The notes: generated by a model from the sequence alone, not told the origin. A stretch of 64,000 nucleotides of DNA from Aeromicrobium tamlense (GCF_013408555.1 NZ_JACBZN010000001.1:1860001-1924000), one strand, 5' to 3'; numbered from the stretch's first letter, positions 1 to 64,000 are shown. Made by a program: numbers and translations.

Positions 1-184
1 CCACGGCGACCAGCTCCACGCCGAACTCCAGCGCCTGGGATGCCAGGGTCGCCGGATCGGCGCCTCCGGCGGCCAGCGCCACCACGTCGAACCGGTCCGG
101 ATTGGCTCGCACGACGTCGAGCGCCTGCGTGCCGATCGACCCGGTCGAGCCCAGGACGACCACCCGCGAACTCATGGGGTCCAT
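1..184 (-). CDS. dxr: 1-deoxy-D-xylulose-5-phosphate reductoisomerase, N-terminal part (cut by window edge)
   Basis: Only about the first 60 residues are present; the gene runs off the left edge. The start shows the NADPH-binding Rossmann loop [14 protein letters not shown] near residue 12, followed by [14 protein letters not shown], the usual beginning of Dxr. The enzyme converts 1-deoxy-xylulose 5-phosphate to methylerythritol 4-phosphate, the committed step of the MEP isoprenoid pathway in the cytosol. Two in-frame ATG codons (184 and 175) are possible starts. A position downstream of rlmN is common in Actinobacteria, but here four accessory genes and a two-component pair lie between them. 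Identification is firm; completeness cannot be judged. Confidence 0.93.
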
Positions 185-228
185 TGTGGCACCGGCCGGC
201 GAACCCGGGGCCGAGCCCTGCGAGCCGG

Positions 229-687
229 TCAGGTGAGGGTGCCGCCGTGCAGGAGCGTGGCGAGCACGTCGCCGTACGTGCGCTCCATGCGCTCGCCGTA
301 GTCGCCGGCGTCATGCATCTCGGCGCGAGCGGGATCGACCCGTCCGGCGCGCAGCACGAGCTCGAGCTCGTACTTCTCGTCACCGGTGTGGATCGTGGCC
401 GGGTCGCCCTCGATCCGGAAGCCGGCCTCACGGTCGGGCTCGGCGCCCAGACGCACGATCGCGAGCACGCTCACGACCCAGGTGTGGCGGTCGGGGACGG
501 ACAGCGCCACGGGCGCGCCGGCGCGCAGGCCGAGGTCGCGCAGGCCGCCGGCGAGCGAGGCGCTCTCGTGGAGCAGCTGGGCGTAGGACAGCGAGCCGGA
601 GGGCGTGACGAGCGCGAGCTCGTCGGCGCGGCCCTCGACCACGTGGCGGTCGAGGGCGCGGAAGGCGATGCTCTGCACGCGTGCCAT
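229..687 (-). CDS. Stand-alone N-terminal fragment of an AMP-binding (ANL) enzyme with an unrelated tail
   Basis: This 152-residue protein begins like an acyl-CoA synthetase: an [20 protein letters not shown] stretch, then [20 protein letters not shown] and VLAIVRLGA, the first ~85 residues of the ANL superfamily. It then leaves the family. There is no P-loop (TSGTTGxPK type), no A5/A8 motif and no C-terminal lid, so it cannot adenylate a substrate alone. The last ~65 residues ([20 protein letters not shown] onward) are not recognised. Its ATG shares one base with the stop of the upstream crotonase gene (TGATG), so the two are probably co-translated. It may be a decayed synthetase, a regulatory or partner subunit, or a domain recruited to a new role. 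No frameshift that would restore a longer enzyme was noticed. Confidence 0.6.
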
Positions 688-1415
688 CAGTTTCCCCTGA
701 AGATCGGGTCGCGCTTCTCGGTGCGGGCGAGGGCCGCCTCCTTGACGTCCTGGCTGGCCCAGACGTCGCGGAAGCTCTGCTCGATGCGCTCGTCGTCGCG
801 GCTCGAGCCGTTGAGGACGAGCTTGTTGTGCGCCAGCGTGAGCGGCGCGAGCCGGGCGATCTCGTGGGCCCAGGCGATCGCGTCGTCGAGGGTGCCGGCC
901 CGGTCGGCCAGCCCGCACGCGAGGGCCTCGTCGCGGTCGATCGTGTCGGCGGCGAGCATGACCCGGCGGGCCCGGCCGCTGCCGGCGAGGTCGGCCAGGG
1001 TGCGGATCGTCCACGCGTCGACGGCCATGCCGTTGCGCGCCGTGGGGACCGCGAACCGGGCACGCTCGTCGACCACGCGCAGGTCGCACGCGATCGCGAG
1101 CTGGGTGCCGGCGCCGATCGCGGGGCCGTTGACGGCCGCGATCACCGGCACGGGGACCTGCGCGAGGTGGTGCAGCATCCGGTACAGGGCCTCGATGAAC
1201 TCGTCGCCGTAGACGCCGTCGAGGTCGGCACCGGCGCAGAACGCCGAGCCCTCCCCCGTCACGACGAGCACGCGGGCTCCCTGCTCGACGGCCTCGGTGG
1301 CGGCCTCGTGCAGCTCGCGGCACAGCGCGAGGTTGAGCGCGTTGCGCCGGTCGGGACGGCGGAGGGTGAGGACGACGACGTCGCCGTCGCGCGCGATGGT
1401 CAGCAGGTCGGGCAT
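687..1415 (-). CDS. Enoyl-CoA hydratase/isomerase (crotonase) family protein
   Basis: A 242-residue crotonase-fold protein. The oxyanion-hole segment SAFCAGADLDG lies at residues 57-67 and the second glycine-rich turn NGPAIGAGTQLAIACDLR at 96-113, followed by ARFAVPTARNGM. True hydratases have a catalytic Glu in the motif corresponding to ARFAVPT (usually F..PE); here the residue after Pro is Thr. The protein may therefore be an isomerase, thioesterase or acyl-CoA-binding paralogue rather than a hydratase, as reported for EchA6-type proteins. ATG at 1415 was chosen over an in-frame TTG at 1424 because it matches the family N-terminus. The downstream ANL fragment gene overlaps by one base. Substrate unknown, presumably an acyl-CoA in the cytosol. 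Confidence 0.85.
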   Translation of the reverse strand: MPDLLTIARDGDVVVLTLRRPDRRNALNLALCRELHEAATEAVEQGARVLVVTGEGSAFCAGADLDGVYGDEFIEALYRMLHHLAQVPVPVIAAVNGPAIGAGTQLAIACDLRVVDERARFAVPTARNGMAVDAWTIRTLADLAGSGRARRVMLAADTIDRDEALACGLADRAGTLDDAIAWAHEIARLAPLTLAHNKLVLNGSSRDDERIEQSFRDVWASQDVKEAALARTEKRDPIFRGN

Positions 1416-1458
1416 GCGACCCAACCTAGCGAGCGACCATCGCGCGGACGGCTCCGCG

Positions 1459-2289
1459 TCACTTGACTTCGGTGCGCTGGACCCGCAGGTAGCCCAGCAC
1501 GCCGGGCACGACGACCCAGAGGCAGAACGTGAACGCGAAGCGCAGGTACTCCAGCGCCCCGACGTCGACCGAGTTGCCCATGACGTCCTCGCCTGCGATG
1601 AGAGGCGTGGCCGCGTAGTTGAAGTCCAGCCACGGCAGCAGATCGCGCGCCCAGCCGAACAGGGCCATCAGGATGGGGTACGCCACGAGCGGCAGGATCA
1701 GCGCGACGACGTAGAAGCTGGCCACAGCCGCCGGCGTGTTCAACAGCAGCATCGCGAACGCGAAGGCCATCCAGAAGAACGCCAGCTGCAGCACGACCGT
1801 CCAGAGCAGTTCCTTGCCCGTGAGGTTCCAGACGACGTCGTGGTCGGTCAGCATGCCGTAGAGGACGTTGCCGAGAGCACCGAAGACGGCCGCCAGGACG
1901 AGCGTACCGAGGGCGAGCAGCGTGACGGCGGCGAACTTCGCACCGATGACGCGGCCGCGGTGGGGCTGCAGGCTGAAGGTGGTCAGGTGCGTGCGCTGGC
2001 TCCACTCGCTGCTCACGGAGAGGATCGCGAACACCGGCAGCAGGATCGACAGCGGGATGGTCATGATCTGGGAGAAGCCCGACGCCGTGATCGTCACGTC
2101 GTCGTTCAGGGCCAGCACGAGCAGCGTGAGCACCATGGCCAGCAGCAGCAGCCCACCGGTGATGATGAACAGCCACAGACCTCCGCGGGTGTCGAACATC
2201 TTGCGCAGCTCGACCCTGACTTCGCGGGAGAAGGGGATGGCGGGACGCGACAGGTCGATCGTCGAACCGCTCGTGGTGGTCGTGCTCAT
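1459..2289 (-). CDS. ABC-2 type transporter permease
   Basis: A 276-residue integral membrane protein with about six hydrophobic segments (roughly residues 38-63, 75-93, 115-140, 155-185, 190-210 and 250-268), preceded by a hydrophilic leader with the typical FSREVRVELRKMFDTRGGLW amphipathic stretch. This is the layout of ABC-2 permeases that pair with a separate ATPase. Its ATG overlaps the stop of the ATPase gene by 4 bp (ATGA), so the two are surely one transport unit. With the divergently encoded histidine kinase and LuxR-type regulator, this resembles actinobacterial DesKR- or Bce-like modules that export lipids, antibiotics or other membrane-active compounds. The cargo cannot be read from the sequence. 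Confidence 0.88.
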   Translation of the reverse strand: MSTTTTSGSTIDLSRPAIPFSREVRVELRKMFDTRGGLWLFIITGGLLLLAMVLTLLVLALNDDVTITASGFSQIMTIPLSILLPVFAILSVSSEWSQRTHLTTFSLQPHRGRVIGAKFAAVTLLALGTLVLAAVFGALGNVLYGMLTDHDVVWNLTGKELLWTVVLQLAFFWMAFAFAMLLLNTPAAVASFYVVALILPLVAYPILMALFGWARDLLPWLDFNYAATPLIAGEDVMGNSVDVGALEYLRFAFTFCLWVVVPGVLGYLRVQRTEVK

Positions 2290-3197
2290 GAGTGGGCTCC
2301 TTCGGTGGCGAGGGCATCGCGCTGGTCGTCGGCGGTGAGCTGCAGGAACATGGCCTCGAGGCCCGCCCCGTCGGCCTCGCGCAGCTCGAGCAGGGCCACG
2401 CCCGCCTTCGCGGCGGCCAGGCCGACCTCCTCGGGCGACGCGGTCGAGGTGACGGCGTCGGAGGCGACCGACGCGTCGAGGCCGGCGGCCTCGAGCGCCC
2501 CGATCAGGGCGACCTGGTCGCGCGCCCGCACCCGCGTGCCGGCGGCGCGCAGCAGCTCGTCCTTGGTGCCGCTGGCGACGATGCGGCCGTGGCCGATGAC
2601 GATGAGGTCGTCGGCGATGATCTGGATCTCGTGCAGCAGGTGCGACGAGAGCATGACGGTGCCGCCGCGGTTCGCGTACTCGCGCAGCAGCTGGCGCATC
2701 CAGTGGATGCCGGCCGGGTCGAGGCCGTTGGCGGGCTCGTCGAGGATGAGCACCTTCGGGTCGCCGAGCAGCGCGTGCGCGATGCCGAGGCGCTGGCGCA
2801 TGCCGAGCGAGTAGTTGCGGACGCGGCGCTTGGCCTCCTTGGGCGTGAGACCCACGAGGGCGAGCATCTCGTCGACGCGCGACATCGGCAGGCCCATCGC
2901 GCGGGCGCCGATGACGAGCACCTCGCGACCGGTGCGGCCGCCGTGCTGGGCCGAGGCGTCGAGCAGGACGCCGACCTGCGTGCCGGGGTTGGGGATGTCG
3001 GCGTAGTTCGCGCCGCCGATGGTGGCGGTGCCGCCCGAGGGGCGGGTCAGGCCGGTGATCATCCGCATCGCCGTGGACTTGCCGGCGCCGTTGGGCCCGA
3101 GGAACCCGGTGACGCGTCCGGGCCGGCACACGAACGAGACGTCGTCGACGGCGCGGAAGTCGCCGTACGACTTGGACAGGTTCTGGACTTCGATCAT
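2286..3197 (-). CDS. ABC transporter ATP-binding protein
   Basis: A 303-residue ATPase with all nucleotide-binding motifs: Walker [10 protein letters not shown] (residues 34-42), signature YSLGMRQRL (129-137), Walker B VLILDEP (149-155), and H-loop SSH at 184-186. The C-terminal ~90 residues form the extra domain common in exporter ATPases of the CcmA/DrrA class. It energises the ABC-2 permease encoded immediately downstream. The ATG at 3197 follows a GGTGGAG-like ribosome site. Divergent orientation to the two-component genes across a 129-bp gap suggests that the sensor pair controls this transporter. Confidence 0.92.
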   Translation of the reverse strand: MIEVQNLSKSYGDFRAVDDVSFVCRPGRVTGFLGPNGAGKSTAMRMITGLTRPSGGTATIGGANYADIPNPGTQVGVLLDASAQHGGRTGREVLVIGARAMGLPMSRVDEMLALVGLTPKEAKRRVRNYSLGMRQRLGIAHALLGDPKVLILDEPANGLDPAGIHWMRQLLREYANRGGTVMLSSHLLHEIQIIADDLIVIGHGRIVASGTKDELLRAAGTRVRARDQVALIGALEAAGLDASVASDAVTSTASPEEVGLAAAKAGVALLELREADGAGLEAMFLQLTADDQRDALATEGAHS

Positions 3198-3326
3198 GAC
3201 TCCACCCTGCCGTGTGCCGAGGTCTCGCAACAGACGCCGACACGCTCGTTCTGGTAGCCGAAAGTAGGGGGCGCGCCATCCCCTCGCCCGAGGTGCCGCG
3301 CCGAGGGTCGCGCCTATCCTGAGGCG
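3198..3326. promoter_or_regulatory. Divergent control region between ABC exporter and two-component system
   Basis: This 129-bp spacer carries the promoters of both divergent units. On the plus strand a TATCCT hexamer (3314-3319) lies only 8 bp before the GTG start of the kinase gene, so that messenger would be nearly leaderless if the hexamer is the -10 box; no clear -35 is visible. The minus-strand promoter is not obvious. The response regulator most likely binds here, but no convincing dyad was found. Confidence 0.35.
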
Positions 3327-4478
3327 GTGACGCCCCCGCCCCCTCCCCTGTCCCTCTGGGGGCACGTGTGGCGCACCCTGGTCGCTGTCGCGATCTCCGC
3401 GGTGGCGTGGTCGGCGCTGTTCCCCTGGCAGTGGGAGAACGCGCGCTGGTGGTGGTGGCTCGACGTCCTCGTCGGACTCGCGTGCTTCGTCCTGGTGTTC
3501 TGGCGCCGGCGCTTTCCGGTCACGGTGGCCCTCGTCACGAACGTCGCCAGCGCCTTCGCGGCCACGGCGGGCGGTCCGGCCACGCTGGCGCTGTTCTCGC
3601 TGTCCACCCGGCGCCAGTGGCGCGAGATCGTCCCGGTGAGCATCGCCACCCTCGTCTCGGCGTTCGTCTTCGTGGTCGTCGACCCCACCACCGACCGGGG
3701 CCTGTGGCTGCTCAACGTCGGCTTCGTCATCACGATCATCGGGTTCACGATCGGCTGGGGCCTCTACGTGGGTTCGCGCCGCGAGCTGATGGCCACGCTG
3801 CAGGAGCGCGCCGAGCGCGCCGAGGCCGAGCAGGCCGCCCGGGTGTCGCAGGCGCGCACGGCCGAGCGGGCTCGCATCGCGCGGGAGATGCACGACGTGC
3901 TGGCCCACCGGATCTCGATGGTCACGATGCACGCCGGGGCGCTCACCTTCCGTGAGGACCTCGGCGCCGAGGAGATCCGCCAAACCGCCGGCATCATCGA
4001 GCAGAGCTCGCGCCTGGCCCTCGTGGAGCTGCGCGAGGTGCTCGGCGTCCTGCGCGACGACGTGGGCGACGGCGCCCCCGAGCCGCCACAGCCCACGGCC
4101 GCTGGCATCGACGGCCTCGTCGAGCACTTCCGCGCCTCGGGGATGAACCTCGACTCCAACCTGTCGGTCGACCTCTCGACCGTGCCGGAGTCCATCGGTC
4201 GCACCGCCTTCCGTGCGGTCCAGGAGGGCCTGACCAACGCGTCCAAGCACGCCCCGCACGCGCGGGTCGCCCTCGCGATCACCGGCGGTCCGGACGACGG
4301 CCTGGTCATCGAGGTGTCGAACCCGCTGCCGGCCGGAGGGCGTGCTCCCGACCTGCCCGCCTCGGGCCTCGGGCTCGTGGGTCTGGCCGAGCGAGCCGAG
4401 CTCGCCGGCGGCCGCCTGCACCACGCCGTCGTGGCCGGCCATCACGTCCTGAGAGTGTGGTTGCCGTGGATCGCGTGA
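3327..4478 (+). CDS. Sensor histidine kinase, NarL/DesK class (HisKA_3)
   Basis: This 383-residue sensor has a membrane domain of about five hydrophobic segments between residues 15 and 148, then a coiled coil (about 152-182), then the HisKA_3 dimerisation domain RARIAREMHDVLAHR with phospho-acceptor His189. The N box is EGLTNASKHA (300-309) and the G box SGLGLVGLAER (346-356). No extracellular domain of note is present, so sensing is likely within the membrane, as in DesK or LiaS-type kinases. GTG start at 3327 after GAGGCG. The response regulator gene overlaps the stop codon by 4 bp. Probable role: detecting membrane or envelope stress and switching on the divergent ABC exporter. Confidence 0.93.
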   Translation: MTPPPPPLSLWGHVWRTLVAVAISAVAWSALFPWQWENARWWWWLDVLVGLACFVLVFWRRRFPVTVALVTNVASAFAATAGGPATLALFSLSTRRQWREIVPVSIATLVSAFVFVVVDPTTDRGLWLLNVGFVITIIGFTIGWGLYVGSRRELMATLQERAERAEAEQAARVSQARTAERARIAREMHDVLAHRISMVTMHAGALTFREDLGAEEIRQTAGIIEQSSRLALVELREVLGVLRDDVGDGAPEPPQPTAAGIDGLVEHFRASGMNLDSNLSVDLSTVPESIGRTAFRAVQEGLTNASKHAPHARVALAITGGPDDGLVIEVSNPLPAGGRAPDLPASGLGLVGLAERAELAGGRLHHAVVAGHHVLRVWLPWIA

Positions 4479-5125
4479 CTCGAGTGCTGCTCACCGACGA
4501 CGACCCGCTCGTGCGCGCGGGTCTGGGCCTCATCCTGGGCGGCGCCCCCGGCATCGAGGTCGTGGCCGAGGCGTCCGACGGGCGCGAGGCCGTGGCCACC
4601 GTGCGCGAGCGTCCCGTCGACCTCGTGCTGATGGACCTGCGGATGCCCGTGATGGACGGCATCGAGGCCACCCGCGTGATCACCACCGAGCCCTCTCCCC
4701 CGAAGGTCGTGGTCCTGACCACCTTCGACGCCGACGACCACATCGTGCGCGCCCTCGCGGCCGGTGCCGCCGGGTTCTTGCTGAAGGACACCCCGCCGCC
4801 GCGCATCGTCCAGGCCATCGAGGCGGTCATGGCGGGCGAGCCGATCCTGTCGCCGGCCGTCACCGCCAACCTGATCCGCCAGGTCACGGCGGACGGTGCC
4901 GACCAGCGGCGCACCGCCGCGGAGCGCCTCGTCGCCACCCTCACCGAGCGCGAGCTCGACGTCGCCCACGCCGTCGGTCAGGGCCGCTCGAACGCCGAGA
5001 TCGCGGCCGAGCTCTTCATGAGCCTCGCCACCGTGAAGGCGCACATCTCGCGCATCTTCGCCAAGCTCGACGCCTCGAACCGCGTCCAGGTCGCCATCAC
5101 GATGCACGACGCCGGCCGCCTCTGA
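4475..5125 (+). CDS. Response regulator, NarL/LuxR family
   Basis: A 216-residue two-domain regulator. The receiver domain has acidic pocket DDD (8-10), phospho-acceptor Asp54 in LVLMDLRMP and switch Lys104. A LuxR-type helix-turn-helix follows from about residue 154 (LTERELDVAHAVGQGRSNAE, with recognition helix around ATVKAHISRIFAKL). The GTG at 4475 overlaps the kinase stop as GTGA and gives the family-typical start MTRVLLTDDD; in-frame GTGs at 4466 and 4457 are possible but less likely. It is the cognate partner of the upstream kinase and presumably activates transcription of the divergent ABC transporter genes. Confidence 0.93.
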   Translation: MTRVLLTDDDPLVRAGLGLILGGAPGIEVVAEASDGREAVATVRERPVDLVLMDLRMPVMDGIEATRVITTEPSPPKVVVLTTFDADDHIVRALAAGAAGFLLKDTPPPRIVQAIEAVMAGEPILSPAVTANLIRQVTADGADQRRTAAERLVATLTERELDVAHAVGQGRSNAEIAAELFMSLATVKAHISRIFAKLDASNRVQVAITMHDAGRL

Positions 5126-5223
5126 GGCGCTCGAATCGAGACTCCCGCGACTTTTGGAACGGAATGCACCGTTCGAGCGCGGGAAAGCGTGCAAACCGTT
5201 CCAGAAGTGGGCCAGGAAGGCGG
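5126..5223. terminator. Convergent intergenic region with interlaced inverted repeats
   Basis: Between the ends of the response regulator gene and rlmN lie three overlapping dyads. A 13-bp pair is acttttggaacgg (5149-5161) with ccgttccagaagt (5196-5208), 12 of 13 matching. A perfect 6-bp pair is gaacgg (5156-5161) with ccgttc (5169-5174). A 7-bp pair is tcccgcg (5142-5148) with cgcggga (5178-5184). The region probably serves as a bidirectional terminator; the arms can pair in alternative ways. Confidence 0.5.
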
Positions 5224-6369
5224 TTACTCGGCGGCGGCGAGCTGGCCGCAGGCGCCGTCGATGTCGGAGCCGCGGGTGTCGCGGACCGTGGTGGGGATGC
5301 CCTTGGCCTCGAGGCGGCGGACGAACTCGCGCTCGTCCTCGCGGCGCGAGGCGGTCCACATCGAGCCGGGCGTCGGGTTCAACGGGATGAGGTTGACGTG
5401 CACCCAGCCCCAGTCGCCGTACGAGTTGAGCACATCGCCCAGCAGGTCGGCGCGCCATGCCTGGTCGTTGATGTCGCGCATCATCGCGTACTCGATCGAG
5501 ACGCGGCGCTTCGTGGTCTTCGCGTAGTTCCACGCGGCCTCGACCGTCTCGGCGACGCTGGAGCGGTTGTTGATCGGCACCAGCTCGTTGCGCAGCTCGT
5601 CGTCGGGCGCGTGCAGGCTGAGCGCGAGGGTGACCGGGATGCCCTCCTCCGCGAGCTGGCGCATGCGCGGGACGAGGCCGACGGTGGAGACCGTGATGTT
5701 GCGGGCGCTCATGCCGAGGCCGTCGGGCGCGGGCGCCACCATGCGACGGACGGCACCGATGACGGCCTTGTAGTTGGCCATCGGCTCGCCCATGCCCATG
5801 AACACGACGTTCGAGAGGCGGCCCGGGCCGCCGGGGATCGCGCCGGACTCCATCTGGTGCGCGGCGTCGACGACCTGGTCGATGATCTCCGCGGTGCTCA
5901 TGTTGCGCTGCAGGCCGCCCTGGCCGGTGGCGCAGAACGGGCACGCCATGCCACAGCCGGCCTGGCTGGAGACGCAGATAGTGGCGCGGTCGGGGTAGCG
6001 CATCAGCACCGACTCGACGAGCGCGTTGTCGAACAGGCGCCACAGCGTCTTGCGAGTGGTGCCCTTGTCGGCCTCGAGCACGCGGACCTGCGACAGCAGC
6101 TGCGGCAGCAGGGCGCCGACGATCGCGTCGCGCTCCTTCGCCGGGAGGTCGGTCATGTGCTCGGGATCGCGCTCGTGGCGGGCGAAGTAGTGGTGCGCCA
6201 CCTGCTTGACCCGGAACGGCTTGAGGCCGAGCTCCTCGGCGGCGGCCTTGCGCTCGTCGCCCGAGAGGTCGGCGAGGTGCCGCGGGGGCTTGCCCCGTCC
6301 ACGCGCCGGTGCCATCACGAGAGGCAACGGCTTGGGATTCACGTCCGCAACGTTCACCTCGTTCGCCAT
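5224..6369 (-). CDS. rlmN: 23S rRNA (adenine2503-C2)-methyltransferase / tRNA A37 methyltransferase
   Basis: A 381-residue radical-SAM enzyme. The 4Fe-4S cluster motif CxxxCxxC is at Cys139, Cys143 and Cys146 ([14 protein letters not shown]), followed by family motifs [24 protein letters not shown] and [10 protein letters not shown]-terminal Cys in [12 protein letters not shown] matches the second, methyl-carrying cysteine. RlmN methylates C2 of A2503 in the peptidyl-transferase centre and A37 of some tRNAs. ATG at 6369 was chosen; an in-frame upstream start would add nine unrelated residues. It ends the frr-cdsA-led operon but is separated from cdsA by a three-gene cassette. Confidence 0.97.
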
Positions 6370-6422
6370 GTCCCCAGTGTCCCAGACGGCGCCCACCGGG
6401 AACGAATCCGCGCGAGGACGGC

Positions 6423-7415
6423 TCAGAGCGCGCGGAAGCGCGGCGACAGCGCGGCGACGAACTCGAGCTTGTCCAGCACGGGTCCGGCGATGACGAACGG
6501 GTAGAGCGGGTCCTTGCCCATCGAGCGGTTGATCTGGTTGAGGGCCACCGAGAGCGGGATCCAGACGCCCGTGACGAGGTCGCGGAACGAGCGGAACGCG
6601 CCCACGTCCACCGACGTCAGCCCGAACGACTGCGCCGTGTCGATCGTGTCGGCGATGTGCAGCACGTGCGCGAACGTCTCGGCGAAGTCCTCGAACGGGT
6701 GCATCGTGGCGTAGGCGCTGATGTAGCGATCGGTCCAGCCGGCCGGCGGGCCGTCGGCGTAGTGCCGGTCGAGGGCCTCCTGGTAGTCCGCGCGCTCGTC
6801 GCCGAAGAGATCGCGCGCGGCCTCGATGAGGTCGCCCTGAACCAGCTGGGACTCGTAGTAGTGGCCGGTCTCGTGCCGGAAGTGCCCCAGCAGCGTGCGG
6901 TAGGGCTCGTCGAGGTCACGGCGCAGCCGCTCGCGGTGCACGCTGTCGCCCTCGGCGAGGTCGATCGTGACGATGCCGTTCTGATGTCCCGTGGTCACCG
7001 GCTCGTTCGCGCTGGACAGCAGGTCGAAGGCGAGCCCGTTCTCGGGATCCTCCGCGCGCGTGACGATCGGAAGCTCCAGCGCGTCGAGCTCGACGATGAG
7101 CCGGCGCTTGGCCGACTCGGCCCCGGGGAACGCCCGCATGCCCTCGGGGTCATGGTCGTTCGGGCGGGTCCGCGTGAGCACACAGTTGAAGCACAGCGTG
7201 CCCTCGAAGCGTGTCAGCCACGTGCACGCGGCCAGCTCGCGGTTGGCGCAGCGCCACCACACGAGTCCTTCGGCATCGACGTAGCGGCCCTGCTCGTCGA
7301 CGGGGACGATCGCCCGCTCCTCGCGGGAGAACCCGAGCTCGGCACCGCACGAGACGCACGCGGTGTTCTCGAAGTACAGGGGGTTGCCGCACCGACGACA
7401 CTCGAACGCACGCAC
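6423..7415 (-). CDS. Zinc-ribbon putative metallopeptidase (Peptidase_Mx / DUF2248 type)
   Basis: A 330-residue protein. Two Cys4 zinc-ribbon-like sites occupy the N-terminus (Cys6, Cys9, Cys20, Cys23 and Cys56, Cys64, Cys75, Cys78). A putative zinc-peptidase motif follows: [10 protein letters not shown] with His181, Glu182, His185, and downstream the acidic/His segment [17 protein letters not shown] that could supply the third ligand. I recognise the overall type as the putative zinc-binding peptidase that often sits beside transglutaminase-like and alpha-E/ATP-grasp genes; no substrate is known to me. GTG at 7415 gives the family-like start [10 protein letters not shown] after GGGTGG; a GTG at 7451 would add 12 residues. 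It follows the transglutaminase gene by 57 bp and is probably the last gene of the cassette. Confidence 0.75.
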
Positions 7416-7472
7416 GGAACCACCCAACCCCGACAGCCGCGGGCGCGCCACTTCGAGCCCACAGGGCGTGGG

Positions 7473-8348
7473 TCACGCGAGCGGTGCCACGTCCACCTGG
7501 ACGTCGAGCGAGGACGAGCGCGCGTCGGTGTAGATGATGCCCTTCACCGGCGGCACGTCCTTGTAGTCGCGACCCCGGGCCACCGTGACGTAGCGGTCGT
7601 CGGCCCAGTGGTCGTTGGTGGGATCCAGCGCGAGCCAGCTGCCGTCGGGCAGCCAGACGGCGGCCCAGGCGTGCGAGGCGTCGGCCCCGACGACCCGCTC
7701 GCGCCCCGGCGGCGGCGTGGTGGCCAGGTAGCCGCTCACGTAGGCGACGGCGAGCCCGTGCGAGCGCAGGCACGAGAGCGTGAGGTGGGCGAAGTCCTGG
7801 CAGACGCCGGCGCGCTGCTCGAAGACGTCGTCGATCCTGCTGGTGACGGTGGTGGCGGTCTTGTCGTAGCGGAAGTCGGCATGGATGCGGTGCATCAGCT
7901 CGGTGACGGCCTCGCCCACCGGGCGTCCGGCCGTGAGCGACTCGGCCGCGTACGCGCGGGCCTGCTCGGTCTGGTCGACGAGGGTCGACGGGAGCGCGAA
8001 GTCCACCGCGCGCCACGCGTCGGGCACGTCGGGCCGCTCCCCCGGACGCGCCAGCTCCCACGGCGTCGCGAGGGCGTCGGCGTCGTACGTGGGCACCTGC
8101 ACCTCGACCTCGCTCGTGGCGTCGACGACGAGCGTGCGGTGCGGCTCGGTGACCTGGAAGTACGTCACCGCGTTGCCGTAGAAGTCGGTGTCTCGCGATG
8201 CGTCGCCCGGGGTCGGCTCGATCCGCACGTCGACGTCGTCCACCCGCTGCCACGACGTGGAGCGCGGGACGACGTGGGCGATGCCGTAGCTGTTCGAGAC
8301 GTCCTCGTCGTACGTGTAGGTGGTGCGGTGCCAGACCCGGTACCTCAT
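7473..8348 (-). CDS. Bacterial transglutaminase-like cysteine protease/amidase
   Basis: This 291-residue protein has an N-terminal Bact_transglu_N beta domain (residues 1 to about 80, RYRVWHRTTYTYDEDVSNSY) and a transglutaminase core with the catalytic triad visible: Cys183 in RAGVCQDFAHL, His226 in ADASHAWAAVW and Asp242 in LALDPTND. No signal peptide, so it is probably cytosolic. The family performs cysteine-protease or amide-exchange chemistry. The gene overlaps the preceding ATP-grasp/alpha-E gene by 4 bp (ATGA), a close coupling seen in many bacteria, and it likely acts on the product of that ligase. Confidence 0.9.
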   Translation of the reverse strand: MRYRVWHRTTYTYDEDVSNSYGIAHVVPRSTSWQRVDDVDVRIEPTPGDASRDTDFYGNAVTYFQVTEPHRTLVVDATSEVEVQVPTYDADALATPWELARPGERPDVPDAWRAVDFALPSTLVDQTEQARAYAAESLTAGRPVGEAVTELMHRIHADFRYDKTATTVTSRIDDVFEQRAGVCQDFAHLTLSCLRSHGLAVAYVSGYLATTPPPGRERVVGADASHAWAAVWLPDGSWLALDPTNDHWADDRYVTVARGRDYKDVPPVKGIIYTDARSSSLDVQVDVAPLA

Positions 8349-10816
8349 GCGCCACCTCCCGCCGACAGCGCCAACGCCCGCGGCGTGGGCGCGGCCGCGA
8401 AGTGCACCTCGGCTACCGCGTCGGACAGACGCATCAGCTGCTGCCCGGTGGCCTGCGCGAACCGCACGAAGTTCGGCCGGCTCTCACGCTCGATCGACAT
8501 GAGCGCCGCGACGTCGAGACGCTCGAGCTCCTCGAGCAGGTCGTCCACGAGCCGCTCAGGACGGCTCGCGCCGCTGGAGCCCGGCAGGGTCGCGAGCGAG
8601 GCGTCGATGGCGCGCAGGTTGAAGGCGAGCGACCGGGGATTCGTCTCGTCGAGGAGCAGCAGGTCGAGCACCGAGGCGCCACGGACCACCCCGCGGTGAC
8701 GCCGTCGGTGCGTGATCGCGCTCTCGGCCGCCTGCAGCACCGCCAGGTGCACGTCGCGATCGACGTCGATCCCGCGCCGCACCGACAGGGTGGGGCCGAC
8801 GAGGTGGCACAGCTGGAGGCTGCGCTCGATGCCGCGCCCGATCTCCATGAGGTGCCAGCCCACGTCGCGCACCATGTTGCCCGTGACGCCGTGCAGGGCG
8901 AGCACGTCGGTGAGCATGCGGCCCGCGCTCTCGCCGATCTGCCAGCCGTGCGGGTTGGCCGCCAGCGCGCCGCGGGCGCGGTCCATCGCGCCGAACACGC
9001 GGAAGAGGTCGGGCGAGACCTGGTCGCGGATGCTCTGGGCGATCTCCTTGAGGCGTGCCACGGTCTGGGCCACGGAGCCGGGGCGCCGGGTGTCGAGCAG
9101 CAGCGACCGCAGGTCGCCCTCGAAGTCCTGCGCGTCGAACGGCGACGGGCTGAGCGAGCGCAGGACCTGCGCGACGACGGACAGGGTGCGGCCGCCACTG
9201 GAGTGCGCGCGCCCCTGGAAGTCCTCGGCGAGCTCGTGCGTGACGATCGCGAGCCGCAGCAGGTCCTCGACGCGCTCGGCGTAGCGGCCCAGCCAGAACA
9301 GGTCGTCGAGGACGCGCGGCACCGGCGTGACGGGAGCCCGCACGTGGGCGACCTGCAGCGAGTCGAGCAGTCCCTGGTCGGGCTCGTCCGGCGACTCCTT
9401 GAGCACCCAGACGTCCTTGCTGACGCCGACCTCGTCGGACTCGGTGCCCACGGGTGCCGCCGTGGCGAGACCGCCGATCATCGGGCGGTAGCTGGAGCCG
9501 TGCCGCAGCGTGAACGCGCGCAGGGTGAGCGCGTGCGGCTGCAGGCGGCCGCGGTCGAGCGTGGGCGAGACCGACACGGCCGCGCGCTCCTGGCCCACGT
9601 AGCGGTACGGCTCGGCGAGGAGCGCGGTGACGAGCTGCTCGCGCGTCAGCGCCTCGGGCACGAAGGGCGGATCGATCCGGCGGACCACGAGCTCGTCGAG
9701 CCGGTCGAGCACCTGGTCGCGTCCCTCGGGGGTGCCGGCCCAGACCGTGGGCACGTTGGAGAGCCGCAGCGGCTCGTCCAGCAGGCGCTCGCACATCGCG
9801 GACATGAACGGCAGCAGGGCCGCGTTCTCCAGCACACCGGAGCCGAGCCCGTTGACGACCGTCACGGTTCCGCGCCGAACCGCCTCCGTGAGGCCCGTGA
9901 CACCCAGCTGCGACTCGCCGCGCAGCTCGAGCGGGTCGCTCCACTCGGCGTCCACACGACGCAGGATCACGTCGACCTGCTCCAGCCGGCCGAGGACGCG
10001 CATCCAGATCGCGCCGTCGCGCGCGACGAGGTCGCTGCCCTCCACGAGCGGGAAGCCGAGCGTGGTGGCGAGGAACGCCTGGTCGTAGGCCGTCTCGGAC
10101 GTGGGACCGGGCGAGAGCACCACGACCCGCGGGTGCTCTCGCCCGTCGGGCGCCACCTGCGTCAGCGCCACGCGCAGCGCCTGGAAGAAGGGGGCGAGCC
10201 GGTGCAGGCCGGCCTCGCGGTAGGCGACGGGCAGCACGCGCGACAGGACACGGCGGTTCTCCATCGCGAAGCCGATCCCGGACGGCGCCTGCGTGCGGTC
10301 GGCGATGACCTGCCACTCCCCCGACGGCGTGCGCCCGAGGTCGGTGCCCGTGACGACGAGCTGGCGGCGGTGGTCGGCGCTGGCCCGCGCCACCACGCGC
10401 AGGAAGCCGCTGTGACCGAACACGATGCTCGCGGGCAGCGTGCCGCTCGAGAGCAGCTCCTGCGGGCCGTAGAGGTCGCGCGAGATCGCGTTCAGCAGCT
10501 CGGCGCGCTGTGCCAGGCCCTTCTCCAGGACCGACCACTCCTCGGGCGCGATGACGAGCGGCACGGGGTCGAGTCGCCACGCCTGCTGGTCGGCGCCCGG
10601 GGGCGTGTAGACCACGCCCTCGTCGGCGAGCAGCCGCGCGATCTCGTCGCCCACCCGGTTGAGCTCGGGCAGGGTCAGGTCGACGGCCTCGGCGGCGAGC
10701 CGCTTCCACGACGTGCGCAGCGTGCCGTCGGGGCTGGCCACCTCGTCGTAGAGGGCGGCCGTCTGACCCAGCGCCGGCTGGATCACCGAGGCGGCGTAGT
10801 CACGCAGGACGGTCAT
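8345..10816 (-). CDS. Circularly permuted ATP-grasp ligase fused to alpha-E domain
   Basis: An 823-residue fusion. Residues 1 to about 490 are a circularly permuted ATP-grasp (segments QQAWRLDPVPLVIAPEEW, SGTLPASIVFGHSGFLRVVA, VVLSPGPTSETAYDQAFLA, VVNGLGSGVLENAALLPFM). From about residue 499 (RVLDDLFWLGRYAERVEDLL) to the end lies the helical alpha-E domain. In many bacteria these are two adjacent proteins. ATP-grasp enzymes make amide or peptide bonds through acyl-phosphates; comparative genomics has placed this family in a predicted peptide or peptide-tag synthesis system with transglutaminases. Here the next two genes are a transglutaminase and a metallopeptidase. The gene begins 3 bp after cdsA, so it is likely transcribed with the frr-cdsA operon. 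Confidence 0.9.
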   Translation of the reverse strand: MTVLRDYAASVIQPALGQTAALYDEVASPDGTLRTSWKRLAAEAVDLTLPELNRVGDEIARLLADEGVVYTPPGADQQAWRLDPVPLVIAPEEWSVLEKGLAQRAELLNAISRDLYGPQELLSSGTLPASIVFGHSGFLRVVARASADHRRQLVVTGTDLGRTPSGEWQVIADRTQAPSGIGFAMENRRVLSRVLPVAYREAGLHRLAPFFQALRVALTQVAPDGREHPRVVVLSPGPTSETAYDQAFLATTLGFPLVEGSDLVARDGAIWMRVLGRLEQVDVILRRVDAEWSDPLELRGESQLGVTGLTEAVRRGTVTVVNGLGSGVLENAALLPFMSAMCERLLDEPLRLSNVPTVWAGTPEGRDQVLDRLDELVVRRIDPPFVPEALTREQLVTALLAEPYRYVGQERAAVSVSPTLDRGRLQPHALTLRAFTLRHGSSYRPMIGGLATAAPVGTESDEVGVSKDVWVLKESPDEPDQGLLDSLQVAHVRAPVTPVPRVLDDLFWLGRYAERVEDLLRLAIVTHELAEDFQGRAHSSGGRTLSVVAQVLRSLSPSPFDAQDFEGDLRSLLLDTRRPGSVAQTVARLKEIAQSIRDQVSPDLFRVFGAMDRARGALAANPHGWQIGESAGRMLTDVLALHGVTGNMVRDVGWHLMEIGRGIERSLQLCHLVGPTLSVRRGIDVDRDVHLAVLQAAESAITHRRRHRGVVRGASVLDLLLLDETNPRSLAFNLRAIDASLATLPGSSGASRPERLVDDLLEELERLDVAALMSIERESRPNFVRFAQATGQQLMRLSDAVAEVHFAAAPTPRALALSAGGGA

Positions 10817-10819
10817 GGG

Positions 10820-11668
10820 TCAGACCAGCAGGTACATCACCAGGTACGCGACGGGCGCGACGGCGATGAGCGAGTCGAGCCGGTCCATCAGTCCACCGTG
10901 GCCGGGCAGCAGGTCGCCCATGTCCTTGATGCCGAGGTCGCGCTTGATGAGCGACTCGCACAGGTCGCCGAGAGTGGCGAAGCAGACTCCGGCGACGCCG
11001 AGCAGCAGGCCGGCCCACCACGGGCCCTCGAGCGCGTAGACGACCACGAGGATGCCGCACGCGATGCCTGCGAGCAGCGAGCCGGCGAAGCCCTCCCAGG
11101 ACTTCTTCGGCGAGATCGTCGGCGCCATCGGGTGCTTGCCGAACAGGACGCCCGCGGCGTAGCCGCCGATGTCGGAGGCGATCGTCACCAGGATGAACGC
11201 CACGACGCGCCACGGGCCGTCGTCGGCGGCGAGCATGCGCATGACGAACGTGCCCATGAGGAACAGGTAGGACAGCAGGAAGACGCCCGCCGTCGCGTCG
11301 CGGACGAAGCCGTCGCTGCCCGAGCGCAGCCGCCAGGCCATCGTCGCGATGACGGTGAGCGCCATGACCGCCGCGGCGGTGTCCATGTCGTCGTAGAACG
11401 CCACCACGAGCATGGCGACGCCGCCCACGAGCACCGGCGGCAGCGGCACCCGGATGCCGGCCGTGCCGAGCGCACGGGCGATCTCGAGCGCCGCCACGAC
11501 GAGCGCGACAGCGGCGACGACGCCGAACAGATCCTTGACCCAGAACAGGGACAGCAGGACCAGGGCGACCAGGCTGACGCCGACCGTGATGGCCGCGCGC
11601 AGGTCGCGGCCGGCCCTCCCGGTCTTCTTGGCGGCGGCCGAGTCGGGAGTCGGGCCCTCAGACGTCAA
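10820..11668 (-). CDS. cdsA: Phosphatidate cytidylyltransferase (CDP-diacylglycerol synthase)
   Basis: A 282-residue membrane enzyme with about seven hydrophobic segments. It carries the complete CDP-DAG synthase signature near residues 239-265, SLIKRDLGIKDMGDLLPGHG followed by GLMDRLD. It converts phosphatidate plus CTP to CDP-diacylglycerol, the precursor of cardiolipin, phosphatidylglycerol and phosphatidylinositol. The apparent start is a TTG at 11668 that overlaps the frr end by 11 bp; no better ATG or GTG is near. The hydrophilic N-terminal ~22 residues are variable in the family. Order frr-cdsA is conserved in Actinobacteria; rlmN normally follows but is displaced here. Confidence 0.96.
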   Translation of the reverse strand: MTSEGPTPDSAAAKKTGRAGRDLRAAITVGVSLVALVLLSLFWVKDLFGVVAAVALVVAALEIARALGTAGIRVPLPPVLVGGVAMLVVAFYDDMDTAAAVMALTVIATMAWRLRSGSDGFVRDATAGVFLLSYLFLMGTFVMRMLAADDGPWRVVAFILVTIASDIGGYAAGVLFGKHPMAPTISPKKSWEGFAGSLLAGIACGILVVVYALEGPWWAGLLLGVAGVCFATLGDLCESLIKRDLGIKDMGDLLPGHGGLMDRLDSLIAVAPVAYLVMYLLV

Positions 11669-12215
11669 GGAGCTCTGCCTCTTTGGCCTTCAGCGCGTCG
11701 TCGATCTCGTCGACGTGCTTCTTCGTCAGACCGTCGAGACGCTTCTCCGCCCCGGTGTTGTCGTCCTTGCTGATCTCGGAGTCCTTCTCGGCCTTGTCGA
11801 GCGCCTGCTTGGCGCTGCGACGCACGCCGCGCACGGCGATGCGGCCGTCCTCGGCCTTGGAGCGCGCGAGCTTGATGTACTCCTTGCGGCGCTCCTCGGT
11901 GAGCTCGGGCAGCGTCACGCGCAGCACCTTGCCGTCGTCGGACGGGTTGACGCCGAGGTCGGAGTCGCGGATGGCCTTCTCGATGGCCGACTTCGCGCCG
12001 AGGTCGTAGGGGGCGATGATGACGGTGCGCGCCTCGGGCACCTGGAAGCCCGCCAGCTGCTGCAGCGGTGTGGGCGTGCCGTAGTAGTCGGCGGTGATCT
12101 GGGCGAACATCGCCGGGTGGGCGCGTCCGGTCCGGATGGCCTCGAACTCGTCGCGAGTGTGCTCGACCGCCTTCTTCATCCGGGTCTCGGCATCGCGCAG
12201 TGTCTCGTCGATCAC
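11658..12215 (-). CDS. frr: Ribosome recycling factor
   Basis: RRF splits post-termination ribosomes together with EF-G. GTG at 12215 gives a 185-residue protein, exactly the usual length, starting with the family-typical IDETLRDAETRMKKAVEHTR and containing IRTGRAHPAMF, VTLPELTEERRKEYIKLARS and a C-terminal LTKKHVDEIDDALKAKEAEL helix. A GGAG six bases upstream supports this start over a GTG at 12248 that would add 11 residues and whose GAGG is too close. It lies 36 bp after pyrH and overlaps cdsA at its end. Confidence 0.96.
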   Translation of the reverse strand: MIDETLRDAETRMKKAVEHTRDEFEAIRTGRAHPAMFAQITADYYGTPTPLQQLAGFQVPEARTVIIAPYDLGAKSAIEKAIRDSDLGVNPSDDGKVLRVTLPELTEERRKEYIKLARSKAEDGRIAVRGVRRSAKQALDKAEKDSEISKDDNTGAEKRLDGLTKKHVDEIDDALKAKEAELLDV

Positions 12216-12251
12216 GTCATGCTCCGTTGCATCGTCGGGGGTGTCCACGCC

Positions 12252-12956
12252 TCAGGCGTGGACGAGTGTTCCGATCATCTCACCACGCAGGGCGCGGGCG
12301 ACCGCGCCCTCGTCGTTCATGTTGAACACCATCATGGGCAGTTCGTTCTCCATGCACAGCGCGAACGCGGCCGCGTCGACGACCTGGAGGTTGCGCTGGA
12401 GGGCTTCGTTGAAGGTCAGGCTGTCGAAGCGCTGGGCCTCGGGGTTGCGGCGCGGGTCGGAGTCGTAGACCCCGTCGACGCCGTTCTTGCTCATCAGCAC
12501 GACGTCGGCCTTGATCTCCAGCGCGCGCTGGGCCGAGACCGTGTCCGTGGAGAAGTACGGCATGCCGGCGCCGGCGCCGAAGATCACGACGCGGCCCTTC
12601 TCCATGTGGCGGATGGCGCGGCGCGGGATGTAGGGCTCGGCCACCTGGGCCATCGCGATGGCGGACTGCACGCGCGTCTCGACGCCCTGCTTCTCGATGA
12701 AGTCCTGCAGCGCGAGCGCGTTCATGACGGTGCCCAGCATGCCGATGTAGTCGGCGCGGGCACGCTCCATGCCCCGCTGGCTGAGCTCGGCCCCGCGGAA
12801 GAAGTTGCCGCCACCGACGACGATCGCGACCTGCACGCCGTCACGGACGGCGGCGGCGACCTGGGCGGCCGCGTCGTTGACGACGTCGGGGTCGATGCCG
12901 ATCGCACCTCCTCCGAAGACCTCACCGGAGAGCTTGAGGAGTACGCGGCGAGCCAT
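12252..12956 (-). CDS. pyrH: UMP kinase
   Basis: A 234-residue amino-acid-kinase-fold enzyme that phosphorylates UMP to UDP. N-terminal [16 protein letters not shown] carries the phosphate-binding Lys; [10 protein letters not shown] is the UMP/nucleotide loop; [15 protein letters not shown] and [15 protein letters not shown] are the conserved base- and ATP-site segments. ATG at 12956 is the natural start; longer in-frame extensions read into non-conserved sequence. It follows tsf after a strong hairpin and precedes frr, the standard rpsB-tsf-pyrH-frr order. Confidence 0.97.
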
Positions 12957-13040
12957 GGGTACGAGATTATCCGATGACCGGCCCCGGAGCGCAGCCGACA
13001 TGGGCATCGGGCGAGGGCTGTGACGCGCGCCGCAGACGCA

Positions 13041-13074
13041 CGAGGGCCCCGCGGATCGCTCCGCGGGGCCCTCG
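13041..13074 (-). terminator. Strong hairpin after tsf
   Basis: A perfect 14-bp GC-rich stem, cgagggccccgcgg (13041-13054) and ccgcggggccctcg (13061-13074), with a 6-nt loop. It sits 16 bp past the tsf stop and about 85 bp before pyrH. No U tract follows, as is common for actinobacterial terminators. It probably separates rpsB-tsf transcripts from the pyrH-frr-cdsA unit. Confidence 0.85.
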
Positions 13075-13090
13075 ACGATCGTGGTGCGAC

Positions 13091-13906
13091 TCAGGCGCCG
13101 ACCTCGATGTGGCTGAAGCCCTTGACGGTGATGCCGGCCTCGTCGGCGACGGCCTTCACGGTCTTCTTGTTGTCGGTGACGCTGGACTGCTCCAGGAGGA
13201 CGTTCTCCTTGAAGAAGCCGTTGACGCGACCCTCGACGATCTTGGGCAGGGCCTGCTCGGGCTTGCCCTCCTCCTTGGCCGTGGCCTCGGCGATCTCGCG
13301 CTCCTTGGCGACGAGGTCGGCGGGGACGTCCTCGCGGGTCAGCCAGCGCGGGCGCATGGCCGCGATCTGCATCGCGACACCGCGGGCGGCGTCGACGTTG
13401 TCGCCCTCGTACTCGACGAGCACGCCGACGGCCGGCGGCAGGTCGCTGGCGCGACGGTGCATGTAGGTGGCGACCTGACCCGAGAGGGCGCTGACGCGAC
13501 CGAGCTCGAGCTTCTCGCCGATGACGGCGGCGAGGGCGCTGATCGTCTCGGCGACGGTCTTGCCGTCGTCGAGGGTGACCTGCGCGAACTCCTCGGCGTT
13601 CGCCGGCTTGGCGGCGTCGGCCGCGGTGGCCAGGCGCTCGGCCAGCGCGATGAACTGGTCGTTCTTCGCGACGAAGTCGGTCTCGGAGTTGAGCTCGACC
13701 AGGGCCGAGCCGGCGTTGGCGACGAGGCCCGAGGAGGCCTCGCGCTCGGCACCGCGCTTGGCGGCCTTGGCCGCGCCCGAGATCCGCAGGACCTCGACGG
13801 CCTTGTCGAAGTCGCCGTCAGCCTCGGTGAGGGCCTTCTTGGCGTCCATCATGCCCGCGCCCGTGGCGTCGCGGAGCTTCTTCACATCGGCAGCAGTGAT
13901 TGCCAT
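13091..13906 (-). CDS. tsf: Elongation factor Ts
   Basis: This 271-residue guanine-nucleotide exchange factor recycles EF-Tu. The N-terminal UBA-like module [20 protein letters not shown] is followed by [12 protein letters not shown], and the EF-Tu-contacting motif TDFVAKN is at residues 76-82. Core domains and the C-terminal segment ([17 protein letters not shown]) are complete and the length is normal for Actinobacteria. It follows rpsB at a 67-bp distance with an intergenic hairpin. Confidence 0.98.
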
Positions 13907-13927
13907 GTTCAACCTCGGTTCTGGTGG

Positions 13928-13958
13928 TGCCGGCCCGACGGATCGCGTCGGGCCGGCA
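13928..13958 (-). terminator. Hairpin between rpsB and tsf
   Basis: A 13-bp perfect stem, tgccggcccgacg (13928-13940) and cgtcgggccggca (13946-13958), with a 5-nt loop, in the 67-bp rpsB-tsf spacer. It may act as an attenuator that sets the ratio of S2 to EF-Ts, or as a stabilising mRNA 3' end. No U tract. Confidence 0.7.
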
Positions 13959-13973
13959 GATGGTCGGAGTGAC

Positions 13974-14882
13974 TCAGGACTCGGCGGGAGCCTCGGCCGC
14001 GTCGGCGGCGGGCGCCTCGGCGGTCTCGGCGGCCGGCGCGTCGGCGGCGGGGGCCTCGGCGGCGGGCGCCTCAGCAGCAGCGGCCTCGGCGGGCTGCTCG
14101 GCCTTCGAGGCGAGCAGCTCCTTCTCCCAGTCGGCCATGGGCTCCTCGGCACCGAGCTCCTGGCCCGGGGCCTCCTCGCCCGTCTTGGCGCCACCGCGCG
14201 ACATGAGGCCGTCGGCGACCGCGTCGGCGATGACGCGGGTCAGCAGGCCCACCGAGCGGATGGCGTCGTCGTTGCCCGGGATCGGGTAGTCGACGTCGTC
14301 CGGGTCGCAGTTGGTGTCCAGGATCGCGACGATCGGGATGTTGAGCTTCTTGGCCTCGTCGACCGCGAGGTGCTCCTTCTTGGTGTCGACGATCCACACG
14401 GCATTGGGCACGCGGCCCATGTCGCGGATGCCGCCGAGGGTGCGGTTGAGCTTGGTGTACTCGCGACGCATCTGAAGGAGTTCCTTCTTCGTGCGGTTCG
14501 AGCCCGCCACGTCGTCGAAGTCGATCTCCTCGAGCTCCTTCATGCGCTGGAGGCGCGCGGACATCGTGGAGTAGTTGGTGAGCATGCCGCCGAGCCAACG
14601 CTGGTTGACGTAGGGCATGCCGACGCGCTTGGCCTGCTCCTCGACGGGCTCCTGCGCCTGGCGCTTCGTGCCGACGAACAGGATCGTGCCGCCGCGGGCG
14701 ACGGTGCTCTTGACGAACTCGTACGCGGAGTCGATGTACGACAGCGACTGCTGGAGGTCGATGATGTAGATGCCGTTGCGCTCGGTCATGATGAATCGCT
14801 TCATCTTGGGGTTCCAGCGACGGGTCTGGTGCCCGAAGTGAACGCCGCTCTCGAGCAGCTGACGCATGGTGACGACGGCCAT
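13974..14882 (-). CDS. rpsB: Small ribosomal subunit protein uS2 with Ala/Glu/Pro-rich tail
   Basis: A 302-residue protein. The S2 core ([62 protein letters not shown]-like segment with [19 protein letters not shown]) is complete by about residue 225. It is followed by an acidic linker and a low-complexity tail of about 40 residues repeating [10 protein letters not shown] units. Such tails occur in other Actinobacteria and are probably disordered. ATG at 14882 follows AGGAAG. It heads the rpsB-tsf operon. Confidence 0.97.
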
Positions 14883-15196
14883 GGCCGTACTTCCTTTCAA
14901 ACCAAGTTGTCGCATCGCCGGTCGGCGACGCCCTGGTGTCCGACGCGGGCCACCCATCGACGGATGGGACCTGGATCGCGCCCCGTTCGGTTGCTCACGT
15001 CACGGGAGAGGACACGCGAATTTCCGTCCGGTGGACGGATCGAACCAAGTCTAGTCCACGGCCCCTCTCCCGAGGAAATCGGTGCCACGGTGGGCCGAAG
15101 CGGCGATCTCCACAGGGTCGTGCGGCCCGGGTTGCGCGGTCCACAGGGTCCACGCCGGCGGTTCCGCCCAGGCTCCCGGATCGGTTGGCTCGGGGC
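14883..15196. promoter_or_regulatory. Divergent upstream region of rpsB and the M23 peptidase gene
   Basis: This 314-bp gene-free stretch holds the rpsB leader on the minus strand. A TAGACT hexamer (15048-15053) is a plausible rpsB -10 box; the best upstream match, TTTCCT, has a poor 19-bp spacing. Just downstream of it lies a perfect 7-bp dyad, tccgtcc-ggt-ggacgga (15023-15039), and closer to rpsB a 6-bp hairpin, cccatc-gacg-gatggg (14953-14968). Either could take part in S2 autoregulation, but neither matches a leader structure I recognise. No tRNA or small gene was found. Confidence 0.4.
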
Positions 15197-16072
15197 ATGC
15201 GCCGTGCCCTCCTCCTCGTCCCGCTCCTGCTCACCCTCGTGCTCGCGTCGCCCGCCGTGGCCGCCCCGTGGACGTGGCCGCTGGGCGACCACACGATCGA
15301 GCGGCCCTTCGACCCACCGTCGTCCGAGTACGGGGCCGGGCACCGCGGTGTCGACATCCCCGGACGCGTCGGTCAGACGGTCCGGGCCGTCGCCGTGGGT
15401 CGGGTGGCGTTCGCGGGACGCGTCGCCGGGATCTGGACGATCACGATCGAGCACGGCGGGGAGCGCTCCACCTACCAGCCCGTCGCGCCGTCCGTGCGCG
15501 TCGGCGACGCGGTCACCGCGGGCCAGCCCATCGGGCGGCTCCTCGGCGACCACCCGTCGTGCCGTCGCACGTGCCTGAACCTGGGGCGGCTGCGCGGCGA
15601 CGAGTACCTCGACCCGGCCGACCTCCTCGCCACCGCCGGCGCCTACCGTCTCATCGACCCCGACGGCGAGGTCCCCGAGCCGCCGGACGTCGGCATGGGC
15701 GACCTGCCGATCGACGGTCCCGTGACGTCCGCGTTCGGGATGCGGGTGCACCCCGTCACGGGCGTGCGGAAGCTGCACGACGGGGTGGACGTCGGGGCGC
15801 CGTGCGGGACCCCCGTCCCCGCGGTGGCGGCGGGCGAGGTCGGCCACGCCGGGTTCCGCGGCGGGTACGGCCTGCAGGTGCAGGTCGAGCACGCCGGGGG
15901 CGTCGCGACCTCCTACTCCCACCTCGGGTCGGTCACGGTGCGCCCGGGCCAGCGCGTCGGCGCCGGCACCGTCGTGGGGCGCGTCGGCTCGACCGGGTAC
16001 TCGACGGGCTGCCACCTGCACTTCATGAGACTCGTCGACGGGCGGCCCGTCGATCCGCTCGCCGCCCGGTGA
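15197..16072 (+). CDS. Secreted M23 family protein with two tandem LytM domains, the first degenerate
   Basis: A 291-residue exported protein. A Sec signal peptide spans residues 1 to about 23 (hydrophobic LLLVPLLLTLVLA, then AVAA). A first LytM domain (about 28-130) has HRGVD (His49, Asp53) but ends in CLNLG where active enzymes have HxHFG, so it lacks the second metal motif. A second LytM domain (about 172-288) has His194/Asp198 in LHDGVDVG, the SHL loop with His242, and His273/His275 in CHLHF, so it should be an active zinc endopeptidase on peptidoglycan cross-bridges. Plus-strand gene in a minus-strand neighbourhood; it converges on xerC with 1 bp between them. Confidence 0.92.
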   Translation: MRRALLLVPLLLTLVLASPAVAAPWTWPLGDHTIERPFDPPSSEYGAGHRGVDIPGRVGQTVRAVAVGRVAFAGRVAGIWTITIEHGGERSTYQPVAPSVRVGDAVTAGQPIGRLLGDHPSCRRTCLNLGRLRGDEYLDPADLLATAGAYRLIDPDGEVPEPPDVGMGDLPIDGPVTSAFGMRVHPVTGVRKLHDGVDVGAPCGTPVPAVAAGEVGHAGFRGGYGLQVQVEHAGGVATSYSHLGSVTVRPGQRVGAGTVVGRVGSTGYSTGCHLHFMRLVDGRPVDPLAAR

Positions 16073-16073
16073 G

Positions 16074-16994
16074 TCAGGCTCGCGGGTGCGCCTGGGCGAA
16101 CGCGGCGCGCAACCGGTCGGCGCTGACGTGCGTGTAGATCTGCGTCGTCCCGAGGGACGCGTGCCCGAGCAGCTCCTGCACGGAGCGCAGGTCCGCCCCA
16201 CCCTCGAGGAGGTGCGTGGCGGCCGTGTGCCGCAGCCCGTGCGGACCGACGTCCGGCGCGTCGGGAACGGCGGCCACGCGGTCGTGCACGATGCGGCGCA
16301 CCACGCGCGCGTCGACTCGGCCGCCGCGAGCCCCGAGGAAGAGGGCGGGTCCGCTGCCGGGCACCGCGAGCGCGGGCCGCCCTCGTTCCAGCCACGCGGC
16401 GACGGCGTCCTGCGCGGGAACGCCGTACGGCACCATCCGCTCCTTCGAGCCCTTGCCCATGACGCGCAGGACGCGTCGTGACGTGTCCAGGTCGTCGACG
16501 TCCGCGCCGACCAGCTCGCCCACGCGGATGCCCGTCGCCCACAGCAGCTCGATCACCGCGAGGTCCCGCAGGCCCACCGGGCTGTCGTCGTCGATCGACT
16601 CGACGATCGCGTCCACCACGCCGCGCATGTCGGCCTGGCTGAGCGCGGGCGGCAGCGACCGGTGCGCCTTGGGCGCCGCGAGCAGGGCCCCGGCGTCCGT
16701 CGCGGCACGGCCGGTGCGCTCCATCCACGCGGTGAACACCCGCGCCGCGGTCGAGCGTCGGGCCATCGTCGTGCGCGCCTTGCCACGCGTCTGCAGGTTC
16801 GCGAGCCAGCTGCGCAGGGTCCGGATCGTCATGCCTGACGGGTCGTCCACCCGCATCAGCGTCGCGTGCTCGGCGAGGCTCGCGAGGTCGGTCAGGTAGG
16901 CCCGCACCGTGTGGTCGGACAGGTCGCGCTCCTGCACGAGGTGACGCTCGTAGTCGGCCAGCGTGCGCGCCCAGGCCTCGGAGAAGTCACTCAC
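16074..16994 (-). CDS. xerC: Tyrosine recombinase XerC
   Basis: A 306-residue site-specific recombinase that, with XerD, resolves chromosome dimers at dif. The N-terminal SAM-like DNA-binding domain spans residues 1-100. The catalytic domain has Arg157 (ATGIRVGEL), Lys181 (GKGSKER), His252 and Arg255 (PHGLRHTAATHLL), His278 (LLGHASLGTTQIY) and nucleophile Tyr287. Start GTG at 16994. In most Actinobacteria xerC lies next to dprA; here the molybdenum cassette separates the two. The second recombinase of the window (39054-39986) is the XerD partner by gene context. Assignment as C rather than D rests on position. Confidence 0.9.
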   Translation of the reverse strand: MSDFSEAWARTLADYERHLVQERDLSDHTVRAYLTDLASLAEHATLMRVDDPSGMTIRTLRSWLANLQTRGKARTTMARRSTAARVFTAWMERTGRAATDAGALLAAPKAHRSLPPALSQADMRGVVDAIVESIDDDSPVGLRDLAVIELLWATGIRVGELVGADVDDLDTSRRVLRVMGKGSKERMVPYGVPAQDAVAAWLERGRPALAVPGSGPALFLGARGGRVDARVVRRIVHDRVAAVPDAPDVGPHGLRHTAATHLLEGGADLRSVQELLGHASLGTTQIYTHVSADRLRAAFAQAHPRA

Positions 16995-17039
16995 TCCCCC
17001 ACTCTCGCACCGGCGTCGCGCGATCGTCGGGAGGCGCGG

Positions 17040-18059
17040 TCAGGCGGGGTGGAGGTGGACCTCGGTGGCCTTGATGCTCAGCCAGACCTCGCGGCCCGGC
17101 TCGAGCTCGAGCTCGGCCACGGCCGCGGTGGTGACATCGGCGAGCCATCCCGAGATCTCGACGCGGCACGTCGTGCCCCGGACCTCGACGCCGAGGACCG
17201 TGCCGGTCAGCACGTTCCGCGGGCTGCCGCTCGGATGCTCGCGGTGCACGGCCACCGCCGACGGAGAGAAGGTGGCCGTGGCGCCCGCGCCGGCGAGAAG
17301 GCCACCCGTGGGCGTGCCGGTGAGCTCGCGGCCGTCCGCCGTCCTCATCCGGTCGGCCGCGAGGGCGACCCCGTCCACGAGGTTCACCCCGGCCAGGGCC
17401 GCGCCGAACGCGCTGCGCGGATGGGCCAGCACGTCGCGGACCGGCCCCTCGTGCACCACACGGCCGCGCTCCACGATGACCGCTCGATCCGCGAGCGCCA
17501 GCGCGTCCAGCGGATCGTGGGTCACCAGCACGGCCGTGCTCCCTTCCAGGACCTGGCGCAGCAGACGACGGATCTCGGGGACCGCCTCCACGTCGAGGGC
17601 CGCGAGGGGCTCGTCCAGCAGCACGACGTCCGGGCGCACGGCCAGGGCGCGGGCGATGGCGACGCGCTGGGCCTGGCCCCCGGACAGCTCGCGAGGGCGT
17701 CGGTCGCCCAGCTCCCGCGCGCCGACCAGCCCGAGCCAGTGCTCGACGTCCTCGGGGTCGCCGCGCAGCCCGAAGGCGACGTTCTGCCGGACCGTCAGGT
17801 GGGGGAACAGCCGTGGCTGCTGACCGAGCAGCGCCACGGAGCGCAGGTGCGGACGCACCCACGTGCCGTCCCCCGCGAGCACGCGGTCGCCCACGACGAC
17901 CTCCGCCTCCGCCGGCCTCAGCAGACCCGCGATGGTGGCGAGCAGGGTGGACTTGCCCGCGCCGTTCGGCCCCATGACGGCGAGGGTCTCCCCCGACGCC
18001 ACCGCGACCTCCAGGTCGACGTCGCGCACCGGATCTCGCAAGCGCACGCCGAGGCTCAC
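17040..18059 (-). CDS. modC: Molybdate ABC transporter ATP-binding protein
   Basis: This 339-residue ATPase has Walker [10 protein letters not shown] (30-38), signature [16 protein letters not shown], Walker [13 protein letters not shown] and H-loop [13 protein letters not shown]-terminal TOBE/Mop domain (about 270-337, [20 protein letters not shown] to [11 protein letters not shown]) is the molybdate-binding part typical of ModC. GTG at 18059 overlaps the modB stop as GTGA. It drives molybdate import with ModA and ModB, supplying the cofactor genes encoded divergently next door. Confidence 0.93.
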
Positions 18060-18841
18060 CACGGCGACCGCCCCGGCCGGTGGACGACGGCGATCACGAC
18101 CACCGCGACGGCGACGAGCAGGAACGCGAGCGCGGTCGCGGCGTCGGGATCGACCTCGCGCTGCAGGTAGATCTCGGTCGGCAGGGCGCGCGTGACGCCC
18201 TGCAGGCTGCCTGCGAAGGTGACCGTGGCGCCGAACTCGCCGAGGGCCCGCGCGAACGAGAGCACGACGCCGGCGACGAGACCGGGCGCCACGAGAGGCA
18301 GGGTCACCCGGCGCAGCACCCGTCCGGGCGAGGCACCGAGCGTCGCGGCCACGTCGGCGAATCCGGGATCCGCCGCCCGGAGCGCGCCCTCGAGCGTGAT
18401 CACGAGGAAGGGCAGCGACACGAACGTCTGGGCCAGCACGACCGCCAGCGTGCTGAAGGCGATCTCGATCCCGAGCGCCTCGAGGTGCTCCCCGAGCCAC
18501 CCGCGCCGCCCGAAGGTCGCCAGCAGGGCGATGCCCCCGACGACCGGCGGGAGGACGAGCGGCACCAGGACCACGGCGCGCACGGCGGCCGCCCAGCGTC
18601 CCGAGCTGCGCGCGAGCAGCAGCGCGAGCGGCACCCCGAGCAGCACGCACAGCACCGTGCTGGCGGCCGCGGTCCGCAGGCTGAGCGCCAGCGCCGCGCG
18701 CGAGGACTCCGTCGTCACGAGGGACAGGAAGTCGGCCCACTCGACCCGCAGCACGAGGCCGACGAGCGGCAGCCCGAGCAGCGCCACGGCGATCGCGGCA
18801 GGGATCGCGGTCCAGCGCGGGACGTCGGTGCGGGTCGTCAC
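18056..18841 (-). CDS. modB: Molybdate ABC transporter permease
   Basis: A 261-residue inner-membrane protein with about six hydrophobic segments. The EAA-type cytoplasmic loop [20 protein letters not shown] and the following [20 protein letters not shown] stretch are characteristic of ModB/CysT permeases. GTG at 18841 overlaps the modA stop as GTGA, and its end overlaps modC, so modABC is translated as a coupled unit. Confidence 0.92.
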
Positions 18842-19578
18842 GGTGCCCCGAAGCCCGCCTCGGACAGGATGCGCCGACCCTCCGGGCCGGAGGCGAAGGC
18901 GACGAACTCGGCCGCCAGGTCGTCGCCCGGATCGAGCGCCGCGGCCGGGTAGCGGTTGACGACCTCGTCGGCTCCGGGCACGTCGACGCCACGCACGGAG
19001 GAGCCCGCGGCGACCACGTCCGTGCGGTAGACGATCCCGGCATCGGCCTCGCCGCTGGTGACCTTGCCCAGCACGTCGGTGACCGACTGCTCCTCGCTGA
19101 CGGCCGAGATCCTCAGGCCGTTCTTCGCGAGCAGCACCCGGGTGGCCGCGCCACACGGCACCTGGGGCGCGCAGACGACGACCTTGGTGCCTGGATCGGT
19201 GAGATCGTCCGCGGACGCGACGCTCCCGTCGGGGCTCGCGGCGATCTGGAGCGTGTTGGTCGCGACGATCTCGGGCGCCAGCGCGTCCTCGGAGGCCCCC
19301 GTGACCCGTGCCATCGTGCGCTCGTCGGCCGCCGCGAAGACGTCGGACGGCGCACCCTCGAGGATCTGCGCGGCGAGGTCGGACGAGCCGCCGAAGGACA
19401 GCCGGACCTCGACGCCGTCGTGCTCGCCCTCGAACCGGTCGGCGATCTCGGTGAAGGTCTGGTTGAGGGAGGCGGCCGCGAACACGGTGAACGTGCGCTC
19501 CTGAACGGCGTCCGTGCTCGACGTGCACGCGGACCCCGTCGCCGCGATCGCGACCAGCACGGCCCCGAGCCGCCTCAT
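18838..19578 (-). CDS. modA: Molybdate-binding lipoprotein
   Basis: A 246-residue periplasmic-binding-protein homologue anchored as a lipoprotein: short signal, then lipobox with Cys18 (ATGSAC). The ligand-binding features of ModA are present: [44 protein letters not shown], and [13 protein letters not shown] near the C-terminal lobe. It captures molybdate, possibly tungstate, outside the membrane for ModBC. The ATG overlaps the stop of the HTH-Mop regulator gene by 4 bp (ATGA). Confidence 0.93.
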
Positions 19579-19979
19579 CGACCCTCACCCGGCGTCTCGA
19601 GGGCGACGTTCGTCGCCTTCACGACGGCCACTGCCACGACTCCCGGCTCGAGACCGAGCTCGCGGACGGACTCCGTGCTGATGAGCGAGACGACCCGGTG
19701 CGGGCCGCACTGCAGCTCGACCTGGGACATCACCCGGTCGCTCACCACCTCCGTCACGATGCCGACGAAGCGGTTGCGGGCGGAGCGGGAGACCGACGTC
19801 GGATCGGCGACCGATCGACCCTCGCTCCTGACGTACTCGGCCAGCCCACGGCCGTCCACGACGGTCCGGCCGGCGTCGTCCTTCGCCGCGGCCAGACGGC
19901 CCGCGGCGATCAGACGTCGTACGGTGTCGGTGCTGACTCCCAAGAAGTCAGCGGCATCAGAGACGCGCACCTGAGACAT
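19575..19979 (-). CDS. HTH-Mop molybdenum-dependent regulator (ModE-like in role)
   Basis: A 134-residue protein that joins an excisionase/MerR-like helix-turn-helix (residues 4-48, [20 protein letters not shown]) to a single Mop/TOBE domain (about 68-131, [20 protein letters not shown] to [13 protein letters not shown]). Mop domains bind molybdate, so it probably senses intracellular molybdate and regulates this locus. It differs from classical ModE, which has a LysR-like HTH and two Mop domains. First gene of the modABC operon, only 46 bp from the divergent moeA, so one operator could control both directions. Start ATG 19979; an in-frame GTG at 19988 is possible. Confidence 0.85.
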
Positions 19980-20025
19980 GACTGCCACGATAGCGGCTCA
20001 GATGCGTCATCGGACCGGAGGAACC

Positions 20026-21249
20026 ATGGGCAGATCCGTCGACGAGCACGTCCGGGAGGTGGCGACCCTCGTCCGCGCGGCCGCTCAGCGTCGAGCCACG
20101 GACCCGCCCGAGACGGTCGCGGTCTCTGCCGCCCTCGCCGGGCGGCTCGCCACCCCGGTGCGATCACGGCTCGACGTTCCGGGCTTCGACAACAGCCAGA
20201 TGGACGGATTCGCCGTCCACGCCGAGGACCTCGCCCGTGCCGGCGTCACCCCGGTCACCCTGCCCACGGTCGCCCACGTCGTGGCCGGCGACGCCGTTCC
20301 GCCCCGCCTCGATCCCGGCACCGCGGCGCCGATCATGACGGGCGCTCCCCTCCCGCCCGGCGCCGACGCGGTCGTGCCCGTCGAGCGCACCCGCCCCGGC
20401 GACTTCGGTCCGGTCGAGGGCGGTGGCCTGGTCGAGTTCGGCGAGGCGGTCGAGCCCGGCACCTTCCTGCGGCGAGCCGGGTCGGACGTCGAGGCCGGCG
20501 CGACCGTGCTCGAAGCCGGCGCGCCACTGACGCCCGCCGCGATCGGGGCGCTCGTCGTGTCAGGTGTCGCGGAGGTCGAGGTCGCGCCGCTGCTGCGCCT
20601 CGCCGTGGTCGCCACCGGGGCCGAGCTCGTCACGGGCGCCGTCCCCGACTCGAACTCCTCCGTCCTGGCCGCCCACGCCGTGAGCCTCGGCCTCCCGGTC
20701 ACGACGCACGTCGTCCCCGACGACCCCGCGCTGCTGCGTGAGCTGCTCGACCGCCTCGCGGTGGAGCACGACGTCATCGTCACGACCGGTGGCGTCAGCG
20801 CCGGAACGCGCGAGGTCGTGCGGCAGGTGGTGGAGGGCACGCCCGGCTCGTGGTTCGGCCACGTCGCCGTCCAGCCCGGCGGACCACAGGGCCTCGGCAC
20901 GGTCCGCAGTGGCGACCACGACGTGCCGATCATCTGCCTGCCGGGGAACCCGGTCAGCGTCCTGGTGTCGTTCGAGCTGTTCCTGCGCCCGGCGCTGGCC
21001 CAGGCGGCGGGCCGGGTCGCCTGGCGCCCGTCGGGCACGTCCGCCCTCGCCGAGCCGCTGACGTCGCCGCCCGGCCGACTGCAGGTACGCCGGGGACGGC
21101 TCGGCGACGACGGTCGCGTGAGCCTCGTCGGCGAGGCGGGGTCGCACCTCGCGGTCTCCTACGCGCGGGCCGACGTGCTGGTGCTGGTCCCCGAGCACAC
21201 CACCGAGCTCGACGCCGGCGATACCGTGGAGTGGTGGAGGATCGCATGA
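20026..21249 (+). CDS. moeA: Molybdopterin molybdotransferase
   Basis: This 407-residue enzyme inserts molybdate into adenylated molybdopterin. Conserved MoeA segments are present: LDVPGFDNSQMDGFAVHAED near residue 50, PIMTGAPLPPGADAVVPVE, VATGAELV, VTTGGVSAGTREVV, and LPGNPVSVLVSFELFLRPAL, followed by a C-terminal beta-barrel domain. ATG at 20026 has an excellent GGAGGA ribosome site six bases away. First gene of moeA-moaC-mogA, with a 4-bp overlap to moaC, and divergent from the molybdate importer. Confidence 0.96.
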   Translation: MGRSVDEHVREVATLVRAAAQRRATDPPETVAVSAALAGRLATPVRSRLDVPGFDNSQMDGFAVHAEDLARAGVTPVTLPTVAHVVAGDAVPPRLDPGTAAPIMTGAPLPPGADAVVPVERTRPGDFGPVEGGGLVEFGEAVEPGTFLRRAGSDVEAGATVLEAGAPLTPAAIGALVVSGVAEVEVAPLLRLAVVATGAELVTGAVPDSNSSVLAAHAVSLGLPVTTHVVPDDPALLRELLDRLAVEHDVIVTTGGVSAGTREVVRQVVEGTPGSWFGHVAVQPGGPQGLGTVRSGDHDVPIICLPGNPVSVLVSFELFLRPALAQAAGRVAWRPSGTSALAEPLTSPPGRLQVRRGRLGDDGRVSLVGEAGSHLAVSYARADVLVLVPEHTTELDAGDTVEWWRIA

Positions 21250-21734
21250 GCACGAGCGGGTCCGGGGACGAGCTGTCGCACTACCGCGAGGACGGCAGCG
21301 CGCACATGGTCGACGTGTCGGGCAAGGCCACGACGCGGCGCGAGGCCACGGCCTCGGGCGTGCTGCGCACCCGGCCCGACGTCGTCGAGCGGATCATGAG
21401 CGGTGACCTGCCGAAGGGCGAGGCCCTCGCCACCGCGCGGATCGCCGGCATCCTGGCCGCGAAGCAGACCCCGCACCTCGTGCCGATGTGCCACCCGCTC
21501 CCCCTGTCGGCGATCACGCTCGACTTCCGCGCCCTCGAGTCGGGTGTGCGGGTCGAGGCGACCGTCGCCACGACGGCACCCACCGGCGTCGAGATGGAGG
21601 CGCTCACGGCCGTCAGCGTGGCGGCGCTGACGCTGTTCGACATGGTGAAGGCCGTCGACCACACCGCCGTGATCGACCAGGTGCGCGTCGAGGCCAAGAC
21701 TGGCGGCACCCACGACTGGACCCGCGATGAGTGA
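21246..21734 (+). CDS. moaC: Cyclic pyranopterin monophosphate synthase
   Basis: A 162-residue protein with the family blocks HMVDVSGKATTRREATASG near residue 19, PKGEALATARIAGILAAKQT, LVPMCHPLPLS and TGVEMEALTAVSVAALTLFD followed by MVKAVD. MoaC works with MoaA in the first step of molybdopterin synthesis, converting cyclic dihydro-GTP to cPMP. No moaA, moaD or moaE gene is in this window, so they must be elsewhere. Overlaps moeA by 4 bp and the next gene by 8 bp. Confidence 0.97.
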   Translation: MSTSGSGDELSHYREDGSAHMVDVSGKATTRREATASGVLRTRPDVVERIMSGDLPKGEALATARIAGILAAKQTPHLVPMCHPLPLSAITLDFRALESGVRVEATVATTAPTGVEMEALTAVSVAALTLFDMVKAVDHTAVIDQVRVEAKTGGTHDWTRDE

Positions 21735-22233
21735 CACCCGGCCCCGCCTGCTCGGCGTGGTCGTCTCGTCCACGCGTGCCGCCGACGGCCGGCGCGAGGA
21801 CCTCACCGGCCCCCGGATCGCCGAGTGGGGCCGGGCCCACGGCTTCGAGGTCTCGGGTCCGCACGTCGTCCCCGACGGTCCCGAGGTCGGTGACGTCCTG
21901 CGCCGCCTCGTGGACCAGGGCTGCGCCCTCGTGCTCACCACGGGCGGCACCGGGTTCACCGACGACGACCACACGCCCGAGGTGACCGCCGCGCTCGTCG
22001 ACCGGCCCGCGCCGGGCATCGCCGAGGCGATCCGCGCCCGCGGGCTGCGCACGACCCCGCACGCGGCGCTGTCGCGCGGCACGGCCGGGATCAGCGGGCA
22101 CACCCTCCTGGTGAACCTCGCCGGATCGACCGGGGCGGTGCGCGAAGGGCTCGAGGTGCTGTCCGAGATCGTCGACCATGCCCTCGAGCAGCTCGGGCAC
22201 GGGCGACCCCACGACCCGCCCCTGCACACCTGA
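21727..22233 (+). CDS. mog: Molybdopterin adenylyltransferase (MogA/MoaB family)
   Basis: A 168-residue MPT-binding domain protein with the diagnostic TTGGTGFTDDDHTPEVT loop and SRGTAGISGHTLLVNLAGST block. It adenylates molybdopterin to prepare it for metal insertion by MoeA. Sequence alone does not separate the MogA and MoaB subfamilies. ATG at 21727 overlaps moaC by 8 bp. Last gene of the unit; it converges on the methyltransferase gene across an 11-bp gap. Confidence 0.92.
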   Translation: MSDTRPRLLGVVVSSTRAADGRREDLTGPRIAEWGRAHGFEVSGPHVVPDGPEVGDVLRRLVDQGCALVLTTGGTGFTDDDHTPEVTAALVDRPAPGIAEAIRARGLRTTPHAALSRGTAGISGHTLLVNLAGSTGAVREGLEVLSEIVDHALEQLGHGRPHDPPLHT

Positions 22234-22244
22234 GGTCGAGCGCG

Positions 22245-22919
22245 TCAGGCGCTGCGTCGGAGCAGCAGCACGCCGTCGCGCAGCACGACCTCCTCGCCGC
22301 TGGGGGCGAACGCCGTGCGCTCCCGGACGTCGGCGACGACCGTGGTCCACTCGTCGGGCGGCAGGTCGAGCACCTTCAGGTCGTCCTCGGGCGTCGGGAA
22401 GTGCATCCGCGCGTGGTGGTCATGGTCGCCGTCGTGAGCCCACGGCGGCGCCTCGGCGTGCGCGACCACGAGCAGGTGGCCGCCGACCGCGACCCGGTCG
22501 GCCCCGGTCCGCAGGATCCGGCCGCGGTCGAGCGCCACGGCCGACTGCAGGAACGAGGCCGTGACGAGGTCGAACTCTCGGGTGCAGGACCAGGTTTCGA
22601 GGTCGGCAGCCACCCAGGTGACCCGCTCGCTCAGGCCGGCCCGTTCGGCCGCCCTTTCGGCTCGCGAGAGCGCCGTGGGCGAGATGTCGATGCCGGTGAC
22701 CTCCCAGCCCCGCTCGGCGAGCCAGAGGGCGTCGCCGCCCTCCCCCGCGCCGAGGTCGAGCGCCGTGCCCGCGGGCAGGTCGGCCGCCACGTGGGCCAGG
22801 GCCGCGTTGACGTGACCGGACCAGACGCCCTCGCTCGACCCGTACTTCTCCTCCCAGTGGGCGAAGACCTCGTCGGCTCGGGCGGGATCCATCGCGTGGG
22901 AGTCGTTCACGCCGTTCAA
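22245..22919 (-). CDS. Class I SAM-dependent methyltransferase
   Basis: A 224-residue Rossmann-fold methyltransferase: motif I LDLGAGEGGDALWLA near residue 55, acidic motif II GIDISPTALSRAE, motif III WVAADLETW and FDLVTASFLQSAV. The His/Asp-rich HDGDHDHHARMHFP segment is typical of a TehB-like or thiopurine-type subgroup; substrate unknown. TTG at 22919 overlaps the dprA stop as TTGA and has a GGGAGGGG upstream, suggesting translational coupling; a GTG at 22910 or ATG at 22892 are alternatives. Confidence 0.85.
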   Translation of the reverse strand: MNGVNDSHAMDPARADEVFAHWEEKYGSSEGVWSGHVNAALAHVAADLPAGTALDLGAGEGGDALWLAERGWEVTGIDISPTALSRAERAAERAGLSERVTWVAADLETWSCTREFDLVTASFLQSAVALDRGRILRTGADRVAVGGHLLVVAHAEAPPWAHDGDHDHHARMHFPTPEDDLKVLDLPPDEWTTVVADVRERTAFAPSGEEVVLRDGVLLLRRSA

Positions 22920-24034
22920 CCTACCCCTCCCTCACGGTTCGTCACCCTCGTCTCGCGTCGCCATCCGCGCTCGTCCCGTGCCACCACGTCGTGGTGCTCG
23001 AGCTCGCGCAGGGCCCGCAGGACCGGGACGGTGCCGAGGCGCAGCGCCCGAGCCAGCTGCTCGACGGGCTGGGGCTCGGCACCGAGCCGGAGCCACACCC
23101 TGCGCGCTCCCGGACCGATCGCGGGCAGATCGGCGTCGACGATCCCGAAGGTGTCCGCGAGGACGTCGTGCCCCGACGTCACGAGCAGCGCCTTGCCGTC
23201 GCGCACCGCGAGATGGGTGCCGCACGAGGCCTGCGACGTGATCGGTCCGGGGACGACCATCGTCGTCCGGCCGAGGAGGTCGGCCCAGTGCAGGGTGTTG
23301 AGCGAGCCGCTGCGTCGTGCGGCCTCGACGACCACCACGCCCACGCTGAGCGCCGCGATGATCCGGTTCCGCACGAGGAAGCGGTGGCGCTGCGGCTCGG
23401 CGCCGGGTGGGAACTCGCTGATGACGAGCCCCTCCTCGGCGATGCGGCGCAGGAGGGCCGCGTGCGTGCGCGGGTACTCGACGTCCACGCCGCACGCCAT
23501 CACGGCCACCGTCGGCCCGCCGCCGAGCAGCGCCCCGCGGTGGGCGCAGGCGTCGATGCCGAACGCGGCTCCGCTCACGACGGCGTGCCCCTGGTCGGCG
23601 CAGTCGGCCGCGATGTCGCTGGCGACCTCCGCGCCGTAGGTGGTGGAGCCGCGAGCCCCCACCACCGCCACCGGAGCCGCGGCGATCGAGGTCAGGTCTC
23701 CCCCGCCGCGCACCCACAGCCCCAGTGGGGCACCGGTGACCTGCCCGATGCCGTCGACCTGGTCGAGGTCGTCGAGCGCGACCGGCCACGCGGGCGAGCC
23801 CGGGACCACCCAGCGGGCGCCGACCTCGTCGGCGCGCCGCAGCACCCCGTCCACGCGACTGGCGGCGTCCGCAGCGCCGGCGTGCCAGCGATCGGGGATC
23901 TCCGGGGCGCCACGGACGACCGCATGCCACAGCTCGACCGGGTCGCAGCGCTCCCGCCAGGCGACGAGCCGCGGGTCACCCGGTTCCGCCACGAGCGACA
24001 GCATCAGTCGGGTGCGGGACTGGCTCCTCGTCAT
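22916..24034 (-). CDS. dprA: DNA-protecting protein DprA (DNA processing chain A)
   Basis: This 372-residue protein has the Rossmann-like SMF domain: PVAVVGARGSTTYGAEVASD, VVSGAAFGIDACAHRGAL, VAVMACGVDVEYPRTHAALL, FPPGAEPQRHRFLVRNRIIA and VVEAARRSGSLNT. Before it lies an N-terminal helical region and after it a DprA winged helix (about 310-365). DprA loads RecA onto incoming single-stranded DNA during natural transformation; in Actinobacteria its role is less clear. ATG overlaps the comM stop by 4 bp. Part of yraN-comM-dprA. Confidence 0.95.
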   Translation of the reverse strand: MTRSQSRTRLMLSLVAEPGDPRLVAWRERCDPVELWHAVVRGAPEIPDRWHAGAADAASRVDGVLRRADEVGARWVVPGSPAWPVALDDLDQVDGIGQVTGAPLGLWVRGGGDLTSIAAAPVAVVGARGSTTYGAEVASDIAADCADQGHAVVSGAAFGIDACAHRGALLGGGPTVAVMACGVDVEYPRTHAALLRRIAEEGLVISEFPPGAEPQRHRFLVRNRIIAALSVGVVVVEAARRSGSLNTLHWADLLGRTTMVVPGPITSQASCGTHLAVRDGKALLVTSGHDVLADTFGIVDADLPAIGPGARRVWLRLGAEPQPVEQLARALRLGTVPVLRALRELEHHDVVARDERGWRRETRVTNREGGVG

Positions 24035-25605
24035 GCCGCCTCCAGCAGTCCGAGGAGCTCGCCGCCGATGGCACTCCCGCGCCGCAGGTCGAGCGCCGCC
24101 TGGACGTCCTCGATCGTCGGCTGAGAGTGCTCGCACAGGTCGGCGATGCTCCAGGCGAGCCGCAGGACCCGATCGGCCGACCGGGGCGTCACCTTGTGCC
24201 CCCGCACCTGCTGCTCGAGCAGGCGTGTCGCGTCGGTCGCGGCGGGCCAGGCCTTGCGCAGCTCGACGCCGGGGACCGCCGCGTTGACGCGCCATGGCGT
24301 GCCGGCGAGTCGCGTCCGCTGCCGGAGGCGGGCCTCGGCGACCCGGCCGGCGAGCTCGGCGGTCGTGGGGCGGGTCACCAGGCCCGAGACGAGGTCGCGC
24401 CGCGTGGGCTCGACGAGCGTGCGGTGGATGTCGATGCGGTCCCGGATCGGCCCGGACAGGCGGTCGGCGTACCGGCGTCGCGTCGCGGCCGGGCACTCGC
24501 ACCGCTGCATGACCGAGCCGGCATGGCCGCACGGGCACGGGTTGGTGGCGAGCACGAGCTGGAATCGTGCCGGGAAGACCGCCGTCTGCGCCGCACGCGA
24601 CACCACCACCTGACCGCTCTCGAGCGGCTGCCGCAGCGCCTCGAGGACGTTGCTGGCGAACTCGGGCGCCTCGTCCAGGAAGAGGACCCCGTGGTGGGCC
24701 AGCGACATGGCGCCCGGCCGGACGACCCGGCTGCCGCCACCGACCACGGCCGCCGCGCTCGCCGTGTGGTGCGGCTCGAGGAATGGCGGTCGCACCAGCA
24801 TGGGCAGGTCCGACGGCAGGACGCCTGCGAGCGAGTGGAGCGCGCTGACCTCGAGGGAGTCGTTCGGGTCGAGGTCGGGCAGCAGCGCCGGGAGCCGCTG
24901 CGCGAGCATCGTCTTGCCGACCCCGGGCGGCCCGGTGAGCAGCAGGTGATGACCACCGCTGGCGGCGATCACCGTGGCCAGGCAGGCGTCGTCCTGCCCG
25001 ACGACGTCGGTGAGGTCGAGCTCGCCGGTCGGCGCGACGCCGCTCCAGCCGTCGCCGGCCTCGCTCAGGGGTGGGACGGGCGGATCCTCGGGCTCCTCGT
25101 CGCCGCGCAGCATCGCCACGACCTGTCGCAGGGAGCGCACGCCGACGACCGTGATCGAGGGGACGAGTCGTGCCTCGTTGACGTTCGACTCCGGGACGAC
25201 CACCTTCTCGAAACCGGCGTCGGCGGCCGCGAGCGTGGCCGGAAGGACACCACGGACGGGCCGCAGCCGCCCGTCGAGTGCGAGCTCGCCGAGGAAGACC
25301 GTTCCGGCGAGCGTCTCGGGCGGGACGACGGCCTTCGCGGCGAACACCCCGAGCCCCATCGCGAGGTCGTAGTGCGGTCCACTCTTGGGCAGGCTGGACG
25401 GAGCGAGGTTGATCGTCACCCTGGTGTCGGGCCATGAGGTGCCGGAGTTCACCACGGCGGAGCGCACGCGGTTGCGCGCCTCGCTCACGGTGGCGTCGGC
25501 CAAGCCCACGACGACCGTGGCCGACAGGCCGGACGCGATGTCGACCTCCACCTCGACTGGACGGCCGGCGAGTCCGTCGAGGGCGATCGAGTGGACGGCC
25601 GCCAT
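24031..25605 (-). CDS. comM: YifB/ComM family Mg-chelatase-like AAA ATPase
   Basis: A 524-residue protein. The N-terminal ChlI/Lon-like domain (SATVVVGLADATVSEARNRV, INLAPSSLPKSGPHYDLAMG) is followed by an AAA+ module with Walker A LLLTGPPGVGKTMLA, Walker B GVLFLDEAPEF, sensor VLATNPCPCGHAG and a zinc-like CPCG...CECP cluster, then a C-terminal Mg_chelatase_C domain. ComM is a branch-migration helicase acting in transformation-linked recombination. Its ATG shares one base with the yraN stop. Confidence 0.95.
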   Translation of the reverse strand: MAAVHSIALDGLAGRPVEVEVDIASGLSATVVVGLADATVSEARNRVRSAVVNSGTSWPDTRVTINLAPSSLPKSGPHYDLAMGLGVFAAKAVVPPETLAGTVFLGELALDGRLRPVRGVLPATLAAADAGFEKVVVPESNVNEARLVPSITVVGVRSLRQVVAMLRGDEEPEDPPVPPLSEAGDGWSGVAPTGELDLTDVVGQDDACLATVIAASGGHHLLLTGPPGVGKTMLAQRLPALLPDLDPNDSLEVSALHSLAGVLPSDLPMLVRPPFLEPHHTASAAAVVGGGSRVVRPGAMSLAHHGVLFLDEAPEFASNVLEALRQPLESGQVVVSRAAQTAVFPARFQLVLATNPCPCGHAGSVMQRCECPAATRRRYADRLSGPIRDRIDIHRTLVEPTRRDLVSGLVTRPTTAELAGRVAEARLRQRTRLAGTPWRVNAAVPGVELRKAWPAATDATRLLEQQVRGHKVTPRSADRVLRLAWSIADLCEHSQPTIEDVQAALDLRRGSAIGGELLGLLEAA

Positions 25606-25967
25606 CACGCCACCCCAGCGATCCGCTCGACGCGTGGTCCGCCGCTGCGCGGCACCCACACCGTGACCACGTCGATGCGGACGCCGTCGGGGCTGACCTC
25701 GTGCACGTCGAGCCAGCGCGAGAGGGACCGCCGCAGCATCGTGATCTTGCGGTCGGAGACCGACTCGAGCGGCGTGCCGTGACTGGCCGTGGTGCGCGTC
25801 TTGACCTCGCACACCACGAGCGTGTCGCCGTCGCGCGCCACGATGTCGATCTCGCCGTGCTGGCATGTCCAGTTCCGGGCGAGGATCACCATGCCCAGGC
25901 GGCGCAGGTGGTCGGCGGCGACGCGCTCGCCGTAGGCGCCGAGCGCCTGGTTCCGTGCGTAGGTCAT
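25605..25967 (-). CDS. yraN: UPF0102 family nuclease-fold protein YraN
   Basis: A 120-residue protein with the PD-(D/E)xK-like core of the UPF0102 family: ALGAYGERVAADHLRRLG, HGEIDIVARDG (Glu39, Asp41) and VVCEVKTRT (Glu54, Lys56). Biochemical role is not established. ATG at 25967 has GGAGG eight bases upstream, preferred to a GTG at 25991. It leads the yraN-comM-dprA unit; elsewhere it directly follows the rnhB/DUF2469 pair, but here an MFS gene intervenes. Confidence 0.92.
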   Translation of the reverse strand: MTYARNQALGAYGERVAADHLRRLGMVILARNWTCQHGEIDIVARDGDTLVVCEVKTRTTASHGTPLESVSDRKITMLRRSLSRWLDVHEVSPDGVRIDVVTVWVPRSGGPRVERIAGVA

Positions 25968-26001
25968 GCGCCGAGCCTCCCGGTCCGGCACGCCCCGGAG
26001 A

Positions 26002-26019
26002 AGGCCCCGCGCGGGGCCT
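26002..26019 (-). terminator. Palindromic hairpin between MFS gene and yraN
   Basis: An uninterrupted 18-bp palindrome, aggccccgc followed by gcggggcct, 23 bp past the MFS stop and 35 bp before yraN. It would fold with a minimal loop and probably ends MFS transcripts or marks the start of the yraN unit. No U tract. Confidence 0.55.
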
Positions 26020-26042
26020 GTGGACGAGCCCGGCGGGGTCCG

Positions 26043-27404
26043 TCAGGCCTGTGGACGGGCGTCGGCCGCGTCGGCCGCCGCCTCCTCCCGGTAGCGCTCG
26101 GAGAGCAGCCGGTACGAGCGCGTGCCGAACGCGGCGAGCGCGAGCGCCACCATGGTCAGCCCCGCGAAGAAGAAGATCAGCGCGATCCCGCGCGCGTCAC
26201 CCGTGCCGACGAGCCACTCCCACTGGCGGGCGCCCTCCTCGGACTCCAGCAGCGGGATGATCCAGAACTCGGCGAGCGGCGCGACCAGGAAGGCCGTGAC
26301 GGGAGCCGCAGCCGACTCGAAGGCCTGCGCGAAGCCGAACACCCGGCCCTGACTCGTGAAGGGCACCACGCGCTGGATCACGGTCTGCTCGGCCGCCTCG
26401 ACCGCCGGCACGATCAGCAGGAACAGCCAGATGCCGGCGATGCACAGCCAGGGCCACTCGCGCAGCGTGAACGTGGCGTTGAGCACGCCCATCGCGACCA
26501 GCACCCACAGCATCGTGCGCAACGGGTTCGAGCCGAGTCCCCAGCGCGCGATCACGAGCCCGCCCGCGATGAAGCCCGTCGAGGCGAAGCCGAAGACCAG
26601 GCCCCACTCCTCCACCGAGAACAGGGTCAGACCGTACGGGTCCATGAGCGCCATGAAGACGCCCGAGACGAGGTTGTTGAACGTCGTGAGGACGATCAGC
26701 GCGAACAGGCCCGGGACCAGCGCGATCGCCGCGAGCGCGCCCCGGACGTCGACCTTCGGCGTCGGCTCGCCGGAGGTCGACGGGTGCGCCTCGGCGATCC
26801 GCACGAAGGCCAGGTGCACGACCGTGGCCACCGTGAGGACGTTCGCGATCACCAGCGTCCAGCCCATGCCGAGCTGGCCGATCGCCAGACCGCTGAAGAC
26901 GCTCGTGACGATGAAGGCGATCCCCTGCACCGTGCCGACCAGGCCGTTCGCCCGATCGCGCCGGTCGGCGGGGATCAGCAGGGTCACCAGGGTGGAGAGC
27001 GCGATGTTGCGCATGCTCTCCACGACCGAGCCGAAGAGCACGATGCCGGAGAACAGCCAGAACCAGGGACCGGTCATGTCGACGATCGCCTCGGGACCGA
27101 CCCAGGCGTAGAGCACGCCCGCCGCGAGGAAGGCCGCCATCGTGACCAGGCTCGAGCCCACCAGGACGTCGCGCTTGCGGTGGCGGTCGACGAGCGTGCC
27201 GAAGAGCATCGCGAACAGGGCGAGCATCAGCATGTAGGCGCCGCCGACGACACCGGTGGCGAGCACCGAGCGCGTCTCGAGGTAGACCCAGAACGTCAGC
27301 GCGAACCACAGGAAGCTCGTCGTCACGTTGGCGACCAGCGTGTTCGTCAGGACGTGGGCGAAGGTCCGCGCCCCGTCGGGAGGCGCGGTGGGATCGGTCG
27401 TCAT
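26043..27404 (-). CDS. Major facilitator superfamily transporter
   Basis: A 453-residue membrane protein with about 12 hydrophobic segments. The loop between helices 2 and 3 has the MFS motif A-like sequence GTLVDRHRKRDVLVG, and the IPADRRDRANGLVGTVQGIA segment matches the macrolide-efflux (MFS_3/MefA-like) subgroup. A drug or metabolite exporter is likely; substrate unknown. It sits between the DUF2469 gene and yraN, which are neighbours in many Actinobacteria, so it looks like an insertion into a conserved block. Confidence 0.9.
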   Translation of the reverse strand: MTTDPTAPPDGARTFAHVLTNTLVANVTTSFLWFALTFWVYLETRSVLATGVVGGAYMLMLALFAMLFGTLVDRHRKRDVLVGSSLVTMAAFLAAGVLYAWVGPEAIVDMTGPWFWLFSGIVLFGSVVESMRNIALSTLVTLLIPADRRDRANGLVGTVQGIAFIVTSVFSGLAIGQLGMGWTLVIANVLTVATVVHLAFVRIAEAHPSTSGEPTPKVDVRGALAAIALVPGLFALIVLTTFNNLVSGVFMALMDPYGLTLFSVEEWGLVFGFASTGFIAGGLVIARWGLGSNPLRTMLWVLVAMGVLNATFTLREWPWLCIAGIWLFLLIVPAVEAAEQTVIQRVVPFTSQGRVFGFAQAFESAAAPVTAFLVAPLAEFWIIPLLESEEGARQWEWLVGTGDARGIALIFFFAGLTMVALALAAFGTRSYRLLSERYREEAAADAADARPQA

Positions 27405-27411
27405 GGGTCGC

Positions 27412-27720
27412 TCAGGCCGGAGGCAGCTTGACGTCGGAGTCCTGCAGCTCCTCGACGTTGACGTCCTTGAAGGTCAGCACCTTCACGTGCTTGGCGAAGC
27501 GCGCGGGGCGGTAGATGTCCCACACCCAGGCGTCGGCCATCGTGACCTCGAAGTAGGCGTCGCCGGACTCGGAGCGGACCTTCACGTCGACGGCGTTGCA
27601 CAGGTACAGCCGGCGATCGGTCTCGACGACGTACTTGAAGATGCCGACGACGTCGCGGTACTCGCGGTAGAGCGAGAGCTCCATCTCGTTCTCGTACCGC
27701 TCGAGATCCTCAGCGCTCAT
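27412..27720 (-). CDS. DUF2469 family protein
   Basis: A 102-residue actinobacterial protein starting [20 protein letters not shown], followed by YRDVVGIFKYVVETDRRLYL and ending in a short acidic tail. I recognise the family but no function has been assigned. Its ATG shares one base with the rnhB stop (TGATG). The rnhB-DUF2469 pairing is highly conserved across the phylum. Confidence 0.93.
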   Translation of the reverse strand: MSAEDLERYENEMELSLYREYRDVVGIFKYVVETDRRLYLCNAVDVKVRSESGDAYFEVTMADAWVWDIYRPARFAKHVKVLTFKDVNVEELQDSDVKLPPA

Positions 27721-28424
27721 CAGACCACCGCCTCCGTCATCGCCACCGCCACGTCGGGGACCGGACCGCAGCCCGGCAGGGACCACGAGCGACGATGGTG
27801 CAGCGTGGGACCGTGCTGCGCCAGCGCAGCGATGTGCTCGGGCGCGGAGTAGCCCTTGTTGAGCTCCCAGCCGTACTCGGGGTGCTCGGTGGCCAGCTGC
27901 ACCATGATCGCGTCGCGCGCGGTCTTGGCCAGGATGCTGGCGGCCGCGACCGCGGCGCACCGCATGTCGGCCTTGATCATCGTGGTGACCGGCGGGACCT
28001 CGTCGGCGAGGCCGGGCGGGCCGAACAGCGCAGCCTGCTCCGGGATGCTGAGGTAGTCGTGGTTGCCGTCGAGCAGGACCGCGTCGGGCCGCACGGCCAG
28101 CTGGGCGAGGGCCCGGTGACCGGCCAGCCGCATCGCGGCGATGATCCCGTACTCGTCGATCTCGGTGGGGGTCGCGTGACCGACGCCGTGAACGGGCGCC
28201 CATCGGCGGATCTTCGGCACCAGCGCCTCGCGGGCTGCCGGGGTGAGCAGCTTGCTGTCGCGCACGCCCTGGGGCGCGGTGCGGGTCTGCTCGGTGACCA
28301 CGACCATGCCGATCGTGACGGGTCCGGAGAGGGCGCCGCGGCCGACCTCGTCGCTGCAGGCCAGCGCCGTGCGGCCCTCGCGCAGCAGGCGGCGCTCGTG
28401 GCGCAGCGACGGCGCGGGGCTCAC
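27720..28424 (-). CDS. rnhB: Ribonuclease HII
   Basis: This 234-residue enzyme cleaves RNA in RNA-DNA hybrids and misincorporated ribonucleotides. The first acidic pair is in [13 protein letters not shown] (Asp25, Glu26); further blocks are [24 protein letters not shown] and [18 protein letters not shown] with the third acidic residue, then the C-terminal [16 protein letters not shown] at 28424 overlaps the lepB stop as GTGA; longer in-frame starts read non-conserved Arg-rich sequence. Confidence 0.95.
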
Positions 28425-29074
28425 GGGACCTCGTCGAAGGCGTCGGTCCCGGGGATCGTCCCGAAGCGGTTCAGCGGCCACACCCTCAACCATGCCTTGC
28501 CGACCACGTCCTCGTCAGCGATGAAGCCACCTCCGGGCTCGCCGAGGTGCGCGCGCGAGTCGGCCGAGTTGCCCCGGTTGTCGCCCTGCACCCACAGGTA
28601 GCCCTTCGGCACCTTCACGTCGAAGGTCTGGTCGGCGTTGACGTCCTGGTCGGCCAGGTAGGGCTCGTCGATCGGCTCGCCGTTGACCGTGGTGCGTCCC
28701 TCGGCGTCGCAGCAGACCACCCGGTCGCCGCCCACGCCGATGACGCGCTTGATGAGGTGACCGCCGGACGGGAACAGGCCGACGACCTCGAGGCCGCGCT
28801 GCACGACGTTGGCGGACTCGTCGACGTCGCCCCCGAGCCAGTTGCCCGGGTCGCGGAAGACGACGATGTCGCCCCGCTCGGGTCCGCCGCTCCAGTACGA
28901 CCACTTCTGCACGAGCAGCTTGTCGTTCTTCACCATCGTCGGGACCATCGAGTCCGACGGGATGTAGAAGGCCTGGAAGAAGAAGGTCTTGACGATCAGG
29001 GCCAGGACGAGGGCGGTGGCGACGAGGAGGATCGACTCCTGCCACAGCGGCAGCTGGCGTTTCTCCTCAGGCAC
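28421..29074 (-). CDS. lepB: Signal peptidase I (copy 1)
   Basis: A 217-residue membrane-anchored protease that removes Sec/Tat signal peptides. One N-terminal membrane helix (about 13-32), nucleophile Ser42 in [11 protein letters not shown], general base Lys109 in [14 protein letters not shown] and C-terminal box [18 protein letters not shown] start at 29074. A second, clearly paralogous lepB lies just upstream (29126-29791); this copy has the more canonical catalytic segment. Confidence 0.95.
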
Positions 29075-29125
29075 TCGATGAGCCTACCGGCTGGTCCCGG
29101 GCGAACCGCGCATCGGTCGGTCGCG

Positions 29126-29791
29126 TCACGGGGCCGGAACGTCGTCGAACGCGTCGGTCGGCGCGACCCGCCCGATGCGGTCGAGCGGCCAGATCCGCGT
29201 GCCGACCCGGCCCACCACGAGATCGGTGTCCACGAAGCCTCCGCCGGCCTCGTCGAGGTGGGCCCGCGAGTCCTTCGACGCGGCCCGGTTGTCGCCCTGG
29301 ACCCACAGCCTGCCCCGCGGCACCGTGACCTGGAACGGCTGCGCGACGTTGGCCGCCGGGTCGGCCAGGTAGGGCTCGTCGACCGGCTCGCCGTTGACCA
29401 TCAGGCGCCCGGCCTCGTCACAGCAGCGGACCTCGTCACCGGCGACGCCCACCACGCGCTTCACGAGGTGCCCGCCCTGCGGGAACAGCCCCACGGCCTG
29501 CAGCCCGCGCTGCCACGGGGCCGGCGGCTCGAGGGGCCCGAGCCAGTCGCCCGGGTCGCGGAACACCACCACGTCACCACGCTGCGGCTCGCCCACGCGG
29601 TAGGACCACTTCTGCACGGCGATGCGGTCCCCCTTCGCCAGCGTGGGGACCATCGACGACGACGGGATGACGAAGACCTGGAACGCGAAGGTTCGCACCA
29701 GCAGCGCCAGCGCCAGGGTGCCGGCGACCAGCACGAGCGCGTCGAGCCACCGGGGCAGCCGGCGCCGTCGCGTCCTCGGCTGCTCGGTCAC
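29126..29791 (-). CDS. lepB: Signal peptidase I (copy 2)
   Basis: A 221-residue paralogue of the downstream signal peptidase, with a basic N-terminus (RTRRRRLPRW), one membrane helix (about 17-40), nucleophile Ser46 in VIPSSSMVPTL, Lys111 in HLVKRVVGVAGDEV and GDNRAASKDSRAHLDE. All catalytic residues are present, so both copies should be active. GTG at 29791 follows the rplS terminator. Tandem signal peptidases after rplS are also known in Streptomyces, where up to four occur. Confidence 0.94.
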   Translation of the reverse strand: MTEQPRTRRRRLPRWLDALVLVAGTLALALLVRTFAFQVFVIPSSSMVPTLAKGDRIAVQKWSYRVGEPQRGDVVVFRDPGDWLGPLEPPAPWQRGLQAVGLFPQGGHLVKRVVGVAGDEVRCCDEAGRLMVNGEPVDEPYLADPAANVAQPFQVTVPRGRLWVQGDNRAASKDSRAHLDEAGGGFVDTDLVVGRVGTRIWPLDRIGRVAPTDAFDDVPAP

Positions 29792-29814
29792 CCGCAGATC
29801 GTAGCCCGGAACGG

Positions 29815-29850
29815 CGACGACCCCGCTCCCTGACGGGAACGGGGTCGTCG
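29815..29850 (-). terminator. Terminator after rplS
   Basis: A long hairpin, cgacgaccccg paired with cggggtcgtcg and extended by tccc/ggga past one mismatch, located 14 bp after the rplS stop and 24 bp before the lepB copy-2 start. GC-rich with no U tract. Confidence 0.75.
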
Positions 29851-29864
29851 AGCGGCGGGAGAGA

Positions 29865-30215
29865 TCAGATCTCGCGCTTCTCCTTGATCTTGGCGGCCTT
29901 GCCGCGCAGGTTGCGCAGGTAGTACAGCTTGGCGCGACGGACGTCGCCACGGGTGGCGACCTCGATCTTCTCGATCACGGGCGAGTGAACCGGGAACGTG
30001 CGCTCGACGCCGACGCCGAAGCTGACCTTGCGGACGGTGAAGGTCCGGCCGATGCCCGAGCCCTGCACCTTGATGCAGACGCCCTGGAACAGCTGCACAC
30101 GCGAGCGGTTGCCCTCGACGATGTTGACGTGGACCTTCAGGGTGTCGCCCGCGCGGAAGTCGGGGACGTCGTCGCGCTTGCTCTGCGCTGCGATCTGGTC
30201 GATGACGTTCGTCAT
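29865..30215 (-). CDS. rplS: Large ribosomal subunit protein bL19
   Basis: A 116-residue ribosomal protein of normal length: [60 protein letters not shown], and a basic C-terminus [22 protein letters not shown] at 30215 has GGAGAGATC upstream. In most genomes it directly follows trmD; here amt intervenes, so rplS probably has its own promoter in the 179-bp spacer. Confidence 0.98.
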
Positions 30216-30339
30216 GATCTCTCCTCGCCGGTGCCACAAGTCACCTGCGGATGTCGTGTTGCCGAAAAGTTGGGTGTGGTGCGCCGTGGGGACTCCCTCA
30301 TGGCAGAGCCGTCCGGCACCAGCAGTCCATGATGCCACA

Positions 30340-30374
30340 GCGCCCCGCCCCCGAGGAAATCGGGGACGGGGCGC
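30340..30374 (-). terminator. Terminator after amt
   Basis: A 15-bp stem with one mismatch, gcgccccgcccccga (30340-30354) and tcggggacggggcgc (30360-30374), loop ggaaa, located about 20 bp after the amt stop. It likely isolates amt from rplS. The rest of the 179-bp spacer (30216-30394) has no gene and should contain the rplS promoter. Confidence 0.8.
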
Positions 30375-30394
30375 CGCGGTGCAGCAGAGGGTGC

Positions 30395-31621
30395 TCAGTC
30401 GAACTTGTACGCGGCGCCGCCGTGCAGGACGTTGTCCAGGCCGGCGACCTCCTCGTCCTCGGTGACGCGGAAGCCGATCGTGGCGTCGATCGCCTTGCCG
30501 AGGCCGAAGGCCACCGCGAAGGAGAAGACCGCGACGAACACCGACGGGATGATCTGCGCGATCAGCTGGTCGAAGTCGCCGCCCGTGAACAGGCCCGTGT
30601 CGGTGGCGAAGAAGCCCAGGTACAGGCAGCCGATGAAGCCGGCGACCAGGTGCAGGCCCACCACGTCGAGCGAGTCGTCGTAGCCGAGCTTGTACTTGAG
30701 GTCGATCGCGAAGCAGCAGACCGCGCCGGCCAGCAGGCCGAGGACGATCGCCCAGAACGGCGTCAGGTTGGCCGCGGCCGGGGTGATGGCGACCAGGCCG
30801 GCGACGATGCCCGAGGCGGCGCCGACGGCGGTCGGCTTCCCGTCCTTGAAGTGCTCGACGACGATGTAGCCCAGGACGCCCGCCGCGGGAGCGGCGATCG
30901 TGTTGAGGAAGATGATCGCAGCGGTGTTGACGTCGACCGCGGCACCGGTGTTGAAGCCGAACCAGCCGAACCACAGGATCGCGGCGCCGATGAGCACGAG
31001 CGGGACGTTGTGCGGCTCGGCGGACTCCTTGGCAAAGCCGACGGTGCGCTTGCCGAGCACGAGCGCCAGGGCGAAGGCCGCGGCACCGGCGCTGATGTGG
31101 ACGACCGTGCCTCCGGCCCAGTCGATCGGGACCGCGTCACCGATCTCGAGGGTGCCGATCCAACCCGTCAGGCCCTCGTCGTCGAAGCCCCACACCCAGC
31201 CCTGGGAGGGGAAGTAGACGATCGTGGCCCACAGGCCAGCGAACAGCATCCAGGGGAAGAAGCGCGCACGGTCGGCGACGGCGCCGGAGATCAGGGCGGT
31301 CGTGATGACGGCGAACGTCGAGCCAAACGCGACGCCGGCCAGGCCGGACGCACCGTCACCGGTCGCCAGGTCCTGCAGGGCGAAGTCCGAGAACGGGTTG
31401 GCCAGCCAGCCGTCGATGAGGTCGGCCGAGCCGGCCGAGCCCATGTTGTAGCCGTAGAGGATCCACAGCACGAAGACCAGGCCCATCGCGCCGAAGCTCA
31501 GCATCATCATCGAGATGACGCTCTGGGCCTTGACGAGTCCGCCGTAGAAGAACGCCAGTCCGGGCGTCATGAAGAGAACAAGGGCCGCGCAGATCAGCAG
31601 CCAGATGGTCCCGGGTTCCAT
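30395..31621 (-). CDS. amt: Ammonium transporter
   Basis: A 408-residue Amt/MEP/Rh channel with about 11 hydrophobic segments. Family marks include [17 protein letters not shown] near residue 15, [20 protein letters not shown] with a pore His, [10 protein letters not shown], and [20 protein letters not shown] with the second pore His. It imports ammonium under nitrogen limitation. No glnK or glnD follows, unlike the usual actinobacterial amt-glnK-glnD operon. A GTAAC-n6-GTAAC element 105 bp upstream indicates nitrogen control by GlnR. The gene sits alone between trmD and rplS, with its own terminator. Confidence 0.96.
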
Positions 31622-31726
31622 ATCAACCTCTTTGCAGTAGGTAACACGTGAGCAGCGGCCGGAGCTCCCTTGCCGCGGCGCTGCACCGATCCTGCTGCGG
31701 CCCGATTACGCGGGGCCTCCAGCGTC

Positions 31727-31742
31727 GTTACGAGCGTGTTAC
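31727..31742 (-). promoter_or_regulatory. Probable GlnR-binding site upstream of amt
   Basis: On the amt strand the sequence reads GTAAC-ACGCTC-GTAAC, two GTnAC half-sites with 6-bp spacing, matching the known actinobacterial GlnR box. It lies about 105 bp before the amt start and overlaps the last codons and TAA stop of trmD. A third GTTAC-type half-site is at 31641-31645 in the leader. GlnR activation of amt under nitrogen starvation is the expected consequence. Confidence 0.7.
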
Positions 31743-32428
31743 TCGCCGAGATCGCGTGTTAAATCGGGACGACGCTGCTCGGTGCGCAGGCGGGACTGGT
31801 CCCTGCGCCAGGCGGCGATGCGTCCGTGGTCCCCCGACAGCAGGATCGGTGGGACGTCCAGGCCGCGCCACGTGGCGGGCTTGGTGTACACGGGGTACTC
31901 GAGGAGGCCGTCGGCGTGCGACTCCTCCGTGAGCGACTCGGGGTTGCCCATGAAGCCGGGCAGCAGGCGCACGACGGCCTCGATGATGGCGAGCGCGGCG
32001 ACCTCTCCCCCATTGACGACGAAGTCGCCCAGGGAGATCTCGCGGACGTCCCAGCGGGTGGCGGCGTGGTCGAGGACACGCTGGTCGATGCCCTCGTAGC
32101 GCCCGCACGCGAACACCAGCTGCTCGGCCGTGGAGAGGCGGACCGCCTCGGCGTGGGTGAAGGGCGCGCCCGACGGCGTGGGCACGACGACGACGGCCCG
32201 ATCGGTGGCGACGGCGTCGAGCGCCTCGCCCCACGGCTCGGGCTTCATCACCATGCCGGCGCCACCGCCGTACGGCGTGTCGTCCACCGTGCGGTGACGG
32301 TCGTGGGCCCAGTCGCGCAGGTCGTGCGCGTGGAAGTCGACCAGTCCGGCGCGGCGGGCCTTGCCCGGCAGGGACAGGTCGAGCGGCGCGAAGTAGTCGG
32401 GGAAGATCGAGAGGGCGTCGATGCGCAC
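31739..32428 (-). CDS. trmD: tRNA (guanine37-N1)-methyltransferase
   Basis: A 229-residue SPOUT-fold enzyme that methylates G37 of tRNAs to prevent frameshifting. Conserved blocks: [39 protein letters not shown], the trefoil-knot [14 protein letters not shown] and [17 protein letters not shown], and [19 protein letters not shown] start at 32428 shares one base with the rimM stop (TAGTG). The 3' end is also the site of the GlnR-type box for amt. Confidence 0.97.
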
Positions 32429-32943
32429 TAGCGCACCTCGTCGGCTTCCTCGGGGTTCAGCAGGCCCGGACGGTCGACGACCGTGACCGTGCCGGCGTCG
32501 AGGTCGACCTCGGGCACGAGGGCCTCGACGAAGGGCACCTGGACGCGGCGGCCGTCGACCTCGACCAGCAGGGTGTCGTGCGCGGGCAGGTGGAGCACGT
32601 CGAGCACGCGCCCGCGCGATGCTCCGTCGACCTGCACCGCCAGTCCGATCAGCTGGTGGTCGTAGAACGCGTCGTCGTCCTCGGGGACCTCGTCGGGGTC
32701 GATCTCGACCTCGAGCAGGGCGCCGTGCAGCTGCTCGGCCGCCGTGCGGTCGGGGACCTCGGCGAACGTCACGAGCAGCTTGCCCGAGTGGGGACGGCTG
32801 GCGGTGATCGTCAGCTCCCGGTCACGACACAGGACCGACGAGCCCACGGCGAAACGCCGTTCGGGCTCGTCGGTCCTGGTCTCGACGGCGAGGTCGCCAC
32901 GGATGCCGTGGGCACGGCCGATCCGGCCGACGACGACGCGCAT
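32428..32943 (-). CDS. rimM: Ribosome maturation factor RimM
   Basis: A 171-residue 16S processing factor that binds uS19. N-terminal RimM domain [20 protein letters not shown], middle [20 protein letters not shown], and C-terminal PRC-barrel domain ([20 protein letters not shown] to [20 protein letters not shown]). Tail is acidic. Standard khpA-rimM-trmD order. Confidence 0.95.
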
Positions 32944-32951
32944 GCTGGAGC

Positions 32952-33203
32952 TCAGCGGCGCCGGTCGACGTCCACGAAGTCGATCCGCGCGCCGTCGGCA
33001 CCGGCGATGGCCGATGCGACGGTGCGGATCGCCGTGGCCGTGCGACCCTGGCGACCGATGACCTTGCCGAGGTCGCTCGGGTTCACGCGCACCTCGAACA
33101 GCTCGCCGCGGCGGGTCTGCTTCGCGCGGACCGTCACCTCGTCGGGGTTGTCGACGATGCCGGCGACGAGGTGCTCGACGACCTCCTGCATGGGAGCGGA
33201 CAC
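32952..33203 (-). CDS. khpA: KH-domain RNA-binding protein KhpA
   Basis: An 83-residue single KH domain (UPF0109): VEHLVAGIVDNPDEVTVRAK, then the GxxG-type loop in LGKVIGRQGRTATAIRTVAS, ending DGARIDFVDVDRRR. KhpA proteins bind RNA and, with KhpB where present, influence cell elongation and small-RNA stability. GTG at 33203 is 2 bp after the rpsP stop; an internal ATG at 33191 is an alternative. Confidence 0.93.
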   Translation of the reverse strand: MSAPMQEVVEHLVAGIVDNPDEVTVRAKQTRRGELFEVRVNPSDLGKVIGRQGRTATAIRTVASAIAGADGARIDFVDVDRRR

Positions 33204-33205
33204 GA

Positions 33206-33670
33206 TCAGGCCTCGTCGGCCTTCGCGTCGTCGGCCGGGGTCTCCTCGGCCTTCGGCTCCTCGGCCGGGGTCTCCTCGGCCTTCGGCTCGTCCTCGGACT
33301 TCGCCTCGGCCTTCTTGGCCTTGGTGGTGGCCGACTTCTTGGGCTCGGCGTGCAGGTCCTTCAGGGCGGCGTCGAACAGCGCGGCCTTGTCGGCCTTCGG
33401 CTCGGGCTGCTTGAGCGTGGACTCGCCACCGATGTCGCCGGTGAGCTTGAGGATCGCCGCGACGGCCTCGGTCGGCTGCGCGCCGACGCCGAGCCAGTAC
33501 TGGGCGCGATCGGAGTCGACGTTGATGGTCGACGGATCGGTCTTCGGGTTGTACGTGCCGATCTCCTCGATCACGCGACCGTCACGCTTGGTGCGGCTGT
33601 CGGCGACGACGATGCGGTAGAACGGCGTGCGGATCTTGCCCATCCGCTTGAGGCGAATCTTGACTGCCAC
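33206..33670 (-). CDS. rpsP: Small ribosomal subunit protein bS16 with repetitive acidic tail
   Basis: A 154-residue protein. The S16 core ([56 protein letters not shown]) is complete by about residue 85. The rest is a Lys/Ala/Glu-rich extension with imperfect repeats of [10 protein letters not shown] and KAEETPADD, likely disordered. In most genomes rpsP follows ffh; here the upstream gene is cmk, 178 bp away. Confidence 0.97.
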
Positions 33671-33848
33671 GAGTGTGGTGTCTCCTTGTGAAATCGAACT
33701 GTGGTGACGGCGACCCGGCGTGTGGGGCAGGCCCGGTCTTCATCGAGGGCCGGGCTCGGCGGGAGAGAGGGCCGCACCGATTCCGGACGCAAGCGCCCAT
33801 TCTGCCAGAACGAGCAGCCGCGTTCCAATCCGCCTCGCTCCCCCGGAC
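33671..33848 (-). other. cmk-rpsP spacer
   Basis: No gene is visible in these 178 bp. A small dyad, gcccgg...ccgggc (33729-33753 region), could weakly terminate cmk transcripts, and the rpsP promoter should lie here. The spacer joins two blocks that are normally separated by der, ffh and other genes, so it may mark a rearrangement joint. Confidence 0.4.
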
Positions 33849-34502
33849 TCAGCGGCGCGCGAGCCCCACGATGTGGTCGATGACCTCGTCCAGCGTGAGG
33901 TCCGTGCCGTCCACGACGACGGCGTCGTCGGCCTGCGCCAGCGGGGACGCGGCGCGGTTGGAGTCGATCGCGTCGCGACGGGCCAGCGCCTCGCGCATCG
34001 CCTCCGCGTCCTCCACACCGAGCTCGAGCGCACGGCGCTTCGCGCGGGCGACCGGGTCGGCGACGAGGTAGATCTTCAGGGTCGCGTCGGGCGCCACCAC
34101 GGTGCCGATGTCGCGTCCCTCCACCACGATGCCGCCGGTGGCCCCGGCGATCGCCTGGCGCTGCAGCGACACGAGCTGCTCGCGGACCTGCGGGACGGTG
34201 GCGACCGGGCTCACGGCGGCAGTGACGGCGTCGCCGCGGATCGGCTCGGAGACATCGATGCCGTCGGCGGCGATCGTGGGTGCCTCGGGATCGGTGCCCG
34301 AGGTCAGCACGACCTCCCGGGCGGCCGCGGCGACCGCCGCGGGGTCGTGCACGTCGACGCCCCGCTCGAGCAGCGCCCACGTCATCGCGCGGTACATCGC
34401 GCCGGTGTCGAGGTAGGCGTAGCCCAGCCGTGAGGCCACCCCACGGGAGGTGCTCGACTTGCCGGACCCGGAGGGTCCGTCGATGGCGATGACGTCGGTC
34501 AT
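33849..34502 (-). CDS. cmk: Cytidylate kinase
   Basis: A 217-residue NMP kinase with P-loop IDGPSGSGKSSTSRGVA (glycine-rich loop at about 9-17), LDTGAMYRAMTWALL substrate segment, VEGRDIGTVVAPDATLKIYL and the lid-region Arg residues ARRDAIDSNRAASPL. It converts CMP/dCMP to the diphosphates. It lies 8 bp after tyrA. The GTPase gene der, which follows cmk in most Actinobacteria, is absent here. Confidence 0.97.
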   Translation of the reverse strand: MTDVIAIDGPSGSGKSSTSRGVASRLGYAYLDTGAMYRAMTWALLERGVDVHDPAAVAAAAREVVLTSGTDPEAPTIAADGIDVSEPIRGDAVTAAVSPVATVPQVREQLVSLQRQAIAGATGGIVVEGRDIGTVVAPDATLKIYLVADPVARAKRRALELGVEDAEAMREALARRDAIDSNRAASPLAQADDAVVVDGTDLTLDEVIDHIVGLARR

Positions 34503-34510
34503 TGGTCTCC

Positions 34511-35575
34511 TCAGCGGAAGGCGGCCCAGCCGCGTTCGATCAGGGCGGTGTGCAGGTCCTCGGCGGCGCCGGCCTGCACCACGACCTCGACGACGCCGAC
34601 GAGGCGGCCGAGCTCGTGGTCGATGCGCATGTCCTCGATGTTGATGCCCGCGTCGCCGATGTCGGCGAAGAGTCGCGAGAGCTCGCCCGGGGTGTCGTCG
34701 ATCGAGACGAAGACGCCGGCGAGCGCGATCGGGTGGGCGCCGTGCTTGCCCGGCACGCGGGCGACCCCGGCCCGCCCGCGGTCGAGGTGCTCCCCCACCG
34801 AGCCGTCGGCGGTGCGAACGGCGGCGCGCAGGTCGTCGAGGCGGACGGCGAGGTCGTCGAGGATCGCGCCGACCTGGCCCGCGTTGCTGCCGATGATGTC
34901 GACCCAGAGGCCCCGGTCGCTGCCGGCGATGCGGATGACGTCGCGCAGTCCCTGACCGGCGAGCAGGAGGTCATCGCCCTCGGCCTCGGTGAGCAGGCCC
35001 GCGGTCAGGGCGGAGACGAGGTGGGGCACGTGCGAGACGAGGGCGACCGCGCGGTCGTGGGAGGCCGCGTCCATCCGCCGCACGACCGAGCCGAGCGCCG
35101 TGGCGACCCGTTCGACGACCGCGACGGCCTCGGGGTCGGTGCCCTCGGTGGGGACGACGGCCCAGGCACGACCCTCGAACAGCAGGCCGGAGCCGGCCAT
35201 CGGGCCCGAGCGCTCCTTGCCAGCCATGGGGTGGCCGCCGACGAATCGCGGGTCGGTGACGCCCGCGCAGACGTGGGTCTTGACGCTGGCGACGTCGGTG
35301 ACCACGGCCGACGGGAACTCCTCGAGCGCCGCCAGAGCGGTCTCGACGACCGCGGCGGGAGGCACGGCGACCACGACGAGGGCCGGATCCTGCACCGGAT
35401 CGGGAGTACCGGCGCCCAGCGAGGCGGCCAGCTCGACGTTCGCGGGTCGCGCGTCGCGCAGGTGCACCCGGACGCCGAGATCGCTCAGACCGAGCGCGAC
35501 CGAGGTGCCGATCAGGCCGCAGCCGATGACCAGAACCGGTCCGGGCACGACGGGTTCGGGCAGATCGGCACTCAT
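34511..35575 (-). CDS. tyrA: Prephenate dehydrogenase with C-terminal ACT domain
   Basis: This 354-residue enzyme makes 4-hydroxyphenylpyruvate for tyrosine synthesis. The NAD(P) fold has VLVIGCGLIGTSVALGLSDL at residues 14-33. Catalytic-domain blocks are FVGGHPMAGKERSGP, SHVPHLVSALTAGLL and GQGLRDVIRIAGSDRGLW. An ACT domain (about 280-345, GVFVSIDDTPGELSRLFADI) probably mediates tyrosine feedback. ATG overlaps the rluB stop (ATGA). The rluB-tyrA-cmk order is also found in Streptomyces. Confidence 0.95.
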   Translation of the reverse strand: MSADLPEPVVPGPVLVIGCGLIGTSVALGLSDLGVRVHLRDARPANVELAASLGAGTPDPVQDPALVVVAVPPAAVVETALAALEEFPSAVVTDVASVKTHVCAGVTDPRFVGGHPMAGKERSGPMAGSGLLFEGRAWAVVPTEGTDPEAVAVVERVATALGSVVRRMDAASHDRAVALVSHVPHLVSALTAGLLTEAEGDDLLLAGQGLRDVIRIAGSDRGLWVDIIGSNAGQVGAILDDLAVRLDDLRAAVRTADGSVGEHLDRGRAGVARVPGKHGAHPIALAGVFVSIDDTPGELSRLFADIGDAGINIEDMRIDHELGRLVGVVEVVVQAGAAEDLHTALIERGWAAFR

Positions 35576-36300
35576 GCCTCCACGCTATCGAAGAGCGCTC
35601 CGAGCTCGTCGCGCGACAGGTCGCGCATCGCGCCCACGCGCAGGTCGCCCAGCCGCAGCGGCCCGAACGCCGTGCGCGTGAGCTCCACGACGGGGTGGCC
35701 GACGGCGTCGAGCAGGCGCCGGACGATGCGGTTCTTGCCGCTGTGCAGGTCGAGCTCGACGAGGCTGCGGCCGCGGCTGCGGTCGCGCACCACGAAGCGG
35801 TCGACGGCCGTGACGCCGTCCTCCAGCTCCACACCCGCGAGCAGCCGTCGACCGATCGAGGCCGCGACGTTGCCGTCGACGAGGGCGACGTAGGTCTTGG
35901 TGACCTCGAACGACGGATGCGCCAGCTGGTGCGCCAGGTCGCCGTCGTTGGTCAGGATCAGCAGGCCCGAGGTGTCGGTGTCGAGCCGGCCCACGTGGAA
36001 CAGCCGGTCGGTGCGATCGGCCAGCAGACCGGACAGGTCGGGTCGGCCCTGCTCGTCGGCCATCGAGCTGACGATGCCCCGCGGCTTGTTGAGGATCACG
36101 TAGGCGTGCTCGGACGGCGGCGGGATGCGCACACCGTCGACGCGCACGACATCGGTGGTGGGGTCGACGCGGGCGCCGAGCTGCGTGACGACCTCGCCGT
36201 TGACCTCGACGCGGCCCGTGGCCATCAGCTCCTCGCTGCGCCGACGGCTGGCGACGCCGGCCTGGGCCAGCACCTTCTGCAGACGGATCGGCTCAGCCAC
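35572..36300 (-). CDS. rluB: 23S rRNA pseudouridine synthase, RluB/RsuA family
   Basis: A 242-residue enzyme with an N-terminal S4 RNA-binding domain (RLQKVLAQAGVASRRRSEEL, about 5-50) and a catalytic domain with FHVGRLDTDTSGLLILTNDG, where Asp107 is the nucleophile, and the NRIVRRLLDAVGHPVVEL block. It likely modifies U2605-equivalent of 23S rRNA. GTG start at 36300 overlaps the end of scpB by 8 bp. Confidence 0.93.
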   Translation of the reverse strand: MAEPIRLQKVLAQAGVASRRRSEELMATGRVEVNGEVVTQLGARVDPTTDVVRVDGVRIPPPSEHAYVILNKPRGIVSSMADEQGRPDLSGLLADRTDRLFHVGRLDTDTSGLLILTNDGDLAHQLAHPSFEVTKTYVALVDGNVAASIGRRLLAGVELEDGVTAVDRFVVRDRSRGRSLVELDLHSGKNRIVRRLLDAVGHPVVELTRTAFGPLRLGDLRVGAMRDLSRDELGALFDSVEA

Positions 36301-37006
36301 CGACGCCTCCTGGGGTCTCGGAGGTCTCCACGGAGGGAGCGTCCTCGGCGGGCACGGCCTCGCGCTCGGCGGTCTGCTGCGCCACGCGCTCCAGCTCGCC
36401 GTCGAGGTCCTCCAGGTCGGGCAGCATCGGCGCGAGCTCGGGCAGCTCGTCCAGCCCGCTCAGCCCCATCCGCTCGAGGAAGTAGCTCGTCGTCCCGTAG
36501 AGGATCGCGCCGGACTCGGCGTCGTTGCCCAGCTCGACGATCAGACCGCGCGTCACCAGCGTGCGGACCACGCCGTCGACGTTGACGCCACGGATCGCCG
36601 AGATCCGCGAGCGGCTGATCGGCTGGCGGTACGCGACGACCGCGAGGGTCTCCAGCGCCGCCTGGCTCAGCTTGGCCTGCTGGCCCTCCAGCACGAACGC
36701 CGAGACGACGTCGGCGAACTCCTCACGGCTGTAGAAGCGCCAGCCGCCGGCCAGCTCGCGCAGCTCGAAGCCGCGCCCCTGCTCGGCGTACTCGGCGGCG
36801 AGCCCGCGCAGCGCCTGCTCGACATCGGCGGGCGGGTGGCCGACGGCCTGCGCGAGCACGAGGTGGTCGAGCGGCTCGTCGGCGATCATCAGCACGGCCT
36901 CGAGGGCGGGGCGCAGCTCGACCGGCGGGCGCCCGTCGGTCACGCTCTCCTCCGTCACACCCTGCTCGGGCACCTCGGCGGGCACGTGGTCGTCAGTCTC
37001 GGTCAT
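36293..37006 (-). CDS. scpB: Segregation and condensation protein ScpB
   Basis: The tandem winged-helix protein that joins ScpA and Smc in condensin, about 237 residues. Core: ALEAVLMIADEPLDHLVLAQ, WRFYSREEFADVVSAFVLEG, LSQAALETLAVVAYRQPISR, ISAIRGVNVDGVVRTLVTRG, YGTTSYFLERMGL; flanked by acidic disordered ends. ATG at 37006 has GGAAG five bases before; the GTG at 37012 is too close to that site. Overlaps scpA by 14 bp. No smc gene is in the window. Confidence 0.95.
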   Translation of the reverse strand: MTETDDHVPAEVPEQGVTEESVTDGRPPVELRPALEAVLMIADEPLDHLVLAQAVGHPPADVEQALRGLAAEYAEQGRGFELRELAGGWRFYSREEFADVVSAFVLEGQQAKLSQAALETLAVVAYRQPISRSRISAIRGVNVDGVVRTLVTRGLIVELGNDAESGAILYGTTSYFLERMGLSGLDELPELAPMLPDLEDLDGELERVAQQTAEREAVPAEDAPSVETSETPGGVGG

Positions 37007-37889
37007 CGTCACTTCCGGTCGTCGGGGCCGGCGGGACCTCGGGGTCCCCGGCGTCGCCCTCCTCGGGCAGGGTCGGCTCGTCGAACTCGTCGCCCACGTC
37101 GATGTCGCCGTCGTCGGTGCCGGTCCAGCGCACGGTCAGCTCGCCCAGCGGCACGGCCTGCTCGAACGACAGCATCCCCTCACGGAACAGCTCCAGCAGC
37201 GAGAGGAAGCGCGCGACCTTCGTCTGGCCGTCCGGCGCGTCCGCGACGATCGCGCGGAACGTCAGCGAGCGCTCGCGCCGGAGCCGGTCGACGACGAGGT
37301 GGGCCTGCTCGCGCACGCTGACCGCCGGGGCGTGCAGGTGCGCCAGTGACACGAGCGGCGGCGCCTTCGGCGCGAGGGCGGCGGCGGCCAGCTCGGCGAG
37401 GTCCTGCGGGGTCGCGCGGATCTCCACCTCGGGTAGCAGCGTCGCGAAGCGTGGCTCGAGCGTGACGGCGCGTGGGTGACGCAGCAGCTGGTTCTCGAAG
37501 CGCTCCTGGAGGATCGCCGCCACGGCCTTGAACGCGCGGTACTGCATGAGACGGGCGAACAACAGGTCGCGGGCCTCCAGCAGGGCGAGGTCCTCCTCGT
37601 CCTCGACCTCGGCCTGCGGCAGCAGCCGCGCGGTCTTCAGGTCGAGCAGGGTGGCCGCGATCAGCAGGAAGTGCGTGGTCTGCTCGAGGTCGTCCTCGAG
37701 CTCGCGCGTGTACGCGATGAAGTCCGACGTGACCACCGAGAGCGCGACCTCGGTGATGTCGAGCTGGTGCTTGGAGATCAGCTGCAGCAGCAGGTCGAAC
37801 GGCCCCTCGAAGTTGCCGAGCGAGACCGAGAAGCCGGTCTCGGACGCCTGCGCGGGTGCCGGATCCGTCACGGACACCGCGGCGCTCAT
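36993..37889 (-). CDS. scpA: Segregation and condensation protein ScpA
   Basis: A 298-residue kleisin of condensin: NFEGPFDLLLQLISKHQLDI near the N-terminus, DFIAYTRELEDDLEQTTHFL, AATLLDLKTARLLPQ, and a C-terminal winged-helix region (VARFLSLLELFREGMLSFEQ to LGELTVRW), then an acidic tail. Links the Smc heads with ScpB for chromosome compaction and segregation. ATG overlaps the stop of the RHH protein gene by 4 bp. Confidence 0.96.
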   Translation of the reverse strand: MSAAVSVTDPAPAQASETGFSVSLGNFEGPFDLLLQLISKHQLDITEVALSVVTSDFIAYTRELEDDLEQTTHFLLIAATLLDLKTARLLPQAEVEDEEDLALLEARDLLFARLMQYRAFKAVAAILQERFENQLLRHPRAVTLEPRFATLLPEVEIRATPQDLAELAAAALAPKAPPLVSLAHLHAPAVSVREQAHLVVDRLRRERSLTFRAIVADAPDGQTKVARFLSLLELFREGMLSFEQAVPLGELTVRWTGTDDGDIDVGDEFDEPTLPEEGDAGDPEVPPAPTTGSDDDRD

Positions 37890-38200
37890 TCCTCGCCGAG
37901 CCGTCGGGCGAGCTCGCTGTCGGCCCCACGGGTCTCGAGGTCGGCGAGCGCACCGGCGATCGCGGCGCGCACGAGGCGACCGCGGTCGACCTTGCGACCC
38001 AGCACCGAGCGCAGCTCGAGGCGCGCCTGCTCGATGGCGAGCAGCTCGTCGCTGGTGAGGTAGACGGTCATCTTCTCGTCGTGCTTGACCCGGCCGCTGC
38101 CGGACGGCGGCACGGCAGGCGTCTCCTCGGATCGGGGCCCACTGGGTGCGGTCGGCCGGAAGAGCTCGTCCGCACCGGGCAGGTTCACGCGTCGGGACAC
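37886..38200 (-). CDS. Ribbon-helix-helix domain protein between parA and scpA
   Basis: A 104-residue protein. The Pro/Ser-rich N-terminal ~38 residues look disordered. The rest (KHDEKMTVYLTSDELLAIEQ, then ARLELRSVLGRKVDRGRLVR and AAIAGALADLE) matches the ribbon-helix-helix DNA-binding fold. It lies between parA and scpA, overlapping parA by 16 bp, so a role in chromosome or division-site DNA binding is plausible, perhaps as a ParA partner replacing ParB; this is inference. GTG at 38200 chosen; a GTG at 38188 forms a GTGA overlap with parA and is an alternative. Confidence 0.75.
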   Translation of the reverse strand: MSRRVNLPGADELFRPTAPSGPRSEETPAVPPSGSGRVKHDEKMTVYLTSDELLAIEQARLELRSVLGRKVDRGRLVRAAIAGALADLETRGADSELARRLGEE

Positions 38201-39057
38201 CGCTGCAGCACTTCCCTCGCCAGCTGGCGGTAGGCCTCGGCACCCGGCGACGTGGACGCGTACTCGGTGATCGGCTCGCCGGCGACCGTGGAGTCGGAGA
38301 ACTTCACGGTGCGGCGGATGACGGTGTGGAACACGGCGTCGCCCCAGCCGTCGACCAGCGTCTGCAGGACCTCGCGACCGTGCAGGGTGCGGCTGTCGAA
38401 CATCGTGCCCAGCAGACCGATGACGCGCAGGTCGAAGTTGGTGCGGTCACGCACCTTCTCGATGGTCTCGTTGAGCAGCGCCACGCCGCGCAGCGCGAAG
38501 TACTCGCACTCCAGCGGCACGATGACGCCGTCGGAGGCCGTGAGGGCGTTGACGGTGAGCAGGCCCAGCGAGGGCTGGCAGTCGATGAGGATGACGTCGT
38601 AGTCATGGCGCACGTCGCGCAGGGTGCGCGCGAGCACCTGCTCGCGGCCCACCTCGGTGACGAGACGCATCTCGGCCGCCGACAGGTCGATGTTGGCCGG
38701 GACGAGGTCGAGGTTGTCGACCGACGTACCGAGGATGATCTCCTTCATCGAGAGCTCGCGGTCCATCAGCACGTGGTAGATGCTCTGCTCGATCTCGTGG
38801 GCGTTGTAGCCCAGTCCGACGGTCATCGAGCCCTGCGGATCGAAGTCGACCAGCAGCACGCGACGGCCGGTCTCGGCCAGCGCGGCGCCGAGGTTGATCG
38901 TGGTCGTGGTCTTGCCGACGCCGCCCTTCTGGTTGCACATCGAGATGACGACGGCGGGGCCCTGCGTGGTGCGCGGTCCGGGCTCGGGGAGGTCGGGCAT
39001 CGGGCGACCGGTGGGTCCGAGATCCGTGCTGGGCATGTCGGCCACTGTACCGCTCAC
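38185..39057 (-). CDS. parA: ParA/Soj family ATPase
   Basis: A 290-residue deviant-Walker ATPase: KGGVGKT (44-50) with preceding [44 protein letters not shown] and [20 protein letters not shown]. It forms ATP-dependent dimers that bind DNA. This is the orphan parA that accompanies scpAB in Actinobacteria (M. tuberculosis Rv1708 type), not the origin-linked parAB. GTG at 39057 overlaps the xerD stop as GTGA; an ATG at 39036 is possible. Confidence 0.93.
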
Positions 39058-39982
39058 CGCAGCGCCCGGGGATGGGACGCCGCGTACGTCTCGCGCAACT
39101 TGTCGATCGTCACGAGGGTGTAGATCTGGGTGGTCGTCACCGACGCGTGGCCCAGCAGTTCCTGCACCACGCGAACGTCCGCACCGCCGTCGAGCAGGTG
39201 CGTGGCGAACGAGTGACGCAGGGTGTGCGGCGACACGTCGGCGTCGATCCCGGCGCGTCGCGCGGTCTTCGTCAGCACCGTCCACGCGCTCTGCCGCGAC
39301 AGCCTGCCGCCGCGCGCGTTGAGGAACACGGCGGGCCCGCTGCCGGCGGTCGCCGTGAGGTGCGGACGCGCCTTCGTGAGGTACGTCTCGAGGGCGTCGC
39401 GCGCGAAGGACCCGAGCGGCACGATGCGCTGCTTGGAGCCCTTGCCGGTGAGCAGCACGGACGACTGCTCGAGGTCCACGTCGTCCACGTCGAGACCGAC
39501 GGCCTCGGAGATGCGCGCGCCGGTGCCGTAGAGGATCTCCAGCAGCGCACGGTCGCGCATCGACAGGGCGGTGCCGGGCTCCCCCGCCGCCGTCAGCAGC
39601 GCCTCGACGTCCTCCAGCGGCAGCGCCTTCGGCAGCCGGGACGCGGGCCTGGGCGGCCGCACGGCGGCCGTCACGTCGTTGGCGACGATCTGCTCGCGCA
39701 GGCAGAAGCGGTGGAAGCCGCGGACCGCGACGACCGTGCGCGCGACGCTCGACGTGCCGAGCGCGGGATGGTCCTCGTCGCCCTCGCGCAGCGCGGCGGC
39801 GAACGCCGTGACGTGGTCCTCGGCGATGTCCGCGGGCTCCGTGACACTGGCGCCCGTCAGGAACTCGGTGTAGCGACGCAGGTCGCGGCGATACGAGGCC
39901 AGCGTGTTCTCGGCGAGGCCGCGCTCCACCGCGAGGTGGGACAGGTACTCGGCCACGACCCGCTCGACCGCACCGCCGTCGG

Positions 39983-39986
<4 letters not shown>
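39054..39986 (-). CDS. xerD: Tyrosine recombinase XerD
   Basis: A 310-residue recombinase: N-terminal SAM-like domain ([20 protein letters not shown], with SYRRDLRRY), catalytic Arg158 ([13 protein letters not shown]), Lys182 (GKGSKQR), His254 and Arg257 ([14 protein letters not shown]), His280 and Tyr289 (TTTQIYT). It works with XerC at dif. Position between the NUDIX gene and parA is that of M. tuberculosis xerD. GTG start overlaps the NUDIX stop as GTGA. Confidence 0.94.
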
Positions 39987-42354
<2,368 letters not shown>

Positions 42355-42423
42355 CTACCATCGCCGACCGAGGCCCGGGACCATCCGCGCCGAACGCCAC
42401 GGTCCCGAGCCCCTGATCCTGCC

Positions 42424-43290
42424 TCAGTTCGGAACGGGCCCGTCGGCCGCCCGTGACGTGCCCCACGCACCCGACTGGCCGGCGGCCTCGCGCACGAGTC
42501 CGAGCACCGAGGCGACGCGGCCGGTGCCCGTGTCGGTGACGTCGATCGTCGAGACGTTGGCAGCGGCGTCGCTGCCGCGGACGGCGTTCACGACGCCGTT
42601 CTCGCCCGAGGAGACCGGCCCGACGACCGCCACGCCCTGGCTGCCGGCGTCGAGGCCGGCGACCATGCTGGACACGACCGTGCCCTCTCCCCCGGACGAC
42701 GATCCGGCGGGTCCGGACACCACGAGCGCCAGCTGGGCCGAGACCTCGGGGTCCTGCTCGACGGCGAGCAGGTCGCCCTCGGTGAACGCCGAGCGGATCG
42801 TGCGGGCGGTCTCGTCCAGGGAGCCGTCGCCCTTCGTCAGGTAGCCGCGTGCGATCGCCGCGCCGACCTTGCCGTAGTCGGTCGCCTCGGAGGCCGCGTC
42901 CGGGTCGGACTGGGCCGCGACGCCCTCGGCGAACTGGCGGTTGGCCGGCGACAGCAGCTTGCTGGTGAGCTCGACCTGGCCCGTCACCCGGGCGCCCGCG
43001 GTGGTGAGGTTCTCGATGAGCGAGTCGATCTCGTTGTCGCGCGCGCCGGGCGTGGTGAGCAGCAGCACCGTGCGGTTCTTGAGCTTGTCGCGCAGCTGGC
43101 CCGGAGCCGTCATCGACGCGTAGCCCGCGTCGAAGCCGGCCAGCGCAGGGCTGATCTCGGCGGTGTCGGACGAGGTCGTCGTCGTGGCGGCGTCGCTCTC
43201 GTCGAGCAGCCCCGCCCCGACCGCGATGCCGGCGGCGAGCGCGAGCAGCACGGCCGCGAGGGAGATGACGTGGTAGCGCAGGTTGATCAC
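42424..43290 (-). CDS. MctB/SteB-like copper-transporter-domain membrane protein
   Basis: A 288-residue protein with one N-terminal membrane helix (INLRYHVISLAAVLLALAAG followed by IAVGAGLL, about 1-30), then a soluble extracellular domain with VLLLTTPGARDNEIDSLIEN and a C-terminal tail. It belongs to the family named for mycobacterial MctB (Rv1698). In Corynebacterium a homologue, SteB, works with SteA in cell-wall assembly at division, and here the gene is coupled to steA by a GTGA overlap; a division role is therefore as likely as copper handling. No Cys or clear metal motif is seen. Confidence 0.88.
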   Translation of the reverse strand: MINLRYHVISLAAVLLALAAGIAVGAGLLDESDAATTTTSSDTAEISPALAGFDAGYASMTAPGQLRDKLKNRTVLLLTTPGARDNEIDSLIENLTTAGARVTGQVELTSKLLSPANRQFAEGVAAQSDPDAASEATDYGKVGAAIARGYLTKGDGSLDETARTIRSAFTEGDLLAVEQDPEVSAQLALVVSGPAGSSSGGEGTVVSSMVAGLDAGSQGVAVVGPVSSGENGVVNAVRGSDAAANVSTIDVTDTGTGRVASVLGLVREAAGQSGAWGTSRAADGPVPN

Positions 43291-44453
43291 GAGACGAGTC
43301 CTTCGGTCCAGGAGGAGACACGGTCGGTCACGGGCGAGAGCCACTCATGACCGAGAGGGGTGGTGGCCACGGCCGCCACGACGGCGATGACGCCGGCCAG
43401 CAGGAGCAGCAGCGGGACGAACCAGCTCAGCCGCTGGCGCGCGAACCACGCCACGGACTGGGCGTCGACGACGCGCGAGCCGGCGCGGAGCCGGGCGATG
43501 AACGTGCCGGCCGCGTCGGCGGTGTCGCCGTCGACGATGTCGACGAGGCGCGAGGGCCCGCCGACCTGCACGATGACTGCGGCCTCGTTCTGGTCGGCGA
43601 GCAGCAGGGCGAGGTTCTCGGGCGTCCCCGCCGCGGTGAAGACCACCGGCTGACGGCCGTGGGCCTCGAACTGCTCGGGACGGTCGAGTCGGCCCGAGGC
43701 CGACACGATGACGACCTCGCCCGAGCGCTCGATCATGCGGCCGGAGAGCTCGTCACCGCGCCCGACCAGCAGGTGCGGCCGCAGGCCCGCATCGATGAGC
43801 AGCCCGGCGCCGTCGCCGACGCCGATCAGCACGGGGTCGTGGTCGCGGACGAACGAGCGGATCGACTTGAGGTCCTTCGCCGCGTCGGGACCGTCGGTGA
43901 CGACGACCACGGGGCGACCCTTGATCGGGGTGGAGACCTCGGGGATGCCGGCACCCTCGAGGAGCATCGCGCGGTCGCGGCGCAGCGTGTCGGCCGCGTT
44001 GGTGACGATCGAGTCGAGCTGGCTGGACAGCCCCGAGGACGCCTCGTCCAGCTGGTCGCGGACCCGCGACTCGGTCATCTCGACGCCGGTGGCCACGGTG
44101 GTCTCACCGAGGTGGACGGCGCCTTCGTCCACACGCACGACGTCGCCGCTGCGGAGCGTCTGCCAGACGACCTCCCCCACGCGGTCGACGAGCGGGATGC
44201 CCGCGGCGGCCAGCACCTGCGGGCCGAGGTTCGGGTAGCGACCCGACGAGGACGAGGACACGTTGAGGACGGCGGCGACGCCGCGCTCGACCAGCGACTG
44301 GGCCGTGTCGGCGCCGAGGTCGGCCACGTCGATGACGACGACGTCTCCCGAGCGCACCGAGGACAGGTCGGCGGCATTGCGGCACAGCCGCGCCGGGCCG
44401 ACCACGCCGGGACCGTCGGGAAGGGCGCGCTTGCTGCGCTTCAAGATGGGCAT
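43287..44453 (-). CDS. steA: SteA-like putative cytokinetic ring protein
   Basis: A 388-residue protein. The soluble N-terminal part includes PILKRSKRALPDGPGVVGPA, VVVIDVADLGADTAQSL and the thiamin-pyrophosphokinase-like region VVVVTDGPDAAKDLKSIRSF, FVRDHDPVLIGVGDGAGLLI and GLRPHLLVGRGDELS. One C-terminal membrane helix (about 343-365) follows. It matches the actinobacterial SteA family (M. tuberculosis Rv1697 position). ATG at 44453 has GGAGGG five bases upstream; an ATG at 44465 would add four residues. A perfect dyad lies just ahead of this start. Confidence 0.9.
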   Translation of the reverse strand: MPILKRSKRALPDGPGVVGPARLCRNAADLSSVRSGDVVVIDVADLGADTAQSLVERGVAAVLNVSSSSSGRYPNLGPQVLAAAGIPLVDRVGEVVWQTLRSGDVVRVDEGAVHLGETTVATGVEMTESRVRDQLDEASSGLSSQLDSIVTNAADTLRRDRAMLLEGAGIPEVSTPIKGRPVVVVTDGPDAAKDLKSIRSFVRDHDPVLIGVGDGAGLLIDAGLRPHLLVGRGDELSGRMIERSGEVVIVSASGRLDRPEQFEAHGRQPVVFTAAGTPENLALLLADQNEAAVIVQVGGPSRLVDIVDGDTADAAGTFIARLRAGSRVVDAQSVAWFARQRLSWFVPLLLLLAGVIAVVAAVATTPLGHEWLSPVTDRVSSWTEGLVS

Positions 44454-44462
44454 GATGCCCTC

Positions 44463-44482
44463 CATGGAACCCGCGTTCCATG
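44463..44482 (-). promoter_or_regulatory. Perfect dyad in front of steA
   Basis: Arms catggaac (44463-44470) and gttccatg (44475-44482) are perfect 8-bp inverted repeats with a 4-bp centre. The dyad lies about 10-30 bp before the steA start within the 66-78 bp recN-proximal spacer. It could be an operator or an mRNA hairpin next to the ribosome site. Confidence 0.4.
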
Positions 44483-44531
44483 AGAGTTCACACCCGACAC
44501 GCCGATCCGGGCCTCGAAAGTGACGTGACCC

Positions 44532-46196
44532 TCAGGCAGTGCGGGCGAGCTCGAGCAGCTCCCGGGCGTGCTCCTGCGCCGCGGCCGAGTCGTCCAGCCC
44601 GGCAAGCATCCGCGCCAGCTCGTCGACCCGGGAGTCGTGCTCCAGGCGCAGCACGCTGCTGCTGGTGACCGTGCCGTCGTCGGACTTGCTCACCACGAAG
44701 TGGGAGTCGGCGAAGGCGGCCACCTGCGGCAGGTGGGTCACCGCGATGACCTGGGCGTGCTGCGCGAGGCGGGCGAGGCGGCGGCCGACCTCGACGGCCG
44801 TGCGGCCGCCGATGCCGGCGTCCACCTCGTCGAACACGAGCGTGGGCACCGGGTCGCGACCCGCGAGCACGACCTCGATCGCGAGCATGAGGCGCGACAG
44901 CTCGCCGCCGCTCGCGGCGCGGGCGAGGGGGCGCGGCTCGGCGCCGCTGTTGGCCGCGAACCAGATCTCGACGTCGTCCGCACCGTGCGGTCCGGGTTCG
45001 CCTGGCAGGACGCGGACCTCGAGTCGCGCCGATGGCAGGGCGAGGTCGGCGAGCTCGCGGCCGACCTCCTCCGCCAGCTGCTCGGCAGCGCGGGTGCGGG
45101 CCTGCGTGAGCCGGCCGGCGAGCTCCACCACCCGATCGCGCGCGGCGTCGGCCTCGGTCTCGAGTCGTTCGATCGCGGTGTCGTCGAGGTCGAGCTCGAG
45201 CACCTCGGCGCGGGCCCGGTCCGCCCAGGCGATGACGTCGTCGAGGCCCGGACCGTACCGACGCTGCAACGCGGTGAGCGCCGCGCGTCGCTCCTGCACG
45301 GTGGCCAGGCCGGCGGGGTCGAGGTCCACGTCGGCGGCGTAGGCAGCCAGCTCGGACGCGATGTCGGTGAGGTCGATCGCGGCGCGGCGCAGCCGCTCGG
45401 CAAGCGCCTCGAGCCGAGGGTCGTTCCCGGCGACGGGGTCGACGACGGACTTCGCGGCGGCGAGCGCGGCAGCGGCGGAGTGCTCGTCCTCGGACAGGGC
45501 GACGGACGCACCGGCAGCGGCCGCCGCGAGCGCCTCGGCGTGCGCGAGCCGGTTCTCGCGCTGCACGAGCTCCTCGTCCTCGCCGGGCTGCGGGTCGACC
45601 GCGTCGATCTCGTCGAGGCCGTGGCGCAGCAGGTCGAGGCGCTGCAGGCGCTCCCCCGCGTGCGTTCGCAGGTCGTGCAGGCGCGCCTTCAGCTCGCGGA
45701 GGCGCTCGTAGTCGGGCTGGTACAGCGCGAGCAAGTCGGACACCTCGGACCCGGCGTACCGGTCGAGGGCGCCGCGCTGCTCCTGTGGCCGCACGAGTCG
45801 CTGCTGGTCGGACTGACCGTGCACCGCGACGAGCGAGTCCGCGAGCCGCGACAGGAGTCCGGCCGGCACGGTCGACCCGCCCGCGAGGGCGCGGCTGCGG
45901 CCCTGGCTCGTAAGCACGCGGGCCAGCACGAGGTCGTCGTCGACCTGGCCCCCGGCCTCCTCGACGAGCGCGGCGACCTCGGGCGTCGCGACGACGGAGG
46001 CCTCGATGCGGGCGCGGTCGGCTCCACGACGGACGAGAGCGGAGTCGGCACGCTCGCCACGCAGCAGCCCGAGCGCCGTCACGACCATCGTCTTGCCGGC
46101 GCCGGTCTCACCCGTGATCACGGTGAAGCCGGGGCCCAGGTCGAGCTCGGCCTCCTCGATGACGCCCAGGGACGCCAGCCGCAGCGACTGCCACAT
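44532..46196 (-). CDS. recN: DNA repair protein RecN
   Basis: A 554-residue SMC-like protein. P-loop VITGETGAGKTMVV (Gly29-Thr36), central coiled coils (about 150-360 with the antiparallel Arg/Glu-rich helices), the ABC signature ARAASGGELSRLMLAIEVVL and Walker B TLVFDEVDAGIGGRTA, then VTHLPQVAAFADSHFVV. It acts early in double-strand break repair. ATG shares one base with the nadK stop (TGATG). Confidence 0.96.
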   Translation of the reverse strand: MWQSLRLASLGVIEEAELDLGPGFTVITGETGAGKTMVVTALGLLRGERADSALVRRGADRARIEASVVATPEVAALVEEAGGQVDDDLVLARVLTSQGRSRALAGGSTVPAGLLSRLADSLVAVHGQSDQQRLVRPQEQRGALDRYAGSEVSDLLALYQPDYERLRELKARLHDLRTHAGERLQRLDLLRHGLDEIDAVDPQPGEDEELVQRENRLAHAEALAAAAAGASVALSEDEHSAAAALAAAKSVVDPVAGNDPRLEALAERLRRAAIDLTDIASELAAYAADVDLDPAGLATVQERRAALTALQRRYGPGLDDVIAWADRARAEVLELDLDDTAIERLETEADAARDRVVELAGRLTQARTRAAEQLAEEVGRELADLALPSARLEVRVLPGEPGPHGADDVEIWFAANSGAEPRPLARAASGGELSRLMLAIEVVLAGRDPVPTLVFDEVDAGIGGRTAVEVGRRLARLAQHAQVIAVTHLPQVAAFADSHFVVSKSDDGTVTSSSVLRLEHDSRVDELARMLAGLDDSAAAQEHARELLELARTA

Positions 46197-47116
46197 CAGC
46201 GCTCTCCCGCGGCTCGTCGGGAGGCCTCGGAGGACCCGCGCCACCCCGAGACCGGGAGCTCGAACTTGCGCACGAGGCGGTCGGCGAACGAGGCCGGGTG
46301 CACGCGCGCGAGCCGCACCGTCTCGACGCCGCGGCGGACCTCGACGCGCGCGCCGATCGGCAGGTCGGACGCGCGACGGCCGTCGCACCAGAGCACGCCG
46401 GTGGCGGACTGTCCCACGACCTCGACCGCGAGGGTGGACTCCGGCGACACGACCATGGGCCGCGCGAAGAGGGCGTGCGCGCTGATCGGGACCATGAGCA
46501 GCGCCGACACCTCGGGCCACACCACGGGACCGCCGGCGCTGAAGTTGTAGGCGGTCGAGCCGGTCGGAGTCGCGCAGACGACACCGTCGCAGCCCATCCG
46601 TGAGACGGGACGCCCGTCGATCTCGACGACGACCTCGAGCATGCGCTCGCGGGACGCCTTCTCGACCGAGGCCTCGTTGAGAGCCCAGTTGGTGGCGACC
46701 ACCTCTCCGTCCTGCAGGACCAGGACGTCGACGGTGAGGCGCTCCTCCACGGTGAGGTCGCCGGCGATGACACGCTGGGCGACCTCGGCGAGGTCCTCCT
46801 CGTCCGCCTCGGCGAGGAACCCGACGTGACCCAGGTTGACGCCCAGCAGCGGGGTGCCGGTGCCGCGGCACAGCTCGGCCGCGCGCAGGATCGTGCCGTC
46901 ACCGCCGAACACCACGGTCAGCTCGCAGTCCTGGGCGGCACCGGACGCGGCGGGAACGACCGCCAGGTCGACCGCGCCGGCCGCCTCGAGGGCCTCGGCC
47001 TCGCCCTCGAGGGCGCGGACCTGGAGACCGGCCTCCTGGAGGGAGGCGGCGAAGTCGGCCGCGATCTTCGGGGCCCCGTTCCGCTGGGTGTGGACCGCGA
47101 GCAGCACGCTCCTCAT
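46196..47116 (-). CDS. nadK: NAD kinase
   Basis: A 306-residue enzyme that phosphorylates NAD to NADP. Conserved GGDGT at 71-75 (VVFGGDGTILRAAEL), LLGVNLGHVGFLAEADEEDL, the NE motif in NWALNEASVEK, and the CDGVVCATPTGSTAYNFSAG loop. ATG at 47116 overlaps the tlyA stop by 4 bp. Order tlyA-nadK-recN as in M. tuberculosis. Confidence 0.97.
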   Translation of the reverse strand: MRSVLLAVHTQRNGAPKIAADFAASLQEAGLQVRALEGEAEALEAAGAVDLAVVPAASGAAQDCELTVVFGGDGTILRAAELCRGTGTPLLGVNLGHVGFLAEADEEDLAEVAQRVIAGDLTVEERLTVDVLVLQDGEVVATNWALNEASVEKASRERMLEVVVEIDGRPVSRMGCDGVVCATPTGSTAYNFSAGGPVVWPEVSALLMVPISAHALFARPMVVSPESTLAVEVVGQSATGVLWCDGRRASDLPIGARVEVRRGVETVRLARVHPASFADRLVRKFELPVSGWRGSSEASRRAAGER

Positions 47117-47949
47117 GATCCGCTTCCTTCCTTCGGGTGCCGGGCCGCGAGAGGCCCGGCCGCGACGGCTGCGCGCGCCATCTCCTCGTCCGGCGCCGGG
47201 GCGTCGGTCCTCAGCCAACAAAAGTACTCGACATTCCCGGCGGGGCCCGGCAACGGACTCGGTGCGAGCGCGCGGGTCCCCCAGCCGTTGGCCCAGGCCG
47301 TGGTCGTCACGCCGTGGACGGCGCTCGCATGCAGCTCGGGGTCGCGGACGACGCCGTTCTTGCCGAGGTTCTCGCGCCCGACCTCGAACTGCGGCTTGAC
47401 CATGAGGACCATGTCCCCCTCGGCCCGGCAGACCGAGGCCAGCGCCGGGATCACGAGCGTGAGCGAGATGAAGGACAGGTCGGAGACGACGAGGTCCACC
47501 GGCCCGCCGATGAGCTCGGCATCGATCGAGCGGATGTTCGTGCGGTCGAAGACGTGAACCCGCGGGTCGGACTGCAGCGACCACACCAGCTGGCCGTAGC
47601 CGACGTCGACGGCGACGACCTCGGCGACGTCGCGCCTCAGCAGGACGTCGGTGAATCCCCCGGTCGACGCACCGGCGTCGAGAGCGCGGCGGCCGCCGAC
47701 GCTCAGACCCTGGGGCTCGAAGACCTCCAGCGCGCCGAGCAGCTTGTGGGCACCGCGCGATGCCCAGCCCGGGTCGTCACCCTCACGCACGACGATCGCC
47801 TGGTCGGTGGTCACCTGCGTGGCCGGCTTGCTGGCGGCGTTCCCGCCCACCAGCACGCGGCCCTGCTCGATGAGCGACGCCGCCTGGTCGCGCGATCGCG
47901 CCAGTCCGCGCCGGACGAGCTCGGCGTCGAGCCGCACCCGGCGGCTCAC
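47113..47949 (-). CDS. tlyA: TlyA family rRNA (cytidine-2'-O)-methyltransferase
   Basis: A 278-residue protein with an N-terminal S4 domain (RLDAELVRRGLARSRDQAAS, about 5-60) and an FtsJ-like methyltransferase domain (ALDAGASTGGFTDVLLRRDV, VVAVDVGYGQLVWSL, DLVVSDLSFISLTLVIPALA, VLMVKPQFEVGRENLGKNG). In mycobacteria TlyA methylates 16S C1409 and 23S C1920, which sensitises ribosomes to capreomycin. GTG start at 47949, 4 bp after the 59-residue small gene. Confidence 0.95.
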   Translation of the reverse strand: MSRRVRLDAELVRRGLARSRDQAASLIEQGRVLVGGNAASKPATQVTTDQAIVVREGDDPGWASRGAHKLLGALEVFEPQGLSVGGRRALDAGASTGGFTDVLLRRDVAEVVAVDVGYGQLVWSLQSDPRVHVFDRTNIRSIDAELIGGPVDLVVSDLSFISLTLVIPALASVCRAEGDMVLMVKPQFEVGRENLGKNGVVRDPELHASAVHGVTTTAWANGWGTRALAPSPLPGPAGNVEYFCWLRTDAPAPDEEMARAAVAAGPLAARHPKEGSGS

Positions 47950-47953
47950 CGGC

Positions 47954-48133
47954 TCACCCGCGGGTCCCCGACGAGCCGGCCAGCTGGTCGCGCAGGACGC
48001 GGTGCACGGCCTCGAACACCGGCGGGTGCTGGGCCACCTCGAGGTCGCCGAGCGTGTCCAGCATCGCGACGGCCTCGTCGATCGCGGGGCCGACGCCCTC
48101 CACGGATCCGTCGCCGGTGGGTTCGGTCGTCAT
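47954..48133 (-). CDS. Small conserved actinobacterial protein (59 aa) between HAD and tlyA
   Basis: A 59-residue acidic protein that reads MTTEPTGDGSVEGVGPAIDE, then AVAMLDTLGDLEVAQHPPVF and EAVHRVLRDQLAGSSGTRG. The second half forms a likely amphipathic helix pair. Its ATG overlaps the HAD gene stop (ATGA), and it ends 4 bp before tlyA. M. tuberculosis has a protein of nearly the same size (Rv1693) in exactly this position. Function unknown. Confidence 0.8.
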   Translation of the reverse strand: MTTEPTGDGSVEGVGPAIDEAVAMLDTLGDLEVAQHPPVFEAVHRVLRDQLAGSSGTRG

Positions 48134-49125
48134 GCGTCGATCCTCTCATCGACGGTCACGTCGAGCCCCGATTCGTCGCGGCACGCCCAGCCGAGTCCGA
48201 CGATCGCGCGGAGCGTCTCCGTCTCGGCCCCTTCCCGGGCCACGCGGATCGCGCCGTCGTGGATCTCGGCGACGGCCTCGCCGCAACGGGCGGCCCCACG
48301 CTCGACGGCGACGGCCGGGTGCGGCTGGTGGAGCGACGCGAGGCCGGCCCCGACGAGGTCAGGGCGCTCCTGCGGGTCGGCGTTCACGACGTCGACCAGC
48401 GTGTTGACTCCGGTGAGGACGAACAGCGAGGCGATGCCCGCCTGCCTGGCGCCGCGGATGTCGGTGTCGAGGCGGTCGCCCACCATCAGCGGGGACGAGG
48501 GCGCGATGCGCTCCATCGTCTCCTCGAACAGCGGCGCGTACGGCTTGCCGGCCACGACGGGCTCACGACCCGTGGCGAGTCGGACGGCGTGGACGAGGGC
48601 GCCGTTGCCCGGCGCGATGCCCTCGGCGGTCGGGATCGTCAGGTCGGTGTTGCTGGCGTACCAGGGCGCTCCGGCCTGCACGGCGTAGGCCGCCTCGGCG
48701 AGATCGCGCCAGCCGAGGTCGGGCATGTAGCCCTGGACCACCGCGGCCAGTCCCGGGGCGTGGCGATCGTCGACGGGTTCCAGGCCGCGGGCACGCAGCG
48801 CGCTGCGCAACCCCTCTCCCCCGATCACCAGCACCGGGGAGCCCGGCGGGACGTCGTGCGCGATGACGCCGGCGATCGCCTGGGCCGAGGTGACGATGTC
48901 CTCGACCGCAGGATGCAGGCCCAGCTCGCGCAGGTGCTCGGCGACCGCCTCGGGTGGCCGGTTCGCGTTGTTGGTCAGGTAGGCCAGGCGCACGTCACGC
49001 GCCTGGTTCAGTGCCTCCACGGCGCCGGGGACGGCATGCCCGCCGCGGTAGACGACACCGTCGAGGTCCAGCAGTACCGCGTCGTGGGAGGCGACGAGCG
49101 GGCGGTCGGTCGCGGCCAGCGTCAT
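48130..49125 (-). CDS. HAD-superfamily phosphatase, probable glycerol-3-phosphate phosphatase
   Basis: A 331-residue NagD-like HAD (IIA) enzyme: nucleophile block AVLLDLDGVVYRGG (Asp20, Asp22), motif II LAYLTNNANRPPEAVAEHL, motif III Lys in VVAGKPYAPLFEE and motif IV MVGDRLDTDIRGARQAGI. A C-terminal extension of about 60 residues beyond the HAD fold resembles that of M. tuberculosis Rv1692, which is a glycerol-3-phosphate phosphatase involved in recycling phospholipid head groups. The gene position is the same as Rv1692, so that activity is the best guess. ATG overlaps the SSB-like gene by 4 bp. Confidence 0.88.
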   Translation of the reverse strand: MTLAATDRPLVASHDAVLLDLDGVVYRGGHAVPGAVEALNQARDVRLAYLTNNANRPPEAVAEHLRELGLHPAVEDIVTSAQAIAGVIAHDVPPGSPVLVIGGEGLRSALRARGLEPVDDRHAPGLAAVVQGYMPDLGWRDLAEAAYAVQAGAPWYASNTDLTIPTAEGIAPGNGALVHAVRLATGREPVVAGKPYAPLFEETMERIAPSSPLMVGDRLDTDIRGARQAGIASLFVLTGVNTLVDVVNADPQERPDLVGAGLASLHQPHPAVAVERGAARCGEAVAEIHDGAIRVAREGAETETLRAIVGLGWACRDESGLDVTVDERIDA

Positions 49126-49469
49126 GCCGTCGAGGCTACCGGGGGCTCGGGCAACCGGGTCAGCGACCCGAGGTCGACGTACACCCGGCTCGATACGCCT
49201 CCGGACCGGCTGGAGAACAGGCGTCGGAGCTCGCCCTCGACCTCGATCCGGTCCCCAGGCTTCAGCTTCAGCGCCTTGGTGCGCAGCCGCGACGTCCACG
49301 CCGAGCAGTCGAAGGTGTCGACGAGCTGACGCGAGCGACGCTTGGCCGCCGCGCTGCGCTCGACGATGAGGCGGAACGAGACGAGCTCGTCCCCGCTGGG
49401 CAGGGTCCGCGGCTCGGCGGCGTCAGCCACCCGCCCGCGGAGCAGGACCTGGTTGTCGGTGTCGTTCAT
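49122..49469 (-). CDS. Short single-stranded DNA-binding-like protein
   Basis: A 115-residue OB-fold protein: NQVLLRGRVADAAEPRTLPS, ELVSFRLIVERSA, DTFDCSAWTSRLR, KLKPGDRIEVEGELRRLFSS. It has the SSB core but no acidic C-terminal tail, so it is probably an accessory SSB rather than the essential Ssb. Located just before the HAD gene and overlapping it by 4 bp. ATG at 49469 chosen over an upstream in-frame start with no conservation. Confidence 0.82.
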   Translation of the reverse strand: MNDTDNQVLLRGRVADAAEPRTLPSGDELVSFRLIVERSAAAKRRSRQLVDTFDCSAWTSRLRTKALKLKPGDRIEVEGELRRLFSSRSGGVSSRVYVDLGSLTRLPEPPVASTA

Positions 49470-49504
49470 GACGCCCAGCCTCGCGTGGCGACGGGGAACG
49501 ACGA

Positions 49505-49546
49505 CAGGGCCCACGCACTGCCTGTGGACGGCGTGCGTGGGCCCTG
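49505..49546 (-). terminator. Terminator after the TPR gene
   Basis: A perfect 14-bp stem, cagggcccacgcac (49505-49518) and gtgcgtgggccctg (49533-49546), with a 14-nt loop, 17 bp past the TPR gene stop. It separates this gene from the SSB-HAD-tlyA unit. Confidence 0.8.
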
Positions 49547-49563
49547 CGACGTCTGTGGACGGG

Positions 49564-50559
49564 TTAGTTTTCGAGTTGTTTGAGGCGGTCGTGGACGTCG
49601 GTGGTGTGGTGGGTGTCGGTGCCGGCGGTGCGGTGGAACCAGGTGATGGCGTCTTGGGTGTTGCCGGTGGCGAGGAGGGTGTCGGCGTAGGCGTATCGGA
49701 GGCGGGTGACCCAGTCGGAGCGGTTGGTGGTGTGGAGGGGTTCGGTTTCGAGGATGTGGAGGGCGGCGTCGAGGTGTCCGAGGTCGCGGCGGGCGCCGGC
49801 GATGACGATGGACAGTTCGGTGTTGCCGGGTTCGTCGAGGTGGGCGCGTGTGGTGGGGTTGTCGTATTCGAGGGCTTTTTCGGGGCGGCCGAGGGCGCGT
49901 TCGGCGTCGGCCATCATGGGGGCGTAGATGTGGCGGCCGGTCATGCGGCGGGCGGCGCGGAATTCGGCGAGGGCTTCGGCCCAGTTGCCCAGGGCGTAGG
50001 CGGTTTCGCCGGTGGCTTCGCGGACGAGGCCGACGCGCATGGCGCGGGCGCGGGCGGCGAGGGCGTGCTTGTGGGCGGTCTCGGGGTCGGTGTGCAGGAG
50101 GGTGCCGGCCATGACGAGGTGGCGGGCGACCTTGTCGGCGAGCTTGTCGGGCAGGCCGGAGAGCTCTTGGCGGGCGTGCTTGTCCAGGTCCTTGGCGGAG
50201 ACGTCGTCGGGGATGGGGGGTCCGTCGTAGATCTTCTGCTCGGCGGTGCGCTCGGGGGCGCTGGGGCGGCCGCCGGACCGCGGGGCGCCCGAGCGCGAGC
50301 CGGGGCCGGAGCGCTGGCCGGGGCCGGAGCGCTGGCCGGGGCCGGAGCGCTGGCCGCCGGGGCCGGAGCGCTGGCCGCCGCCGGAGCGGGAGCCGCTGGT
50401 GGGCTTGCCGTCGCGGGAGGTGGGCTTGCCGTCGCGGGAGGTGGGCTTGCCGCTGTTGCGGCTGCTGCTGGTGGGCTTGCCGCGGGTGTTGCCGGGCTTG
50501 TTGCTGGGCTTGCCGCCGCGGTTGTTGCCGCCGTTGCGGGGGTTTCGGTCCTGGGCCAT
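49564..50559 (-). CDS. Tetratricopeptide-repeat-like protein with repetitive basic N-terminus
   Basis: A 331-residue protein in two parts. Residues 1 to about 105 are low-complexity: Asn/Gly/Lys-rich, then GKPTSRD units twice and four tandem RSGPG-type units, likely disordered and RNA-binding. From about 110 on are helical TPR-like repeats (AGTLLHTDPETAHKHALAAR, ETAYALGNWAEALAEFRAAR, MADAERALGRPEKALEYDNP, YADTLLATGNTQDAITWFHR). M. tuberculosis Rv1691 holds the same place. Codon use is odd: the 3' half prefers GAA, AAA and CAA, unlike neighbouring genes, which use GAG, AAG and CAG. ATG at 50559 follows GAGAGGAA. Confidence 0.85.
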   Translation of the reverse strand: MAQDRNPRNGGNNRGGKPSNKPGNTRGKPTSSSRNSGKPTSRDGKPTSRDGKPTSGSRSGGGQRSGPGGQRSGPGQRSGPGQRSGPGSRSGAPRSGGRPSAPERTAEQKIYDGPPIPDDVSAKDLDKHARQELSGLPDKLADKVARHLVMAGTLLHTDPETAHKHALAARARAMRVGLVREATGETAYALGNWAEALAEFRAARRMTGRHIYAPMMADAERALGRPEKALEYDNPTTRAHLDEPGNTELSIVIAGARRDLGHLDAALHILETEPLHTTNRSDWVTRLRYAYADTLLATGNTQDAITWFHRTAGTDTHHTTDVHDRLKQLEN

Positions 50560-50699
50560 GGTGCGGGTTCCTCTCGGGTGCCTGGCCTGGCGCCCGGCTG
50601 GGTGGGTGTTCGTGTGCCCCTCCACTGTGGCGGGGTCGGGGCCCGTGCGCCAGCAGGACCACCCGCTCGTTGGGGGTGGTCGGGGGGTGAAATGCAGCA

Positions 50700-50725
50700 A
50701 GGCCGCTCCCTGTTGGGAGCGGCCT
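50700..50725 (-). terminator. rRNA operon terminator
   Basis: An 11-bp perfect stem, aggccgctccc (50700-50710) and gggagcggcct (50715-50725), with a tgtt loop, about 15 bp after 5S rRNA, followed on the transcribed strand by a mildly U-rich TTGCTGCATTT. Confidence 0.85.
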
Positions 50726-50740
50726 CGCGCATCAATGGTT

Positions 50741-50859
50741 GTCCGGCGACGTCCTACTCTCCCACACCGTCTCCAGTGCAGTACCATCGGCGCTGAAGGG
50801 CTTGACTTCCGGGTTCGGAATGTAGCCGGGTATTTCCCCTTCGCCATGGTCGCCGAAAC
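50741..50859 (-). rRNA. rrf: 5S ribosomal RNA
   Basis: About 119 nt. On the minus strand it begins GTTTCGGCGACCATGGCGAA, has the conserved CCCGGCTACATTCCGAACCC loop-B region and ends AGTAGGACGTCGCCGGAC. Ends are estimated from the closing stem (GGCGAC with GTCGCC). Last gene of the rRNA operon. Confidence 0.93.
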
Positions 50860-50961
50860 TCTATAGAGATATCAACAAACCTTGGAGAACACTCTCGTGT
50901 TCTTCGTGGTTCCCGATCATATCTCGGGAACCTCACAGTGGACGCGTGGCGGTCTTTGTAA

Positions 50962-55938
<4,977 letters not shown>

Positions 55939-56433
55939 AATCCCACAACCTCCGAAGAGATCACGGTCAACAACTAGACAGTTCAACACTGACAAGATCT
56001 GACTGCTGGACAGTCATTAATTGTCGGAATTGTCCCTGCAACCCTGCGCGAAACCAACCGAAGCCGGAATCCTTCAGAGTCGCCGGGGTACTGATAAAAA
56101 ATTCGTCGACTTTTGACACACTGTTGAGTTCTCAAGGATCAGACGCACACCCACAACCACACCGTCACCGGCACAACCACAGGGGCTCATCCACATTACA
56201 TCGCTGTTTTCCACCAGGTCAAACCCAGCTCGGTCACGATGCCAGCGCAACGTTTTCCCGCGGCCAGTTTCCGGCTCCCCACAGGGCTCCTGGCGTTAAC
56301 CGCTTCGGTCTGCGCTTCCCGTTCCCCCGCCGTGCGGAGCAACAAGAAGAACATTACACACACGTTTCCCGTGGGCGCAAACCGGGGGGTGCGTGTGCCG
56401 GGTCACACCTGCAATTCCAGTCGTTTCGGGCGG
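55939..56433 (-). promoter_or_regulatory. rRNA operon promoter and leader region
   Basis: A 495-bp gene-free stretch between tyrS and 16S. Two promoter-like pairs share the -10 TAATGT with 18-bp spacers: TTGACC at 56217-56222 with TAATGT at 56193-56198, and a weaker TTGCGC at 56375-56380 with TAATGT at 56351-56356. Downstream is the leader segment CTTGAGAACTCAACAGTGTG (around 56114-56136), a sequence widely conserved in actinobacterial rRNA leaders and linked to processing or antitermination. A short dyad gactg-ctgga-cagtc lies nearer 16S. Confidence 0.75.
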
Positions 56434-57690
56434 TCACACGACCTGGACCCCCGAAACCGACCGCTTGCCCTTGCGCAGCACCACCCACGACCCGTGGAGC
56501 AGGTGCTCGGCCCCCAGCTCCAACTCGGGGTCGTCGACCCGCTGGTTGTTCACGTAGGCGCCACCGTCGCCGATCGCGCGACGAGCCGCCGACTTGGAAT
56601 CGGCGAGGCCGGACGAGATCAGCGCCTCCACCAGCGGGGTGCCGGACGGGACCTCGACGGCTCCTGCCTCACGCAGCGCGGCCGCGAGCGTGGACTCGGG
56701 CAGGTCCCCCAGGTCACCCCGCCCGAAGAGCGCGCCCGAGGCCAGCTCGGCGGCTCGGGTCTCGTCCTCCCCGTGCACGAGCGTCGTGAGCTCGGCCGCG
56801 AGCCGGCGCTGCGCGGCGCGGGCACCCGGGCGCTCGGAGTGCTCCGCCATCAGCGCGTCGATCTCCTCGACGGGCAGGAACGTGAACTGCTTGAGGTACT
56901 CCCCCACCTTGGAGTCCTCGGCCTGGATCCAGGACTGGTAGAAGGCGTAGGGGCTCATCAGCTCGGGATCGAGCCAGATCGTGCCGCTCTCGGTCTTGCC
57001 GAACTTCGTGCCGTCGGCCTTGGTGATGAGCGGCGTCGACAGTGCGTGCACCTTGGCGCCCTCGGCACGGCGGATCAGCTCGACGCCACCGGTGAGGTTG
57101 CCCCACTGGTCGCTGCCGCCCGTCTGCAGCACCGCGCCGTGGCGGCGGAACAGCTCGAGGTAGTCCATCGACTGCAGCAGCACGTAGCTGAACTCGGTGT
57201 AGCTGATGCCCGACTCGAGCCTGCTGGCGACGACGTCGCGGGCCAGCATCCGGTTCACCGGGAAGTGCTTGCCGATGTCGCGCAGGAAGTCGAGCACGGA
57301 CATCGGCTGCGTCCAGTCGAGGTTGTTGACCACCGTGGCGCCGTTGTCCCCGCCGAACTCGACGAAGCGCGAGACCTGTCCACGGATCCGCTCGACCCAG
57401 TCGGCGACCGTCTCCTTGGAGTTCATGATCCGCTCCCCCGACTCCTTCGGGTCGCCGATGAGGCCCGTGGAGCCGCCGACGAGGATCAGCGGCCGGTTGC
57501 CCGCGAGCTGGAGGCGACGCGCGGTCAGGAGCTGGAGCAGGTTGCCGACGTGGAGACTCGGCGCGGTCGGGTCGAAGCCCACGTAGTAGGTGATCGGGCC
57601 CGCGTCGATCTCGGCCCGGAGGGCGTCGAGGTCGGTGGAGTGCGCGATGAGGCCGCGCGCCTGCAGGTCGTCGATCACGTGTGTAGTCAC
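56434..57690 (-). CDS. tyrS: Tyrosyl-tRNA synthetase
   Basis: This 418-residue class I synthetase has the HIGH-like motif HVGN at 47-50 (PTAPSLHVGNLLQLL), LVGGSTGLIGDPKESGER, QTGGSDQWGNLTGGVEL and the KMSKS-equivalent KFGKT in ADGTKFGKTESGTIWL. A C-terminal S4 RNA-binding domain spans about 350-415 (LVEALISSGLADSKSAARRA to WVVLRKGKR). It charges tRNA-Tyr. GTG start at 57690. Located directly upstream of the rRNA operon and divergent from a membrane protein gene; no T-box leader is visible in the 50-bp gap. Confidence 0.97.
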   Translation of the reverse strand: MTTHVIDDLQARGLIAHSTDLDALRAEIDAGPITYYVGFDPTAPSLHVGNLLQLLTARRLQLAGNRPLILVGGSTGLIGDPKESGERIMNSKETVADWVERIRGQVSRFVEFGGDNGATVVNNLDWTQPMSVLDFLRDIGKHFPVNRMLARDVVASRLESGISYTEFSYVLLQSMDYLELFRRHGAVLQTGGSDQWGNLTGGVELIRRAEGAKVHALSTPLITKADGTKFGKTESGTIWLDPELMSPYAFYQSWIQAEDSKVGEYLKQFTFLPVEEIDALMAEHSERPGARAAQRRLAAELTTLVHGEDETRAAELASGALFGRGDLGDLPESTLAAALREAGAVEVPSGTPLVEALISSGLADSKSAARRAIGDGGAYVNNQRVDDPELELGAEHLLHGSWVVLRKGKRSVSGVQVV

Positions 57691-57740
57691 GCGTTCAAGG
57701 CTATCGGCGCGGAACGCCGGGGCCTCACTAGGCTTCGGGC

Positions 57741-58961
57741 GTGAACACCCCTGCCGAGACGCACGAGGTCGGCATCGTGGCCTTCCGCGCGGACGGCTCG
57801 ACCATCGACGCGCGCGACCTCCTGGACTACCTGGACTCCGTGCGCATCGCAGGCGGCGTGATCGACGGGGCCCGTCTAGGCCAGCCGGAGGTGCACACGG
57901 TTCGCCTGGCGCTCGACGCGGACGAGCTCGTCCTGCGCAGCGACGACCTGCCGCCGAGCCTGCCCTGGCAGGGACTGGTCCGCTCACTGGTGCACCGGTT
58001 CGACACCGTAGCGCTGGTGGACGACGGCGTGGTGGATCGCGACGGCCGGCACCACACGGGTGGCGACCTTCCGGAGGAGCTCGATGAGCTCATGGATACC
58101 GTGTGGGAGGCCGAGACCCACTCCCTGCCGCTCACGCTGGTCCACGTCGTCCGCACCGACCCGGACCTCGGCGGGGAGGCCCAGTCGATCGCCAATCGCG
58201 GCAACGCGACCGTGGAGGTCGCCGAGGTCGACGGGTTCACGCTGATCCACGACACGCTCAGCACGGATCCCGGGGTCGTCGTGGACGTGACGCTGCGGTC
58301 GCAGCTGCCTGCCGTGTCCTTCAGCCGGGAGGGAGACGGCCGTGGCGCGATCATCCGTGTCCGGCACGGCGGTCGCACCGTCGTGTGTCACGTGGACCGG
58401 GGCGTCCCTCCTGAGCTGACCACGGGGCTCCACGATCCCGAGACGCGCGCCCTGCTGCGGGGTGAGGTGACCCTGTGGTTCCCCTCGCGGCGACGCCGAT
58501 TCGACGACGCGCTCGTGGCGCGCCTCAAGGCCGCCGGGACGGGCGAGAAGTCCTTCGCGGCCGACGTCGCCGACGCCGTCGGCGTCCCGCTCTCCGCGGC
58601 GCTGTGGCTGGAGGAGGACGCTCCACCCCCGGCCGTCACGGTCGTCGGGCCCCTCTCGAAGCGCGAGATGCTGGCGCGCGGGCTGCGAGGCGCCGCGGGC
58701 GACCTGCGCACCGAGCTCTCGCGGGAGGAGATCACGAAGGGGCCGCTCGGCGGCCTTCGCCGGTTCCTGATCGAGCACCCCGGCGCGTGCTTCGTCTACG
58801 GCCTGACCGAGCTCGCGCTGGCGGTCGTGTTCCTCACCGTCGCCGCGGACTGGGGCCTGTGGGCGCCGATCCGCTGGGTCGTGGCCATCTACTTCGCCGT
58901 CGACGGGCTGTTCAGCCTCGGGGTGGCCGCCGTGACGTGGCGGGGTCGCGTCAGGGCTTGA
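57741..58961 (+). CDS. Uncharacterised protein with C-terminal membrane anchor
   Basis: A 406-residue protein that I do not recognise. Residues 1-320 are soluble and mixed alpha/beta, with acidic patches (DGVVDRDGRHHTGGDLPEEL) and GGRTVVCHVDRG. Two hydrophobic segments lie near the C-terminus (about 348-368 and 373-396), so the bulk may face the cytosol or the outside, tethered by the end. No catalytic motif or signal peptide is evident. GTG start at 57741, 50 bp from divergent tyrS; it overlaps the convergent stress-protein gene by 11 bp at the 3' end. Confidence 0.75.
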   Translation: MNTPAETHEVGIVAFRADGSTIDARDLLDYLDSVRIAGGVIDGARLGQPEVHTVRLALDADELVLRSDDLPPSLPWQGLVRSLVHRFDTVALVDDGVVDRDGRHHTGGDLPEELDELMDTVWEAETHSLPLTLVHVVRTDPDLGGEAQSIANRGNATVEVAEVDGFTLIHDTLSTDPGVVVDVTLRSQLPAVSFSREGDGRGAIIRVRHGGRTVVCHVDRGVPPELTTGLHDPETRALLRGEVTLWFPSRRRRFDDALVARLKAAGTGEKSFAADVADAVGVPLSAALWLEEDAPPPAVTVVGPLSKREMLARGLRGAAGDLRTELSREEITKGPLGGLRRFLIEHPGACFVYGLTELALAVVFLTVAADWGLWAPIRWVVAIYFAVDGLFSLGVAAVTWRGRVRA

Positions 58962-59331
58962 CGGCGATGACGGGCATCGGGGCGTCGAGCAGGATCATCT
59001 GGGTGACGCGGCCCATGAGCATCTTGCCGACGGGCGTGCGCTTGCGGATGCCGATGACGAGGCGCTCGGCGCCGGCGTCGACGGCCTCGTCGATCACGAC
59101 GTCCGAGACCGAGAGCGAGGCCGCGCGGCGGACCTCGTAGTCGATGCCCTCGAGGTCGAACCGCTCGGTGAACTCCGAGAGGTCGATCTCCTCGGGCTCG
59201 TCGAACTCGGGGTCGATCTCGCTGACCGTGATGATGACGAGCTTCTCGTCGTTGGCCTCGGCCTTGGCTGCGGCCCAGCGGACCGCGGCGCGCCCGTAGT
59301 CGTCGGGTCGGTAGGCGACGGCGATGGTCAT
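58951..59331 (-). CDS. Universal stress protein family (copy 1)
   Basis: A 126-residue single UspA domain: N-terminal TIAVAYRPDDYGRAAVRWAA and the ATP-binding-type C-terminal loop LVIGIRKRTPVGKMLMGRVT followed by QMILLDAPMPVIAVKP (G-2x-G-9x-G-S/T-like). It likely binds ATP. It closely resembles the second Usp at 63189-63596. Divergent from the DsbA-like gene with 64 bp between. Confidence 0.9.
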   Translation of the reverse strand: MTIAVAYRPDDYGRAAVRWAAAKAEANDEKLVIITVSEIDPEFDEPEEIDLSEFTERFDLEGIDYEVRRAASLSVSDVVIDEAVDAGAERLVIGIRKRTPVGKMLMGRVTQMILLDAPMPVIAVKP

Positions 59332-59395
59332 GGTCCGAGCGTATCGCGCACCCGCGTCGGGAATGCCGCGACGGCTCCCCGGCGTTGGGACCGAC

Positions 59396-60055
59396 GTGAA
59401 CGACAACGCTGCACGTCCCGTCAAGGTCGACATCTGGTCCGACATCGCCTGCCCCTGGTGCTTCATCGGCAAGCGCCGCTTCGAGTCCGCCCTGCAGGAC
59501 TTCGACGGCGAGGTCGAGGTCGAGTTCCACAGCTTCGAGCTGGCCCCGGACACGCCGGTCGACTTCGAGGGCAGCGAGGTCGACTTCCTCGCGCACCACA
59601 AGGGCATGGACGCCGGCCAGGTCGAGCAGATGCTGACGCAGATGACCGCGCTGGCCGCCGACGAGGGCCTGTCGTACGACTTCGAGGCGCTGCGCCACAC
59701 CAAGACGCTGCTCGCGCACCAGGCGCTGCACTTCGCCAAGGAGCACGGCAAGCAGATCGAGCTCAAGGAGCGTCTGCTGTCGGCGTACTTCGAGCAGGGT
59801 CGTCACGTCGGCCGCGTGGATGAGCTCGTCGCGCTGGGCGCCGAGGTGGGACTGGACGCCGACGCGCTGCGTGAGGCCCTCGAGTCGGGTCGTCACGCCG
59901 ACGACGTCGAGGCCGACATCGCCCAGGCGCGTGCCTACGGCATCTCGGGCGTCCCCTTCTTCGTGTTCGACGGCCGCCTCGGCGTGTCGGGCGCGCAGGC
60001 CCCCGAGACGTTCCGCCAGGTCCTCGACCGGGCCGTCGCGGAGGCCTCGGCGTGA
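59396..60055 (+). CDS. DsbA/FrnE-family thioredoxin-fold oxidoreductase
   Basis: A 219-residue cytosolic thioredoxin-like protein with a helical insertion. Active-site CPWC (Cys19, Cys22) in WSDIACPWCFIGKRRFE, then FHSFELAPDTP, and the cis-Pro loop ISGVPFFVFDGRLGVSGAQA. This is the FrnE/HCCA-isomerase-like subgroup of DsbA; actinobacterial members may work with mycothiol. No signal peptide. GTG at 59396 after GGGA. The following 39-residue Cys-pair gene overlaps its stop as GTGA. Confidence 0.92.
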   Translation: MNDNAARPVKVDIWSDIACPWCFIGKRRFESALQDFDGEVEVEFHSFELAPDTPVDFEGSEVDFLAHHKGMDAGQVEQMLTQMTALAADEGLSYDFEALRHTKTLLAHQALHFAKEHGKQIELKERLLSAYFEQGRHVGRVDELVALGAEVGLDADALREALESGRHADDVEADIAQARAYGISGVPFFVFDGRLGVSGAQAPETFRQVLDRAVAEASA

Positions 60056-60171
60056 CCGGACCGTTCGAGATCGTGGGCGACGACGACGCGCCCGTGTGCG
60101 TCGACGGCGTCTGCGAGATCCCGCAGGCGAGCGACGGGGCACCCGAGGAGCAGGCGGAGCCCGGCCTCTAA
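60052..60171 (+). CDS. Very small acidic protein with a CxxxxC pair
   Basis: A 39-residue product reading MTGPFEIVGDDDAPVCVDGV then CEIPQASDGAPEEQAEPGL. The GTG start overlaps the DsbA-like stop (GTGA), which supports translation by coupling. The CVDGVC pair resembles the CxxDGC-type Cys motifs found at the ends of some thiol-redox proteins, so it may be a substrate, partner or split tail of the adjacent oxidoreductase. No homologue recalled; it could also be a chance reading frame. Confidence 0.5.
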   Translation: MTGPFEIVGDDDAPVCVDGVCEIPQASDGAPEEQAEPGL

Positions 60172-60180
60172 GGTGCCGCC

Positions 60181-61287
60181 ATGAGCACCACGGCCACGAG
60201 AGTCGCGCGCCGGCACGAGCTGGACCACCTGCGGGTGCTGGCGACCTTCGCGGTCATCCTGCTGCACACCGGGGCGATCGTCGTGGTGGTGTGGCGCGAC
60301 TCGGCGCCCGAGCTGGTCTCGGCCTTCAACGTCGGCAACCTGGCCGACTCGCTGGGGCGCTTCGCGGTCAACTGCTTCTTCATGACGTCGGGGGCGCTGC
60401 TGCTCGACCCCGTCCGCCGCTTCGTGCTGCGGCCGCAGTTCCTGCGCGTCGCGCTCCCGACGCTGACGTGGATCGTGATCTACGGCCTCGCGAACGCGCT
60501 GCTGCGCGAGGACGGCGCGCGCGGCGTCAACGGCACCCTCACCGACCCCGGGGAGCTGGGACTGACCGGTCTCGTGCGGGCGCTCCTGGGCGGCCCGGCC
60601 GCGTACCACCTGTGGTTCGTCTACGTCCTGCTCGGGATCTACCTCACGGTGCCGCTGCTGCGGGCCCTGACGGACCGTCCCGAGCCCCAGCGCCGCCAGC
60701 TGCTGACGTGGTTCCTCGTGCTGTGGCTGATCGCCGACCTGCTGCCGCGGTGGGGCGCCTGGTTCCTCGGCGACCGCTTCCCCGCGCTCTACCCGTCACC
60801 GTTCGCGGCCCTGCCCACGGGCTACGTCGGCCTGTTCGTCCTCGGCTTCGTGATCAGCCACTACCGCGACCGGCTGCGGGTGCCGTACCTCGCGTGGCTC
60901 GCACTCGCGGTGGCCGGCCTCGGGTGGACCTTCGTCGCCGTGTGGCAGGCGGCCAGCCACGGCGATCCCGACGTGTTCGCCGCCTACGACAACCTCAAGC
61001 CGCCGGTGCTGATGTACTCGATGGGCGTCTTCGCGCTCTTCGCGACGCGCAGCTGGGGACCCGGACCCGCGTGGCCGGCCGTCCGCCGGCTCTCCGAGCT
61101 GAGCTTCCGGATCTACCTCGTGCACGCCCTCGTGCTGCACACGCTGCGGATGACGACCGACCTCGGTCCCCTCGTCGAGGAGCGCCCGATCGTGGGACTC
61201 CCGGTCATCTACGTGGCCACCGTCGTGATCTCGGTGGGCGTCTCCTGGGCGCTCGACCTCGTGAAGCCGTTGCGCCGCTGGATCTGA
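60181..61287 (+). CDS. Acyltransferase family 3 membrane protein
   Basis: A 368-residue membrane protein with about ten hydrophobic segments. Family marks: RRHELDHLRVLATFAVILLH with the conserved His near residue 29, FFMTSGALLL, YHLWFVYVLLGIYLTVPLL and SFRIYLVHALVLHTLR. Such proteins move acyl groups onto sugars or polymers at the cell surface. Here it is followed by a secreted SGNH hydrolase, a frequent pairing in envelope O-acetylation. ATG at 60181. Confidence 0.92.
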   Translation: MSTTATRVARRHELDHLRVLATFAVILLHTGAIVVVVWRDSAPELVSAFNVGNLADSLGRFAVNCFFMTSGALLLDPVRRFVLRPQFLRVALPTLTWIVIYGLANALLREDGARGVNGTLTDPGELGLTGLVRALLGGPAAYHLWFVYVLLGIYLTVPLLRALTDRPEPQRRQLLTWFLVLWLIADLLPRWGAWFLGDRFPALYPSPFAALPTGYVGLFVLGFVISHYRDRLRVPYLAWLALAVAGLGWTFVAVWQAASHGDPDVFAAYDNLKPPVLMYSMGVFALFATRSWGPGPAWPAVRRLSELSFRIYLVHALVLHTLRMTTDLGPLVEERPIVGLPVIYVATVVISVGVSWALDLVKPLRRWI

Positions 61288-61355
61288 CGGAAGTCGGTGG
61301 TAGCGTCGCGGACGTCGCGTGACCCAGGTCACATCCAGTCCTCGAGGAGTCCCCC

Positions 61356-62546
61356 GTGAAGTCCTTCCGTCGCTCGTCGGCCGTCGCCGCCTCCCTCGCC
61401 CTCCTGGCCGGCCTGGCCACGGCACTGCCCGCCTCGGCCGGCGAGCGGTCCCATCCGTGGCACCACCCGACCTCCGGCGAGAAGTACGTCGCGATGGGCG
61501 ACTCGTTCGTCGCCGGCCCGGGCATTCCCGAGCAGGTGCCGGGCGGCTGCGCCCGCAGCGACCACAACTTCCCCAGTCTCGTCGCCGCCGAGATCGGCGC
61601 GAAGAGCTTCACCGACGTGAGCTGCAGCTCGGCCACGACGGCGCACTACTGGAACCCGCAGACGACGCCCGCAGGCGACGTGCCGCCGCAGCTCGACGCG
61701 CTCACCCGCGACACCACGCTCGTGACGATCGGCACGATGGGCGGCAACGACGTGGGCCTGGTCGGACTGGCCCAGACGTGCCTGATCCAGGGCTGCAGCA
61801 CCCTGCCCACGCAGCCGTACCACGACGCGATCGACGGCCTCGCCGACATCTATCGGCGCGTCATCGCCGACGTCCGCAAGCGCTCGCCGAAGGCCCAGAT
61901 CGTCGCCGTCGGCTATGGCACCTACGTGCCGACCGAGACGTGCCCCGCGCTCTTCCGCGCGACCAACGCCGACCTCGCGTACCTCCAGTCGATGATCGAC
62001 CGACTCAGCGACACGATCGGCCGCGTGGCGAAGGAGGAGCGCGTCGCGTTCGTCGACATGCGCGACATCGAGGGCTGGCAGGAGCACTCGGCCTGCGCCG
62101 CCCCGGCCGACCAGTGGATCCGTGGCCTCGAGGCCTACGGCGACGGCGCTCCGCTGCACCCGTCGACCGCCGGCATGGCCCAGATGGCCGACCAGGCCCT
62201 CGAGACGATCGAGCCGCTCGTGGCGGGTCGTCACGACTCGCGGCGCCGCCTCGGTCGCGCGGCCGGCACCCTGCGGCTGCACGCCGTCTGTCAGGGACCG
62301 GCGCGCAAGGCGCGGGTGACCCTGCGGGTGACCGGCGGGCAGGGCCTCGCCACGTCCACCACGTTCGGCATCGGGAGCCGCGTGGTCGGCACCGACACCC
62401 GCGCGCCCTTCGCGCTCACCCGGTCGGCGGCGTCGCTGCGCGGCCACGCCCACCGGGGCCCGGCGCGCGCCCGGGTGACCTTGCGGCACGGCAGCGTCGT
62501 CCGAACGGCCGACCTGGCCACCAGCACGCCGAAGTGCCTGCGCTGA
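61356..62546 (+). CDS. Secreted SGNH/GDSL hydrolase
   Basis: A 396-residue exported esterase-like protein. Sec signal peptide 1 to about 28 (ALPASA). Block I YVAMGDSFVAGPG with catalytic Ser50, Gly/Asn of blocks II-III in GTMGGNDVGLVG, and block V LHPSTAGMAQMA with the catalytic His near 266. Six or more Cys residues (GCARS, VSCSS, TCLIQGCS, ETCPA, HSACAA) suggest disulfides, as in Streptomyces-type lipases. An unusual Arg-rich C-terminal region (about 290-396) with beta-like strands and a final Cys pair follows. GTG start after GAGGAG. Confidence 0.92.
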   Translation: MKSFRRSSAVAASLALLAGLATALPASAGERSHPWHHPTSGEKYVAMGDSFVAGPGIPEQVPGGCARSDHNFPSLVAAEIGAKSFTDVSCSSATTAHYWNPQTTPAGDVPPQLDALTRDTTLVTIGTMGGNDVGLVGLAQTCLIQGCSTLPTQPYHDAIDGLADIYRRVIADVRKRSPKAQIVAVGYGTYVPTETCPALFRATNADLAYLQSMIDRLSDTIGRVAKEERVAFVDMRDIEGWQEHSACAAPADQWIRGLEAYGDGAPLHPSTAGMAQMADQALETIEPLVAGRHDSRRRLGRAAGTLRLHAVCQGPARKARVTLRVTGGQGLATSTTFGIGSRVVGTDTRAPFALTRSAASLRGHAHRGPARARVTLRHGSVVRTADLATSTPKCLR

Positions 62547-62559
62547 GCTGACGAGCGGG

Positions 62560-63153
62560 TCAGGCCCGGGGGTGCCGGCGATAGGCCGACACCGTCGGGT
62601 CACCCGCGACCCAGAAGCGCCACGGCGCGTCGGCGTTGAGCCGGACGCCCACGCGAGGGCCAGCGACGATCTCGGGATCCTCGACCCGCTCCCCCAGTGA
62701 CACCGGCTCGGGATCGAGCAGGTCGGTGCCCAGATCGGCGCTGGTGATCCCGAGCGCCTTCGTGAGGTTGCCGGGGCCGCGCGCCAGGGCGACGTCGGCC
62801 ACGGGACCGCGGCGCTCGCGGGCGAGCTCGATCCCCTCAACGATCTCGGCGGCGCGGATGAGCACGGCGGCCGCCTTCTCGGTGGGTCCCGTGACGACGT
62901 TGGCCGCGTGATGGCCGTGGATCCGGTACACGTAGAGCCGCCACGCCGGTCCGTACATGATCTCCGAGCGCGGCGTGCGGACGTACGCGTGGGAGGCGGG
63001 GTCCTCGATGCCGCCGTAGGCCTCGACCTCGGTGATCCGCGCGACCACGCCGTGCCCGTGCAGCAGGCGGCCCAACAGGTCGCGGGCGCGCAGGGTGACC
63101 TCAGCCATGGGTCGTGGATCTCGCTTCCGGGACGGGAACAGGGACGGCGTCAT
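62560..63153 (-). CDS. mpg: 3-methyladenine DNA glycosylase (AAG/MPG family)
   Basis: A 197-residue base-excision enzyme that removes alkylated purines. Core: RARDLLGRLLHGHGVVARIT, TEVEAYGGIEDPASHAY with the catalytic Glu and Tyr, MYGPAWRLYVYRIHGHHAAN, VLIRAAEIVEGIELA and ARGPGNLTKALGI. ATG at 63153 keeps the LF..R.P-like N-terminus of the family; ATG at 63108 would cut 15 residues. M. tuberculosis also has mpg next to tyrS (Rv1688-Rv1689); here six genes separate them. Confidence 0.93.
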   Translation of the reverse strand: MTPSLFPSRKRDPRPMAEVTLRARDLLGRLLHGHGVVARITEVEAYGGIEDPASHAYVRTPRSEIMYGPAWRLYVYRIHGHHAANVVTGPTEKAAAVLIRAAEIVEGIELARERRGPVADVALARGPGNLTKALGITSADLGTDLLDPEPVSLGERVEDPEIVAGPRVGVRLNADAPWRFWVAGDPTVSAYRRHPRA

Positions 63154-63188
63154 CGTAGGCACGCCGCCGCGAGCCACCCCGAACCGGT

Positions 63189-63596
63189 TCAGACCGCGTC
63201 GGACTCCTCGTCCGGCTTGACCGCCAGGACGGGGCACGGCGCGTCGAGGATCACCCGCTGGGCGACGCTCCCCATCAGCGCCTTGCCCACCGGGCTGCGG
63301 TGCCGGACGCCGACCACGATGAGGCTGGCGCCCGACTCGGTCGCCGCGCGGACGACGCTCTCGGCGACGTCGCGCACGACCTCCTGGCGCACCTCGGCCT
63401 GGAGGCCGAGCGTCGCCAGCCGCACGCGCACCTGCGTGATCTCGTCCTCGTGCGCGAATCGCGTGTCCACGAGCGAGTCGCCGCGGGTGTCGTTGATCAC
63501 GAGCAGGCCCTCGCTGCGCAGCGTCGCCTCGGCGGCGCCGTGGGCGAGCGCGGCTCGTCCGTACTGGTCGGGGCTGTAGGCCACCACGATCGTCAT
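63189..63596 (-). CDS. Universal stress protein family (copy 2)
   Basis: A 135-residue UspA domain: TIVVAYSPDQYGRAALAHGA and VVGVRHRSPVGKALMGSVAQ with RVILDAPCPVLAVKP. Clearly paralogous to the Usp at 58951-59331. It lies 13 bp downstream of the tctA end, an arrangement in which a Usp often belongs to the tct (tricarboxylate) transport operon. Confidence 0.9.
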   Translation of the reverse strand: MTIVVAYSPDQYGRAALAHGAAEATLRSEGLLVINDTRGDSLVDTRFAHEDEITQVRVRLATLGLQAEVRQEVVRDVAESVVRAATESGASLIVVGVRHRSPVGKALMGSVAQRVILDAPCPVLAVKPDEESDAV

Positions 63597-63609
63597 GTCG
63601 TCGTTCCTC

Positions 63610-64000
63610 TCAGATGTCGTCGCGGTCGGTGACCGCCGCGCGGTCGAGCATGCGGTCGATCTCGTCGGTGTCGTGCCCGCGGCGACGCCACGCCACGACC
63701 CCCATGACCACGGCGATCGCCGCCATGAGGACGTAGACCAGGACGGCCACCGGCTCGCTCCACAGGGTGCTCAGGTCACCCTGCGAGATGGCCAGGGCGG
63801 TGGTCAGCTGCTCCTCCAGGCGCGGCCCGAGGATCACACCGATGATGAGCGGCAGCACCGGGAGCCCGAAGCGCCGCATCGCGAAGCCGAGCAGGCCCAG
63901 CACCAGCAGGATGCCGAGGTCGAACGCCTGGAAGTTCACGCTGTACGCACCGAGCGCGGCGAAGAACAGGATGCCGGCGTAGAGGTACGGCCGCGGGATC
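63610..64000 (-). CDS. tctA: TctA family tricarboxylate transporter permease, C-terminal part (cut by window edge)
   Basis: About 129 C-terminal residues; the reading frame is open to the right edge. Visible: PRPYLYAGILFFAALGAYSV, GILLVLGLLGFAMRRFGLPV, PLIIGVILGPRLEEQLTTAL, then a final hydrophobic helix (about VLVYVLMAAIAVVMGVVAW). This is the end of the large TctA permease of tripartite tricarboxylate transporters. Its partner genes tctB and tctC should lie beyond the edge. Confidence 0.88.
   Translation of the reverse strand, partial: IPRPYLYAGILFFAALGAYSVNFQAFDLGILLVLGLLGFAMRRFGLPVLPLIIGVILGPRLEEQLTTALAISQGDLSTLWSEPVAVLVYVLMAAIAVVMGVVAWRRRGHDTDEIDRMLDRAAVTDRDDI

What the first reader, a model, noticed from the sequence alone, without database searches (positions are those of the whole stretch)
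6423..10816. Three-gene cassette: CP-ATP-grasp/alpha-E fusion, transglutaminase, zinc-ribbon metallopeptidase
Seen: an 823-residue fusion of a circularly permuted ATP-grasp and an alpha-E domain, 4-bp coupled to a transglutaminase with an intact Cys/His/Asp triad, then a two-ribbon HETGH protein. Known: comparative genomics has predicted that such gene sets make a peptide or modify proteins with peptides, but the product is uncharacterised as far as I know. Inference: the ligase builds an amide-linked product, the transglutaminase transfers or cuts it, and the metallopeptidase recycles it. The fusion and the added metallopeptidase with zinc ribbons give a compact version. It begins 3 bp after cdsA, so it is expressed with lipid and translation genes.
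Basis: partly seen in the sequence, partly recalled or inferred. Interest (0 to 1): 0.75.

Follow-up and report, generated by a model that had tools for sequence, protein, structure and literature searches.

The report
Dead-ligase fusion in peptide-processing cassette
The three genes are real and form a reduced version of a widespread but uncharacterised bacterial peptide-modification operon; the predicted 'ligase' has lost its ATP- and metal-binding residues in every relative checked, and it almost always coexists with an intact copy elsewhere in the genome.

Summary
In detail: an 823-aa CP-ATP-grasp/alpha-E fusion, a transglutaminase-like protein with an intact C183/H226/D242 triad, and a two-ribbon HETGH metallopeptidase, in tight tandem after cdsA. 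Aligned to the nearest solved relative (3n6x), the fusion has lost the E-x-N metal motif and the glycine-rich ATP loop. All 101 fusions of this type in the first set and all 24 in the second (including Serratia, Thalassobaculum, Pareuzebyella) lack E-x-N; 80/80 and 14/14 stand-alone paralogues keep it. It is under purifying selection: a conserved pseudo-ligase. It occurs almost only with an intact stand-alone ligase in the same genome (15/15, 44/44, 38/39); the two loci were lost together three times in the genus. The peptidase is no addition: the fuller operon is DUF2126 amidoligase, fusion, transglutaminase, peptidase; this clade has lost DUF2126. Best reading: the non-ATP 'processing arm' of a two-locus peptide-modification system, the ATP-dependent step being done in trans. 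The product remains unknown.

The parts
8345..10816 (-). Fusion protein: pseudo CP-ATP-grasp domain (aa 86-452) plus alpha-E domain (aa 500-806), 823 aa
   Evidence: fold match 3n6x Z 36.7
10277..10303 (-). Position of the E-x-N metal motif: reads A172-D173-R174...PSG instead of E-D-N..PSG
   Evidence: alignment to 3n6x and to 80 intact stand-alone paralogues
9647..9691 (-). Place where the glycine-rich ATP loop should be (K-P-x-x-x-(S/A)-G-G-x-G); here LVVRRIDPPFVPEAL, loop deleted
8399..9319 (-). Alpha-E domain with both ER-type motifs (GRYAERVEDLLR 9254-9289; GRGIERS 8819-8839) intact
   Evidence: Pfam Alpha-E E=2e-58; invariant R511, R515, E517, R521, G660, E664, R665 in 43 fusions
7473..8348 (-). 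Transglutaminase-like thiol enzyme, triad C183 (within 7791-7808), H226 (within 7665-7676), D242 (within 7614-7628)
   Evidence: C/H/D in 116 of 116 sequences of this type
6423..7451 (-). Peptidase_Mx with two zinc ribbons; probable true start GTG at 7415; HETGH at 6861-6875, third ligand E258 within 6666-6683
   Evidence: (8 Cys, HExGH, E258 conserved in 22 sequences)
10820..11668 (-). cdsA, upstream neighbour; in relatives the DUF2126 amidoligase gene lies between it and the fusion
5224..6396 (-). RlmN-like radical SAM gene, downstream boundary conserved in the genus

Best explanation
The cassette is the non-ATP, 'processing' arm of a two-locus peptide-modification system. SHOWN by sequence: the fused ATP-grasp domain lacks the metal ligands and ATP loop needed for canonical ligation, is conserved in that state, and occurs with an intact stand-alone CP-ATP-grasp/alpha-E/transglutaminase-like locus in the same genome. 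INFERRED: the intact ligase (here at G000:C1:3.038 Mb) makes an amide-linked peptide or peptide adduct in an ATP-dependent step; the pseudo-ligase keeps conserved residues away from the ATP site (PSG, RR-D, KD-W, Q) and its alpha-E domain, binds that substrate or docks its carrier, and presents it to the Cys/His/Asp transglutaminase-like enzyme, which hydrolyses or transacylates it; the zinc-ribbon metallopeptidase trims or recycles the peptide. In this Aeromicrobium clade the second ligase (DUF2126) has been lost and the transglutaminase-like protein of the other locus has lost its catalytic Cys, so the system's one intact ligase and its one intact transglutaminase lie in different loci. Confidence: about 0.95 that the fusion is not a canonical ATP-grasp ligase; about 0.75 that the two loci work in one pathway; about 0.4 for the adaptor/processing role.
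For: Motif loss against 3n6x; E and N of ExN absent in 101/101 fusions and in 24/24 more, kept in 80/80 and 14/14 stand-alone paralogues. In four further genomes the fusion has lost the C-terminal ATP-binding half. Purifying selection, dN/dS 0.16 against 0.155 for cdsA. Same fold as 3n6x and glutathione synthetases. Fusion with an intact ligase in the same genome: 15/15, 44/44, and 38/39 in the genus (the exception an 83%-complete genome); within 12 kb of it in 24 of 44; three joint losses in the genus. Transglutaminase triad intact in 116/116. Own-genome stand-alone locus: intact ligase motifs, Cys-to-Thr in its transglutaminase-like protein. DUF2126 absent from the whole genome.
Against: No substrate, product or complex has been shown. 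In the related Yersinia system no specific interaction between operon proteins was found by pull-down with Anbu as bait (PMC6376114). A pseudo-ATP-grasp could have another chemistry. The residues kept in the fusion may be structural only. Genus-level coupling rests on three joint losses. Co-occurrence p-values ignore shared ancestry.
Confidence: 0.5

Rival explanations
1. One reading: the fusion is an active ATP-dependent ligase that builds the amide-linked product within a self-contained cassette.
For: Strong Pfam and fold match to ATP-grasp ligases; the Yersinia Anbu-operon ATP-grasp releases phosphate from ATP (PMC6376114).
Against: Metal ligands and glycine loop absent in every window-type fusion, ATP lysine absent in most; four relatives lack the ATP half. 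The active Yersinia protein is the stand-alone type (separate ATP-grasp and alphaE genes).
Confidence: 0.03
2. The pseudo-ligase is a regulatory or scaffolding subunit of an ATP-dependent ligase (the stand-alone paralogue in trans, or DUF2126 where present), so the cassette takes part in synthesis rather than processing.
For: Dependence on the stand-alone ligase; DUF2126 lies next to it in most loci.
Against: DUF2126 changed state six times on the genus tree and is absent from 17 genomes that keep the fusion and its transglutaminase, so it is not the essential partner. The two loci are far apart on the chromosome here.
Confidence: 0.27
3. The fused domain has acquired a different catalytic activity (as some pseudokinases have), using its own conserved set of residues.
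For: Its replacement residues are themselves conserved: Q in place of R in 97/101, GSGxLE(N/S) in place of GxGxADDK.
Against: No candidate metal or nucleotide site was recognised; truncated forms still persist.
Confidence: 0.12
4. The cassette is a decaying remnant after loss of the DUF2126 ligase.
For: DUF2126 lost here and the other transglutaminase-like protein lost its Cys.
Against: dN/dS 0.13-0.20 across the cassette; active-site residues of the transglutaminase-like protein and peptidase intact; motif loss long predates DUF2126 loss, being shared with other phyla; the Cys-less protein is no less constrained than Cys-bearing ones.
Confidence: 0.03

Closest known systems
CP-ATP-grasp / alpha-E / transglutaminase / Anbu operon (predicted by Iyer et al. 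2009, as described in PMC6376114 and PMC5666114)
   Same: Same three families; function predicted to be peptide synthesis or tagging; no product known.
   Different: No Anbu here: the only proteasome-fold hits in the genome are one adjacent pair, consistent with a 20S proteasome. ATP-grasp fused to alpha-E and catalytically degenerate.
DUF2126 (transglutaminase plus GCS-like ligase) operon of actinobacteria, e.g. the family of M. tuberculosis Rv2566 (PMC2588565)
   Same: Mycobacterium, Nocardia, Nocardioides and Microbacterium loci hold DUF2126, fusion, transglutaminase and Peptidase_Mx together; this is the fuller form of the window cassette.
   Different: The window's genome has lost DUF2126.
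Rv2569c, reported as an E-cadherin-cleaving serine protease (PMC11081392)
   Same: Described there as a YebA-superfamily protein with a predicted Cys protease domain; by gene order the probable counterpart of the window transglutaminase (Rv gene order from memory, orthology not tested).
   Different: The window family keeps a Cys nucleophile in 116/116, which fits a thiol rather than a serine enzyme; the biochemical claim was not tested here.
3n6x, Methylobacillus stand-alone CP-ATP-grasp
   Same: Fold, Z 36.7 over 431 residues, 32% identity.
   Different: Keeps ExN, glycine loop and NSSxGGG; no alpha-E domain.
NtrC-dependent DUF404/407 - DUF403 - transglutaminase - large transglutaminase cluster of Burkholderia (PMC5491218)
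   Same: Same families; shows that such clusters can be nitrogen-regulated.
   Different: ATP-grasp and alpha-E are separate genes; no nitrogen control has been shown for the window cassette, which follows cdsA.

Membership tests
CP_ATPgrasp_2 (Pfam PF14403), by descent | Profile and fold match | tested here: met
   E=3e-125; 3n6x Z 36.7
Active ATP-grasp ligase | E-x-N metal ligands, ATP-phosphate lysine and glycine-rich loop | tested here: not met
   A-D-R; loop deleted; against 3n6x, against 94 intact paralogues. Role of Glu, Lys and G-loop in related glutathione synthetases: PMC2845819; the ExN assignment is family knowledge.
Alpha-E (PF04168) | Helical domain with conserved ER motif | tested here: met
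   E=2e-58; motif invariant in 43 fusions
Bacterial transglutaminase-like enzyme | Bact_transglu_N plus core domain and Cys/His/Asp triad | tested here: met
Bacterial transglutaminase-like enzyme | Acyl-transfer rather than hydrolysis | not testable with these tools
   needs an enzyme assay with the natural substrate
Peptidase_Mx (PF15887) zinc peptidase | HExxH plus downstream Glu, and Cys ribbons | tested here: met
   conserved in 22 sequences; zinc-peptidase-type fold, best Z about 9, fold similarity only
Anbu-type operon | Anbu NTN-hydrolase gene in the operon | tested here: not met
   not in the locus; only a tandem proteasome-family pair elsewhere in the genome
DUF2126-type operon | DUF2126 amidoligase next to the fusion | tested here: not met
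   absent from the genome, present beside the fusion in 22 of 49 genomes of the genus: a derived, reduced relative

The most novel reading that the evidence does not exclude
Across at least three bacterial phyla this peptide-modification system is built from a matched pair, an intact CP-ATP-grasp ligase and a conserved pseudo-ligase/alpha-E fusion that depends on it and directs a thiol transacylase or hydrolase to the ligase's product: a write-and-process cycle governed by a pseudoenzyme, present in mycobacteria too.
Probability: 0.35. Interest if true: 0.75.

Novelty: new variant of a known kind. Interest (0 to 1): 0.5.

Why it matters
These gene clusters are widespread (mycobacteria, Nocardia, Pseudomonadota) yet have no known product. 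Knowing that one of the two CP-ATP-grasp copies is dead in a conserved way, and nearly always accompanied by a live one, turns a vague 'peptide-tagging' prediction into specific experiments: the ATP-dependent step should map to the stand-alone gene, and the fusion should act as a binder or adaptor. Aeromicrobium species that have reduced the system to one live ligase and one live transglutaminase are simpler test organisms.

Tried and rejected
Active fused ligase: rejected on motifs. Complementary degeneration of the two loci as a general rule: rejected; the Cys loss in the stand-alone transglutaminase-like protein is one event in one clade of nine genomes, all lacking DUF2126, and cannot be tested statistically; nor is that protein less constrained there. 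'Alpha-E fusion always means dead ligase': rejected; L022 and L023 hold a different fusion with a partial alpha-E domain and intact motifs. Single-sequence search of the peptidase against solved chains found nothing. NCBIfam gave no hits. A profile of stand-alone ligases reached, by sequence, only 3n6x, so residues could not be mapped by sequence onto a ligand-bound structure. A consensus scan of 6000-14500 found no sigma-70-type promoter. The founding paper (Iyer 2009) is not held, so whether it noted the inactivation is unknown. Literature on Rv2409c-2411c: none found.

Full report
Observation. The three minus-strand ORFs are present as described, with the domains named, a 4-bp overlap between the first two and a 3-bp gap after cdsA. 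The transglutaminase-like triad is C183/H226/D242 and the peptidase has HETGH at 193-197. The peptidase start is probably the GTG at 7415: orthologues begin there and residues 1-13 are disordered in the model (mean pLDDT 90.3).

The ligase domain is degenerate. phmmer against solved structures gives 3n6x at 2e-61; in that alignment LEDNLRTPSGVSY of 3n6x faces IADRTQAPSGIGF and the GSGGYG loop faces a deletion. In ATP-grasp enzymes E-x-N coordinates magnesium (family knowledge); in the related glutathione synthetases Glu146 (yeast numbering), two lysines and the G-loop serve metal and phosphate binding (PMC2845819). A survey of motif columns over 101 fusions and 80 stand-alone paralogues shows E, N and R of ExNxR, the loop glycines and ADDK conserved in all stand-alone copies. 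In the fusions E and N are lost in 101/101 (in one the Glu is Asp) and the rest in nearly all, while PSG, both Arg and the Asp of RRxD, the Asp of KDxW and the Arg of ENR are retained in all, and the AQ Gln in 96 of 101 (a few loci are duplicated between collections). Twenty-four fusions in a second set, from Serratia, Thalassobaculum, Pareuzebyella, a Solirubrobacteraceae genome already in the first set, and 20 genomes of the phylum of Serratia, show the same loss, against 14 intact stand-alone copies. In four genomes the fusion keeps only the first ~270 of 374 profile positions. A tree without the motif columns puts the full-length fusions on one side of a branch (support 93; one fusion, L237, carried the wrong label in the script), so one origin is plausible; the truncated ones fall elsewhere on a long branch.

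It is not decay. dN/dS among six close relatives is 0.16 for the dead ATP-grasp half, 0.13 for its alpha-E half, 0.17 for the transglutaminase-like gene and 0.20 for the peptidase, against 0.155 for cdsA. The predicted fold matches 3n6x with Z 36.7 over 431 residues and glutathione synthetases with Z 20-25; model mean pLDDT 86.6.

It needs a living partner. The genome has a second, stand-alone locus at G000:C1:3.038 Mb (L003) with intact ligase, alpha-E and transglutaminase-like genes. In 246 genomes of the phylum all 15 with the fusion also have the stand-alone ligase (39 have it; Fisher 7e-14); in 150 genomes of the phylum of Serratia 44 of 44 do (84 have it; 9e-15) and 24 of these 44 pairs lie within 12 kb. 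In these two samples most copies were classed by length and score, and motifs were read in those fetched. The p-values ignore shared ancestry. In the genus 38 of 39 do, the exception being 83% complete. Five well-assembled congeners have lost both loci, at three places on the tree, leaving frr-cdsA-rlmN without the cassette; one (G290) lost the fusion and its transglutaminase-like gene but kept the stand-alone ligase and the peptidase; no well-assembled genome lost the ligase alone. So the fusion appears to depend on the ligase, not the reverse.

The peptidase is a regular member, and a ligase is missing. In 80 loci retrieved by the peptidase profile (the best of at least 591, so biased to close relatives), 54 hold a CP-ATP-grasp, 56 a transglutaminase-like gene and 46 the DUF2126 transglutaminase-amidoligase in the fetched flanks (up to 10 kb); 23 hold the peptidase alone. 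In the phylum sample 16 of 16 genomes with the peptidase have the stand-alone ligase and 13 have the fusion. In the genus the order is frr-cdsA-[DUF2126]-fusion-transglutaminase-[peptidase]-rlmN. DUF2126 is absent from the window genome and from 17 of 39 fusion-bearing genomes of the genus, with six changes of state on the tree. The genus is Aeromicrobium: contigs of G266 and G279 match named Aeromicrobium records in length and content.

A second oddity. In the clade of nine genomes that includes the window, the transglutaminase-like protein of the stand-alone locus has Thr or Val for the catalytic Cys, a single event, yet it is as constrained as its Cys-bearing relatives (dN/dS 0.24 against 0.18-0.41). 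All cassette-linked transglutaminase-like proteins keep C/H/D.

Mechanism. What is shown is that the cassette lacks the residues for known ATP-grasp amide-bond chemistry, and that it travels with a gene that has them. What is inferred is that the pseudo-ligase/alpha-E binds the substrate, product or carrier of that ligase and hands it to the thiol enzyme and the peptidase. A regulatory role in synthesis is the main rival. Literature gives only context: in Yersinia pull-downs with Anbu as bait found no specific partner, but the ATP-grasp protein did release phosphate from ATP (PMC6376114); related clusters belong to the NtrC regulon of Burkholderia (PMC5491218) and correlate with urea metabolism in marine metagenomes (PMC3597751). 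Nitrogen control of the window cassette is untested. Rv2566 is the DUF2126-type protein of M. tuberculosis (PMC2588565); Rv2569c has been described as a serine protease (PMC11081392), which sits uneasily with an invariant Cys triad if it is indeed the orthologue (not tested).

Novelty. The kind of system was predicted in 2009; that paper is not held, so I cannot say whether the inactivation was noted there. The pseudo-ligase rule across phyla, its dependence on a living paralogue, and the DUF2126-less reduced form are the new points as far as the held literature shows.

Noticed in passing
L003:4280-5236 (G000:C1 about 3.036 Mb): The transglutaminase-like protein of the stand-alone locus has Cys replaced by Thr (GVTHDITH) yet stays under purifying selection: a second pseudoenzyme of the same system in this genome.
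   Followed up: yes
L016, L017, L018, L019: Four genomes of one family carry a fusion in which most of the C-terminal ATP-binding half of the ATP-grasp is missing, beside an intact stand-alone copy.
   Followed up: partly
L022, L023: A different, probably independent fusion of an intact-motif CP-ATP-grasp to a partial alpha-E domain, next to a transglutaminase-like gene.
   Followed up: no
L139 (G290): Peptidase_Mx alone between cdsA and rlmN, without the fusion and transglutaminase-like gene, so the peptidase can be kept without them.
   Followed up: no
L003:10155-13941: Near the stand-alone locus lie genes whose translations look like a FemAB-type transferase, an alanine-racemase-like protein and a penicillin-binding protein (read by eye, no domain scan); whether this links the system to the cell wall was not tested.
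   Followed up: no
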